Below, piece after piece: positions 1 through 37,931 of a stretch of 37,931 nt of DNA. This stretch comes from Ruminiclostridium sp. (GTDB lineage Bacteria; Bacillota; Clostridia; Oscillospirales; Ruminococcaceae), in the NCBI GenBank assembly GCA_017625405.1, contig JAGALB010000043.1:217900-255830 (forward strand). Direction: 5' to 3'. A model generated the notes under the pieces. It did not search any database, was not told the origin of the DNA, and saw only the letters and a program-made list of their open reading frames with translations. The translations under genes and the position numbers were made by a program. Numbering within the stretch: position 1 is the stretch's first letter; every line of letters starts with the position of its first letter.

Positions 1-151
1 GACCAAATAAAAGACAGATACCAATGGTAATCAGGAATGGAATTACTTCGGATTCACTGTAAATGATGGCAGTTATTGTTGGTATAATCAAAAATAAAGC
101 CTCAAAATTGAGTATCCATCCGAGTAGATAAATAATCATAGAAAAATTCAT
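1..151 (-). CDS. trkH: TrkH-type K+ uptake channel subunit (5' part only)
   Basis: This is the N-terminal 50 codons of a membrane protein that runs off the left edge of the window. The visible protein starts MNFSMIIYLLGWILNFEA and continues with hydrophobic segments separated by a short polar turn (YSESE), as at the start of TrkH/KtrB potassium translocation subunits. It follows trkA on the same strand with an 11-nt gap and a GAGG ribosome binding site, so the two are almost certainly one operon encoding a Trk system, with TrkA the cytosolic NAD-binding gating subunit and TrkH the membrane channel. The assignment rests on the N-terminal segment plus the trkA neighbour. The selectivity-filter region lies outside the window. 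Confidence 0.8.
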   Translation of the reverse strand, partial: MNFSMIIYLLGWILNFEALFLIIPTITAIIYSESEVIPFLITIGICLLFG

Positions 152-162
152 TTGAAACCTCG

Positions 163-1518
163 TTAAGCAAGAATATCTGTGATATCGCTGAGTCCCAGAT
201 GGGTTGATACCACAACTACGGAGTCGCCGATCTGTATTGTGTCGTGACCTCGTGGGATTATAGCTTTTCCGTCACGTGTTATACTTGCAATCAGCAGATT
301 GCTTTTGAATTTAAGCTCCATGAGAGGCTTGCCTACAAGCTTGGAAGGCTCTCTTACGATAAATTCCGCTGCTTCAACCTTGTCCTTGATTATTCCGTAT
401 AAGGTTTCCACATTACTTCCGATAGTGTTTTTCATAGCTCTGACATAACGTACGATGTTTTCGGCAGTAAGGCTTTTAGGATTGATTATGGAATCAAGTT
501 CGAGTTTTCTGATAACGCTGTCAAATTCAATTCTGTTGATTTTTGTGATGATTTTGCCTGTCATCTTACTTTCTGCAAACAATGAAAGAAGTATATTTTC
601 CTCATCCATATTGGTTAAAGCAACAAATGAGGCTGCATCTTCAATTCCTTCCTGTAAGAGAAGCTCCTGATCCGAAGCATCGCCGTATACAATATCCGCT
701 TTAGGAAAATGCTGGTTAAGATGCTCGCAGCGTTCAAGTTTCTTTTCGATTATTTTAACATCAATGCCTGATTTCAGCAGAATCTCGCAAAGATAGTAGC
801 TTATGCCACCACCGCCTGCTATGATTGCGTTTCGCGCCTGATTGGTCTTATAATTGATTTTTTTGAAGAATGTATTTGCATTTCTGGGGGTAGCTATGAT
901 TGAAATTACATCTTTTTCTTCAAACTGGAATTCACCGTTAGCTATATATACCTCATCTTCACGTTCAATTGTGCAGACAAGAACGTCACAATGCAGCTTT
1001 GTGCCAAGCTCTTTTACCTTACAGCCCACCAAGACGCTGTTCTCAGGCAGTCTGAATTTCATAAGTTCAATTCTGCCTTTGGCGAAGGTATCTATTTTTA
1101 TAGCGGAAGGGAAGCGCAGGAGTCGTGCTATTTCAGCAGCAGCGGCAGCTTCGGGATTAATAACCATAGCAAGTCCAAGTTCTTCCTTGAGATATGGTGC
1201 CTCAAGACTATAATCGGGGTTTCTTACTCTTGCAATGGTATGGCAGTTACCTGCTTTTCTTGCAATAAGGCAGCAGAGCAGGTTCAGTTCATCCGAACCG
1301 GTTACTGCAATAAGAAGGTGGGCGGACCTGATTCCGGCATCCTGCTGCACAGAGTGTGTCGCACCATTTCCTATAATTGCCATTACATCGTATTTTTCGG
1401 CCGCTTCATGTGCCTTTGATTCATCTATATCAATAACTGTGATATTGTTTCCGTCGCCGCTGAGTCTGCTGGTTATTTCCTGACCGACTTTACCGCAGCC
1501 TACAATAATTATATCCAT
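163..1518 (-). CDS. trkA: Trk system K+ uptake regulatory subunit TrkA
   Basis: This is a cytosolic regulatory (RCK) subunit that gates the TrkH potassium channel in response to bound nucleotides. The 451-aa protein has the usual two-fold layout: a first TrkA-N Rossmann domain starting IIIVGCGKVGQEI at residue 3, a first TrkA-C domain around 140-215, a second Rossmann domain starting NAIIAGGGGISYYL near residue 231, and a second TrkA-C domain from about residue 370 to the end. In both halves an acidic residue ends strand 2 (VIDIDES; VKIIEKK), as expected for NAD(H) binding. The length is normal for the double-domain form. The ATG is preceded by AAAGGA at a good distance. It is transcribed toward trkH from its own promoter and diverges from the polyamine operon. 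Confidence 0.95.
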   Translation of the reverse strand: MDIIIVGCGKVGQEITSRLSGDGNNITVIDIDESKAHEAAEKYDVMAIIGNGATHSVQQDAGIRSAHLLIAVTGSDELNLLCCLIARKAGNCHTIARVRNPDYSLEAPYLKEELGLAMVINPEAAAAAEIARLLRFPSAIKIDTFAKGRIELMKFRLPENSVLVGCKVKELGTKLHCDVLVCTIEREDEVYIANGEFQFEEKDVISIIATPRNANTFFKKINYKTNQARNAIIAGGGGISYYLCEILLKSGIDVKIIEKKLERCEHLNQHFPKADIVYGDASDQELLLQEGIEDAASFVALTNMDEENILLSLFAESKMTGKIITKINRIEFDSVIRKLELDSIINPKSLTAENIVRYVRAMKNTIGSNVETLYGIIKDKVEAAEFIVREPSKLVGKPLMELKFKSNLLIASITRDGKAIIPRGHDTIQIGDSVVVVSTHLGLSDITDILA

Positions 1519-1559
1519 TTTATTATCCTTTCGAAAAGTAAACCTGTTAAATTGTAAAA

Positions 1560-1588
1560 ATTATATCACTTATAAACTTTATTGTCAA
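1560..1588 (-). promoter_or_regulatory. sigma-A promoter of trkA-trkH
   Basis: Read on the minus strand there is a perfect TTGACA (1583-1588) and a perfect TATAAT (1560-1565) separated by exactly 17 nt. It lies about 40 bases upstream of the trkA start codon. Confidence 0.85.
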
Positions 1589-1653
1589 TAACGCATCGGA
1601 TATAATGTAGCGATTTATTGCAATAATGCGAAAAAATTATTTGCGAAAAACTA

Positions 1654-1682
1654 TTGACAAAACGCATACTTTGCCGTATATT
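1654..1682 (+). promoter_or_regulatory. sigma-A promoter of potABCD
   Basis: TTGACA (1654-1659) and TATATT (1677-1682) are separated by 17 nt. The predicted transcription start is near 1689, giving a leader of about 47 nt before potA. It diverges from the trkA promoter, with roughly 65 bp between the two -35 boxes. Confidence 0.8.
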
Positions 1683-1699
1683 TAAATTGTATGTTTTTT

Positions 1700-1718
1700 C
1701 GACAAAATGTCGTTTTTT
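1700..1718 (+). promoter_or_regulatory. short hairpin plus T6 in the pot leader (possible attenuator)
   Basis: The leader has a 5-bp stem (CGACA 1700-1704 with TGTCG 1708-1712, loop AAA) followed directly by six T (1713-1718). This is the layout of a weak intrinsic terminator, placed between the likely transcription start and the potA ribosome binding site. The stem is short, so it may have no function. Confidence 0.35.
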
Positions 1719-1735
1719 ATGAAAGGAAAAAATAA

Positions 1736-2782
1736 ATGGAAAATATTGTAAGCTTAAAGAACATTGTTGTTGAATTTGAAGACGGAGACCGTATCCTCAA
1801 GGATATCAGCCTTGACATCAAGGACAAGGAATTTGTTACTTTCCTTGGACCTTCAGGCTGCGGCAAAACAACTACACTCCGTATTATAGGCGGGTTTCTT
1901 GAACCTACAAGCGGTGATGTTTTCTTTGACGGCAAGAGAATAAACGGCATGCCGCCGCACAAGCGCAATGTTAACACTGTATTCCAGCGTTACGCTCTTT
2001 TCCCGCATCTGAATGTATATGAAAACATTGCTTTCGGCCTTAGAGTTCAGAAGGTGCCTGAAAAGGAAATTGTGCGCAGAGTAGGGGAGATGCTTGAACT
2101 TGTAAACCTTATGGGTTACGAAAAACGTTCAGTAAACCGTCTTTCCGGTGGTCAGCAGCAGCGTGTAGCTATTGCACGTGCGCTTGTAAACCGTCCTAAG
2201 GTTCTTCTGCTTGATGAACCGCTCGGTGCTCTTGACCTCAAGCTCCGTAAGGAAATGCAGACTGAACTCAGAAAAATCCAGCAGGCACTTGAGCTTACTT
2301 TTGTATATGTCACCCACGACCAGGAAGAAGCTCTTACAATGAGTGATACCATTGTGGTTATGAATAACGGTAATATTCAGCAGATCGGATCTCCTACCGA
2401 TATTTACAATGAGCCGGAAAATGCCTTTGTTGCTGATTTTATCGGCGAGAGCAACATTATTAACGGCTGTATGCCCGAAGACTGTGTAGTTGAATTTACA
2501 GGCAGACGTTTCGAATGTGTTGATAAGGGCTTTTCACCCAACGAAACTGTTGATGTTGTAATCCGTCCTGAAGATATCAAGATAATTCCTGCAGATCAGG
2601 CAAAACTTACAGGTATTGTTGAATCCGTTGTATTCAAGGGTGTTCATTATGAAATGATTGTTGACGGTGTTGACCATAAGTGGATGATTCACTCCACAAA
2701 GTTTGAACCTGTCGGTGCAATGATCGGTATGGCAGTTGATCCCTACGATATTCATATCATGAAGAAAGTGGAGGAAGAGTAA
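1736..2782 (+). CDS. potA: Spermidine/putrescine ABC transporter ATPase PotA
   Basis: This is the ATP-hydrolysing subunit of the polyamine importer, acting on the cytosolic face of the PotB/PotC permease. The 348-aa protein carries Walker A (GPSGCGKTT, near residue 39), the Q-loop (FQRYALFPH), the ABC signature LSGGQQQR, Walker B ([11 protein letters not shown]) and the switch His (VTHDQEEA), followed by a C-terminal TOBE-type region from about residue 235. Length and the first-gene position are typical of potABCD operons. The ATG has an AAAGGA site upstream, and the stop codon overlaps the start of potB by one base. Family membership is certain. Polyamine specificity comes from the whole operon, mainly PotD. 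Confidence 0.95.
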
Positions 2783-3588
2783 TGAAATTAAAAGCTTTTT
2801 CTGCACCTTATCTTGTATGGATGATTGTTTTCATTGTTGTTCCGCTTCTTATGGTTGTTTATTTTGCTTTTACAACCGATAACGGCGAGTTTACACTTGA
2901 GTACATCTCCGATGTAGGTCAGTACGCCAATATTTTTATGCGTTCAATCTGGCTTGCAATAATTGCGACAATAATCTGTCTGGTTGTGGCTTATCCGCTT
3001 TCATATATGCTGTCACGTATGTCCAAGCATACCCAGAGCACCATGCTTATGATCGTGATGCTTCCTATGTGGATGAACTTCCTGCTCAGAACTTATGCGT
3101 GGATGACTCTTCTCGGAAATAACGGTATTATCAATCAGCTTCTTGGAATGATTGGTCTCGGACCGTTCAAGCTGATAAATACAGAGGGTGCTGTCGTTCT
3201 TGGTATGGTTTATAACTATCTGCCTTTCATGATTTTACCTCTTTATTCTGTTATGGTAAAGATTGATAAAAGTGTTATCGAAGCAGCAAACGACCTGGGC
3301 TGCAATTCTTTCCACACTATGTTCAGAGTTATTTTCCCTCTCAGCCTTCCCGGCGTTACTTCAGGTATTACAATGGTTTTCGTGCCTGCAATTTCCACAT
3401 TCATTATTTCCAGAATGTTAGGCGGCGGTTCCAACCTTCTTATTGGCGACCTTATTGAAATGCAGTTCCTCGGAAATTCGTACAACCCTCATCTTGGTGC
3501 GGCTATCTCAATGGTTCTTATGGTTATTATACTTGTTATAATGACTGTTATGAATCAGTTCAGCCCCGATGATCAGGTGCTTATTTAA
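2782..3588 (+). CDS. potB: Spermidine/putrescine ABC transporter permease PotB
   Basis: This is the first of two membrane subunits forming the polyamine translocation path. The 268-aa protein has about six hydrophobic segments, starting with the N-terminal helix YLVWMIVFIVVPLLMVVYF. It contains the EAA-type loop that docks with the ATPase (IEAANDLGCNSFHTMFRVIFPLSLPG, near residues 166-191). Its start codon shares one base with the potA stop, which indicates translational coupling. GGAGGAAGAG just inside potA serves as ribosome binding site. Length and loop position match the PotB/BinPDT family. Confidence 0.93.
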   Translation: MKLKAFSAPYLVWMIVFIVVPLLMVVYFAFTTDNGEFTLEYISDVGQYANIFMRSIWLAIIATIICLVVAYPLSYMLSRMSKHTQSTMLMIVMLPMWMNFLLRTYAWMTLLGNNGIINQLLGMIGLGPFKLINTEGAVVLGMVYNYLPFMILPLYSVMVKIDKSVIEAANDLGCNSFHTMFRVIFPLSLPGVTSGITMVFVPAISTFIISRMLGGGSNLLIGDLIEMQFLGNSYNPHLGAAISMVLMVIILVIMTVMNQFSPDDQVLI

Positions 3589-3600
3589 GGAGGGGACAGG

Positions 3601-4404
3601 ATGAAAAAACTCGGAAAAATCTATATAGGACTTGTCCTTATGTTCCTTTACGTACCGATTTTTGTTCTCATTGTTTTCTCATTCAATGAAACAAAAAGTC
3701 GTTCCGTATTCAGCGGATTTACTTTTGACTGGTACGAAAAACTGTTCAGAAATGAAATAATCATTTCTTCACTTATCAATACAATTATTATTGCTGTTCT
3801 GGCAAGTATAATTTCAACTATTCTCGGAACACTTGCAGCTATCGGTATTAATAGTATGAAAAAATTCCCGAAAGCGGTTGTTCTTAATGTTACAAATATG
3901 CCGATTATAAACCCTGAAATTGTAACGGGTGTTTCACTTATGCTGCTTTTCGTATTCTTCGCAGCACGAATGAATCTTGAATTCGGTTTTGTAACCCTTC
4001 TTATTGCGCATATTACTTTTGATGTTCCGTATGTAATACTTAATGTAATGCCAAAATTCAAGCAGATGAATCCTCATCTGTATGAAGCGGCTCAGGATCT
4101 TGGCTGCGGACCGTTCAAAGCATTTGTCAAGGTAGTTCTTCCCGAAATCATGCCCGGCGTTGTAAGCGGCTTCCTTATGGCATTTACTTACTCTCTTGAT
4201 GATTTTATAATCAGTTATTTTACAAGCGGCTCTACCTCTCAGACATTACCGATTACGATCTATTCAATGACAAGACGTAAGGTTTCGCCTGAAATCAATG
4301 CGCTTTCTACACTTATTTTCCTGGTAGTTGTAGTTGTACTTGTTATCAAGCATGTAATTGAGACCAAACAGGCAAAGCGCAATGAAGCATACGGGAGGGA
4401 TTAA
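3601..4404 (+). CDS. potC: Spermidine/putrescine ABC transporter permease PotC
   Basis: This is the second membrane subunit of the polyamine importer, 267 aa with about six transmembrane segments. The EAA loop reads YEAAQDLGCGPFKAFVKVVLPEIMPG (near residues 161-186) and is followed by the typical segment AFTYSLDDFIISYFTSG of PotC-type permeases. The start is set by a strong AAGGAGGGG site just upstream, with a 12-nt gap after potB. The stop is 3 nt before the potD start, so potB-C-D are tightly coupled. Confidence 0.93.
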   Translation: MKKLGKIYIGLVLMFLYVPIFVLIVFSFNETKSRSVFSGFTFDWYEKLFRNEIIISSLINTIIIAVLASIISTILGTLAAIGINSMKKFPKAVVLNVTNMPIINPEIVTGVSLMLLFVFFAARMNLEFGFVTLLIAHITFDVPYVILNVMPKFKQMNPHLYEAAQDLGCGPFKAFVKVVLPEIMPGVVSGFLMAFTYSLDDFIISYFTSGSTSQTLPITIYSMTRRKVSPEINALSTLIFLVVVVVLVIKHVIETKQAKRNEAYGRD

Positions 4405-4407
4405 AAT

Positions 4408-5679
4408 ATGAAGAAAAAGTATTTTTCAATTTTTGCTTCCTTCCTTGTAATTGCCGGAATGCTGTCAGCTTGTTCCGTTGAAGAAGAGACTGAAGTCGAA
4501 GAAGAAGAGGAATTCGAAGCTCAGACCCTTACCGTTGAGGATATGGAATATTACACCCGTTTTAAGGATGCGGGTATTTCCATCAACGTATATAACTGGG
4601 GTGAATATATTTCTACCGGTGCGGATGAAGGTACGCTGAACGTAAACGCGGAATTTACTGCGCTTACAGGAATCAAAGTAAATTATACAAACTATGCCAC
4701 AAATGAAGAACTTTATGCAAAGCTCAAGGGCGGCGGAGCAACTTATGACATAATTATTCCATCTGACTACATGATCAGCAAGATGATCAAGGAAAATCTC
4801 ATTCAGAAGCTTGATTTCGGTAACATTCCGAATTTCAAGTATATTATGGAAAATTACCGCAATCAGGATTACGATCCTCTGAATGAATATTCCGTTCCTT
4901 ATACATGGGGTACGGTCGGTATCATTTATGACACAACCATGATTGATATGAACGAAGAGGATATTGACTGGGATCTTCTGTGGAACGAGGACTATGCAGA
5001 CCAGATTCTTATGTTTGATAACCCTCGTGATGCGTTTGCCATTGCCGAAATTATGTGCGGCTACTCCCTGAATACCGAATCTGAAAAAGAACTCAAGGAA
5101 GCAGCTGAAAAGCTCAAGGAGCAGAAAAGCATCGTTCAGGGTTATGTAATGGATGAAATCTTTGATAAAATGGGTGCCGGTGAAGCACTTATCGCACCTT
5201 ATTATGCCGGTGATGCTCTGACAATTATGGATGAAAACGAGGATCTTAATTTCGTTGTTCCTAAGAGTGGTACAAACCTGTTTATTGATGCAATGTGTAT
5301 TCCTACCTGTGCTAAACAGAAGGAAGCAGCAGAAATGTATATCAATTTTATGTGCGAGCCTGATATTGCTTTCTCTAATATTGATTATATCTGTTATTCA
5401 ACTCCTCATAGTGCTGCTTTTGAAATGCTTGATGAGGAAACACAGAATGATCCGATTTCTTACCCGGATGCAGAGCTTATAGCTTCAAAATCCGAAGTTT
5501 TTGTTAATTTATCCGATGAAGCAAACAAGCTTATGCAGGATTTATGGACAGAAATGAAGTCCGCTGAGGATGAAAACACCAATACTTTGTTTGTTCCTGT
5601 TTTCCTTCTCGTATGTATAGGAATTATAATTTTTGTACTTGTAAGACGTCACATTAAAAATAAAAAGGATATATTCTGA
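4408..5679 (+). CDS. potD: Spermidine/putrescine-binding lipoprotein PotD with C-terminal membrane helix
   Basis: This is the extracellular substrate-capturing component of the polyamine importer. The 423-aa protein has a lipoprotein signal peptide ending LSAC (Cys22), an acidic linker (residues 24-34), then the SBP fold with the polyamine-binding signature YNWGEYI near residue 61 and FDNPRD near 206. Unusually, the last 34 residues hold a hydrophobic helix (about 394-411, FVPVFLLVCIGIIIFVLV) followed by a basic tail RRHIKNKKDIF. This predicts a second membrane anchor with its C-terminus inside. The frame is continuous, so this is not a frameshift. The start is set by GGGAGGG. It is the last gene of the operon before a terminator. 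Confidence 0.93.
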   Translation: MKKKYFSIFASFLVIAGMLSACSVEEETEVEEEEEFEAQTLTVEDMEYYTRFKDAGISINVYNWGEYISTGADEGTLNVNAEFTALTGIKVNYTNYATNEELYAKLKGGGATYDIIIPSDYMISKMIKENLIQKLDFGNIPNFKYIMENYRNQDYDPLNEYSVPYTWGTVGIIYDTTMIDMNEEDIDWDLLWNEDYADQILMFDNPRDAFAIAEIMCGYSLNTESEKELKEAAEKLKEQKSIVQGYVMDEIFDKMGAGEALIAPYYAGDALTIMDENEDLNFVVPKSGTNLFIDAMCIPTCAKQKEAAEMYINFMCEPDIAFSNIDYICYSTPHSAAFEMLDEETQNDPISYPDAELIASKSEVFVNLSDEANKLMQDLWTEMKSAEDENTNTLFVPVFLLVCIGIIIFVLVRRHIKNKKDIF

Positions 5680-5683
5680 TTTT

Positions 5684-5718
5684 ATTGCCGCATACTTTTA
5701 AGGTATGCGGTAATTTTT
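5684..5718 (+). terminator. intrinsic terminator of potABCD
   Basis: The stem CCGCATAC (5688-5695) pairs with GTATGCGG (5703-5710). It is extended by a G-U and three A-T pairs to 5684/5714, and is followed by TTTTT. Confidence 0.85.
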
Positions 5719-5730
5719 GATATTTATGGA

Positions 5731-5760
5731 TTGACTTTACATAGATTGATATGTTATAAT
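5731..5760 (+). promoter_or_regulatory. sigma-A promoter of the amino acid ABC operon
   Basis: TTGACT (5731-5736) and a perfect TATAAT (5755-5760) are spaced by 18 nt. The leader to the ATG at 5803 is about 36 nt. Confidence 0.75.
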
Positions 5761-5802
5761 TAATTGTTAAAGTAAAACATTTTTTTAAGAAAGGGAATTA
5801 AT

Positions 5803-6585
5803 ATGAAAAACTTATTAAAAACTGCTGCAGCTGTTCTTGCTGCGGTAACAATCTGCGCAGGCTGCAGTCAGGTAAAGCCTAATGAAGTATTTACTGTTGC
5901 TGATCTCGATAATAAGGTAATCGGTGTTCAGCTCGGTACAACAGGTGATATTTTCGCAAGTGATATCGAAGGAGCTACAATCGAAAGATACAAGAACGGT
6001 GCTGATGCGGTTCAGGCTCTCAAGCAGGGAAAGGTTGACGCTGTAATTATCGATAACGAACCTGCTAAGGTGTTTGTTTCAAAGAATGATGATTTAACAA
6101 TTCTCGAAGAAGAATTTGCAGTAGAAGAATATGCGATTGCAATCAAGAAGGGTAACACAGAGCTTACAGAAGCTATTAACGGTGCGCTTGCAGAACTTAA
6201 GGCTGATGGCACACTTGATACAATCACAGCAAACTGGATCGGTGAAGAAGCAGGTATGCACCCTTACGTAACTCCTGAAGGAACTACATACCCCAACGGT
6301 ACACTTGTTATGGCAACAAACGCACAGTTCCCGCCCTATGAATCACTTGACGGTTCTGAGGTAATCGGCTTTGACCCCGATATGATGAGAGCCGTATGCG
6401 ACAAGCTCGGTTATGAGCTCAAAATCGAAAATATCGACTTTGACTCTATTATTGCAGCTGTTGATTCAGGTAAGGCTGATGTAGGCGTAGCTGGTATGAC
6501 AGTAACAGAAGACAGACTCAAGAATATTGATTTCTCCGATTCCTATACAACCGCTACACAGGTTATAATTGTAAGAAAGAACTGA
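5803..6585 (+). CDS. Polar amino acid-binding lipoprotein (SBP_bac_3), apparently circularly permuted
   Basis: This is the extracellular binding protein of an ABC amino acid importer, 260 aa. The signal peptide ends with the lipobox CAGC (Cys21). Residues 30-149 correspond to what is normally the second half of a family 3 SBP: TVADL, then GVQLGTTGD, the acidic VIIDNEPA strand, YAIAIKKGN, and the terminal helix ADGTLDTITANWIG. Residues 150-165 form a linker. Residues 166-260 correspond to what is normally the first half: LVMATNAQFPPYE, GFDPDMM, the Arg-containing GMTVTEDRLKNIDFSD, and TQVIIVRKN at the C-terminus. The ligand-contact motifs of both lobes are present, in swapped order. Permease and ATPase genes follow at once. 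The substrate is likely a polar amino acid or cystine and cannot be named from the sequence. Confidence 0.9.
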   Translation: MKNLLKTAAAVLAAVTICAGCSQVKPNEVFTVADLDNKVIGVQLGTTGDIFASDIEGATIERYKNGADAVQALKQGKVDAVIIDNEPAKVFVSKNDDLTILEEEFAVEEYAIAIKKGNTELTEAINGALAELKADGTLDTITANWIGEEAGMHPYVTPEGTTYPNGTLVMATNAQFPPYESLDGSEVIGFDPDMMRAVCDKLGYELKIENIDFDSIIAAVDSGKADVGVAGMTVTEDRLKNIDFSDSYTTATQVIIVRKN

Positions 6586-6586
6586 T

Positions 6587-7315
6587 ATGTTTAATAATAT
6601 TTTAAGTGCCATATCTGCATTTTTTACGGATTTTGGCGATTCATTCTATGAAAATTTCATTGCTGAGGATCGTTGGCAGTATCTTGTCAGCGGTCTTGGC
6701 AACACCCTTGTAATAACTGTTCTTTCAGTAACTATCGGTATTATCCTCGGCTTTTTAATCGCAGTTGTGCGTGCTGCATATGATAAGACAGGAAGATTCG
6801 GCTTCCTCAATGTAATTGCAAAGATTTATCTTACTGTTATAAGAGGAACACCTGTTGTAGTTCAGCTTCTTATTATTTACTTTGTAATTTTTGCTTCTGT
6901 AAATATTGATAAGACATTTGTAGCCGTGCTTGCTTTTGGTCTTAATTCGGCGGCCTATGTTGCCGAAATCGTGCGTTCAGGCATTATGTCCATTGACAAT
7001 GGTCAGTTTGAGGCAGGCTCAAGCCTTGGTTTCAGTTATTCCCAGACCATGATAAGCATTATCATTCCTCAGGCATTCAAGAATGTTCTTCCTGCGCTTG
7101 CAAATGAGTTTATAGTTCTGCTCAAGGAAACCTCTGTTGCAGGTTACATTGCGATAAATGACCTTACAAAGGGCGGCGATACTATCAGAAGCCAGACTTA
7201 TGAGCCGTTACTTCCTTTGCTTGCGGTTGCGGCTATTTATCTTGTGCTTGTAATGTTGCTTTCCCACTTTGTCACTAAGCTTGAAAGGAGACTTTCAAAG
7301 AATGATAGACGTTAA
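6587..7315 (+). CDS. Polar amino acid ABC transporter permease (HisM/GlnP family)
   Basis: This is the membrane subunit of the amino acid importer, 242 aa. After a short N-terminal amphipathic stretch come about five transmembrane segments, beginning [17 protein letters not shown], the conserved entry of the HEQRo permease family. The ATPase-docking loop is [24 protein letters not shown] (near residues 142-165), and the segment [11 protein letters not shown] matches the family. The start lies 1 nt after the stop of the binding protein. The end overlaps the ATPase gene by 14 nt. Only one permease is encoded, so it probably acts as a homodimer. Confidence 0.93.
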
Positions 7316-8027
7316 AGGACTGCATAAATCTTTCGGGGATTTACATATTCTCAAAGGTATTGATGAATTTATCGAAAAGGGCGAAAAGGTTGTAATTGTA
7401 GGCCCTTCAGGTTCCGGTAAAAGCACATTTCTCCGTTGTCTCAATCTTCTTGAGAGACCTACTGAAGGTTCAATTTTCTTTGAAGGTGTGGATATCACAT
7501 CCAGTACAGAAAAAGAAGTAAATCTTATTCGCCGTAAAATGGGAATGGTTTTTCAGCATTTTAATCTGTTTCCTCATCTTACTATACGCAGAAATATTAC
7601 TCTTGCACCTGTAAAGCATAAGCTTATGACTCAGGAACAGGCAGATTCAATCGCTGAAGAGCTTTTGAAAAAGGTTGGTCTTTCTGATAAAGCGGACCAG
7701 TATCCAAATCAGCTTTCAGGCGGTCAGAAGCAGCGAATTGCGATTGCACGCTCTCTTGCCATGAATCCCGATGTCATGCTTTTTGACGAACCAACTTCAG
7801 CGCTTGATCCTGAAATGGTCGGTGAAGTTCTCAATCTTATGAAAGAGCTTGCCGATGATGGAATGACAATGGTGGTTGTTACTCACGAAATGGGATTTGC
7901 ACGTGAGGTTGCTTCAAGAGTAATGTTTATGGATGAAGGTAGGATTATAGAAAAATCTTCGCCGGACAAGTTCTTCTCAAATCCCGAAAATCCAAGATTG
8001 CAGGAATTTTTATCTAAGGTATTGTAA
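7302..8027 (+). CDS. Polar amino acid ABC transporter ATPase (GlnQ family)
   Basis: This is the ATP-hydrolysing subunit, 241 aa from the ATG at 7302. An in-frame ATG at 7269 would add 11 residues inside the permease gene. 7302 is preferred because the protein then starts [12 protein letters not shown], as in the family, and GAAAGGAG sits just upstream. Visible motifs are Walker A (GPSGSGKST), the Q-loop ([10 protein letters not shown]), signature LSGGQKQR, Walker B ([12 protein letters not shown]) and the switch His (VVTHEMGFA). The short form without extra domains is normal for glutamine/cystine-type importers. It overlaps the permease by 14 nt and the next gene by 1 nt. Confidence 0.93.
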
Positions 8028-8452
8028 TGGATTTGAAAATTGTCGTTTCAAAAACTGCTGATTTAAAGAATGATGCTTTTATAATAAGAAAAACTGTTTT
8101 TACAGATGAGCAGGGTTTCTTCGATGAGCTTGACAGCATTGATGATATTGCCTATCACGTTGTTGCTTATGATTGCGGCAGACCGATAGGCTGTGGCAGA
8201 ATGTTTCCTGAAAGGGAAGGCGTTTACCATATCGGAAGAATAGCTGTGCTGAGCGAATACCGTAATTGTGGCATCGGCAGTTCCATTATGAATGCTCTGG
8301 AAAAGACGGCTGCCTCAGATGACGCTGAGCTCGTCGTGCTTTCTGCACAAAGAAGAGCACGTGATTTTTATTTGAAAATCGGATATGAAACAGTCGGAGA
8401 TGAATACCTTGAGGAAGGCTATCCACATACATTAATGCAGAAAAAAATATAA
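8027..8452 (+). CDS. GNAT family N-acetyltransferase
   Basis: This 141-aa protein has the acetyl-CoA-binding core of the GNAT fold. A central strand GVYHIGRIAVLSEYRNCGIGSSIMNALE (near residues 64-91) contains the R-x-x-G-x-G/S pyrophosphate loop as RNCGIGS, and a C-terminal ARDFYLKIGYE segment is typical of the ElaA/YjcF-like subgroup. The N-terminal IRKTVFTDEQGF also fits that subgroup. Its start overlaps the ATPase stop by one base, so it is translationally coupled to the amino acid importer. A role in modifying the imported compound is possible, but the substrate is unknown. The start codon is unambiguous. Confidence 0.85.
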   Translation: MDLKIVVSKTADLKNDAFIIRKTVFTDEQGFFDELDSIDDIAYHVVAYDCGRPIGCGRMFPEREGVYHIGRIAVLSEYRNCGIGSSIMNALEKTAASDDAELVVLSAQRRARDFYLKIGYETVGDEYLEEGYPHTLMQKKI

Positions 8453-8487
8453 AAAATGCCCTTACAGTATACTGTAAGGGCATTTTT
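8452..8487. terminator. perfect palindromic terminator after the amino acid operon
   Basis: A perfect 36-bp palindrome (18-nt arms centred between 8469 and 8470) includes TGCCCTTACAG. It is flanked by an A-run on the left and a T-run on the right, so it could stop transcription in both directions. It starts at the last base of the GNAT stop codon. Confidence 0.85.
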
Positions 8488-8514
8488 GTACGTAAAATAG
8501 GACATATATTGTTT

Positions 8515-8520
8515 TATAAT
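8515..8520 (+). promoter_or_regulatory. possible -10 box for the HIRAN gene
   Basis: A perfect TATAAT lies 42 nt upstream of the start codon and downstream of the preceding terminator. No convincing -35 box is found at the right distance, so this is tentative. Confidence 0.4.
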
Positions 8521-8562
8521 GTTATTGTAATACTAATCGTGAGTTTTCAGGGAGGTATCATA

Positions 8563-8979
8563 ATGGAAAATGCATATTTTGTTACGATAACAGGCATAAA
8601 CAATTATTACGGAAAGAAGCCTTTTGAAATCGGAAGAATTATCAGACTTGTCAAGGAGCCGGACAACCCCCATGACAATGAGGCTATTTTAGCATTTCTT
8701 CCTTTTATTGAAAAGATCGGCTATGTAGCAAACAGTACTCACACTGTATATTCAGGTACGATAAGTGCAGGACGACTTTATGATAAAATGGATGATTACG
8801 CATATGCAAGAGTTATGTTTGTTACCCATTCATCGGTTATTGCGTTGGTTCTGGATAAAGAAGATGTTGAATGTTGCGACGAAACAACGGAAGCGGTATC
8901 GGAAAATAAGGAATACAACGAAAGCGTCAAGCAAAAGTCAGAAAATGAAAATCATTCCATTGGTTTTAAGATTGAATGA
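8563..8979 (+). CDS. Stand-alone HIRAN domain protein
   Basis: This 138-aa protein starts at the ATG at 8563, with GGAGG eight bases upstream. An in-frame upstream ATG at 8509 lies before the likely -10 box and is rejected. Residues 4-100 match the HIRAN domain pattern: TITGINNYYG, the core LVKEPDNPHDNEAI, IGYVANS, and a final strand ALVLDKEDVE. HIRAN domains bind the 3' ends of single-stranded or damaged DNA in HLTF-type helicases. Small stand-alone forms are common in Firmicutes but have no settled function. The last 35 residues are charged, low in hydrophobics and probably disordered. It is a monocistronic gene between two terminators. Confidence 0.8.
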   Translation: MENAYFVTITGINNYYGKKPFEIGRIIRLVKEPDNPHDNEAILAFLPFIEKIGYVANSTHTVYSGTISAGRLYDKMDDYAYARVMFVTHSSVIALVLDKEDVECCDETTEAVSENKEYNESVKQKSENENHSIGFKIE

Positions 8980-9002
8980 TTTTTGGGAGAGATAAATAAA
9001 GC

Positions 9003-9035
9003 AAAAAGCACTTGGATTTTATCCAAGTGCTTTTT
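9003..9035. terminator. bidirectional terminator between HIRAN gene and tRNA-Leu
   Basis: Arms AAAAAGCACTTGGA (9003-9016) and TCCAAGTGCTTTTT (9022-9035) are perfectly complementary around a short loop. A run of T follows on each strand. The minus-strand hairpin begins right at the CCA end of tRNA-Leu. Confidence 0.88.
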
Positions 9036-9121
9036 GGTGCCGCTGATCGGACTTGAACCGATACGGTATTGCTACCAAGGGATTTTAAGTCCCTCGTGTC
9101 TGCCGATTCCACCACAGCGGC
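9035..9121 (-). tRNA. tRNA-Leu (anticodon UAA)
   Basis: This is an 87-nt class II tRNA with an encoded CCA. The acceptor stem GCCGCTG pairs with CAGCGGC, the T-arm reads CGGTTCAAGTCCG, and there is a long variable arm. The anticodon stem GGGA/TCCC encloses loop CTTAAAA, giving anticodon TAA. It lies on the minus strand among plus-strand genes and has its own promoter and terminator. Confidence 0.97.
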
Positions 9122-9137
9122 GTATTTAACAGATATT

Positions 9138-9166
9138 ATTATACACTATCATCCTGATTTTGTCAA
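9138..9166 (-). promoter_or_regulatory. sigma-A promoter of tRNA-Leu
   Basis: On the minus strand a perfect TTGACA (9161-9166) and a perfect TATAAT (9138-9143) have a 17-nt spacer, ending 16 bp before the mature tRNA 5' end. Confidence 0.88.
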
Positions 9167-9205
9167 TAGATTTTTCTAAAATAATATTTTATTTTTTGAT
9201 TTATA

Positions 9206-9234
9206 TTGATTATTTTAATTTTGTATGCTAAAAT
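9206..9234 (+). promoter_or_regulatory. sigma-A promoter of galT
   Basis: TTGATT (9206-9211) and TAAAAT (9229-9234) with a 17-nt spacer sit 24 nt upstream of the galT start. The surrounding sequence is very AT-rich. Confidence 0.65.
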
Positions 9235-9258
9235 AGAGAAAAAAAGAAGGGGAACGAT

Positions 9259-10752
9259 ATGAATATTGAAAGTCTTATTTCTGCACTTATCAAGTATGCT
9301 GAAGACAAAAAGCTTATAACTGCAGATGAAAATATTTTTGCCCGCAACAGGGTTATTGAATGTCTCGGAATTTCCGATTGGAATGCCACCGAATCTGTAT
9401 CCGACATGACAATTGATGAGATTCTTGACGGCATGTGTGATTATGCCACAGAAAAGGGTATAATATCCGGAACTGCTGAATCCCGTGATTTGTTTGATAC
9501 AAAAATAATGGGTGTGCTGACTGCTTTTCCACGTGAGATTATCGGAAAATTCAAGGATGATTACGCTGTTTCTCCCGAAAAAGCGACAAATGAATATTTT
9601 GAGTGGAACAAGAACATCAATTATGTCCGTGCAGGCAGAATAGCAAAGGACTTAAAATGGGGTTATGACTCTGAATATGGTACTCTCGATATTACTATAA
9701 ACTGTTCAAAGCCCGAGAAAGACCCTCGTGATATTGCGGCTGCAAAGACAGCACAGTCTGTTTCTTATCCTAAATGCCAGCTCTGTATCGAAAATACAGG
9801 CTATTCAGGCAGAATCGGTCATCCCGCTCGTCAGAACCTTATTCCTGTTCCTATGACTGTTCATAATCAGGAATGGTTTTTCCAGTATTCCCCCTATGGA
9901 TATTACAATGAGCATTGTATAATTTTCAATGCCGCTCATGTTCCCATGTGTATCGATGATGCTGTTTTTGGCAAGCTTTTTGATATTATTGAAACACTTC
10001 CGCATTATTTTGTGGGTTCAAATGCAGATTTACCCATAGTCGGTGGATCTATCCTCAGCCATGAGCATTTCCAGGGCGGTAACTATACCTTTGCTATGGA
10101 AACATCGCCAGTAGAATATGAATTTTCAATGAATGCATTTTCTGCTGTCAAGGCAGGGATTGTTAAATGGCCCATGTCTGTTATCCGTCTCAGAAGCAGT
10201 AACAGGGCAGAGCTTGAAAGGGCATGTTCGTACATTCTTTCAAAATGGCGTGCATATAGCGACGAAACTGTTGACGTCTATGCTTTTTCTGATGATACAC
10301 CGCATAATACAATTACGCCTATTGCACGTAAAAAGGGTGACGAATACGAGTGTGACCTTGTGCTCAGAAACAACCGTACAAGCGATGAGCATCCTCTTGG
10401 TATTTTCCACCCCCATGCTGAGTTACATCATATTAAAAAGGAAAATATCGGTCTTATTGAGGTTATGGGGCTTGCGGTGCTCCCGTCAAGACTTAAAACA
10501 GAGATTGAGCTTCTTTCAGATGTAATTGTAAATAAAGGAGTTGAAGCCGTCAGAGCGGACGAAACTCTTGAAAAGCATGCGGACTGGGTAGAAGAATTTT
10601 CTTCAAAGTATGAGATAACAGCTGAAAATGTTACTGAGATTCTCCGCAAGGAAATCGGAGCTGTTTTTGCACAGGTGCTTGCTGATGCAGGCGTATTCAA
10701 GCGCAATGAACAGGGAATGGCTGCATTCAGAAAATTTACAGAATCATTATAA
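9259..10752 (+). CDS. galT: UDP-glucose--hexose-1-phosphate uridylyltransferase (class II GalT)
   Basis: This Leloir-pathway enzyme exchanges UMP between UDP-glucose and galactose-1-phosphate in the cytosol. The 497-aa length and the motifs fit the Firmicutes-type class II enzyme, not the about 350-aa class I form. Seen are ENTGYSGRIGHPARQNLIPV (near 176-195), QYSPYGYYNEHCIIF (near 213-227), the presumed active-site loop SILSHEHFQGG (near 265-275) and APHNT-like SDDTPHNTITPIARK (near 345). The start has an AGGGGA-type site. It stands alone, with no galK or galE beside it, between its own promoter and a strong terminator, so galactose genes must lie elsewhere. Confidence 0.95.
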   Translation: MNIESLISALIKYAEDKKLITADENIFARNRVIECLGISDWNATESVSDMTIDEILDGMCDYATEKGIISGTAESRDLFDTKIMGVLTAFPREIIGKFKDDYAVSPEKATNEYFEWNKNINYVRAGRIAKDLKWGYDSEYGTLDITINCSKPEKDPRDIAAAKTAQSVSYPKCQLCIENTGYSGRIGHPARQNLIPVPMTVHNQEWFFQYSPYGYYNEHCIIFNAAHVPMCIDDAVFGKLFDIIETLPHYFVGSNADLPIVGGSILSHEHFQGGNYTFAMETSPVEYEFSMNAFSAVKAGIVKWPMSVIRLRSSNRAELERACSYILSKWRAYSDETVDVYAFSDDTPHNTITPIARKKGDEYECDLVLRNNRTSDEHPLGIFHPHAELHHIKKENIGLIEVMGLAVLPSRLKTEIELLSDVIVNKGVEAVRADETLEKHADWVEEFSSKYEITAENVTEILRKEIGAVFAQVLADAGVFKRNEQGMAAFRKFTESL

Positions 10753-10753
10753 A

Positions 10754-10786
10754 AAACAGCCTGAGAGTTTTACTCTCAGGCTGTTT
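10754..10786. terminator. bidirectional terminator between galT and the DUF5680 gene
   Basis: Arms AAACAGCCTGAGAGT (10754-10768) and ACTCTCAGGCTGTTT (10772-10786) are perfectly complementary around a TTT loop. It serves two converging genes. Confidence 0.88.
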
Positions 10787-10787
10787 G

Positions 10788-11228
10788 CTATTTTATCAAT
10801 CCACCGTGAAAATAACATTCGTAAATTTCTTTTCCTTTATAGCATATGGTTTCCTTTCCCTGAAACCAGTCGAATTCACCCTGGACAGAGCATTTATATG
10901 AATAATCACCGTTTGTATACGCTGAAGGCCCACGATAAGGCATATCGAAAGGTACATTGAGCAAAGCTTCCTTCAGGAAATCACCGCTGAAATTTTCACC
11001 TGTTACACGGCCGACATAATTCATACTCCAGTACGGTGTTTCTGAATTCCATAATGCTTCTTCGCCTGCAAATTTTTCACCGCCGAGGTAAGTGTCGTAA
11101 TACATTAAATCTCCCTCGGTATATTTTAAATCGTGGGATTTTGTTCTTGAAGAGGTTGTTTCTGCACCTTTGCCTGCATAAGTGGCTTTTTTGGCCCTTA
11201 TTAAGAATTCAATCAATGTTGCATTCAT
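10788..11228 (-). CDS. DUF5680 domain protein
   Basis: This 146-aa protein resembles the DUF5680 family, which also occurs as a domain fused to XRE-type regulators. Recognisable blocks are FLIRAKKATYAGKG at the N-terminus, LKYTEGDLMYYDTYLGGEKFAGEE (near 36-59), PYWSMNYVG, PYRGPSAY and a C-terminal ECYFHGG. No helix-turn-helix, signal peptide or membrane segment is present. The function is not known. The ATG at 11228 is chosen because GGAGG stands 7 nt upstream and the protein then starts MNATLIEFLIRAKK. An in-frame ATG 15 codons earlier lacks such a site and overlaps the preceding tRNA terminator. No own promoter was found, so it may depend on read-through from tRNA-Thr. Confidence 0.75.
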   Translation of the reverse strand: MNATLIEFLIRAKKATYAGKGAETTSSRTKSHDLKYTEGDLMYYDTYLGGEKFAGEEALWNSETPYWSMNYVGRVTGENFSGDFLKEALLNVPFDMPYRGPSAYTNGDYSYKCSVQGEFDWFQGKETICYKGKEIYECYFHGGLIK

Positions 11229-11271
11229 ATAATTTCCTCCGTTTTTGCTTATAAAATCTTTCTGTAAAACC

Positions 11272-11300
11272 AAAAACCTCCCATATTGCTACGGGAGGTT
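11272..11300 (-). terminator. intrinsic terminator of tRNA-Thr
   Basis: Read on the minus strand, AACCTCCC and GGGAGGTT (11275-11282 and 11293-11300 on the plus strand) form an 8-bp stem followed by a T-run. It lies 5 nt after the tRNA CCA end. Confidence 0.8.
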
Positions 11301-11305
11301 ATAAC

Positions 11306-11381
11306 TGGAGCTGATAACCAGAATCGAACTGGTGACCTCATCCTTACCAAGGATGTGCTCTACCGACTGAGCCATATCAGC
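11306..11381 (-). tRNA. tRNA-Thr (anticodon GGU)
   Basis: This is a 76-nt tRNA with encoded CCA. The acceptor GCTGATA pairs with TATCAGC, the D-arm is GGCTCAGTCGGTAGAGC, the anticodon stem-loop CATCCTTGGTAAGGATG gives GGT, and the T-arm is CCAGTTCGATTCTGG. It is a single-gene unit on the minus strand with its own promoter. Confidence 0.97.
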
Positions 11382-11399
11382 GATCTGTTACGGTTATAA

Positions 11400-11428
11400 A
11401 TTATAACACAGATATTTCCTTTTGTCAA
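11400..11428 (-). promoter_or_regulatory. sigma-A promoter of tRNA-Thr
   Basis: On the minus strand a perfect TTGACA (11423-11428) and a perfect TATAAT (11400-11405) have a 17-nt spacer. They lie 18 bp upstream of the mature tRNA. Confidence 0.88.
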
Positions 11429-11461
11429 TACTTTTTTTCAAAATAAAATACATCAAACCAC

Positions 11462-11490
11462 TTGAAAATTTATTTATATTATAGTATAAT
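11462..11490 (+). promoter_or_regulatory. sigma-A promoter of the hprK operon
   Basis: TTGAAA (11462-11467) and a perfect TATAAT (11485-11490) have a 17-nt spacer. The -10 region (ATAGTATAATAAA) is the same as that of the pyr operon promoter in this window. Confidence 0.8.
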
Positions 11491-11498
11491 AAAAAGTG

Positions 11499-11516
11499 TG
11501 CGTAAGTATTTACGCA
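11499..11516 (+). promoter_or_regulatory. inverted repeat at the hprK transcription start (operator or leader hairpin)
   Basis: TGCGTAA (11499-11505) and TTACGCA (11510-11516) are perfect inverted arms with a 4-nt spacer. They begin just about where transcription from the upstream promoter should start. This could bind a regulator as DNA or fold as a 5'-end hairpin. No regulator can be named. Confidence 0.4.
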
Positions 11517-11540
11517 ATTAATTGAAAGGAACTGACAACT

Positions 11541-12497
11541 ATGCCACAGGAATTTTCCGTTTCACTTGACAGAATTATAGGCGAACATGAACTTGAAGTG
11601 CTTTATTGTCCGCAGGATCCCGCTAATATTTACATTTACAGCTGTGATGTAAACCGTCCCGGACTTCAGCTTGGCGGATTTTATGAATATTTTGACAATA
11701 CACGAATTCAGATCATAGGAAAAACTGAATTTACATTTTTAGAGCAGAGAAATGAGGAGGAAAGACGTGCAGCAATTGACACACTTCTTTCAAAGCGTCC
11801 TCCTGCGCTTGTAATCACCCGTGATCTTGAGCTTTTCCCTGAAATTACAGAGCTCGGCGAAAAATATGGCGTACCGATTTTAAGATGCAAGGCAAGCACT
11901 TCCGCTTTTATGGCCAAGCTTATAGCTTTCCTTAATCTTAATCTTGCTCCCAGAATTACACGACACGGTGTTCTTATTGAAATATACGGTGAAGGTGTGC
12001 TTATTCTCGGCGACAGCGGTGTTGGTAAGAGCGAAACTGCCATTGAGCTTGTAAAACGTGGTCACAGACTTGTTGCTGACGATGCCGTTGAAATCAAAAA
12101 GACATCCAATGTTACACTTGTCGGCAGCTCGCCTGATAATATCCGCCACTTCCTTGAACTCAGAGGTATCGGTATTATCAATGTACGTCAGCTTTTCGGT
12201 ATGGGTTCTGTAAAGGTTACTGAAAAGATTGATATGGTAGTTGAGCTTGAACCCTGGAACCCTGAAAAGGTTTATGACCGTATGGGTATGGATAATCATT
12301 ATATGTCCATTCTTGGCGTTAAGGTTCCTTATCTTACAATTCCTGTAAAGCCCGGCCGTAATCTTGCGGTAATCCTTGAAGTTGCTGCTATGAACAACCG
12401 TCAGAAGAAGATGGGCTATAATGCAGCACAGGATCTGCTTGACAATCTCGGATTAAATATGGAGGGTGCAGATACCGTTACAAAGTATGACGTATAA
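11541..12497 (+). CDS. hprK: HPr kinase/phosphorylase
   Basis: This bifunctional enzyme phosphorylates HPr on its regulatory serine with ATP and removes the phosphate under starvation, feeding CcpA-dependent carbon control. The 318-aa protein has the usual N-terminal domain (1-130) and the C-terminal catalytic domain with the P-loop GDSGVGKSE (near residues 157-165), the dual-role acidic/His segment RGHRLVADD, and the HprK signature ELRGIGIINVRQLFG near 209-223. The start has AAAGGA at 11525. It opens a long co-directional block with a sugar kinase and RapZ, as in other Clostridia. Confidence 0.96.
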   Translation: MPQEFSVSLDRIIGEHELEVLYCPQDPANIYIYSCDVNRPGLQLGGFYEYFDNTRIQIIGKTEFTFLEQRNEEERRAAIDTLLSKRPPALVITRDLELFPEITELGEKYGVPILRCKASTSAFMAKLIAFLNLNLAPRITRHGVLIEIYGEGVLILGDSGVGKSETAIELVKRGHRLVADDAVEIKKTSNVTLVGSSPDNIRHFLELRGIGIINVRQLFGMGSVKVTEKIDMVVELEPWNPEKVYDRMGMDNHYMSILGVKVPYLTIPVKPGRNLAVILEVAAMNNRQKKMGYNAAQDLLDNLGLNMEGADTVTKYDV

Positions 12498-12518
12498 GCT
12501 TTGGGTATCGGATAGAAA

Positions 12519-13241
12519 ATGAAATTTATAGGCGATTTTCATACACATACACTTGCTTCAACACATGCGTACAGCACAATAACCGAAAACGCAAAATGGG
12601 CTTCGGAGCATGGTATAAAATTTCTTGCAACAACTGATCATGGCACTGATATGGAGGATTCGCCCCATCTCTGGCATTTTTATAATCTGAAGGTTATTCC
12701 CGATGAGTTGTTCGGTGTGCGTATAATAAAGGGAATTGAAGCAAATATCAGAGATGAAAACGGCACACTTGATATATATGATCCGTTTGTTTACAAGTGC
12801 GTTCAGTGGGTAAATGCATCAATGCATTATCCGTTGATGCAGCCGTCAGATAAAGCAGCTCATACAAAGGCTTATCTTGCTGTGCTTCAGAACCCCGAAG
12901 TCGATGTAATATGTCATTCTGAATCCGAACAGTATGATTATGATTTTGATGCTGTTGCCAGAGAATGTGCAAATCAGGGTAAGCTGATAGAGCTTAATGT
13001 TACAAGATTATATCGTGGTGGAATAACAGCGCAGCGTTATGCTATGATTCTGGAAGCCTGCGAAAAGTACGGAACAAGTATCGTTGTAAATTCTGACGCT
13101 CATTTTTATACTGCGATAGGCGATTTTGATGTCGCTAAGGAACTGATTGAAAAAACAGGATTTCCTGAAAAGCTTGTTTTTAATGCGGATGAAGACAGAG
13201 TACTGACTTATCTGAAAAATAAGCATCCTGACAAATTTTAA
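12519..13241 (+). CDS. PHP domain phosphatase (YcdX-like)
   Basis: This 240-aa protein has the metal-binding motifs of the PHP phosphoesterase family: DFHTHT at residues 6-11, a TTDHG motif near 39-43, Glu in IKGIEANI near 72, ASMHYPL near 97, CHSE near 133, and the closing VVNSDAHF near 190. This is the YcdX/histidinol-phosphatase-like form, a trinuclear-metal hydrolase in the cytosol. The true substrate is unknown. No his genes are near, so histidine synthesis is not suggested. It lies 21 nt after hprK, a frequent pairing in Clostridia. Confidence 0.88.
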   Translation: MKFIGDFHTHTLASTHAYSTITENAKWASEHGIKFLATTDHGTDMEDSPHLWHFYNLKVIPDELFGVRIIKGIEANIRDENGTLDIYDPFVYKCVQWVNASMHYPLMQPSDKAAHTKAYLAVLQNPEVDVICHSESEQYDYDFDAVARECANQGKLIELNVTRLYRGGITAQRYAMILEACEKYGTSIVVNSDAHFYTAIGDFDVAKELIEKTGFPEKLVFNADEDRVLTYLKNKHPDKF

Positions 13242-13258
13242 AATAAGGAGAATTCATA

Positions 13259-14209
13259 ATGTATAATATTGGTATTGATTTAGGCGGAACAAACATAAAA
13301 GTCGGTGTTGTAGATGAAAACTACAATATTGTCGGACGTTCAAACATAAAGACAAATCTTCCCAGACCTTCTGAAGAAATCGTTGAAAGTATTGTTGAAG
13401 GCGTCAAGCTTGCTTGTGAAGATGCAAAGATTGCTGTTTCCGATGTAAACAGTATCGGTATCGGTACACCCGGTACAGCCAACCGTAATACAGGCGTCGT
13501 TCTTTATTCCTGTAACCTTGGTTTCAATAACTTTGAGCTCGGCGGAATGCTCAGCGAAAAGCTCGGAACAGAAGTATTTGTAGAAAATGATGCCAATGCA
13601 GCTGCTTTCGGTGAAGTTGTGAATGGCGCAGGTAAAGGTTATAAGGATGTTGTTGTTATCACACTTGGTACAGGTGTAGGCGGCGGTATCATCATAGATG
13701 GTAAAATCTATACAGGTTTCAATTTCTGCGGTGCTGAGCTTGGTCACACTGTAATTGAATACAACGGCAGACAGTGCGGATGCGGCAGAAAGGGCTGCTT
13801 TGAAGCTTACTCTTCTGCAACAGCTCTTATCAACTTTACAAAGGAAGCAATGGAAGCTGATAAGAATACAAAAATGTGGGAAATTGCAGGCAGCATTGAA
13901 GGTGTTGACGGCAAGACTGCATTTGATGGTTTCAGAGCAGGCGACAAGACAGCAACAGAAGTTGTTAATAAGTATATCAACTACCTCGGATGCGGTCTTA
14001 CAAACGTTGTAAATATCTTCCAGCCTCAGGTTCTTCTTATCGGCGGCGGTATCTGCAAAGAAGGTGAAAACCTCACAAAGCCGCTTCTTGAATACATTGC
14101 ACGTGAAAGCTATTGTATCGACCCCAACTGTTCCACAAAGCTTGATATTGCCAAGCTTGGTAACGATGCCGGCATAATCGGTGCAGCTTACTTATATACT
14201 TTAAAGTAA
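13259..14209 (+). CDS. ROK family glucokinase
   Basis: This cytosolic sugar kinase is most likely the glucokinase (ATP + glucose to glucose-6-phosphate). The 316-aa protein has the ATP-binding phosphate-1 motif IGIDLGGTNIKVGV at residues 4-17, the catalytic Asp in VENDANAAAFGE (near 104-115), the second phosphate loop TLGTGVGGGI, and the ROK zinc-binding set GHTVIEY then CGCGRKGCFEAYSS (near 163-184). The start is set by AAGGAG. It sits in the hprK transcription unit, which fits a role in sugar entry to glycolysis. Specificity within the ROK kinases (glucose, mannose, GlcNAc) is inferred. Confidence 0.88.
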   Translation: MYNIGIDLGGTNIKVGVVDENYNIVGRSNIKTNLPRPSEEIVESIVEGVKLACEDAKIAVSDVNSIGIGTPGTANRNTGVVLYSCNLGFNNFELGGMLSEKLGTEVFVENDANAAAFGEVVNGAGKGYKDVVVITLGTGVGGGIIIDGKIYTGFNFCGAELGHTVIEYNGRQCGCGRKGCFEAYSSATALINFTKEAMEADKNTKMWEIAGSIEGVDGKTAFDGFRAGDKTATEVVNKYINYLGCGLTNVVNIFQPQVLLIGGGICKEGENLTKPLLEYIARESYCIDPNCSTKLDIAKLGNDAGIIGAAYLYTLK

Positions 14210-14230
14210 GTGTTTAACAATGTGTTTTTC

Positions 14231-14253
14231 GCCGCACAATAATATTGTGCGGC
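14231..14253 (+). other. strong hairpin between the ROK kinase and murB
   Basis: GCCGCACAAT (14231-14240) and ATTGTGCGGC (14244-14253) form a perfect 10-bp stem with a 3-nt loop. No T-run follows (AAAATTGC instead), so it is not a standard terminator for the plus strand. It may mark mRNA processing or stabilise the upstream message. Confidence 0.55.
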
Positions 14254-14281
14254 AAAATTGCAATATTTTGGAGGTGTTGTG

Positions 14282-15241
14282 TTGGAAAACATAGATGCAG
14301 AAACAGAAAAGAAATTATGCGAAAAATATTGCATTAATATCAAGTATAACAGCATAGAAGAATTATGCGAGAAAAGAAATATTGAATTGATAAAGGATGC
14401 GGCGCTTTCAGAATATACAACATTCGCAATAGGAGGAAAATGTGATTTCCTCGTAAAACCTGACAGTTTTGGTTCATTGAGGGATGTTATTCTGTATTGC
14501 CGTGAAAATGATGTAAAGTACTATGTTCTTGGAAAAGGCAGCAATGTTCTTGTAAGCGACAACGGACTTAAAGGTGTTGTTATTGTCCTTTCTTCGCCTT
14601 TTTCAAAAATCACTGAATCAGAAGATGGTATATACTGCGAAGCAGGTGCTTCCTTGACAAGACTCTGCACTTATGCAAAGGATAAAGAGCTTACAGGACT
14701 TGAATTTGCATACGGTATTCCCGGTACTGTCGGCGGTGCTCTTTACATGAATGCAGGTGCATACGGCGGTGAAATGAAAGATGTTGTGGTCAGCTGTGAT
14801 TATCTTGATGAAAATCTCGAGATAAAAACAATGTACGCTGAAGAAATGAAGCTTTCTTACCGTCATAGCATATTCTGCGAGAAGAATTATATTATTCTTG
14901 GCGTTTTATTCAGGCTGGAAAAAGGCGATAAAGCAGAAATTACAGCTAAAATGTCCGAGCTTATGGATAAAAGACGTTCAAAACAGCCGCTTGAATACCC
15001 AAGTGCAGGCAGTACATTCAAACGCCCTGAGGGTGATTTTGCGGGTCGACTGATTGAAGTAAGCGGTCTTAAGGGTTTCTCCTGCGGCGGAGCCCAGGTA
15101 AGCGAGAAGCACAGCGGATTTGTGGTAAACAAGGGCGGTGCAACTTGTGAGGATGTCAAGAATGTAATTTCTGCAGTCAAGGAAAAAGTGTATAAGGATT
15201 CAGGCGTAATGCTTGAATGTGAAGTTCTTATTCTGGAGTAA
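14282..15241 (+). CDS. murB: UDP-N-acetylenolpyruvoylglucosamine reductase
   Basis: This FAD/NADPH enzyme makes UDP-MurNAc, the second committed step of peptidoglycan precursor synthesis, in the cytosol. About 319 aa are predicted from a TTG at 14282. This start is chosen because GGAGG (14270-14274) stands 7 nt upstream. A GTG at 14279 is possible, and an upstream TTG at 14258 would put the Shine-Dalgarno inside the gene. Motifs are FAIGGKCDFLVKP, the FAD loop LGKGSNVLVSD, GIPGTVGGALYMNAGAYG (near 150), YRHSIF, the active-site Ser loop AGSTFKRP and GFVVNKGGATCEDV. It heads the murB-rapZ-whiA group. Confidence 0.93.
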   Translation: MENIDAETEKKLCEKYCINIKYNSIEELCEKRNIELIKDAALSEYTTFAIGGKCDFLVKPDSFGSLRDVILYCRENDVKYYVLGKGSNVLVSDNGLKGVVIVLSSPFSKITESEDGIYCEAGASLTRLCTYAKDKELTGLEFAYGIPGTVGGALYMNAGAYGGEMKDVVVSCDYLDENLEIKTMYAEEMKLSYRHSIFCEKNYIILGVLFRLEKGDKAEITAKMSELMDKRRSKQPLEYPSAGSTFKRPEGDFAGRLIEVSGLKGFSCGGAQVSEKHSGFVVNKGGATCEDVKNVISAVKEKVYKDSGVMLECEVLILE

Positions 15242-15254
15242 CAGGGGAATATAA

Positions 15255-16109
15255 ATGGAATTTGTAATTGTAACAGGTGTTTCTGGTTCAGGAAAATCGT
15301 GTGTTGTCAAAGCACTTGAAGATATTGGTTTTTTCTGCGTGGATAATATGCCTCCGCAGCTCATTCACAAGTTTGCGGACATATGCAAGGGTAACAGCTC
15401 AATTGAAAAGGTTGCTCTCGTTACTGACATAAGAGGCGGCGAGTTGTTCCTTGAGCTTTGGGACAGTGTAGAAGAAATGCGCAGACTTGGTATTAATATC
15501 AAGGTTTTGTTCCTTTATGCCGATCAGGATGTCGTAAAACGCAGATATAAGGAAACAAGACGTAAGCATCCGCTGATGGATGTGTGCGGCGGAGATATTG
15601 ATAAAGCCATTGCTGCTGAATTTGAAGTTTTAATGCCGGTGCGTGAAAATTCTGATTATTTTATTGATACAAGCCTTATGACTACTGCTAAGCTCAAGGA
15701 AAGTGTTCTTAATATTTTCCTTGAGGATATCAGCGAAAGCATGATGATAAGCTGTATTTCTTTCGGGTTCAAGTATGGTGTTCCCGATGAGGCCGACCTT
15801 GTGTTTGACGTCAGATGCCTGCCTAATCCGTTCTATGTTCCCGAACTCAAGCAGAAAACAGGTATGGATTCTGAAGTGCGGGAGTTTGTAATGAAGCATG
15901 AAACGGCACAGACTTTACAGACAAAGCTTTTTGAACTTATTGATTTTCTTATTCCACAGTATATCTCGGAAGGAAAGAGTCAGCTTGTAATTGCATTCGG
16001 ATGTACAGGCGGAAAACACAGAAGTGTTACTTTTGCTGAAAATATGTTCAGGCATCTCAGCGAGCAGAAGCTTACTGTAAGGCTTCTTCACAGGGATTGC
16101 GGTAAATAA
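15255..16109 (+). CDS. rapZ: RNase adapter / nucleotide-binding protein RapZ (YvcJ)
   Basis: This is a P-loop nucleotide-binding protein. In enterobacteria the homologue controls GlmS levels by steering an RNase to a small RNA, and in Bacillus YvcJ affects competence and UDP-GlcNAc metabolism. The 284-aa protein has Walker A GVSGSGKS (residues 8-15), FFCVDNMPP, DIRGG near 54, and the conserved C-terminal block FGCTGGKHRSV near 254. The length is normal. It lies 13 nt after murB with an AGGGGA site and 2 nt before whiA. Confidence 0.95.
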   Translation: MEFVIVTGVSGSGKSCVVKALEDIGFFCVDNMPPQLIHKFADICKGNSSIEKVALVTDIRGGELFLELWDSVEEMRRLGINIKVLFLYADQDVVKRRYKETRRKHPLMDVCGGDIDKAIAAEFEVLMPVRENSDYFIDTSLMTTAKLKESVLNIFLEDISESMMISCISFGFKYGVPDEADLVFDVRCLPNPFYVPELKQKTGMDSEVREFVMKHETAQTLQTKLFELIDFLIPQYISEGKSQLVIAFGCTGGKHRSVTFAENMFRHLSEQKLTVRLLHRDCGK

Positions 16110-16111
16110 AT

Positions 16112-16981
16112 ATGTCACTAACATCTGATATTAAAAATGAGCTTTGCGAGGGGATTATTCCTCAGGCTCTTGTTGATACATTCTGTTACGGACTTCTATA
16201 TCCCGTAAGGAAAGAAAAGCCGATTTATACTACTGATATAAAAAGTGTCGAACAGTGCTATACCGAACTTTTTTCCGGAAATGTTTCAAGTGAAACAAAA
16301 GCCAAGAACAGCGGAACAGTGTTCAAGGTATCAATTGACGCTGATAAACTCAACCAGAAATACAATTTTTATTATCATGGCATAAACCGCAGTTTTGTCA
16401 GCGGGAACGATGTTGATACAGGCGTTTTTCTGCGTGGTGTTTTTCTTTCCTGCGGCTCTGTTTCTGTTCAGAAGGCAGGGTATCATCTTGAATTATCTGT
16501 TCACAGCCCGGAAAAACGCGAACAGCTTTATAATCTTATCCTCGAGCAAGGTATGAAAATCAATCGTTCGGTGCGACGTGGCGTGCCTTATCTTTATAGT
16601 AAGGACAGCGAAAATATTTCTGATTTTCTGACCTTTATCGGCGCAATGCAAAGCTCTATGGAGATCATGAATATCAAGATTTACAAGGGCTTCCGCAGCA
16701 ATATCAACCGCAAAGTTAATTGCGAAGCCGCAAATATCGGAAAAACGGTTGCTGCCTCCGCAAAACAGATTGAAGATATAAATTATATTGCTGAGTGCGG
16801 TGAATACGAAAAGCTTTCTTCTGACTTAAAAGAGCTTGCCTCTCTCAGAGTTGAAAATCCTGATATTTCCCTTAGCGAACTTGCAAAGCTGTTTGATCCA
16901 CCAATAACGAGAAGCGGTGTCAATCATCGCATTGAAAGAATAAGAAAAATTGCGGATGAACTGCGGGAACGCAGAAAGTGA
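16112..16981 (+). CDS. whiA: DNA-binding regulator WhiA
   Basis: This protein is linked to cell division and chromosome segregation in Firmicutes and to sporulation in Streptomyces. The 289-aa protein shows the N-terminal segment SLTSDIKNEL, a LAGLIDADG-like core (FLRGVFLSCGSVS near residues 107-119, MNIKIYKGFRSNINRKVNCEAAN near 186-208) and the C-terminal helix-turn-helix LSELAKLFDPPITRSGVNHRIERI (near 253-276). The endonuclease catalytic residues are usually lost in WhiA. No clear ribosome binding site stands before its ATG, which is 2 nt from the rapZ stop, so translational coupling is likely. The gene yvcK/glmR, often found between rapZ and whiA, is absent. Confidence 0.94.
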   Translation: MSLTSDIKNELCEGIIPQALVDTFCYGLLYPVRKEKPIYTTDIKSVEQCYTELFSGNVSSETKAKNSGTVFKVSIDADKLNQKYNFYYHGINRSFVSGNDVDTGVFLRGVFLSCGSVSVQKAGYHLELSVHSPEKREQLYNLILEQGMKINRSVRRGVPYLYSKDSENISDFLTFIGAMQSSMEIMNIKIYKGFRSNINRKVNCEAANIGKTVAASAKQIEDINYIAECGEYEKLSSDLKELASLRVENPDISLSELAKLFDPPITRSGVNHRIERIRKIADELRERRK

Positions 16982-16991
16982 AGGTATTTCT

Positions 16992-19900
16992 ATGGATTTT
17001 GTTCATCTCCATGTTCATAGCGAATATAGCCTCTTGGACGGCGCCTGCTGTATTAAGAGGCTTGTTTCACGTGTAAAGGAGCTGGGACAAACTGCAGTAG
17101 CGATAACCGATCACGGTGTTATGTACGGCTGCATTGATTTTTATAACGAATGCATAAAAAATGGTGTTAAACCGATTATCGGCTGTGAAGTGTATGTTGC
17201 ACCACGAGGAAGATTCAGGAAAGAAACCAGAGAAGATATGTCGCCTTATCATCTTTTGCTTTTATGCAAGGATAATGATGGTTATAAGAATCTTGTCAAG
17301 ATTGTGTCTGCCGCTCATACCGAAGGCTTTTACAATCGTCCGAGGTGTGATATTGAACTGTTGAAAAAATACAGTAAAGGTCTTATCTGTCTTTCCGCAT
17401 GCCTTGCAGGTGAGATTCCCAGATTGCTGCTTAACGGTAATTATGAAGAGGCAAAAGCCAGGGCAATTGAATATAATGAAATCTTCGGTGCAGGCAACTA
17501 TTACTTAGAAGTACAGAATCACGGAATAGAAGAGCAGGTTAAAATACTTCCTTTGATTTACAGGATTTCTGAGGAAACATCTATTCCTGTTGCTGCTACT
17601 AACGATGCACATTATATTGATAAATCCGACAGTGAAATGCAGCGGATTCTTACCTGTATTTCTATGGGAAAAACGCTCGACAGTCCCGATTCTCTTAGCT
17701 TTCCCACAGAAGAATTCTATATCAAATCGGCAGGAGAGATGTCAAAATTATTTCCTGCTGAAGCTATACAAAATACAGTTAAAATAGCTGAAAAATGTAA
17801 TGTTGATTTCGAGTTCGGTGTTACAAAGCTGCCTTATTTCCGAATTGACGGCACTGACGACAATTCAGCCTATTTCCGCAAGGCCGTTTTCGATGGAATA
17901 GCAAAACGATACGGTGAAAATCCGTCTTCTGAAATAATTGAACGAGCAGAAGCTGAAATAAAAATAATAACCGAAATGGGTTATGTGGATTATTTTCTTA
18001 TAGTAGCAGACTTTATAGCTTTTGCACGTTCAAGGAATATTCCTGTTGGTCCAGGCAGAGGTTCTGGTGTGGGAAGTATCTGTGCATATGCTCTTGAAAT
18101 CACTTCTGTTGACCCGATTCGTTATAATCTGCTGTTTGAACGTTTCCTGAATCCTGAAAGAGTAAGTATGCCTGACTTTGATGTGGATTTCTGCTACATC
18201 CGTCGTCAGGAGGTAATAGATTACGTTACCGAAAAATACGGAAGCGACCATGTTGCCCAGATTATAACTTTCGGAACTCTTGCCGCACGTGCCGCAATCA
18301 AGGATGTCGGCAGGGTAATGGGAATTCCTTATAATAAGGTTGATTCTTTATCCAAAATGATACCTTTCGGTGCAAATGTAACAATAATGGGTGCAATTGC
18401 CGAAAGCAAGGATTTACGAAATCTTATTGACGGCGACAGTGTGTTGCAGAAGCTTGTTGAAAATGCGGTTAAGCTTGAGGGTATGCCTCGCCATGCTTCC
18501 ATGCATGCTGCGGGTGTTGTTATTACACGTGAGCCTGTAACAGAGTACGTTCCACTTATAAAGAACGATACTTATGTTGTTACTCAGTATGCCAAGGATA
18601 ATCTGGAAGCTCTTGGCCTTCTTAAGATGGATTTTCTCGGTCTTCGTTACCTTACCGTAATTGATGACTGCGAAAAGCTGGTGAGAAATAGTAACCCATC
18701 ATTTGATATAAACAGAATTCCTGAGGATGATTCTGCTGTGTACCGACTGTTGTCTGATGGCAATTGCAACGGTGTGTTTCAGCTTGAAAGCGAGGGAATG
18801 AAGAATGTCCTCGCCAGATTGAAGCCTACTTCTCTCGAAGATATAACCGCTGTTATTTCGCTTTACCGTCCAGGCCCCATGCAGTCTATTCCTGCGTATA
18901 TAAAAAATAAGCATAATCCCGCTCAGATTTCTTATAAGACTGATAAGCTCAGAGAAATACTTGATGTAACATATGGCTGTATTGTTTATCAGGAGCAGGT
19001 TATGCAGATCTGTCGTAAAATCGGCGGATATTCTTACGGCAGAGCTGACCTTGTGCGCCGTGCAATGGCGAAAAAGAAAAAAGAAATAATGGAAAAAGAG
19101 CGGAATGCTTTTATCTATGGCACTGAAACCAATTGCGGTGCTGTTAATAACGGTGTTTCCGAAGAAGCAGCCACAGAAATTTTTGAAGATATGTCTTCGT
19201 TTGCCACATATGCGTTCAATAAATCTCATGCGGCTGCTTATGCATATCTTGCATATCAGACGGCATATTTAAGATGCCACTATTATAAAGAATATATGGT
19301 TGCGCTTATGTCCAGCGTGCTGGACAATCCCAATAAGCTGCTTGAATATATATCAGATTTAAGGGAAAACAATGTTTCTGTTCTTCCGCCTGATATAAAT
19401 TCCAGTTTGCACGGCTTTACAATTGAAGGCAATAATATTCGTTTCGGATTACTTGCAATAAGGAATATCGGGCGTAATTTCATAACCGAGATATTAAAAG
19501 AGCGTTCTGTAAAGCCTTTTGCTGATATATCTGATTTTATAACACGCCTTTCGGGTAGGGAAATCAATAAACGTGCAATAGAATATCTGATCAAGGCAGG
19601 CGCATTTGACAGCCTTGGTTTCAGCCGTAAGGGATTACTGACCGGATATGAGGATGTATATGACAGCATCACGGAAAATAGCAATCGTAATCTTGACGGG
19701 CAGATGGGATTTTTTGATTTTATCGATGATTCACATTCTTCGGTAAATAAAAGAATCGAAAATGTTACGGAATTCGATTCTACTCAGCTTATGAAGCTGG
19801 AAAAGGAAGCGCTCGGCTTTTACGCTACCGGTCATCCTCTTGATTCCTACGATCAGTATATTCGTCTGAACGAGTTTACAAAAATCTCCGAGGTTACAGA

Positions 19901-20423
19901 TAATGATAACCGCAAGGTAAAGGACGGCGAGAAGATCCGTATGCTTGCTATGCTGTCAGGCAAGAAGCTTCATACAACCAAAAACGGCAGAACTATGTGT
20001 TTTGCGTCCTTTGAAGATGTTACAGGCCAGATCGAAGGTATAATTTTTGATGATGTATACGGAAAAGTACTTTCGTTGTTATCGTCGGAAGAAAATATAC
20101 TTTTACTGTATGGAACGGTATCAGCTTCTGATAATTCCGACGAAGAGTCAAAACTTATAATAAATCACATCGAATCTGCTGACAGCATTAAACCAACTGC
20201 ATATAAAACGCTGTTTATTAATCTTCAAAGTGACGAGCAGGATAAAATTTCTGCAGTAAGCACTTTACTGTACGGAAACAGCGGAAGGGAACAGGTAAGA
20301 CTTTGTTTCAGCGATACGAGAAAAGTTGTATCAATAAATGGAGTTTCAAACGTTAATATTACAAAAGAAATTTTGTCAAAACTGGTTAAAATTTGTGGAA
20401 AAAGTAATATTATTCTTAAATGA
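16992..20423 (+). CDS. dnaE: DNA polymerase III alpha subunit DnaE
   Basis: This is a C-family replicative polymerase; in Firmicutes DnaE extends primers and acts beside PolC. About 1143 aa are predicted from the ATG at 16992, preceded by AAGG. An in-frame ATG 14 codons earlier lies inside whiA and is rejected. Domains in order are the PHP domain (FVHLHVHSEYSLLDG at 3-17, AITDHGVMYG near 38), the polymerase core with PVGPGRGSGVGS near 350 and catalytic Asp residues in MPDFDVDF near 394, ATYAFNKSHAAAYAYLAYQTAYL near 739, a helix-hairpin-helix region, and an OB-fold (LAMLSGKKLHTTKNGRTMCF near 990). The length is standard. It ends the hprK-whiA block. Confidence 0.96.
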   Translation: MDFVHLHVHSEYSLLDGACCIKRLVSRVKELGQTAVAITDHGVMYGCIDFYNECIKNGVKPIIGCEVYVAPRGRFRKETREDMSPYHLLLLCKDNDGYKNLVKIVSAAHTEGFYNRPRCDIELLKKYSKGLICLSACLAGEIPRLLLNGNYEEAKARAIEYNEIFGAGNYYLEVQNHGIEEQVKILPLIYRISEETSIPVAATNDAHYIDKSDSEMQRILTCISMGKTLDSPDSLSFPTEEFYIKSAGEMSKLFPAEAIQNTVKIAEKCNVDFEFGVTKLPYFRIDGTDDNSAYFRKAVFDGIAKRYGENPSSEIIERAEAEIKIITEMGYVDYFLIVADFIAFARSRNIPVGPGRGSGVGSICAYALEITSVDPIRYNLLFERFLNPERVSMPDFDVDFCYIRRQEVIDYVTEKYGSDHVAQIITFGTLAARAAIKDVGRVMGIPYNKVDSLSKMIPFGANVTIMGAIAESKDLRNLIDGDSVLQKLVENAVKLEGMPRHASMHAAGVVITREPVTEYVPLIKNDTYVVTQYAKDNLEALGLLKMDFLGLRYLTVIDDCEKLVRNSNPSFDINRIPEDDSAVYRLLSDGNCNGVFQLESEGMKNVLARLKPTSLEDITAVISLYRPGPMQSIPAYIKNKHNPAQISYKTDKLREILDVTYGCIVYQEQVMQICRKIGGYSYGRADLVRRAMAKKKKEIMEKERNAFIYGTETNCGAVNNGVSEEAATEIFEDMSSFATYAFNKSHAAAYAYLAYQTAYLRCHYYKEYMVALMSSVLDNPNKLLEYISDLRENNVSVLPPDINSSLHGFTIEGNNIRFGLLAIRNIGRNFITEILKERSVKPFADISDFITRLSGREINKRAIEYLIKAGAFDSLGFSRKGLLTGYEDVYDSITENSNRNLDGQMGFFDFIDDSHSSVNKRIENVTEFDSTQLMKLEKEALGFYATGHPLDSYDQYIRLNEFTKISEVTDNDNRKVKDGEKIRMLAMLSGKKLHTTKNGRTMCFASFEDVTGQIEGIIFDDVYGKVLSLLSSEENILLLYGTVSASDNSDEESKLIINHIESADSIKPTAYKTLFINLQSDEQDKISAVSTLLYGNSGREQVRLCFSDTRKVVSINGVSNVNITKEILSKLVKICGKSNIILK

Positions 20424-20445
20424 CAAGGAAAAGACAAAATTTCAC

Positions 20446-20474
20446 TTGACTAAAAAGTATTTTTTGTGTAAAAT
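20446..20474 (+). promoter_or_regulatory. sigma-A promoter of pfkA
   Basis: TTGACT (20446-20451) and TAAAAT (20469-20474) with a 17-nt spacer lie in the 140-bp gap after dnaE. They give a leader of about 80 nt with only short AT-rich hairpins. Confidence 0.7.
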
Positions 20475-20563
20475 GTTATGTGATAAAAAATAATGATGAT
20501 ACTATTTTCGTCATTTTATTAAATCTTTAAAAGATTAAAAATCGGATAAAGGGGTAAGAAAAA

Positions 20564-21520
20564 ATGAAAATTGGTGTTTTAACAAGTGGTGGCGACGCTC
20601 CCGGCATGAACGCTGCTATCAGAGCAGCTGTAAGAGCAGGTATCAAGAAGGGAATGGAAGTTGTAGGTATTTACAGAGGCTACAACGGTCTTATCAACGG
20701 CGACATCCGTCCTCTCGATGAAAGAAGCGTTTCTGACATTATTCAGCGTGGTGGTACTGCGCTTTATACAGCACGTTGCGACGAATTCCGTTATAAGGAA
20801 GGCGTTGACAAAGCTGTTAAGTCCTGTAAGGAACACGGAATTGACGGTATTGTTGTAATCGGCGGTGACGGTTCTTTCCGTGGTGCTGCTGACTTATCTG
20901 CTGCCGGTATTCCTTGTGTCGGTGTTCCCGGTACAATTGATAATGATATTGCTATGACCGAATATACAATCGGTTATGATACTGCTATGAATACAGCAAT
21001 GGAGCTTATTGACAAGCTTCGTGATACTGCTTCTTCTCATGACCGTTGCTCCGTTGTAGAAGTAATGGGCAGAAGAGCTGGCTATATTGCTCTTAATACA
21101 GGTATTGCCTGCGGCGCTATCGCAGTAATCACTTCTGAAATTCCTTATGATCTCGATGCAGTTATTAACAAGATCAAGAACACTCAGACAACAGGTAAGC
21201 ATCATTTTATCGTTGTTGTTTCTGAAGGTGTAGGCAACGCTGACCAGATTGCAAAGGAAATCGAAGAAAGAACAGGTATTGAATCCCGTGCTACAATCCT
21301 CGGCCATGTACAGCGTGGCGGTTCTCCTACTGTCCGTGACAGAGTTGAAGCAAGCAAAATGGGTTACTATGCTGTAACTCTTCTCGAAAAGGGTATCGGT
21401 AACCGTGTTGTAGGTTTAAAGCAGGGCAGCGTTTATGACGTTGACATTCAGGAAGCACTTCAGATGAAGAAGCCTTTCCTTGAAGATCTTTACAAGATTG
21501 CTGACGAAATCAGCTTCTGA
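20564..21520 (+). CDS. pfkA: ATP-dependent 6-phosphofructokinase
   Basis: This is the committed step of glycolysis, fructose-6-phosphate plus ATP to fructose-1,6-bisphosphate. The 318-aa protein is the classic bacterial length. It shows the N-terminal ATP loop LTSGGDAPGMNAAIRA (residues 6-21), the GGDGS motif (near 103), the catalytic GTIDND (near 123-128, Asp acting as base), the substrate loop MGRRAGYIA (near 168) and LGHVQRGGSPTVRDR (near 246). GTIDND with GGDGS points to the ATP-using, not the pyrophosphate-using, type. The start is preceded by AAAGGGG. No terminator separates it from the riboswitch downstream, so transcripts may continue into folT. Confidence 0.96.
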   Translation: MKIGVLTSGGDAPGMNAAIRAAVRAGIKKGMEVVGIYRGYNGLINGDIRPLDERSVSDIIQRGGTALYTARCDEFRYKEGVDKAVKSCKEHGIDGIVVIGGDGSFRGAADLSAAGIPCVGVPGTIDNDIAMTEYTIGYDTAMNTAMELIDKLRDTASSHDRCSVVEVMGRRAGYIALNTGIACGAIAVITSEIPYDLDAVINKIKNTQTTGKHHFIVVVSEGVGNADQIAKEIEERTGIESRATILGHVQRGGSPTVRDRVEASKMGYYAVTLLEKGIGNRVVGLKQGSVYDVDIQEALQMKKPFLEDLYKIADEISF

Positions 21521-21533
21521 TAAGAACAAAACT

Positions 21534-21631
21534 ACAGAGTAGAGAATTGTGCGTTAAGTGCATCACAGACGGAGAGTTGCTGTGGTGACGAAAAGCTTTA
21601 CGCTTGCGGTACAATTCTCGCATCTCGCTGT
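21534..21631 (+). promoter_or_regulatory. THF (folate) riboswitch aptamer, type I
   Basis: The conserved parts of the tetrahydrofolate riboswitch are present in order: GAGTAGAG, then GCGTTAAGTG (21551-21560), a P3 stem CATCACAG/CTGTGGTG, GACGAA, a short hairpin AAGC/GCTT, GCGGTACAATTCTCGCATC and CGCTGT. P1 pairs ACAG (21534-21537) with CTGT (21628-21631). P2 pairs GAGAATTGT (21542-21550) with ACAATTCTC (21611-21619), all nine positions. The gene downstream is a folate-type ECF substrate-binding subunit, the classic target of this riboswitch. Confidence 0.93.
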
Positions 21632-21642
21632 GCATAAAACTT

Positions 21643-21711
21643 ATAAGTTGCCATGGCTTATCCGTGTTATGTATTGCGTAATGGGATAAGTCATTAGACT
21701 GTCCCGAACAG
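21643..21711 (+). promoter_or_regulatory. expression platform of the THF riboswitch
   Basis: TGGCTTATCC (21654-21663) pairs with GGATAAGTCA (21684-21693) over 10 bp with one G-U. The same CTTAT can instead pair with ATAAG at 21643-21647, so the two helices exclude each other. A small CTGT/ACAG hairpin (21699-21711) sits right before the AAAGGA ribosome binding site. No T-run follows, so control is more likely at translation than by termination. This is inference from base pairing only. Confidence 0.5.
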
Positions 21712-21727
21712 AAAGGATGGTATTATT

Positions 21728-22537
21728 ATGGCAATTTTAAGAATGTTCAGGGATTCAGCACTTGAATTCAAAAAACTCAGATGTATTACAGTAACCGCAA
21801 TGCTTATTGCGCTTAATCTTGCTCTCAAAACAGCGACGATTAATATTACCGATGATCTGAAAATAAGTTTTTCATTCCTCGCTCTTGCTGCAATCGGTAT
21901 GCTTTTCGGACCTACTGTAAGCTTTTTATCGGGTGTGATAACCGATATACTCGGTTTGCTTGTGGCAAACACAATAGGCGCATTCAATCCGCTGTTTACC
22001 CTTGTTGAAGCTGTTGGCGCAATGCTTTACGGTTTATTTCTCTATAAACTCAAGCCTATAAAGTTTGATAAAGAAACTTTTAAGCCGAATACTGACCCCA
22101 ACACAATGCTGCTCAGCGGTATAAATGCAAAGCTCTTTTCTTTGCTTATTGTCGGTTCAGTTCTTGCGCTTAAATACATATACAATATTGATAATCTGTT
22201 TGTGATTTATGCGATTATTGTCGCAGTTTTATACGGATGCTTTTTATACAGACTTGCTGTTCTCCCCTGGAAGCAGTTATTAAGAGTTATCGGTGCGAAA
22301 TTTTCTGTTGCAGTAATCTGTAATATTATTATGAATCCTTTTATAATGTTTATTTCAGATTTCTGGAGCTGGGAAGTAATGTGGGCAGTAAAGATTCCCG
22401 CACGACTTGTCAAGAATGCAATACAGGTTCCTGTTGATTGTGTTCTTCTCATGATTGTTCTTTTTCCGATTATGGTTGCTTACAACAGAATTTTCAAAAA
22501 TCAGGATATGAAAGAACGCAAAAATAAAAACAAGTAA
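21728..22537 (+). CDS. folT: ECF transporter S component, folate family (FolT-like), enlarged
   Basis: This is the membrane substrate-binding subunit of an energy-coupling-factor vitamin importer. The energising EcfA/T module is not in the window. The 269-aa protein has the folate-family signs LTITAM-like CITVTAMLIALNLALK at the N-terminus, the ISFSFLALAAIGMLFGPTVSFLSG block (near 46-69), DILGLLV, and a C-terminal ARLVKNAIQVPVD. Typical members are about 170-190 aa. This one has an extra stretch of about 70 residues (roughly 107-180) with two more hydrophobic segments, and repeats LYGLFLYKL (100-108) as LYGCFLYRL (168-176). The upstream THF riboswitch supports folate as substrate. The start has AAAGGA 10 nt upstream. 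Confidence 0.85.
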   Translation: MAILRMFRDSALEFKKLRCITVTAMLIALNLALKTATINITDDLKISFSFLALAAIGMLFGPTVSFLSGVITDILGLLVANTIGAFNPLFTLVEAVGAMLYGLFLYKLKPIKFDKETFKPNTDPNTMLLSGINAKLFSLLIVGSVLALKYIYNIDNLFVIYAIIVAVLYGCFLYRLAVLPWKQLLRVIGAKFSVAVICNIIMNPFIMFISDFWSWEVMWAVKIPARLVKNAIQVPVDCVLLMIVLFPIMVAYNRIFKNQDMKERKNKNK

Positions 22538-22551
22538 TTGAGGTGATTCAG

Positions 22552-23337
22552 ATGAATAAATTAGGTGTTCTCGGAACAGGAAATATGGGTTCAGCCATTA
22601 TCAATGGTATTGCCGCAAGCGGTATGGATGTTGAGGTATTTGCTTACGACAAGGATGCTGCAAAGCTTTCTTCGCTTCCCGTAAATATCTGCCCTGATGA
22701 ATCAACACTTGTTTCGGAATGCAAATATGTTCTTCTCGCTGTTAAGCCTCAGGTTTTAGGAAGTGTTCTTGATGAGCTTGCTTCCGCCGTTACTGAAGAT
22801 ACTGTTTTTATTTCTATCTGTGCAGGTATTTCTGCTGATTTTATCCGTTCTCATACAATTGAAAATGCTAAAGTTATTCTTGTAATGCCCAATACTCCTA
22901 TGATGTTAGGTGCAGGTGCAAGTGCAATGGCTCAGGGCGACAATGTTTCTGACGAAGAATTTGCTTTTGCACGTTCTGTTATCGGCAGCTGCGGTATTAC
23001 AGAAGTTGTTCCTATGGATAAAATGAAGGAAATTATCTGTATAAACGGCAGTTCTCCTGCCTTTATTTACCTTTTTGCAAAGGGATTTATTGATTTTGCA
23101 GCTGAAAACGGAATTGATTCCGAAGCTGCTATGAATTTATTTTCTGCTACTCTTATCGGTTCTGCAAAAATGCTCACCGAATCCGGCATGACAGTTGATG
23201 AACTTATCAAGCAGGTTTCTTCTCCCGGCGGTACAACTATTGCCGGTCTTGAAATGCTTTATGCAGGTGATATTGTCGGTCATGTTAAGGATGCATGTTC
23301 TGCTTGCACTGAGAGAGCATATGAATTAGCCAAATAG
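22552..23337 (+). CDS. proC: Pyrroline-5-carboxylate reductase
   Basis: This is the last step of proline synthesis, NAD(P)H-dependent reduction of pyrroline-5-carboxylate, in the cytosol. The 261-aa protein begins with the nucleotide-binding loop LGVLGTGNMGSAI, then VLLAVKPQVLGSVL (near 59), the VMPNTPMMLGAGASAM block (near 110) and the C-terminal signature VSSPGGTTIAGLEML (near 221-235). The ATG at 22552 is chosen because GAGGTGA is 5 nt upstream. A GTG three codons earlier overlaps that site. It follows folT by 14 nt and may be under the same riboswitch-led transcript. Confidence 0.95.
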   Translation: MNKLGVLGTGNMGSAIINGIAASGMDVEVFAYDKDAAKLSSLPVNICPDESTLVSECKYVLLAVKPQVLGSVLDELASAVTEDTVFISICAGISADFIRSHTIENAKVILVMPNTPMMLGAGASAMAQGDNVSDEEFAFARSVIGSCGITEVVPMDKMKEIICINGSSPAFIYLFAKGFIDFAAENGIDSEAAMNLFSATLIGSAKMLTESGMTVDELIKQVSSPGGTTIAGLEMLYAGDIVGHVKDACSACTERAYELAK

Positions 23338-23342
23338 TTTTT

Positions 23343-23371
23343 ACGGGTGAATTATTTTCACCCGTATTTTT
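23343..23371 (+). terminator. intrinsic terminator after proC
   Basis: ACGGGTGAA (23343-23351) and TTCACCCGT (23357-23365) form a 9-bp stem followed by ATTTTT, 5 nt after the stop codon. Confidence 0.88.
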
Positions 23372-23471
23372 ATGTAAATTTGTCAATAATAAAATATTTA
23401 CATTGTATTTACTGACTGCAAGTGCTTATTTGTCTAAAATCAACAACATTTGCAAAATTTTGAAAAATATA

Positions 23472-23500
23472 TTGAAAAAATCCTTTAAATATAGTATAAT
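23472..23500 (+). promoter_or_regulatory. sigma-A promoter of the pyr operon
   Basis: TTGAAA (23472-23477) and a perfect TATAAT (23495-23500) with a 17-nt spacer. The 100 bp between the proC terminator and this promoter are very AT-rich. They contain an inverted repeat ATGTAAAT/ATTTACAT (23372-23379, 23396-23403) of unknown role. Confidence 0.8.
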
Positions 23501-23517
23501 AAATTGAATATAGGTTT

Positions 23518-23536
23518 GAAACGCATTGCGCGTTTC
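23518..23536 (+). promoter_or_regulatory. 5'-end hairpin in the pyrC leader
   Basis: GAAACGC (23518-23524) and GCGTTTC (23530-23536) form a 7-bp stem starting about 10 nt after the expected transcription start, followed by GGGG. No PyrR-type attenuator or T-run was recognised. It may protect the 5' end or affect translation, but this is speculative. Confidence 0.4.
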
Positions 23537-23566
23537 GGGGTGTTAAAGATACAGAGAAAGTATGGT

Positions 23567-24844
23567 ATGAAAATGAAGATTTTATTGAAAAACGGCTATA
23601 TCGTTGACAGTCGCAATCGCGTTGAAGGTATAAGAGATATTCTTATTTGCGATAAGCTTATTACAAAGGTCGCTGAGCAGATTGATGAACCTGCTGATCA
23701 GGTTATCGACTGTATAGGCCTTACTGTTATACCTGGTCTTTGCGATATGCACGTTCATTTCCGTGATCCCGGTCAGACCCATAAGGAAGATATTTTCACT
23801 GGTTCTGAAGCAGCAGCGGCAGGCGGTGTAACTGCGGTCGCATGTATGCCTAATACTTCTCCCGTTTGTGATAACCCCGAAACTATAAAATATATTGTTG
23901 AGAAGGCGAAGGATGCAAAGATCAAGGTTTATCCTGTTGGTTGCATCACAAAAGGCCTTGAGGGAGCTGAACTCTGCGACTTTGATGAACTCAGAAAAGC
24001 CGGTGCTGTTGCAGTTTCCGATGACGGAAGACCTGTAAAGAATGCACGTATCATGGGTGAAGCTATGATCAAGGCTCATTATGCAGGACTTCGTGTTATT
24101 TCACATTGTGAAGATCTTGATATAATAAACGGCGGCATTATAAATGCCGGTAAAATTTCCAAAGAGCTTGGCGTCAAGGGCATGAGCCGCACAAGTGAAA
24201 ATATTGTGACTTGTCGTGAAATTCAGCTCGCCAATGACCTTGAGATGCCTATTCACATCGCTCACGTTTCTACAAAAGAGGTTGTTACACTTCTCAGAAA
24301 TGCTGTAAAGCACGGCATTATGGTTACAAGTGAAACTGCTCCCCATTATTTTACGCTTACTGAAGAAAAGCTTCTTTCACGTGATGCTGATTACAGAATG
24401 AATCCGCCGCTTCGTTGCGACGAAGACGTTAAGGCAATAACTGAAGCGGTTATTGACGGAACGATTGACTGTATTGTTACTGACCATGCTCCTCATTCAG
24501 CAGAGGAAAAGGCTGATTTTGAAAAAGCGCCCAATGGTGTTGTCGGTCTTGAAACATCACTTGCCGCTACACTTACTCAGCTTTACCATACAGGCAGAAT
24601 GAGTCTTATGAAGATTGTAAGAATGATGTGTGAAACCCCAAGAAGATTACTCGGTATTGAAGGCGGCAGTCTTGAAGAAGGTAATACTGCCGATATCGCC
24701 ATCGTTGATCTTGATGAAGAATGGACTGTTGTGCCTGAAAAACTCCATTCAAAATCAAAAAACACCTGTTTCAAAGGTATGACCTTTAAAGGAAAGGTTA
24801 AGTATACTATTGTAAACGGTAACATTGTTTTTACGGATAAATAA
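23567..24844 (+). CDS. pyrC: Dihydroorotase (type I)
   Basis: This cytosolic zinc enzyme closes carbamoyl-aspartate to dihydroorotate, the third step of pyrimidine synthesis. About 425 aa are predicted from the ATG at 23567 (MKMKILLKNGY). The in-frame ATG at 23504 lies at or before the likely transcription start and is rejected. A start at 23573 remains possible, as the ribosome binding site is weak. Motifs are the metal site CDMHVHFRDPGQTHKED (near 57-73), GGVTAVACMPNTSP (near 82-95), SDDGRPV, SHCED (near 176), HIAHVST (near 228), SETAPHYF (near 270) and TDHAPH (near 304). It is the first gene of the pyr operon. Confidence 0.94.
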   Translation: MKMKILLKNGYIVDSRNRVEGIRDILICDKLITKVAEQIDEPADQVIDCIGLTVIPGLCDMHVHFRDPGQTHKEDIFTGSEAAAAGGVTAVACMPNTSPVCDNPETIKYIVEKAKDAKIKVYPVGCITKGLEGAELCDFDELRKAGAVAVSDDGRPVKNARIMGEAMIKAHYAGLRVISHCEDLDIINGGIINAGKISKELGVKGMSRTSENIVTCREIQLANDLEMPIHIAHVSTKEVVTLLRNAVKHGIMVTSETAPHYFTLTEEKLLSRDADYRMNPPLRCDEDVKAITEAVIDGTIDCIVTDHAPHSAEEKADFEKAPNGVVGLETSLAATLTQLYHTGRMSLMKIVRMMCETPRRLLGIEGGSLEEGNTADIAIVDLDEEWTVVPEKLHSKSKNTCFKGMTFKGKVKYTIVNGNIVFTDK

Positions 24845-24875
24845 AAATTTATATAAAACGAAAGGAAGAAAAAAT

Positions 24876-25811
24876 ATGTCTTTAGATGCTTTATTGGAAG
24901 GAATTGTACGAACTCAGAACCCTACGGTCGCGGGTCTTGACCCGAAACTTGATTTTGTTCCTGCATATATCAAGGAAAAGGCTTTTGCACAGTACGGCGA
25001 AACGCTTGAAGGTGCAGCAGCTGCTATACTTGAATTCAACAAGGGTCTTATTGATGCTTTATGCGAAATTGTTCCTGCAGTAAAGCCTCAGGCTGCTTAC
25101 TACGAAATGTACGGTCCTGCTGGTGTAAAGGCATTATATGATACACAGGAGTATGCACGCAGCAAGGGAATGTATGTTATCACTGATGGTAAGAGAAATG
25201 ATATCGGTACTACCATGGAAGCATATGCTGTTGCTCATCTCGGTAAGGTAAAGGTTGGAAACAATGAATTCTGTCCTTTCATTGGCGATGCGCTCACAGT
25301 AAACGGATACCTCGGAACAGATGGTATCAAGCCTCTTGTTGATGTCTGCAATGCTTACGATAAGGGCATCTTCGTTCTTGCAAAGACCTCAAACCCATCT
25401 TCCGGTGAGCTTCAGGACAAGCAGATTGACGGACAGCCCGTATATGAAATGATGGGCAGAATGTGCGAAAACTGGGGTAAGGATCTTACGGGTAAGTACG
25501 GTTATTCCGGTGTCGGCATTGTTGCCGGTGCAACATATCCCGAACAGATTGCTGAACTCAGAGCAAAGCTTCCCGGAACTTTCTTCCTGATTCCCGGTTA
25601 CGGCGCTCAGGGTGCTTCCGCCAAGGATATTTCCGCTGCTTTTGACAAGAATGGTCTCGGCGGAATTGTAAACAGCTCCAGAGGCATTATGTGTGCATAC
25701 AAGAAGGAAGGCTGTGATGAAAAGGATTATGCAGGTGCAGCATATAGAGAAGCTGTAAGAATGCGTGATGAAATTATGTCTTTTGTCGGTGAAGTAAAGC
25801 TTCCCGTATGA
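24876..25811 (+). CDS. pyrF: Orotidine 5'-phosphate decarboxylase (type 2)
   Basis: This enzyme decarboxylates OMP to UMP, the last step of UMP synthesis. The 311-aa length fits the longer type 2 subfamily. The catalytic array Asp-Lys-x-x-Asp appears as VITDGKRNDIGTT (near residues 91-103), with GLDPKL at the N-terminus, KPQAAYYE (near 70), VGIVAGATYPEQ (near 210) and a C-terminal phosphate-binding VNSSRGIM near 266. The start at 24876 is preceded by AAAGGA. An in-frame upstream ATG would overlap pyrC and lacks a site. It lies 31 nt after pyrC in the same operon. Confidence 0.94.
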   Translation: MSLDALLEGIVRTQNPTVAGLDPKLDFVPAYIKEKAFAQYGETLEGAAAAILEFNKGLIDALCEIVPAVKPQAAYYEMYGPAGVKALYDTQEYARSKGMYVITDGKRNDIGTTMEAYAVAHLGKVKVGNNEFCPFIGDALTVNGYLGTDGIKPLVDVCNAYDKGIFVLAKTSNPSSGELQDKQIDGQPVYEMMGRMCENWGKDLTGKYGYSGVGIVAGATYPEQIAELRAKLPGTFFLIPGYGAQGASAKDISAAFDKNGLGGIVNSSRGIMCAYKKEGCDEKDYAGAAYREAVRMRDEIMSFVGEVKLPV

Positions 25812-25853
25812 TAAGAATTTATAAATAAATTTTAATATATAATGGAGGACAGA

Positions 25854-26942
25854 ATGGATTTTACAAAAGCAAAAAAAGCATTCCTCGTGTTGGCTGACGG
25901 TACGGTTTTCGAAGGTAAATCCTTTGGTGCTGAAGGAACAGCTATGGGCGAGGTTGTATTTACGACAGCTATGGTAGGATACCAGGAGACATTGACAGAT
26001 CCTTGCTATCAGGGTCAGATGGTGGTTCAGACATTTCCCCTCATCGGTAACTACGGAACAAATGATGAAGACTATGCTTCTGATAACAGTGTTGTCAGCG
26101 GTTACATTGTAAGGGAATATTGTGAAGAACCTTCAAATTTCAGATGTACATCTACAATTGATGCTTTTATGAAAAAGCATGGTATTATCGGTTTATACGA
26201 TATCGATACACGTTGTCTTACACGTATCATTCGTGAAAAGGGTGTTATGAACGGTATGATTACCGTTACTGACAGTCTTGACAGGGAAGATGCTGTTGCT
26301 AAGATTGCTTCCTTTGATGCAGGTGCTGTTGCAGCAAATGCAAGTGTAAAAGAAAACAAGCTTTTAAAGGCTGATAACGCAAAATACAATGTTGCTCTTA
26401 TTGACTTCGGTGATTACAAAGCTTATGCAACAGAGCTTGTAAAGCGTGGCTGCAACGTAACTGTTATGCCTTATGATACATCTGCCGAGGCAGTAAAGGC
26501 AATCAGCCCTGACGGTGTTTTCCTTTCTGATGGTCCAGGAAATCCTGATGTAAACACAAAATCCATTGAAACTATAAAAAATCTTATTTCTGATAAAATT
26601 CCTATGTTCGGTGTCGGACTTGGTCACCTTGAACTTGCTGCAGCGAACGGAGCAGAAATTGTCAAGCTCAAGTATGGTCACAGAGGTGCAAGCCAGCCTG
26701 TTCTGACTTTTGAAACAGGAAGAACCTATATCACAACCCAGAATCATGGTTACGCAGTTGAAAGCATTTCTTCGGATGTTGCTGAAATCAGCCACATCAA
26801 TGGAAATGACAAGACATGCGAAGGCATAAAGTATAATAATATTCCTGCATTTTCCGTTCAGTTCCGTCCTGAAACATGCGGCGGACCGCAGGATACATCA
26901 TATCTTTATGACAGATTTATCAAAATGATGGAGGGTAAGTAA
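25854..26942 (+). CDS. carA: Carbamoyl-phosphate synthase small subunit, glutaminase residues lost
   Basis: This subunit normally hydrolyses glutamine and passes ammonia to CarB. The 362-aa protein has a normal N-terminal CPSase_sm_chain domain (FTTAMVGYQETLTDPCYQGQ, near 41-60) and a class I amidotransferase domain from about 184. In that domain the expected G-x-C-L-G-H-Q reads GVGLGHLEL, so the nucleophilic Cys is Gly255 and the following Gln is Leu259. The expected Y/F-H-P-E reads FRPE, so the catalytic His is Arg338, while Glu340 remains. Other family segments (FLSDGPGNPD, TTQNHGYAVE) are kept and the frame is open. The ATG at 25854 is chosen (GGAGG 5 nt upstream). It directly abuts carB. 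Confidence 0.92.
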   Translation: MDFTKAKKAFLVLADGTVFEGKSFGAEGTAMGEVVFTTAMVGYQETLTDPCYQGQMVVQTFPLIGNYGTNDEDYASDNSVVSGYIVREYCEEPSNFRCTSTIDAFMKKHGIIGLYDIDTRCLTRIIREKGVMNGMITVTDSLDREDAVAKIASFDAGAVAANASVKENKLLKADNAKYNVALIDFGDYKAYATELVKRGCNVTVMPYDTSAEAVKAISPDGVFLSDGPGNPDVNTKSIETIKNLISDKIPMFGVGLGHLELAAANGAEIVKLKYGHRGASQPVLTFETGRTYITTQNHGYAVESISSDVAEISHINGNDKTCEGIKYNNIPAFSVQFRPETCGGPQDTSYLYDRFIKMMEGK

Positions 26943-29900
26943 ATGCCGTTAAGAAGTGATATTAAAAAAGTTCTTGTTATTGGTTCAGGTCCTATCGTAA
27001 TCGGTCAGGCTGCTGAATTTGACTATGCGGGCACACAGGCATGCCGTGCTCTGAAGCAGGAAGGACTCGAGGTTGTTCTTGTAAACTCAAACCCTGCTAC
27101 TATCATGACTGATAAGCACATGGCTGACAAGATTTATATCGAACCTCTGACACTTGATTGTGTAAAGAGAATTATCAAGATTGAAAAGCCCGACAGTATT
27201 CTTTCCAATCTTGGAGGTCAGACAGGTCTTACACTTTCCATGCAGCTCGCTGAGGAAGGCTTTCTTGCAGAAAATAATGTAAAGCTTCTGGGTTCACTTC
27301 CTGAAACAATTCACAAGGCTGAAGACAGACAGGCTTTCAAGGATACAATGGAAGAAATCGGCGAACCCTGTATCCCTTCAAAGGTTGTTGAAACACTTGA
27401 AGATGCTATTGATTTTACCGAAAATGTAATTGGTTATCCTGTAATTATCCGTCCTGCATTTACACTCGGCGGTACTGGCGGCGGTATTGCATATAACTAT
27501 GACGACCTTCATGAAATTGCAACAAATGGTCTGAGATTATCTCCTATTCATCAGATTCTTGTTGAAAAGTGCATCACCGGCTGGAAGGAAATTGAATTTG
27601 AAGTAATCCGTGACGCAAAGGACAATGTAATTACTGTATGCTCCATGGAAAATATGGACCCTGTTGGCGTTCATACAGGTGACAGTATCGTTGTAGCTCC
27701 TGCGGTAACACTTACTCCCAAGGAATACGGAATGCTCCGTACAGCTGCTATGAAGATTGTTCAGGCACTTAAGGTTGAAGGCGGCTGTAACTGTCAGTTT
27801 GCTCTTAAGCCTGATTCCTTTGAATACGCTGTAATCGAAGTAAACCCCAGAGTTTCACGTTCTTCTGCACTTGCTTCCAAGGCAACAGGTTATCCTATTG
27901 CCAAGGTTGCTGCAAAGATTGCTATCGGTTACACTCTCGATGAAATCGTAAATGCTGTAACAGGTACAACATATGCTTGCTTTGAGCCTGCAATTGACTA
28001 TCTTGTTGTAAAGTTCCCCAAGTGGCCTTTCGATAAGTTTGTATATGCCAAGAAGACTCTTGGCACACAGATGAAGGCAACAGGCGAAATCATGTCCATA
28101 GGACCCAGCTTTGAAGCTGCTATTATGAAAGCGGTACGTTCTATCGAGCTCGGTATGGATACAATGACAAAGCCTCTCTTCACAAAGCTTACTGACGAAG
28201 AAGTTGAAAAGAAGCTTTATGATGTCGATGTTGACCGTTCCTTCTGTATCTTTGAAGCTCTCAAGCGCGGTATTTCCGTTGACAGAATAAATGAAATCAC
28301 TATGGTTGACAAGTGGTTTATCAACAAGCTCAAGAATCTTGTTGAGCTTGAAAAGTGGCTTGCTGAAGGCACTCTTACTCAGGAAAAGTACAATACAGCA
28401 AAGAAATATTGCTATCTCGATAAGACTATTGAAGCAATTTCAGGTCAGAAGCTTGCTGATTGCGGTATTCAGAAGAAAACGGCTGTTTATAAGATGGTTG
28501 ATACCTGTGCAGCTGAGTTCTCTGCTGAAACACCTTATTTCTACAGCACATATGATGATGAAAATGAAGCGCTTCAGTTTATTGAACAGCATCCGACAGA
28601 CAAGAAAAAGATTATCGTATTCGGTTCCGGTCCTATCAGAATCGGTCAGGGTATCGAATTCGACTACTGTTCCGTTCACTGTGTATGGGCATTAAAGGAA
28701 TTGGGTTATGAAGCAATTATCTGTAACAATAACCCTGAAACTGTTTCAACCGACTTTGATACAGGTGACAGACTTTACTTCGATCCTCTTACTTTTGAGG
28801 ATGTAGATGCTCTCCTCGCAACAGAAAAGCCTTACGGCGTTGTTGTTCAGTTCGGTGGACAGACAGCTATCAAGCTTACAAAGCATTTACAGGATGTTGG
28901 CGCAAATATCCTCGGTACTTCCGCTGAAAGTATTGATGCTGCGGAAGACAGAGAGTTATTTGACGAACTTCTTGAAAAGTGCGGTATTCCTCGTCCTGCA
29001 GGTGAGACTGTATTCACCACAGAAGAAGCTGTAAAGGTTGCTGAAAAGCTTGGTTATCCTGTTCTTCTCCGTCCTTCCTACGTTCTCGGCGGTCAGAACA
29101 TGATTATTGCACATTGCGAGAGCGATGTAATTGAGTATATGGAAATCATTACTCAGACAAAGCTGGACAACCCTGTTCTTATTGATAAGTATATGATGGG
29201 TACTGAGGTTGAAGTTGATGCTATCTGTGATGGCAAGGATTTCCTTATCCCCGGTATCATGGAGCATATCGAGCGTGCAGGTGTTCACTCCGGTGACAGT
29301 ATCTCCGTATATCCCGCCCAGACACTTTCTGAATCTGTAAGAAAGACAATTATCGCATATACAGAACGTCTTGCAAAGGCACTTAACGTTATCGGTCTGG
29401 TGAATATTCAGTACGTTGTATATAACGGCGATGTTTACGTTATCGAAGTTAACCCTCGTTCTTCCAGAACAGTACCTTATATCTCCAAGGTTACAGGTGT
29501 ACAGATGGTTGATATTGCAACCAAGATCATGCTTGGCCAGAGCTTAAAGGATCAGGGATTTGAAAGCGGACTTTATCCCGAAAGTGAGTATGTTGCCGTT
29601 AAGGTTCCTGTATTCAGCTTTGAAAAGCTTCACGACGTTGATACACAGCTCGGACCTGAAATGAAGTCAACAGGTGAGTGTCTTGGTATTGCGAAGACCT
29701 TTGATGAAGCTCTTTACAAGGGACTTTGCGCTGCAGGCTTCAAGATGTTCCACGAAGGCGGCGTTCTCTTCTCTGTAAGAAATCAGGATAAGCCTGAGAT
29801 TATCGACCTTGCAAGCAAGTTTGAAAAGCTTGGTTTTGATATCTATGCTACAAGCGGTACTGCATCTACTCTCAACAGAAATATGATTGCTACCAACTTC

Positions 29901-30152
29901 GTATATCGTGTCAATGAAGGTCTTGAACCCAACATTATTACACTTCTTGAAAGTGGTAAGATCAATTACGTTATTTCTACCTCTGAAACAGGCCGTAAGC
30001 CTGCAAGAGAGAGCGTAAAGATGAGAAGAAAGTCTGTTGAACGTTCAATCGCTTGTCTTACTTCCGTTGATACAGCTAATGCCCTTATTTCATGTATTGA
30101 ATCAGGCAAGACTATCGATGATGTAGAAATGGTTGATATTACAAAGATTTAA
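26943..30152 (+). CDS. carB: Carbamoyl-phosphate synthase large subunit
   Basis: This enzyme makes carbamoyl phosphate from bicarbonate, ammonia and two ATP. The 1069-aa length is standard. The two homologous ATP-grasp halves are both complete: the first begins VLVIGSGPIVIGQAAEFDYAG (10-30), with the loop IIRPAFTLGGTGGGI near 168, and the second begins IIVFGSGPIRIGQGIEFDYC near 556, with LLRPSYVLGGQNM near 706. The C-terminal MGS-like allosteric domain starts near 940 (GFDIYATSGTAS). The start follows the carA stop with no gap. In contrast to carA, no catalytic motif appears damaged, which suggests the enzyme is active with ammonia. Confidence 0.96.
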   Translation: MPLRSDIKKVLVIGSGPIVIGQAAEFDYAGTQACRALKQEGLEVVLVNSNPATIMTDKHMADKIYIEPLTLDCVKRIIKIEKPDSILSNLGGQTGLTLSMQLAEEGFLAENNVKLLGSLPETIHKAEDRQAFKDTMEEIGEPCIPSKVVETLEDAIDFTENVIGYPVIIRPAFTLGGTGGGIAYNYDDLHEIATNGLRLSPIHQILVEKCITGWKEIEFEVIRDAKDNVITVCSMENMDPVGVHTGDSIVVAPAVTLTPKEYGMLRTAAMKIVQALKVEGGCNCQFALKPDSFEYAVIEVNPRVSRSSALASKATGYPIAKVAAKIAIGYTLDEIVNAVTGTTYACFEPAIDYLVVKFPKWPFDKFVYAKKTLGTQMKATGEIMSIGPSFEAAIMKAVRSIELGMDTMTKPLFTKLTDEEVEKKLYDVDVDRSFCIFEALKRGISVDRINEITMVDKWFINKLKNLVELEKWLAEGTLTQEKYNTAKKYCYLDKTIEAISGQKLADCGIQKKTAVYKMVDTCAAEFSAETPYFYSTYDDENEALQFIEQHPTDKKKIIVFGSGPIRIGQGIEFDYCSVHCVWALKELGYEAIICNNNPETVSTDFDTGDRLYFDPLTFEDVDALLATEKPYGVVVQFGGQTAIKLTKHLQDVGANILGTSAESIDAAEDRELFDELLEKCGIPRPAGETVFTTEEAVKVAEKLGYPVLLRPSYVLGGQNMIIAHCESDVIEYMEIITQTKLDNPVLIDKYMMGTEVEVDAICDGKDFLIPGIMEHIERAGVHSGDSISVYPAQTLSESVRKTIIAYTERLAKALNVIGLVNIQYVVYNGDVYVIEVNPRSSRTVPYISKVTGVQMVDIATKIMLGQSLKDQGFESGLYPESEYVAVKVPVFSFEKLHDVDTQLGPEMKSTGECLGIAKTFDEALYKGLCAAGFKMFHEGGVLFSVRNQDKPEIIDLASKFEKLGFDIYATSGTASTLNRNMIATNFVYRVNEGLEPNIITLLESGKINYVISTSETGRKPARESVKMRRKSVERSIACLTSVDTANALISCIESGKTIDDVEMVDITKI

Positions 30153-30157
30153 ATTTT

Positions 30158-30217
30158 ACTGTAAAGCTTTGTGCGGAACGGGTCGGTACCTTCGTTCCGC
30201 CTCTGCTTTGCAGTTTT
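30158..30217 (+). terminator. long two-part hairpin after carB (possible attenuator or weak terminator)
   Basis: The outer stem ACTGTAAAGC (30158-30167) pairs with GCTTTGCAGT (30205-30214) with one G-U. The inner stem GCGGAACG (30173-30180) pairs with CGTTCCGC (30193-30200). Only four T follow. It lies inside the pyr operon, so partial termination or mRNA processing is more likely than a full stop. Confidence 0.5.
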
Positions 30218-30239
30218 CCATTATTGAAAGGTTATTTTT

Positions 30240-30785
30240 ATGAAACTCGGCAGCTACAAATTCAGAAGAAGATATTCACTTATTCAGATTCTCGTTGATA
30301 TTGCTTCACTCGTTGCTCTTGCATCCATATTTTACCTTGTGTATGTATGTGCAATTGATATCGAGCAGATGAAGGCGTATAACTCGACAGAAGCAAGCCT
30401 TGATTTTCTTAACTGGAAACCGCTTATAGTCTGGTGTGTTCTGGGTGTTGTGGTGACAATTGTTTCTGTTTTATTACTGATTTTGCCGAGGAAAACGCCA
30501 AAAAAGCTGACTGTGACTGAAAAATATGCTGCAAAGTATTGCAATATTATTGATGCTTGCATTTCCTGCTTAAGATTTATAGTTTTACTTGCAATTTCTG
30601 AACTTTGTTATCTGCATATGAAGTCAATTATGTTGCTTCAGACAGAATTCTCCGTACAACTTATACTTTATACTATAATAGCAGCTCTGCTTATCTGGTT
30701 TACTGCAATAAGACTCAACAGCCTGAGTGAGGTTGCTGCAAGTGAGGCGGAAGAAGAAAAACCAAGAAAAGTAATTGAAAACTGA
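30240..30785 (+). CDS. Unknown 4-TM membrane protein inside the pyr operon
   Basis: I do not recognise this 181-aa protein. It has four predicted membrane segments: about residues 15-40 (VDIASLVALASIFYLVYVCA), 58-83 (LIVWCVLGVVVTIVSVLLLIL), 107-128 (CISCLRFIVLLAISELCYLHM) and 136-156 (VQLILYTIIAALLIWFTAI). A basic loop RKTPKKLT follows helix 2, and the tail is acidic then basic (EAEEEKPRK). There is no signal peptide cleavage site, no transporter motif and no catalytic pattern. The start follows GAAAGG. It sits between carB and pyrK in the same direction, 10 nt before pyrK, so it is probably co-expressed with the dihydroorotate dehydrogenase. A small uncharacterised integral membrane protein is all that can be claimed. 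Confidence 0.75.
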   Translation: MKLGSYKFRRRYSLIQILVDIASLVALASIFYLVYVCAIDIEQMKAYNSTEASLDFLNWKPLIVWCVLGVVVTIVSVLLLILPRKTPKKLTVTEKYAAKYCNIIDACISCLRFIVLLAISELCYLHMKSIMLLQTEFSVQLILYTIIAALLIWFTAIRLNSLSEVAASEAEEEKPRKVIEN

Positions 30786-30795
30786 GGTATATGAT

Positions 30796-31569
30796 ATGTC
30801 ATACAAGTGTGATTGTTATAAATTGATTGAGAAGAAAGCGATTTCCGCAGGTATGTTTTCTTTTACAATTTATTGTCCCGAGGTTGCAAATCTCGCAAAG
30901 TGCGGACAGTTTGTTCATATTCTTGTTCCCGGTTTTACACTGAGAAGACCTATTTCTATATGTGAAGTCAATCGTGATAAGGGAACTATCAGAATAGTTT
31001 TTGAAATAAGAGGTTCCGGTACCGATAAGCTTGCATCAATAAATGTCGGCGATGATATTGATATGATTGCACCTCTTGGAAACGGTTTTTCCGTTCTTGA
31101 TATTGCGGACGGCAAGCGAATCATCGTTATCGGCGGCGGTATTGGTGTTCCTCCAATGCTGGAAACAGCAAAATCCTACAAGAAAGCAACCGCTTTACTT
31201 GGTTTCAGAAGCTATGATAAGGTTATTCTTACAAAGGATTTTGAAGATAACGGAATTGAAACAATCGTTTGTACCGATGATGGCAGCGTGGGAATAAGCG
31301 GTACTATTTCCGCCCCTTTGAAGGCTGAGCTTGAAAAGGGCGATGTTGCAGCTGTTTTTGCATGCGGTCCTAAGCCTATGCTTGCTTCTGTTATTTCTCT
31401 TGCAAAAGAATATGGTGTATACAGTGAGGTTTCGCTTGAAGAACGCATGGGATGCGGCGTAGGTGCCTGCGTTGGCTGTGTATGTAAAATCATGCGTGAC
31501 GGCGAAGAAAAAATGCTCAGAGTCTGCAAGGATGGCCCTGTATTCAAAGGTGAGGAGGTTATTCTCTGA
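30796..31569 (+). CDS. pyrK: Dihydroorotate dehydrogenase electron transfer subunit PyrK
   Basis: This flavin and iron-sulfur subunit links PyrD to NAD+. The 257-aa protein has an FAD-binding domain with FTLRRPISICEVN (near 51-63), an NAD-binding domain starting IIVIGGGIGVPPML (near 110-123), a CGPKPML motif near 193, and the C-terminal [2Fe-2S] cluster set MGCGVGACVGCVC then VCKDGPVF, which gives the four required cysteines. The ATG at 30796 is chosen because GAGG is 8 nt upstream. A TTG seven codons earlier overlaps the previous gene. Its stop overlaps the pyrD start. Confidence 0.94.
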   Translation: MSYKCDCYKLIEKKAISAGMFSFTIYCPEVANLAKCGQFVHILVPGFTLRRPISICEVNRDKGTIRIVFEIRGSGTDKLASINVGDDIDMIAPLGNGFSVLDIADGKRIIVIGGGIGVPPMLETAKSYKKATALLGFRSYDKVILTKDFEDNGIETIVCTDDGSVGISGTISAPLKAELEKGDVAAVFACGPKPMLASVISLAKEYGVYSEVSLEERMGCGVGACVGCVCKIMRDGEEKMLRVCKDGPVFKGEEVIL

Positions 31570-32480
31570 TGAAAGATTTATCTGTTAAAGTAGCCGGGGT
31601 TACATTTCCCAATCCCGTTATTGCCGCATCAGGTACATACGGCTTCGGTGAAGACTATGCACCTCTTTATCCTCTCAATAAGCTTGGTGGTATTTCATGC
31701 AAGGGCACTACTATGAACGAAAAACCCGGTAATATACCTCCGAGAATAGCCGAAACTACCGCAGGTATGCTTAATGCTGTTGGTTTACAGAATCCCGGTG
31801 TTGAAGTTTTTGTCAACAAATATCTTCCCGAGCTTAAAAAGCAGGGAAATGTAATTATTGCAAATGTTGCAGGTGCAACACTTGAAGATTACAGAAATAT
31901 TGCTGAGCGCCTTGATTCAACTGATGTAGATATGATTGAACTTAACATTTCTTGTCCTAACGTAAAGCAGGGTGGTGCAACATGGGGAACAAGCTGCGAA
32001 GGTGCTTCGACTGTTACAAAGGCCGTAAGAGCTGCTACAAAGAAGCCCATTATGGTTAAGCTTACTCCCAATGTTACCAATGTTGTTGAAATTGCAAAGG
32101 CTGTTGAAGCAGAAGGCGCTGACTGTCTTTCCCTTATCAACACTCTTCTCGGTATGAGAATTGATATCCGCACCAAGCGTCCTATTCTGCATAATAATGT
32201 GGGTGGTTTTTCGGGACCTGCTATTTTTCCCGTAGCTGTCCGTATGGTATGGCAGGTTGCCAATGCAGTTGACATTGATGTTGTAGGTATGGGCGGTATT
32301 TCTACCGCTGAAGACGCAATTGAGATGATGATGGCAGGTGCAAAGGCTGTTCAGATGGGTACTGCTATATTTACTGATCCTTATTCTCCTTTAAAGGTAA
32401 TTGACGGTATTGAAAAATACATGATTGAAAACAACATTGAAAACCTTTCTGAAATTACAGGCTCCGTAAAACCCTGGTAA
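31569..32480 (+). CDS. pyrD: Dihydroorotate dehydrogenase catalytic subunit (class 1B)
   Basis: This is the FMN subunit that oxidises dihydroorotate to orotate. The 303-aa protein contains NPVIAASGTYGFG (near 15-27), KGTTMNEKPGN (near 45), the active-site cysteine loop ELNISCPNVKQGG (near 124-136, Cys as base in class 1), VKLTPNV (near 163), NTLLGMRIDI and the phosphate-binding end VVGMGGISTAEDA (near 237). Class 1B is indicated by the coupled pyrK gene, whose TGA stop shares a base with this ATG. It is the last gene of the operon before a strong terminator. Confidence 0.95.
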   Translation: MKDLSVKVAGVTFPNPVIAASGTYGFGEDYAPLYPLNKLGGISCKGTTMNEKPGNIPPRIAETTAGMLNAVGLQNPGVEVFVNKYLPELKKQGNVIIANVAGATLEDYRNIAERLDSTDVDMIELNISCPNVKQGGATWGTSCEGASTVTKAVRAATKKPIMVKLTPNVTNVVEIAKAVEAEGADCLSLINTLLGMRIDIRTKRPILHNNVGGFSGPAIFPVAVRMVWQVANAVDIDVVGMGGISTAEDAIEMMMAGAKAVQMGTAIFTDPYSPLKVIDGIEKYMIENNIENLSEITGSVKPW

Positions 32481-32500
32481 TAGGAATTGCTATTAAATAC

Positions 32501-32525
32501 AAACGGCGGATTGTTCCGCCGTTTT
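32501..32525 (+). terminator. intrinsic terminator of the pyr operon
   Basis: AAACGGCGGA (32501-32510) and TCCGCCGTTT (32515-32524) form a perfect 10-bp stem with a TTGT loop, followed by T and a T-rich stretch. Confidence 0.9.
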
Positions 32526-32538
32526 ACTTTATAAGAAT

Positions 32539-33216
32539 ATGAAACTACATAATATTTACAGATTTTTTATTAATATCATTTATCCTAATATATGTCCGTG
32601 CTGTGAAACTATAATTGAGTATGACGGCGATTTCTGCGACAAGTGCAGAAATAAGATATTGCCGTATGATTCTGATTTCATAATAAAGCATGTGGATGAA
32701 TTTACCGCATACTGTTATTATGAGGGTATAATACGCCATGCGATAAGAAAATACAAAATAACAGCCAAGGGAAATAGCTATTATGCATTTGCCTTCAGTA
32801 TTGCCCAGACCTTGAGAAGAAAAAGACTTACAAATGGTCTTGATGGAATTGTGTATATTCCCATGACAAAAGCGGCTCAAAATGAACGAGGATATAATCA
32901 GGTGAAATTGATGGCAAAAGAATTACATTCTCTTCTGGATATACCTGTTTATGATGCACTTGTTAAAATAAGAAATACAAAATCCCAGAAATCTGTTTCA
33001 GCGGAGGCAAGGCGTTCAAATCTGAAGAATGCATTTGCAATCTCCGACAAAGTTGATATAAAAGGAAAGAGATTACTTCTGATTGATGATGTATGCACAA
33101 CAGGAAACACCATTTCAGAGGCTGCACGGATACTCAAGGAAGCGGGCGCAGATATGGTTATTGCTGCATCATTTGCAAAAACAAGGGATATTCATTCAAA
33201 AAACTTGACTAATTAA
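32539..33216 (+). CDS. ComF family phosphoribosyltransferase-like protein
   Basis: This 225-aa protein has an N-terminal zinc-finger-like set CPCCETII then CDKCRNK (near 14-38) and a C-terminal phosphoribosyltransferase domain with IPMTKAAQNERGYNQ (near 107) and the PRPP-binding loop LLLIDDVCTTGNTISEA (near 175-191). Proteins of this type (ComFC, GntX) serve DNA uptake or related processes in the cytosol, and their enzymatic activity is not settled. It starts 14 nt after the pyr terminator without a good ribosome binding site, so expression may be low or depend on read-through. Confidence 0.88.
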   Translation: MKLHNIYRFFINIIYPNICPCCETIIEYDGDFCDKCRNKILPYDSDFIIKHVDEFTAYCYYEGIIRHAIRKYKITAKGNSYYAFAFSIAQTLRRKRLTNGLDGIVYIPMTKAAQNERGYNQVKLMAKELHSLLDIPVYDALVKIRNTKSQKSVSAEARRSNLKNAFAISDKVDIKGKRLLLIDDVCTTGNTISEAARILKEAGADMVIAASFAKTRDIHSKNLTN

Positions 33217-33233
33217 AGAAATAATATTATAAT
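33205..33233 (+). promoter_or_regulatory. sigma-A promoter of the radical SAM gene
   Basis: TTGACT (33205-33210) and a perfect TATAAT (33228-33233) have a 17-nt spacer. The -35 box lies within the last codons of the comF-like gene. Confidence 0.75.
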
Positions 33234-33273
33234 TAATAATGAAATAATACTAAAACAAAGGAAAGGGTATAAT

Positions 33274-33891
33274 ATGAAGATTTTCTACGATCTTAACGGA
33301 TCTCTTTACGCCAATATAACCAACAAATGCCCCTGTGCATGCAGATTCTGTCTCAGAAACAACGGCGACAGCGTAGGGGGAAATGATAGTTTATGGCTTG
33401 AACATGAGCCTACAATTGATGAAATCAAATCTGCTTTTGACGAGGTTGATAAATCAAAATATAACGAAGTGGTTTTCTGCGGTTACGGCGAACCTATGGA
33501 AAGAGCATCTGATCTTATCGAAGTTGCAAAATATATCAAGGAAAAGTCTGATCTCAGAATCAGAATCAACACTAACGGTCTTGTATTACTTATGCATCCT
33601 ACTTTTGACCTTAGTTCAATGGAAGGTCTGATTGACAGCCTTTCTATCAGTCTTAATGCGTCCGATCCTGAGAAATACTATTATATAACAAATTCAAAAT
33701 TCGGATTACCTTCATACAATTCAATGCTCAGCTTTGCCGTGAGTGCTTCTGCATTTGTGCCTAATGTTGTTTTTACAATAGTTGGTGTGGTTGATGATGA
33801 TGAGGTAAATGCCTGCAAGGAAAGAGCAGCAGACCTTGGTATTCCGCTTAAAATCAGGAGTTATATTTCAAATAATACTGATTATAATTGA
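33274..33891 (+). CDS. TatD-associated-type radical SAM protein
   Basis: This 205-aa protein belongs to the radical SAM superfamily. The CxxxCxxC motif that holds the [4Fe-4S] cluster is CPCACRFC at residues 19-26, followed by the GGE-like SAM-binding FCGYGEP near 69-75 and a strand INTNG near 98. The short length and N-terminus (IFYDLNGSLYANITNKC) resemble the group annotated as TatD family-associated radical SAM proteins. Its substrate is unknown. No tatD gene is present in this window. The start has GAAAGGG. It has its own promoter and only weak inverted repeats after it. Confidence 0.85.
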   Translation: MKIFYDLNGSLYANITNKCPCACRFCLRNNGDSVGGNDSLWLEHEPTIDEIKSAFDEVDKSKYNEVVFCGYGEPMERASDLIEVAKYIKEKSDLRIRINTNGLVLLMHPTFDLSSMEGLIDSLSISLNASDPEKYYYITNSKFGLPSYNSMLSFAVSASAFVPNVVFTIVGVVDDDEVNACKERAADLGIPLKIRSYISNNTDYN

Positions 33892-33898
33892 TTTTTCA

Positions 33899-33938
33899 AT
33901 GTTCCGGAATCGTTTATTGCGGTCCCGGAATTCATTTT
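33899..33938 (+). terminator. weak hairpin after the radical SAM gene
   Basis: TTCCGG (33902-33907) and CCGGAA (33925-33930) can pair, extended across a bulge by AATG/CATT and followed by TTTT. It is less convincing than the other terminators here. Confidence 0.35.
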
Positions 33939-33989
33939 AGTTCAAGTCGGATGTTCATGTGTTTAATAAAATATGAAAGTGAGTAGAAA

Positions 33990-35537
33990 TTGAAAAAAAG
34001 ATTTTTATTTTTATTCTTATTGTTCGGATTTATAATAAATATTGCATCCTGTAACAGCACTGATAAGGCATATCCGTTTAAATACGCAATTACAGGTAAT
34101 CCTAAAACTCTTGATCCGCAGTGTGCGCTTAATGACAATTCGGATGCGGTTATCCACACTGTTTTTCAGGGTCTGTTTACCTTTGGCGAAAACGGCGAAA
34201 TTGAAAACGGTATGATTGATAGTTTCCATATAAGTGAAGACGGAACTATCTGGACATTTAATATCAAACCCGGTATTTATTGGTCTGATGGTGATGAATT
34301 TTCTGCTGAATGTACAGCTGAGGATTTTGTGTTCGGTTTTCAGAGACTATTCAGGCCTGCGACGAAATCTGAATGTGCAGCCGATTATTTCATAATTAAG
34401 AACTCTGAAGCTGTAAATAGCGGTGCAGTATCCGATATTTCCTTGCTTGGAGTACGTGCTATTGATAAATATACGCTGGAGATCGTTCTGAATGAGCCAT
34501 GTTCTGATTTTATGTCATTGCTTGCATTACCGCCCGCAATGCCATGTAATCAGGAGTTTTTTGAAAGTACACAGGGAAGATATGGTCTTGCAGCCGATTG
34601 CGTCGCATCAAACAATGGTTATTATGTTCATACATGGAATTATGATAAATGGAGCGACGAAGGAAATTATATAATTCTCCGAAGAAATACTTTGAATCAG
34701 TATTCTGCTGATTCGCCATACACGATAAATCTGTTCATTGATCCTGTTAATGAGAGAAAAGATTTTGATGAAGAAATTCTTAATGTATATAAGGGGAAAG
34801 ATTACAAGGAAATAACAGAGTTACATCGTACATATAAATCTGACGAGTATGAGACCGCAGTATGGGGATTAATTTTCAATACTAAGGGTAATTTTTCAAG
34901 TCATAACTATCGTCTTGAGCTTTCAGCAGCTACTGAATTTACAGCATCTGATGAAAGATACAAGGCTTTTAACGGCATTATTCCTTATTCTGTTATAACA
35001 GGGCAGGGCAGCTACCGTGATATTGTAGGCGACCTTAACAGCGTTATTTCTTCTGCAAAGGGAGTTGGCACTCTTTCGGGAATGAGAATGATAATGCCAT
35101 CAGGTACTGGTCTTCGTACGGATATTGGTAAAATTCTTCAGAAATGGCAGTCTGAATGCGGTTTTTACTGCAGTATATCAGAGCTTGATTCGTCCGAGTA
35201 TACAAGTGCTCTTGAAAACGGAGATTTTGATATTGCTCTTGTAAAGCTTACAGGAGAATATAATTCGCCCTATGCTTACCTCAATGATTTTCTTACAGGA
35301 AATTCTGCAAATTATGGCAATTATGAAAACCAGAAGTATTCCCATATTATAAACAGCGCTCTGTCATCAAACGATAGTACAGCATCATCCGTTTATTATA
35401 AGGAGGCTGAACAGTTATTGATTGACAGTGGTATTTTTGTTCCGCTGTGTATTGAAACGGAGTACGTTTTCTACAAGGAGAAGCTTGAAACGATATGTTA
35501 TAATCCGTTTTCAGGGGTTTATAGCATAAAAGGATAG
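33990..35537 (+). CDS. Orphan family 5 solute-binding lipoprotein (OppA-like)
   Basis: This 515-aa extracellular binding protein has a lipoprotein signal peptide ending NIASC (Cys21). The family 5 pattern is clear: YAITGNPKTLDPQCALN (near 31-47), VFQGLFTFGENGEIENGMI, then IWTFNIKPGIYWSDGDEFSAEDF-like sequence (near 88-108), and a C-terminal PLCIETEYVFY segment. Such proteins bind oligopeptides or similar ligands for ABC importers. No permease or ATPase gene is near, so it is an orphan. The start is TTG at 33990 with GTGAG upstream. It is followed after 8 nt by a HAD hydrolase, probably in one transcript. Confidence 0.87.
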   Translation: MKKRFLFLFLLFGFIINIASCNSTDKAYPFKYAITGNPKTLDPQCALNDNSDAVIHTVFQGLFTFGENGEIENGMIDSFHISEDGTIWTFNIKPGIYWSDGDEFSAECTAEDFVFGFQRLFRPATKSECAADYFIIKNSEAVNSGAVSDISLLGVRAIDKYTLEIVLNEPCSDFMSLLALPPAMPCNQEFFESTQGRYGLAADCVASNNGYYVHTWNYDKWSDEGNYIILRRNTLNQYSADSPYTINLFIDPVNERKDFDEEILNVYKGKDYKEITELHRTYKSDEYETAVWGLIFNTKGNFSSHNYRLELSAATEFTASDERYKAFNGIIPYSVITGQGSYRDIVGDLNSVISSAKGVGTLSGMRMIMPSGTGLRTDIGKILQKWQSECGFYCSISELDSSEYTSALENGDFDIALVKLTGEYNSPYAYLNDFLTGNSANYGNYENQKYSHIINSALSSNDSTASSVYYKEAEQLLIDSGIFVPLCIETEYVFYKEKLETICYNPFSGVYSIKG

Positions 35538-35545
35538 GTGATTAT

Positions 35546-36208
35546 TTGAAAGCAATTATTTTCGATGCTTTTGGAACGCTTTTCAAGATTACAAACGGCG
35601 GTTCAGCAAGGTTTATAATGAGTAAAATAACCGAAAACGGTGTAATAGTTGATGAAACTGCATTTTTAGATGAATGGAAATCGTATTATAAAAAGTGTAC
35701 TGATGGCAGTTGCGGATTTAATACAGAACGTGATATTTTTGTATCAAGGATTCAGATGTTTTACAACAGGTACAGTGTAATCAGAAACGCTGATAATGAC
35801 GCTGATTTCTTGCTTGCGGAAGCATTTAAACGTGATGTTTATCCTGAAACAAAAGCCGTAATCAAGGAGCTTATGTCAAAATATAAGGTTTTTATCGGCT
35901 CAAACACTGATAATGATGTGATTGAAAGCGTAATATCAAATAATAATATTACTGTTCACAAAGTTTACACATCAGAAAATCTCAAATGCTATAAACCAAA
36001 CCCGATATTTTATCAGAAAATACTCGATGACAATAATTTGTCGTCGTATGATGCGTTGTTTGTTGGTGATTCAGTAACCGATGATGTTCTCGGTCCGAAG
36101 GCTTTGGGAATCAGAACTGTGTGGATAGATAGGGAAGGGAAAGGCGGAGATTTCGGGCAGGATTATACGGTTACGGATTTGAATGGGCTTTGGGAGGTAA
36201 TGAAATGA
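35546..36208 (+). CDS. HAD superfamily hydrolase
   Basis: This 220-aa cytosolic phosphatase-like protein starts from a TTG with AGGTGA upstream. The HAD motifs are motif I IFDAFGTLF (residues 4-12, the first Asp being the nucleophile), motif II FIGSNTD (near 113-119, Ser/Asn), a lysine in KCYKPNP (near 148) and motif IV FVGDSVTDDVLGPKALG (near 172-188). The second acidic residue of motif I is Ala in DAF, as in haloacid dehalogenase-type and some phosphatase subfamilies. The cap is helical (C1 type). The substrate is unknown. Its stop overlaps the next gene by 4 nt (ATGA). Confidence 0.87.
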   Translation: MKAIIFDAFGTLFKITNGGSARFIMSKITENGVIVDETAFLDEWKSYYKKCTDGSCGFNTERDIFVSRIQMFYNRYSVIRNADNDADFLLAEAFKRDVYPETKAVIKELMSKYKVFIGSNTDNDVIESVISNNNITVHKVYTSENLKCYKPNPIFYQKILDDNNLSSYDALFVGDSVTDDVLGPKALGIRTVWIDREGKGGDFGQDYTVTDLNGLWEVMK

Positions 36209-36540
36209 TTACAGACGATTTATACATAGTGAATTATTGTCACCCAAACTGTGTTCCTCTGAAAAATATTATGAGATTACCAAAGGAAGAAGCTTTCGCA
36301 CTTGCTTATGAAATGGCACAGCAAAACAAAGACACAACAGCGTTTTATCGCTTTGCGGATTTTGAAAATTATTATCCCGAACGCTTAAAAACTGATGAGC
36401 TTTTATATTCTCAATTTGTCAAAATTGGTGGAAAAGCAACAGAAAGGCATCCTCTTTCATTTGTACTTCAAGGCAGCGAATATCTTAATGTTTATTACAT
36501 AGAGGTACAAGTTTGGTGTGATATTGGTTGCGGTGACTGA
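36205..36540 (+). CDS. Small conserved-looking protein of unknown function
   Basis: I cannot assign this 111-aa protein. It starts at the ATG at 36205, which overlaps the HAD stop (ATGA) and has GGGAGG upstream, so it is clearly translated in coupling with the HAD gene. It is acidic to neutral, soluble and has no signal or membrane segment. Notable are an early CHPNCVPL (Cys-His-Cys set, residues 12-19), MRLPKEEAFALAYEMA, an aromatic YRFADFENYYPERL (near 48-61) and a C-terminal VWCDIGCGD. The cysteines could bind a metal, but this is only a guess. It ends before a strong terminator. Confidence 0.7.
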   Translation: MITDDLYIVNYCHPNCVPLKNIMRLPKEEAFALAYEMAQQNKDTTAFYRFADFENYYPERLKTDELLYSQFVKIGGKATERHPLSFVLQGSEYLNVYYIEVQVWCDIGCGD

Positions 36541-36563
36541 TGTATCATAATTTGGTATAATAA

Positions 36564-36592
36564 AACCCCTCGGTACTTTGTACCGAGGGGTT
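36564..36592. terminator. bidirectional terminator between converging genes
   Basis: AACCCCTCGGTAC (36564-36576) and GTACCGAGGGGTT (36580-36592) are perfectly complementary around TTT. The T-run is better on the minus strand, which fits the end of serA. Confidence 0.88.
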
Positions 36593-36612
36593 CATTATGT
36601 AATTTTATAAAA

Positions 36613-37776
36613 TTACTTGATAACACGAACGTTGATAACAGATTCAACAGCCTTGATCTTATCAGCAATGCTGTCTGTGTTGCCCTTAACGTCGAGAACT
36701 GTGTAAGCCATATCCTTCTTGGACTTGCTAACCATGTTTTCAATGTTAATGCCGTTTTCAGCAGCAACAGCAGTTACCTTTGTAAGTAAGCCTTCAACAT
36801 TCTTGTGGATTACACAGATCTTAGCGTCACCGCTCATAGGAACGGATACGTTAGGAAGGTTTACACTGTTGATGATATCGCCCTTTTCGAGGTAAGCGAT
36901 GATTTCGTTAACAGCCATAACTGCACAGTTGTCTTCACTTTCAGGAGAAGAAGCACCGAGGTGGGGGAATGCTGTAACGCCTTCAACACCGATAAGGTCA
37001 TCAGTTACGAAGTCTGTTACATAAGCAGCCATGCCGCCGTTTGCGAGAGCGTCGATGATAGCCTTGCTGTCAACGAGGTCAGCTCTTGCAAAGTTGAGAA
37101 TACGTACATTCTTCTTCATTGTAGCGATGGATTCAGCATTGATCATGCCCTTTGTTTCGGGAGTAGCAGGAGCGTGAAGTGTGATGTAATCGCACTGTTC
37201 AAAGATTTCCTTATTGCTCTTTACATAGTTGATCTTTGTAGAAAGGTGAAGAGCGCCGTCAACAGAAAGGAAGGGGTCTGCACCATAAACTTCCATACCG
37301 AGAGCAGCAGCTGCATTAGCAACTAAAGCACCGATAGCACCAAGACCGATAACACCGAGCTTCTTGCCCTTGATTTCGGGACCAGCAAACTGAGCCTTGC
37401 CTTTTTCTACAAGCTTGCCAACTTCGTCGCCCTTGCCCTTTAAGGTCTTGAGCCAATCCATGGAAGCAGCGACCTTACGGCTGGAGAGGAATAAACCTGC
37501 TAAAACAAGTTCCTTAACAGCGTTAGCGTTAGCACCGGGAGTGTTGAATACAACGATACCCTTTTCGGAGCACTTTTCAATCGGAATATTGTTTGTGCCT
37601 GCGCCAGCTCTTGCAATAGCAAGGAGGTTGTCGCCGAGCTCCATTTCGTGCATGGAAGCGGAACGAACGAGAATAGCAGCAGGATCAGCCATATCTTCGC
37701 TGAATGTATACTTGCTCTTGTCAAATAAATCTGTACCGCAAGCAGCAATCTTATTGAGTGTTAAAACATTGTACAT
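36613..37776 (-). CDS. serA: D-3-phosphoglycerate dehydrogenase (ACT-containing short form)
   Basis: This is the first step of serine synthesis, oxidation of 3-phosphoglycerate with NAD+. The 387-aa protein has the NAD loop LGVIGLGAIGALVANAA (near 139-155), the catalytic Arg in LNFARADLV (near 227-235), the catalytic His in FPHLGASSPESEDN (near 274-287) and a C-terminal ACT domain from about 315 (ICVIHKNVEGLLTKVTAV), likely for serine sensing. In the loop YVTDFVTDDLIG, where the catalytic Glu is expected, only Asp residues are seen. The start has AGGAGT 8 nt upstream. It follows serC by 26 nt on the same strand. Confidence 0.93.
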   Translation of the reverse strand: MYNVLTLNKIAACGTDLFDKSKYTFSEDMADPAAILVRSASMHEMELGDNLLAIARAGAGTNNIPIEKCSEKGIVVFNTPGANANAVKELVLAGLFLSSRKVAASMDWLKTLKGKGDEVGKLVEKGKAQFAGPEIKGKKLGVIGLGAIGALVANAAAALGMEVYGADPFLSVDGALHLSTKINYVKSNKEIFEQCDYITLHAPATPETKGMINAESIATMKKNVRILNFARADLVDSKAIIDALANGGMAAYVTDFVTDDLIGVEGVTAFPHLGASSPESEDNCAVMAVNEIIAYLEKGDIINSVNLPNVSVPMSGDAKICVIHKNVEGLLTKVTAVAAENGINIENMVSKSKKDMAYTVLDVKGNTDSIADKIKAVESVINVRVIK

Positions 37777-37802
37777 TGGTTTTTACTCCTTTATGCTTAA
37801 AA

Positions 37803-37931
37803 TTAGCAGTTTTCTGCTTCAAACTTCTTCATGAAATCAACGAGAGCCTGAACGCCTTCGATAGGCATAGCATTGTAGATGGAAGCTCTCATACCGCCAA
37901 CGGAACGGTGACCCTTGAGGTTTTCAAGACC
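37803..37931 (-). CDS. serC: Phosphoserine aminotransferase (3' part only)
   Basis: These are the last 42 codons of a gene that enters from the right edge. The visible protein is [20 protein letters not shown] followed by [22 protein letters not shown]. The stretch [16 protein letters not shown] is the conserved C-terminal signature of SerC, which transfers an amino group to 3-phosphohydroxypyruvate. It lies directly upstream of serA in the same direction, so the two form a serine operon. The promoter is outside the window. Confidence 0.93.

Follow-up and report, generated by a model that had tools for sequence, protein, structure and literature searches.

The window analysed here, a stretch of 37,931 nucleotides of Ruminiclostridium sp. 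DNA, carries on its forward (+) strand an open reading frame (ORF) at 5803-6585. Profile, PDB and homologue matches identify its 260 aa product as a permuted family-3 amino-acid substrate-binding protein (SBP), a lipoprotein in the order C-part, linker, N-part (order A below). The ORF, its length, the lipobox and the motifs quoted in the original prediction were all found in the sequence as described there. Read from the sequence, a lipoprotein signal peptide (5803-5865, + strand) extends up to the lipobox cysteine C21 (ICAGC), followed by a short tether of residues 22-29 (5866-5889, +), which would lead from the lipid anchor to lobe II. In the A1 alignment, which comprises 64 rows (the window protein and 63 proteins from 62 of 80 named loci), the cysteine stands in column in 56 of the 64 rows, and the columns of C21 and D34 lie 9-14 residues apart in 62. 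The ordinarily second part follows as residues 30-149 (5890-6249, +; profile, NCBIfam, PDB and GlnH alignment) and presumably comprises the bulk of lobe II along with hinge strand 2 and lobe I's C-terminal helices. According to the alignment, a new linker of residues 150-164 (6250-6294, +) then runs from the old C-terminus to the old N-terminus. Residues 165-260 (6295-6582, +; profile and alignment) form the ordinarily first part, with lobe I, hinge strand 1 and the pocket residues F176, F213, T233 and R238.

Directly downstream, Pfam identified an ABC importer permease (6587-7315, +; PF00528, BPD_transp_1) and an ABC importer ATPase (7302-8027, +; PF00005), so that the window holds the permease and ATPase expected in the operon of a polar amino-acid ABC importer. 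The ATPase ORF is listed as 7269-8027; its start was set at a chosen ATG, giving 241 aa, and the Pfam scan covered 7311-8024. A neighbouring SBP at 4408-5679 (PF13343/PF13416 matches) begins with a lipobox-like sequence and carries a hydrophobic stretch, FVPVFLLVCIGIIIFVLVRR, towards its C-terminal end, and may be anchored at both ends.

Swapped order of the two SBP parts

The product of the ORF at 5803-6585 passed the gathering cut-off of PF00497 (SBP_bac_3) with 129.2 bits (cut-off 26.4). The match fell into two stretches, residues 168-260 corresponding to profile positions 1-93 and, with the first part scanned alone, residues 75-148 to positions 56-132. Since these profile ranges overlap (56-93), Pfam by itself gives no clean swap. 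The swap was cleaner in NCBIfam, where positions 125-250 of 250 of TIGR01096 fell on residues 31-146 and positions 25-119 of 248 of the GlnH model on residues 166-260; the curated cut-off was reached by none of the 15 NCBIfam families listed (TIGR01096, GlnH, ArtI, ArtJ, HisJ and others). Aligning the two parts separately to profiles, a check proposed together with the original prediction, thus returned the second and first parts in swapped order, apart from the overlap of the Pfam ranges.

Among PDB sequences, 116 distinct entries matched at E 0.001 or better, 60 of which were listed, and the swap was seen in all three alignments inspected (4zv1, 6svf and 4prs). In 4zv1, residues 8-104 of the chain aligned with query residues 164-259 and residues 109-233 with query residues 29-148. 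Only 6h30 had a best stretch covering both parts among the 60 matches listed, and a query consisting of the junction alone gave 73 PDB matches, of which, among the 60 listed, again only 6h30 had a best stretch crossing the junction. This entry is a GlnPQ-type protein with tandem SBPs fused to a permease: the junction-spanning query aligns with it in one stretch, but it contains two complete SBPs of ordinary order and no permutation, and it imitates the order of the window protein because it is a tandem two-SBP protein. E. coli GlnH, AncQR (4zv1) and the amino-acid SBPs 6svf and 4prs are homologous to the window protein over both parts and have the same kind of operon partners, but they are of ordinary order, whereas the window protein is rotated, with its termini placed in lobe II.

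The ordinary N-to-C order of PF00497 was therefore not found in the window protein; Pfam, NCBIfam and PDB agree on swapped stretches. At the level of sequence, we regard it as confirmed that the ORF encodes a complete family-3 SBP with its second part ahead of its first. The junction of the old ends lies at residues 148-165 (nucleotides 6244-6297), in line with the original prediction. The same prediction had called the breakpoint exact and placed it at the hinge. Its exactness holds, as the chain ends 2-3 residues after V257 in 64 of 64 rows, but its site has to be revised to the loop past hinge strand 1, inside lobe II. Counting on without gaps from R238, which corresponds to GlnH R75, the chain end falls at about GlnH residue 97, which by the lobe limits we assume belongs to lobe II rather than to the hinge.

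Conservation in relatives

Same-order full-length relatives, as sought by the homologue search that had been recommended, were present in many genomes. Of 71 genomes from the window's genus, 57 had a match at E 0.001, and at least 19 besides the window's own carried same-order full-length relatives of 59-87% identity. Wider samples gave matches in 158 of 297 genomes of the family (E 1e-20), 266 of 391 of the class (1e-25) and 19 of 348 of the phylum (at the stricter 1e-40), many of the matches in these three samples being ordinary SBPs. Judging by the names of the relatives, the class is presumably Clostridia. From 356 relatives found, 80 were kept as named relatives. Both permease and ATPase lie downstream in 76 of these 80, six of the 76 with the permease in the SBP's own ORF; in the remaining four the contig ends 274-716 bases away.

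Most relative records are metagenome-assembled, which could point to an assembly or annotation artefact. We consider this extremely unlikely, because the same order recurs in many independent assemblies, some of them not marked as metagenome-assembled (among them Kineothrix sp. MSJ-39, Roseburia hominis An869 and Lachnospiraceae bacterium G11), and because the ORFs are intact, stand in an operon and are under purifying selection. The dN/dS of the window gene was 0.074 (0.083/1.121) against L062, 0.063 (0.147/2.321) against L063 and 0.081 (0.150/1.848) against L070, with dS near saturation in the latter two comparisons.

Residues of both parts are jointly conserved. All 64 rows of the A1 alignment share F176, F213, R238, T46, T47, I83 and D84, and 62 of them T233; together with T233, listed last, these residues align with GlnH F13, F50, R75, T118, G119, H156, D157 and T70, respectively, for which we assume the ligand roles of the GlnH pocket. 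The arginine and aspartate of an amino-acid pocket, roles that we assign to R238 and D84, are thus invariant. Glutamine specificity is not implied, as GlnH K115, H156, D10 and G119 are replaced by Q43, I83, N173 and T47; the pocket agrees with that of an amino-acid binder and differs from the glutamine set of GlnH. Conservation extends to the new linker, which is about 13 residues long and keeps Y155 in 62 of the 64 rows, G151 in 59 and P158 in 58, and the spacing from G147 to G166 is 19-20 residues in 58 of the rows (range 18-23).

These patterns bear on the idea that each part is a partial domain of its own, or that the parts pair between two molecules by domain swapping. The protein has one clamp's worth of residues, pocket residues of both parts are identical in all 64 rows, linker length is near-constant and the permuted SBP is kept with permease and ATPase in relatives, all of which makes that idea very improbable. 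The swapped profile matches, the same-order full-length relatives across many genomes and the jointly kept pocket residues instead bear out the true circular permutation that had been predicted. Of the two outcomes named in advance as speaking against it, a single normal-order profile stretch did not appear; as for the second, two domains that do not fold together, it is the sequence that argues for the parts forming one SBP.

From the observed order, conservation, operon and recurrence (see below) we infer how the protein would be built and work. The conserved linker would join the old N- and C-termini in lobe I, and both ends of the chain would lie in lobe II, in the loop that follows hinge strand 1. 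Despite the swapped order, the ordinary two-lobed clamp would most likely be formed, with the amino acid bound by R238 and D84, one from each swapped part, and delivered to the adjacent permease. The lipid tether would enter at lobe II, and the C-terminus would be the end of hinge strand 1. In some relatives (L048, L136), the C-terminus of the permuted SBP runs directly into the permease. In L119, a frame of 501 aa, the tether between the lipobox and the permuted SBP is more than 200 residues long and consists of TEA-type repeats.

Four cyclic orders

To describe the orders, three blocks were defined. Block N covers the beginning of lobe I plus hinge strand 1; C1, divided into C1a and C1b, covers the beginning of lobe II; C2 covers the rest of lobe II plus the last helices of lobe I. 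A block search was performed on the ORFs of the fetched loci, dropping those with a summed block score below 60 bits and identical frames. It yielded 169 non-redundant ORFs of order A (C1a-C1b-C2-N, that of the window), 52 of ordinary order (N-C1a-C1b-C2) with 11 more in which one or two weak blocks were missing, 41 of order B (C2-N-C1a-C1b) and 4 of order C (C1b-C2-N-C1a); these counts are not frequencies, since the loci were mostly gathered with permuted queries. The remaining ORFs were tandem arrays or mixed cases. Three of the four order C loci come from outside the window's class, within its phylum. The B pattern occurred in at least 35 of 391 class genomes, and all 20 of those fetched were indeed of order B.

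A doubled query, in which the window protein was joined to itself so that any rotation matches in one piece, was run against 291 class genomes and matched in 191. Among the matches listed, 16 had their start at the A site and 12 at query positions 66-77, which is the B site; 5 were tandem arrays, and the others started at 109-141, as expected of ordinary order, except one fragment (a 165-aa frame) starting at 193. Order C was not seen among the doubled-query matches listed from these genomes. A cut inside N would not stand out clearly in the block scheme, although the doubled-query results make it improbable that such a cut is common. By extrapolation, the cuts would lie near GlnH residues 97-100 (A), 168-172 (B) and about 128-131 (C, by eye), all three inside lobe II by the lobe limits that we take to apply.

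ORFs with the moved block present twice (C2-N-C1-C2) were not clearly found among the fetched ORFs; L232, a mixed case, comes from a contig of 4.5 kb.

Number of origins

The most careful tree comprised 62 rows, with E. coli GlnH as its root. Neither tandem units nor many of the A rows entered it, and near-identical rows had been dropped in earlier trees. It required 4 changes for A, 3 for B and 1 for C, 8 in all, and its starred branches force 8 changes between ordinary order and the rest. The window's A clade had a support of 95/83. AU tests rejected a single origin of all 26 A rows (p 1.1e-13) and of all 10 B rows (p 6.8e-57), one clade of the two near B groups (p 5e-62) and a union of the two main A groups (p 7.6e-4), while the window's A clade and L213 as one clade were not rejected (p 0.064). 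These p-values may be overconfident with long branches, and although the definition of A and B rests on order, the sub-groups were chosen with a tree already at hand. In a quick tree of 113 rows, the labels needed 12 changes and the starred branches imposed a minimum of 3 on A, 3 on B and 4 on ordinary order; there, all B as one clade was rejected only at p 0.018.

Counts of changes carry no direction, but ordinary order is found at the root and also within genus g188, which favours a change from ordinary to permuted. A reversion inferred from the first tree, in which 15 ordinary rows were nested among permuted ones, was discarded, as with wider sampling the window's A clade stands alone; outside that clade, reversion of order is possible. 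The permutations at the three cut sites, all of which fall in lobe II by our placement, appear to have separate origins in Clostridia and related Bacillota. Neither this recurrence nor the two further cut sites formed part of the original prediction.

The permuted SBPs could alternatively be single cut-outs from tandem SBP-permease arrays (C-N-C-N-permease). Tandem arrays of the same half-order fused to permeases do occur in the window's genus, and the chain of a GlnPQ-type tandem aligns with the window protein in one stretch. The nearest array units, though, are only 31-35% identical to the window protein and stand apart from it in quick trees, whereas the nearest ordinary single SBPs reach 60.5% identity, so we consider an array stage unlikely. 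Arrays of 2-4 permuted half-order units, permease-fused where read, were noted in nine loci (L023, L024, L026, L027, L030, L031, L032, L227 and L285); the inner halves of such an array might combine into permuted units, or else into ordinary ones, in which case the outer halves would close a ring. Taken together, we hold it very probable that the window encodes a lipid-anchored, circularly permuted polar amino-acid SBP of predicted clamp fold, belonging to a family in which permutation recurred at three sites in lobe II.

Probable change of order at one locus in genus g188

A match to a permuted query was obtained in 74 of 78 genomes of genus g188. The 30 best-scoring loci comprised 20 of order B and 10 of ordinary order, a ratio that is not a frequency because these are the best-scoring loci of the 74 genomes. 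The 17 B rows of the genus form one clade (100/99) nested among its ordinary genes; a second B group of L194 and L197 (96/87) groups with the ordinary L250 (100/100).

Ordinary genes have the layout lipobox, tether, FTTVESGKLIMATN, and end with approximately LKILETPY...KYIPAEG. Permuted ones consist of lipobox, short tether, LKILDTAY...KYIP, tether and approximately EFTTIEEGKLIMATN, and stop soon after NEPAKAFV. The signal peptides of the 27 parsed genes (17 B, 10 ordinary) are alike, approximately MKT(L/F)xRIAAGxLSxALLLGMTSC, and differ from that of L246, a more distant ordinary gene of the genus. By eye, a near-identical hairpin follows the stop codon in 13 of 13 printed loci, and a stretch of GCGTAA type upstream is similar in about 7 of the 9 printed. 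As signal peptides and downstream hairpin are alike in both orders, the change in g188 probably took place in place. The comparison suggests that the last ~50 residues may have been relocated into the tether with the rest of the locus unmoved; the same outcome would be expected if the block had been copied and its original later lost, or if a tandem duplication had been trimmed. Duplication and trimming, the route suggested in the original prediction, would also fit as a possible origin of the window's clade.

With ordinary and permuted versions of one gene in one genus, L253-L272 and L273-L282 constitute natural pairs for comparison. In loci of both orders (L253-L256, L279 and L282), the ORF after the SBP opens with a zinc-ribbon-like CxxC...CPxC, and in L253 it continues into a membrane protein that we read by eye as a permease.

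Possible reasons for the permutation and known systems

The permutation may be neutral, with in-frame relocations drifting wherever loops permit a cut. Ordinary and permuted genes co-exist in one genus and even in one genome (G072, with L041 permuted and L156 ordinary), and site A seems to coincide with the membrane insert point of glutamate receptors. The match to PF10613 (Lig_chan-Glu_bd) covers positions 62-113 of 115 and ends at residue 259; it scores 28.2 bits when the whole protein is scanned, short of the cut-off of 30, and 31.7 with only the second part. Since glutamate receptors presumably carry their channel insert at the point matching cut A with the order kept, this loop seems tolerant of breaks. 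Against neutrality, the 8 changes are concentrated at three sites, the permuted form persists widely and its linker is conserved; we hold the chances of the neutral reading to be even.

More tentatively, the three lobe II rotations may have arisen repeatedly, at least once in place, because moving the tether, and in permease fusions the C-terminus as well, from lobe I to lobe II is advantageous, a possibility that we regard with some doubt. The lipobox pattern is absent from 18 of 153 A-order ORFs, some of them because of wrongly chosen starts. About ten relatives have signal peptides without a lipobox, which favours neutrality and speaks against anchoring as a universal reason. Ten permuted SBPs with signal peptides lacking the lipobox cysteine were noted (L105, L108, L113, L114, L115, L116, L123, L124, L130 and L138), several of them labelled Blautia.

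A natural circularly permuted, tethered SBP has been described in TpMglB-2 (Tp0684) of Treponema pallidum and in homologues of Gram-positive gut bacteria, named 'Type Ic / Cluster Bc', and the authors discuss whether anchoring might account for the topology (PMC4990184). TpMglB-2 is a Type I / cluster B sugar-binding protein with a permuted N-lobe and a fourth hinge crossing, whereas the window protein is of family 3; its Pfam matches up to E 1 included no sugar-binding type I family, which by sequence sets it outside Type Ic / Cluster Bc. No permuted family-3 SBP was found in the literature searched, which consisted of listings and the openings of abstracts, with subscription journals mostly outside. 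With a permuted SBP of another fold class already known, the recurrence and the apparent in-place change are the surprising part.

Natural circular permutations are usually regarded as rare, old, single events. Here, one family appears to hold several independent permutations at three sites, including sister species with both versions, so that origin, folding cost and functional effect of a permutation become directly testable. This bears on the design of SBP-based biosensors and raises the question of whether the membrane tether shapes SBP topology. In L223, a frame of 619 aa, a long segment that looks like a putative sugar-type SBP is fused ahead of the permuted amino-acid SBP unit.
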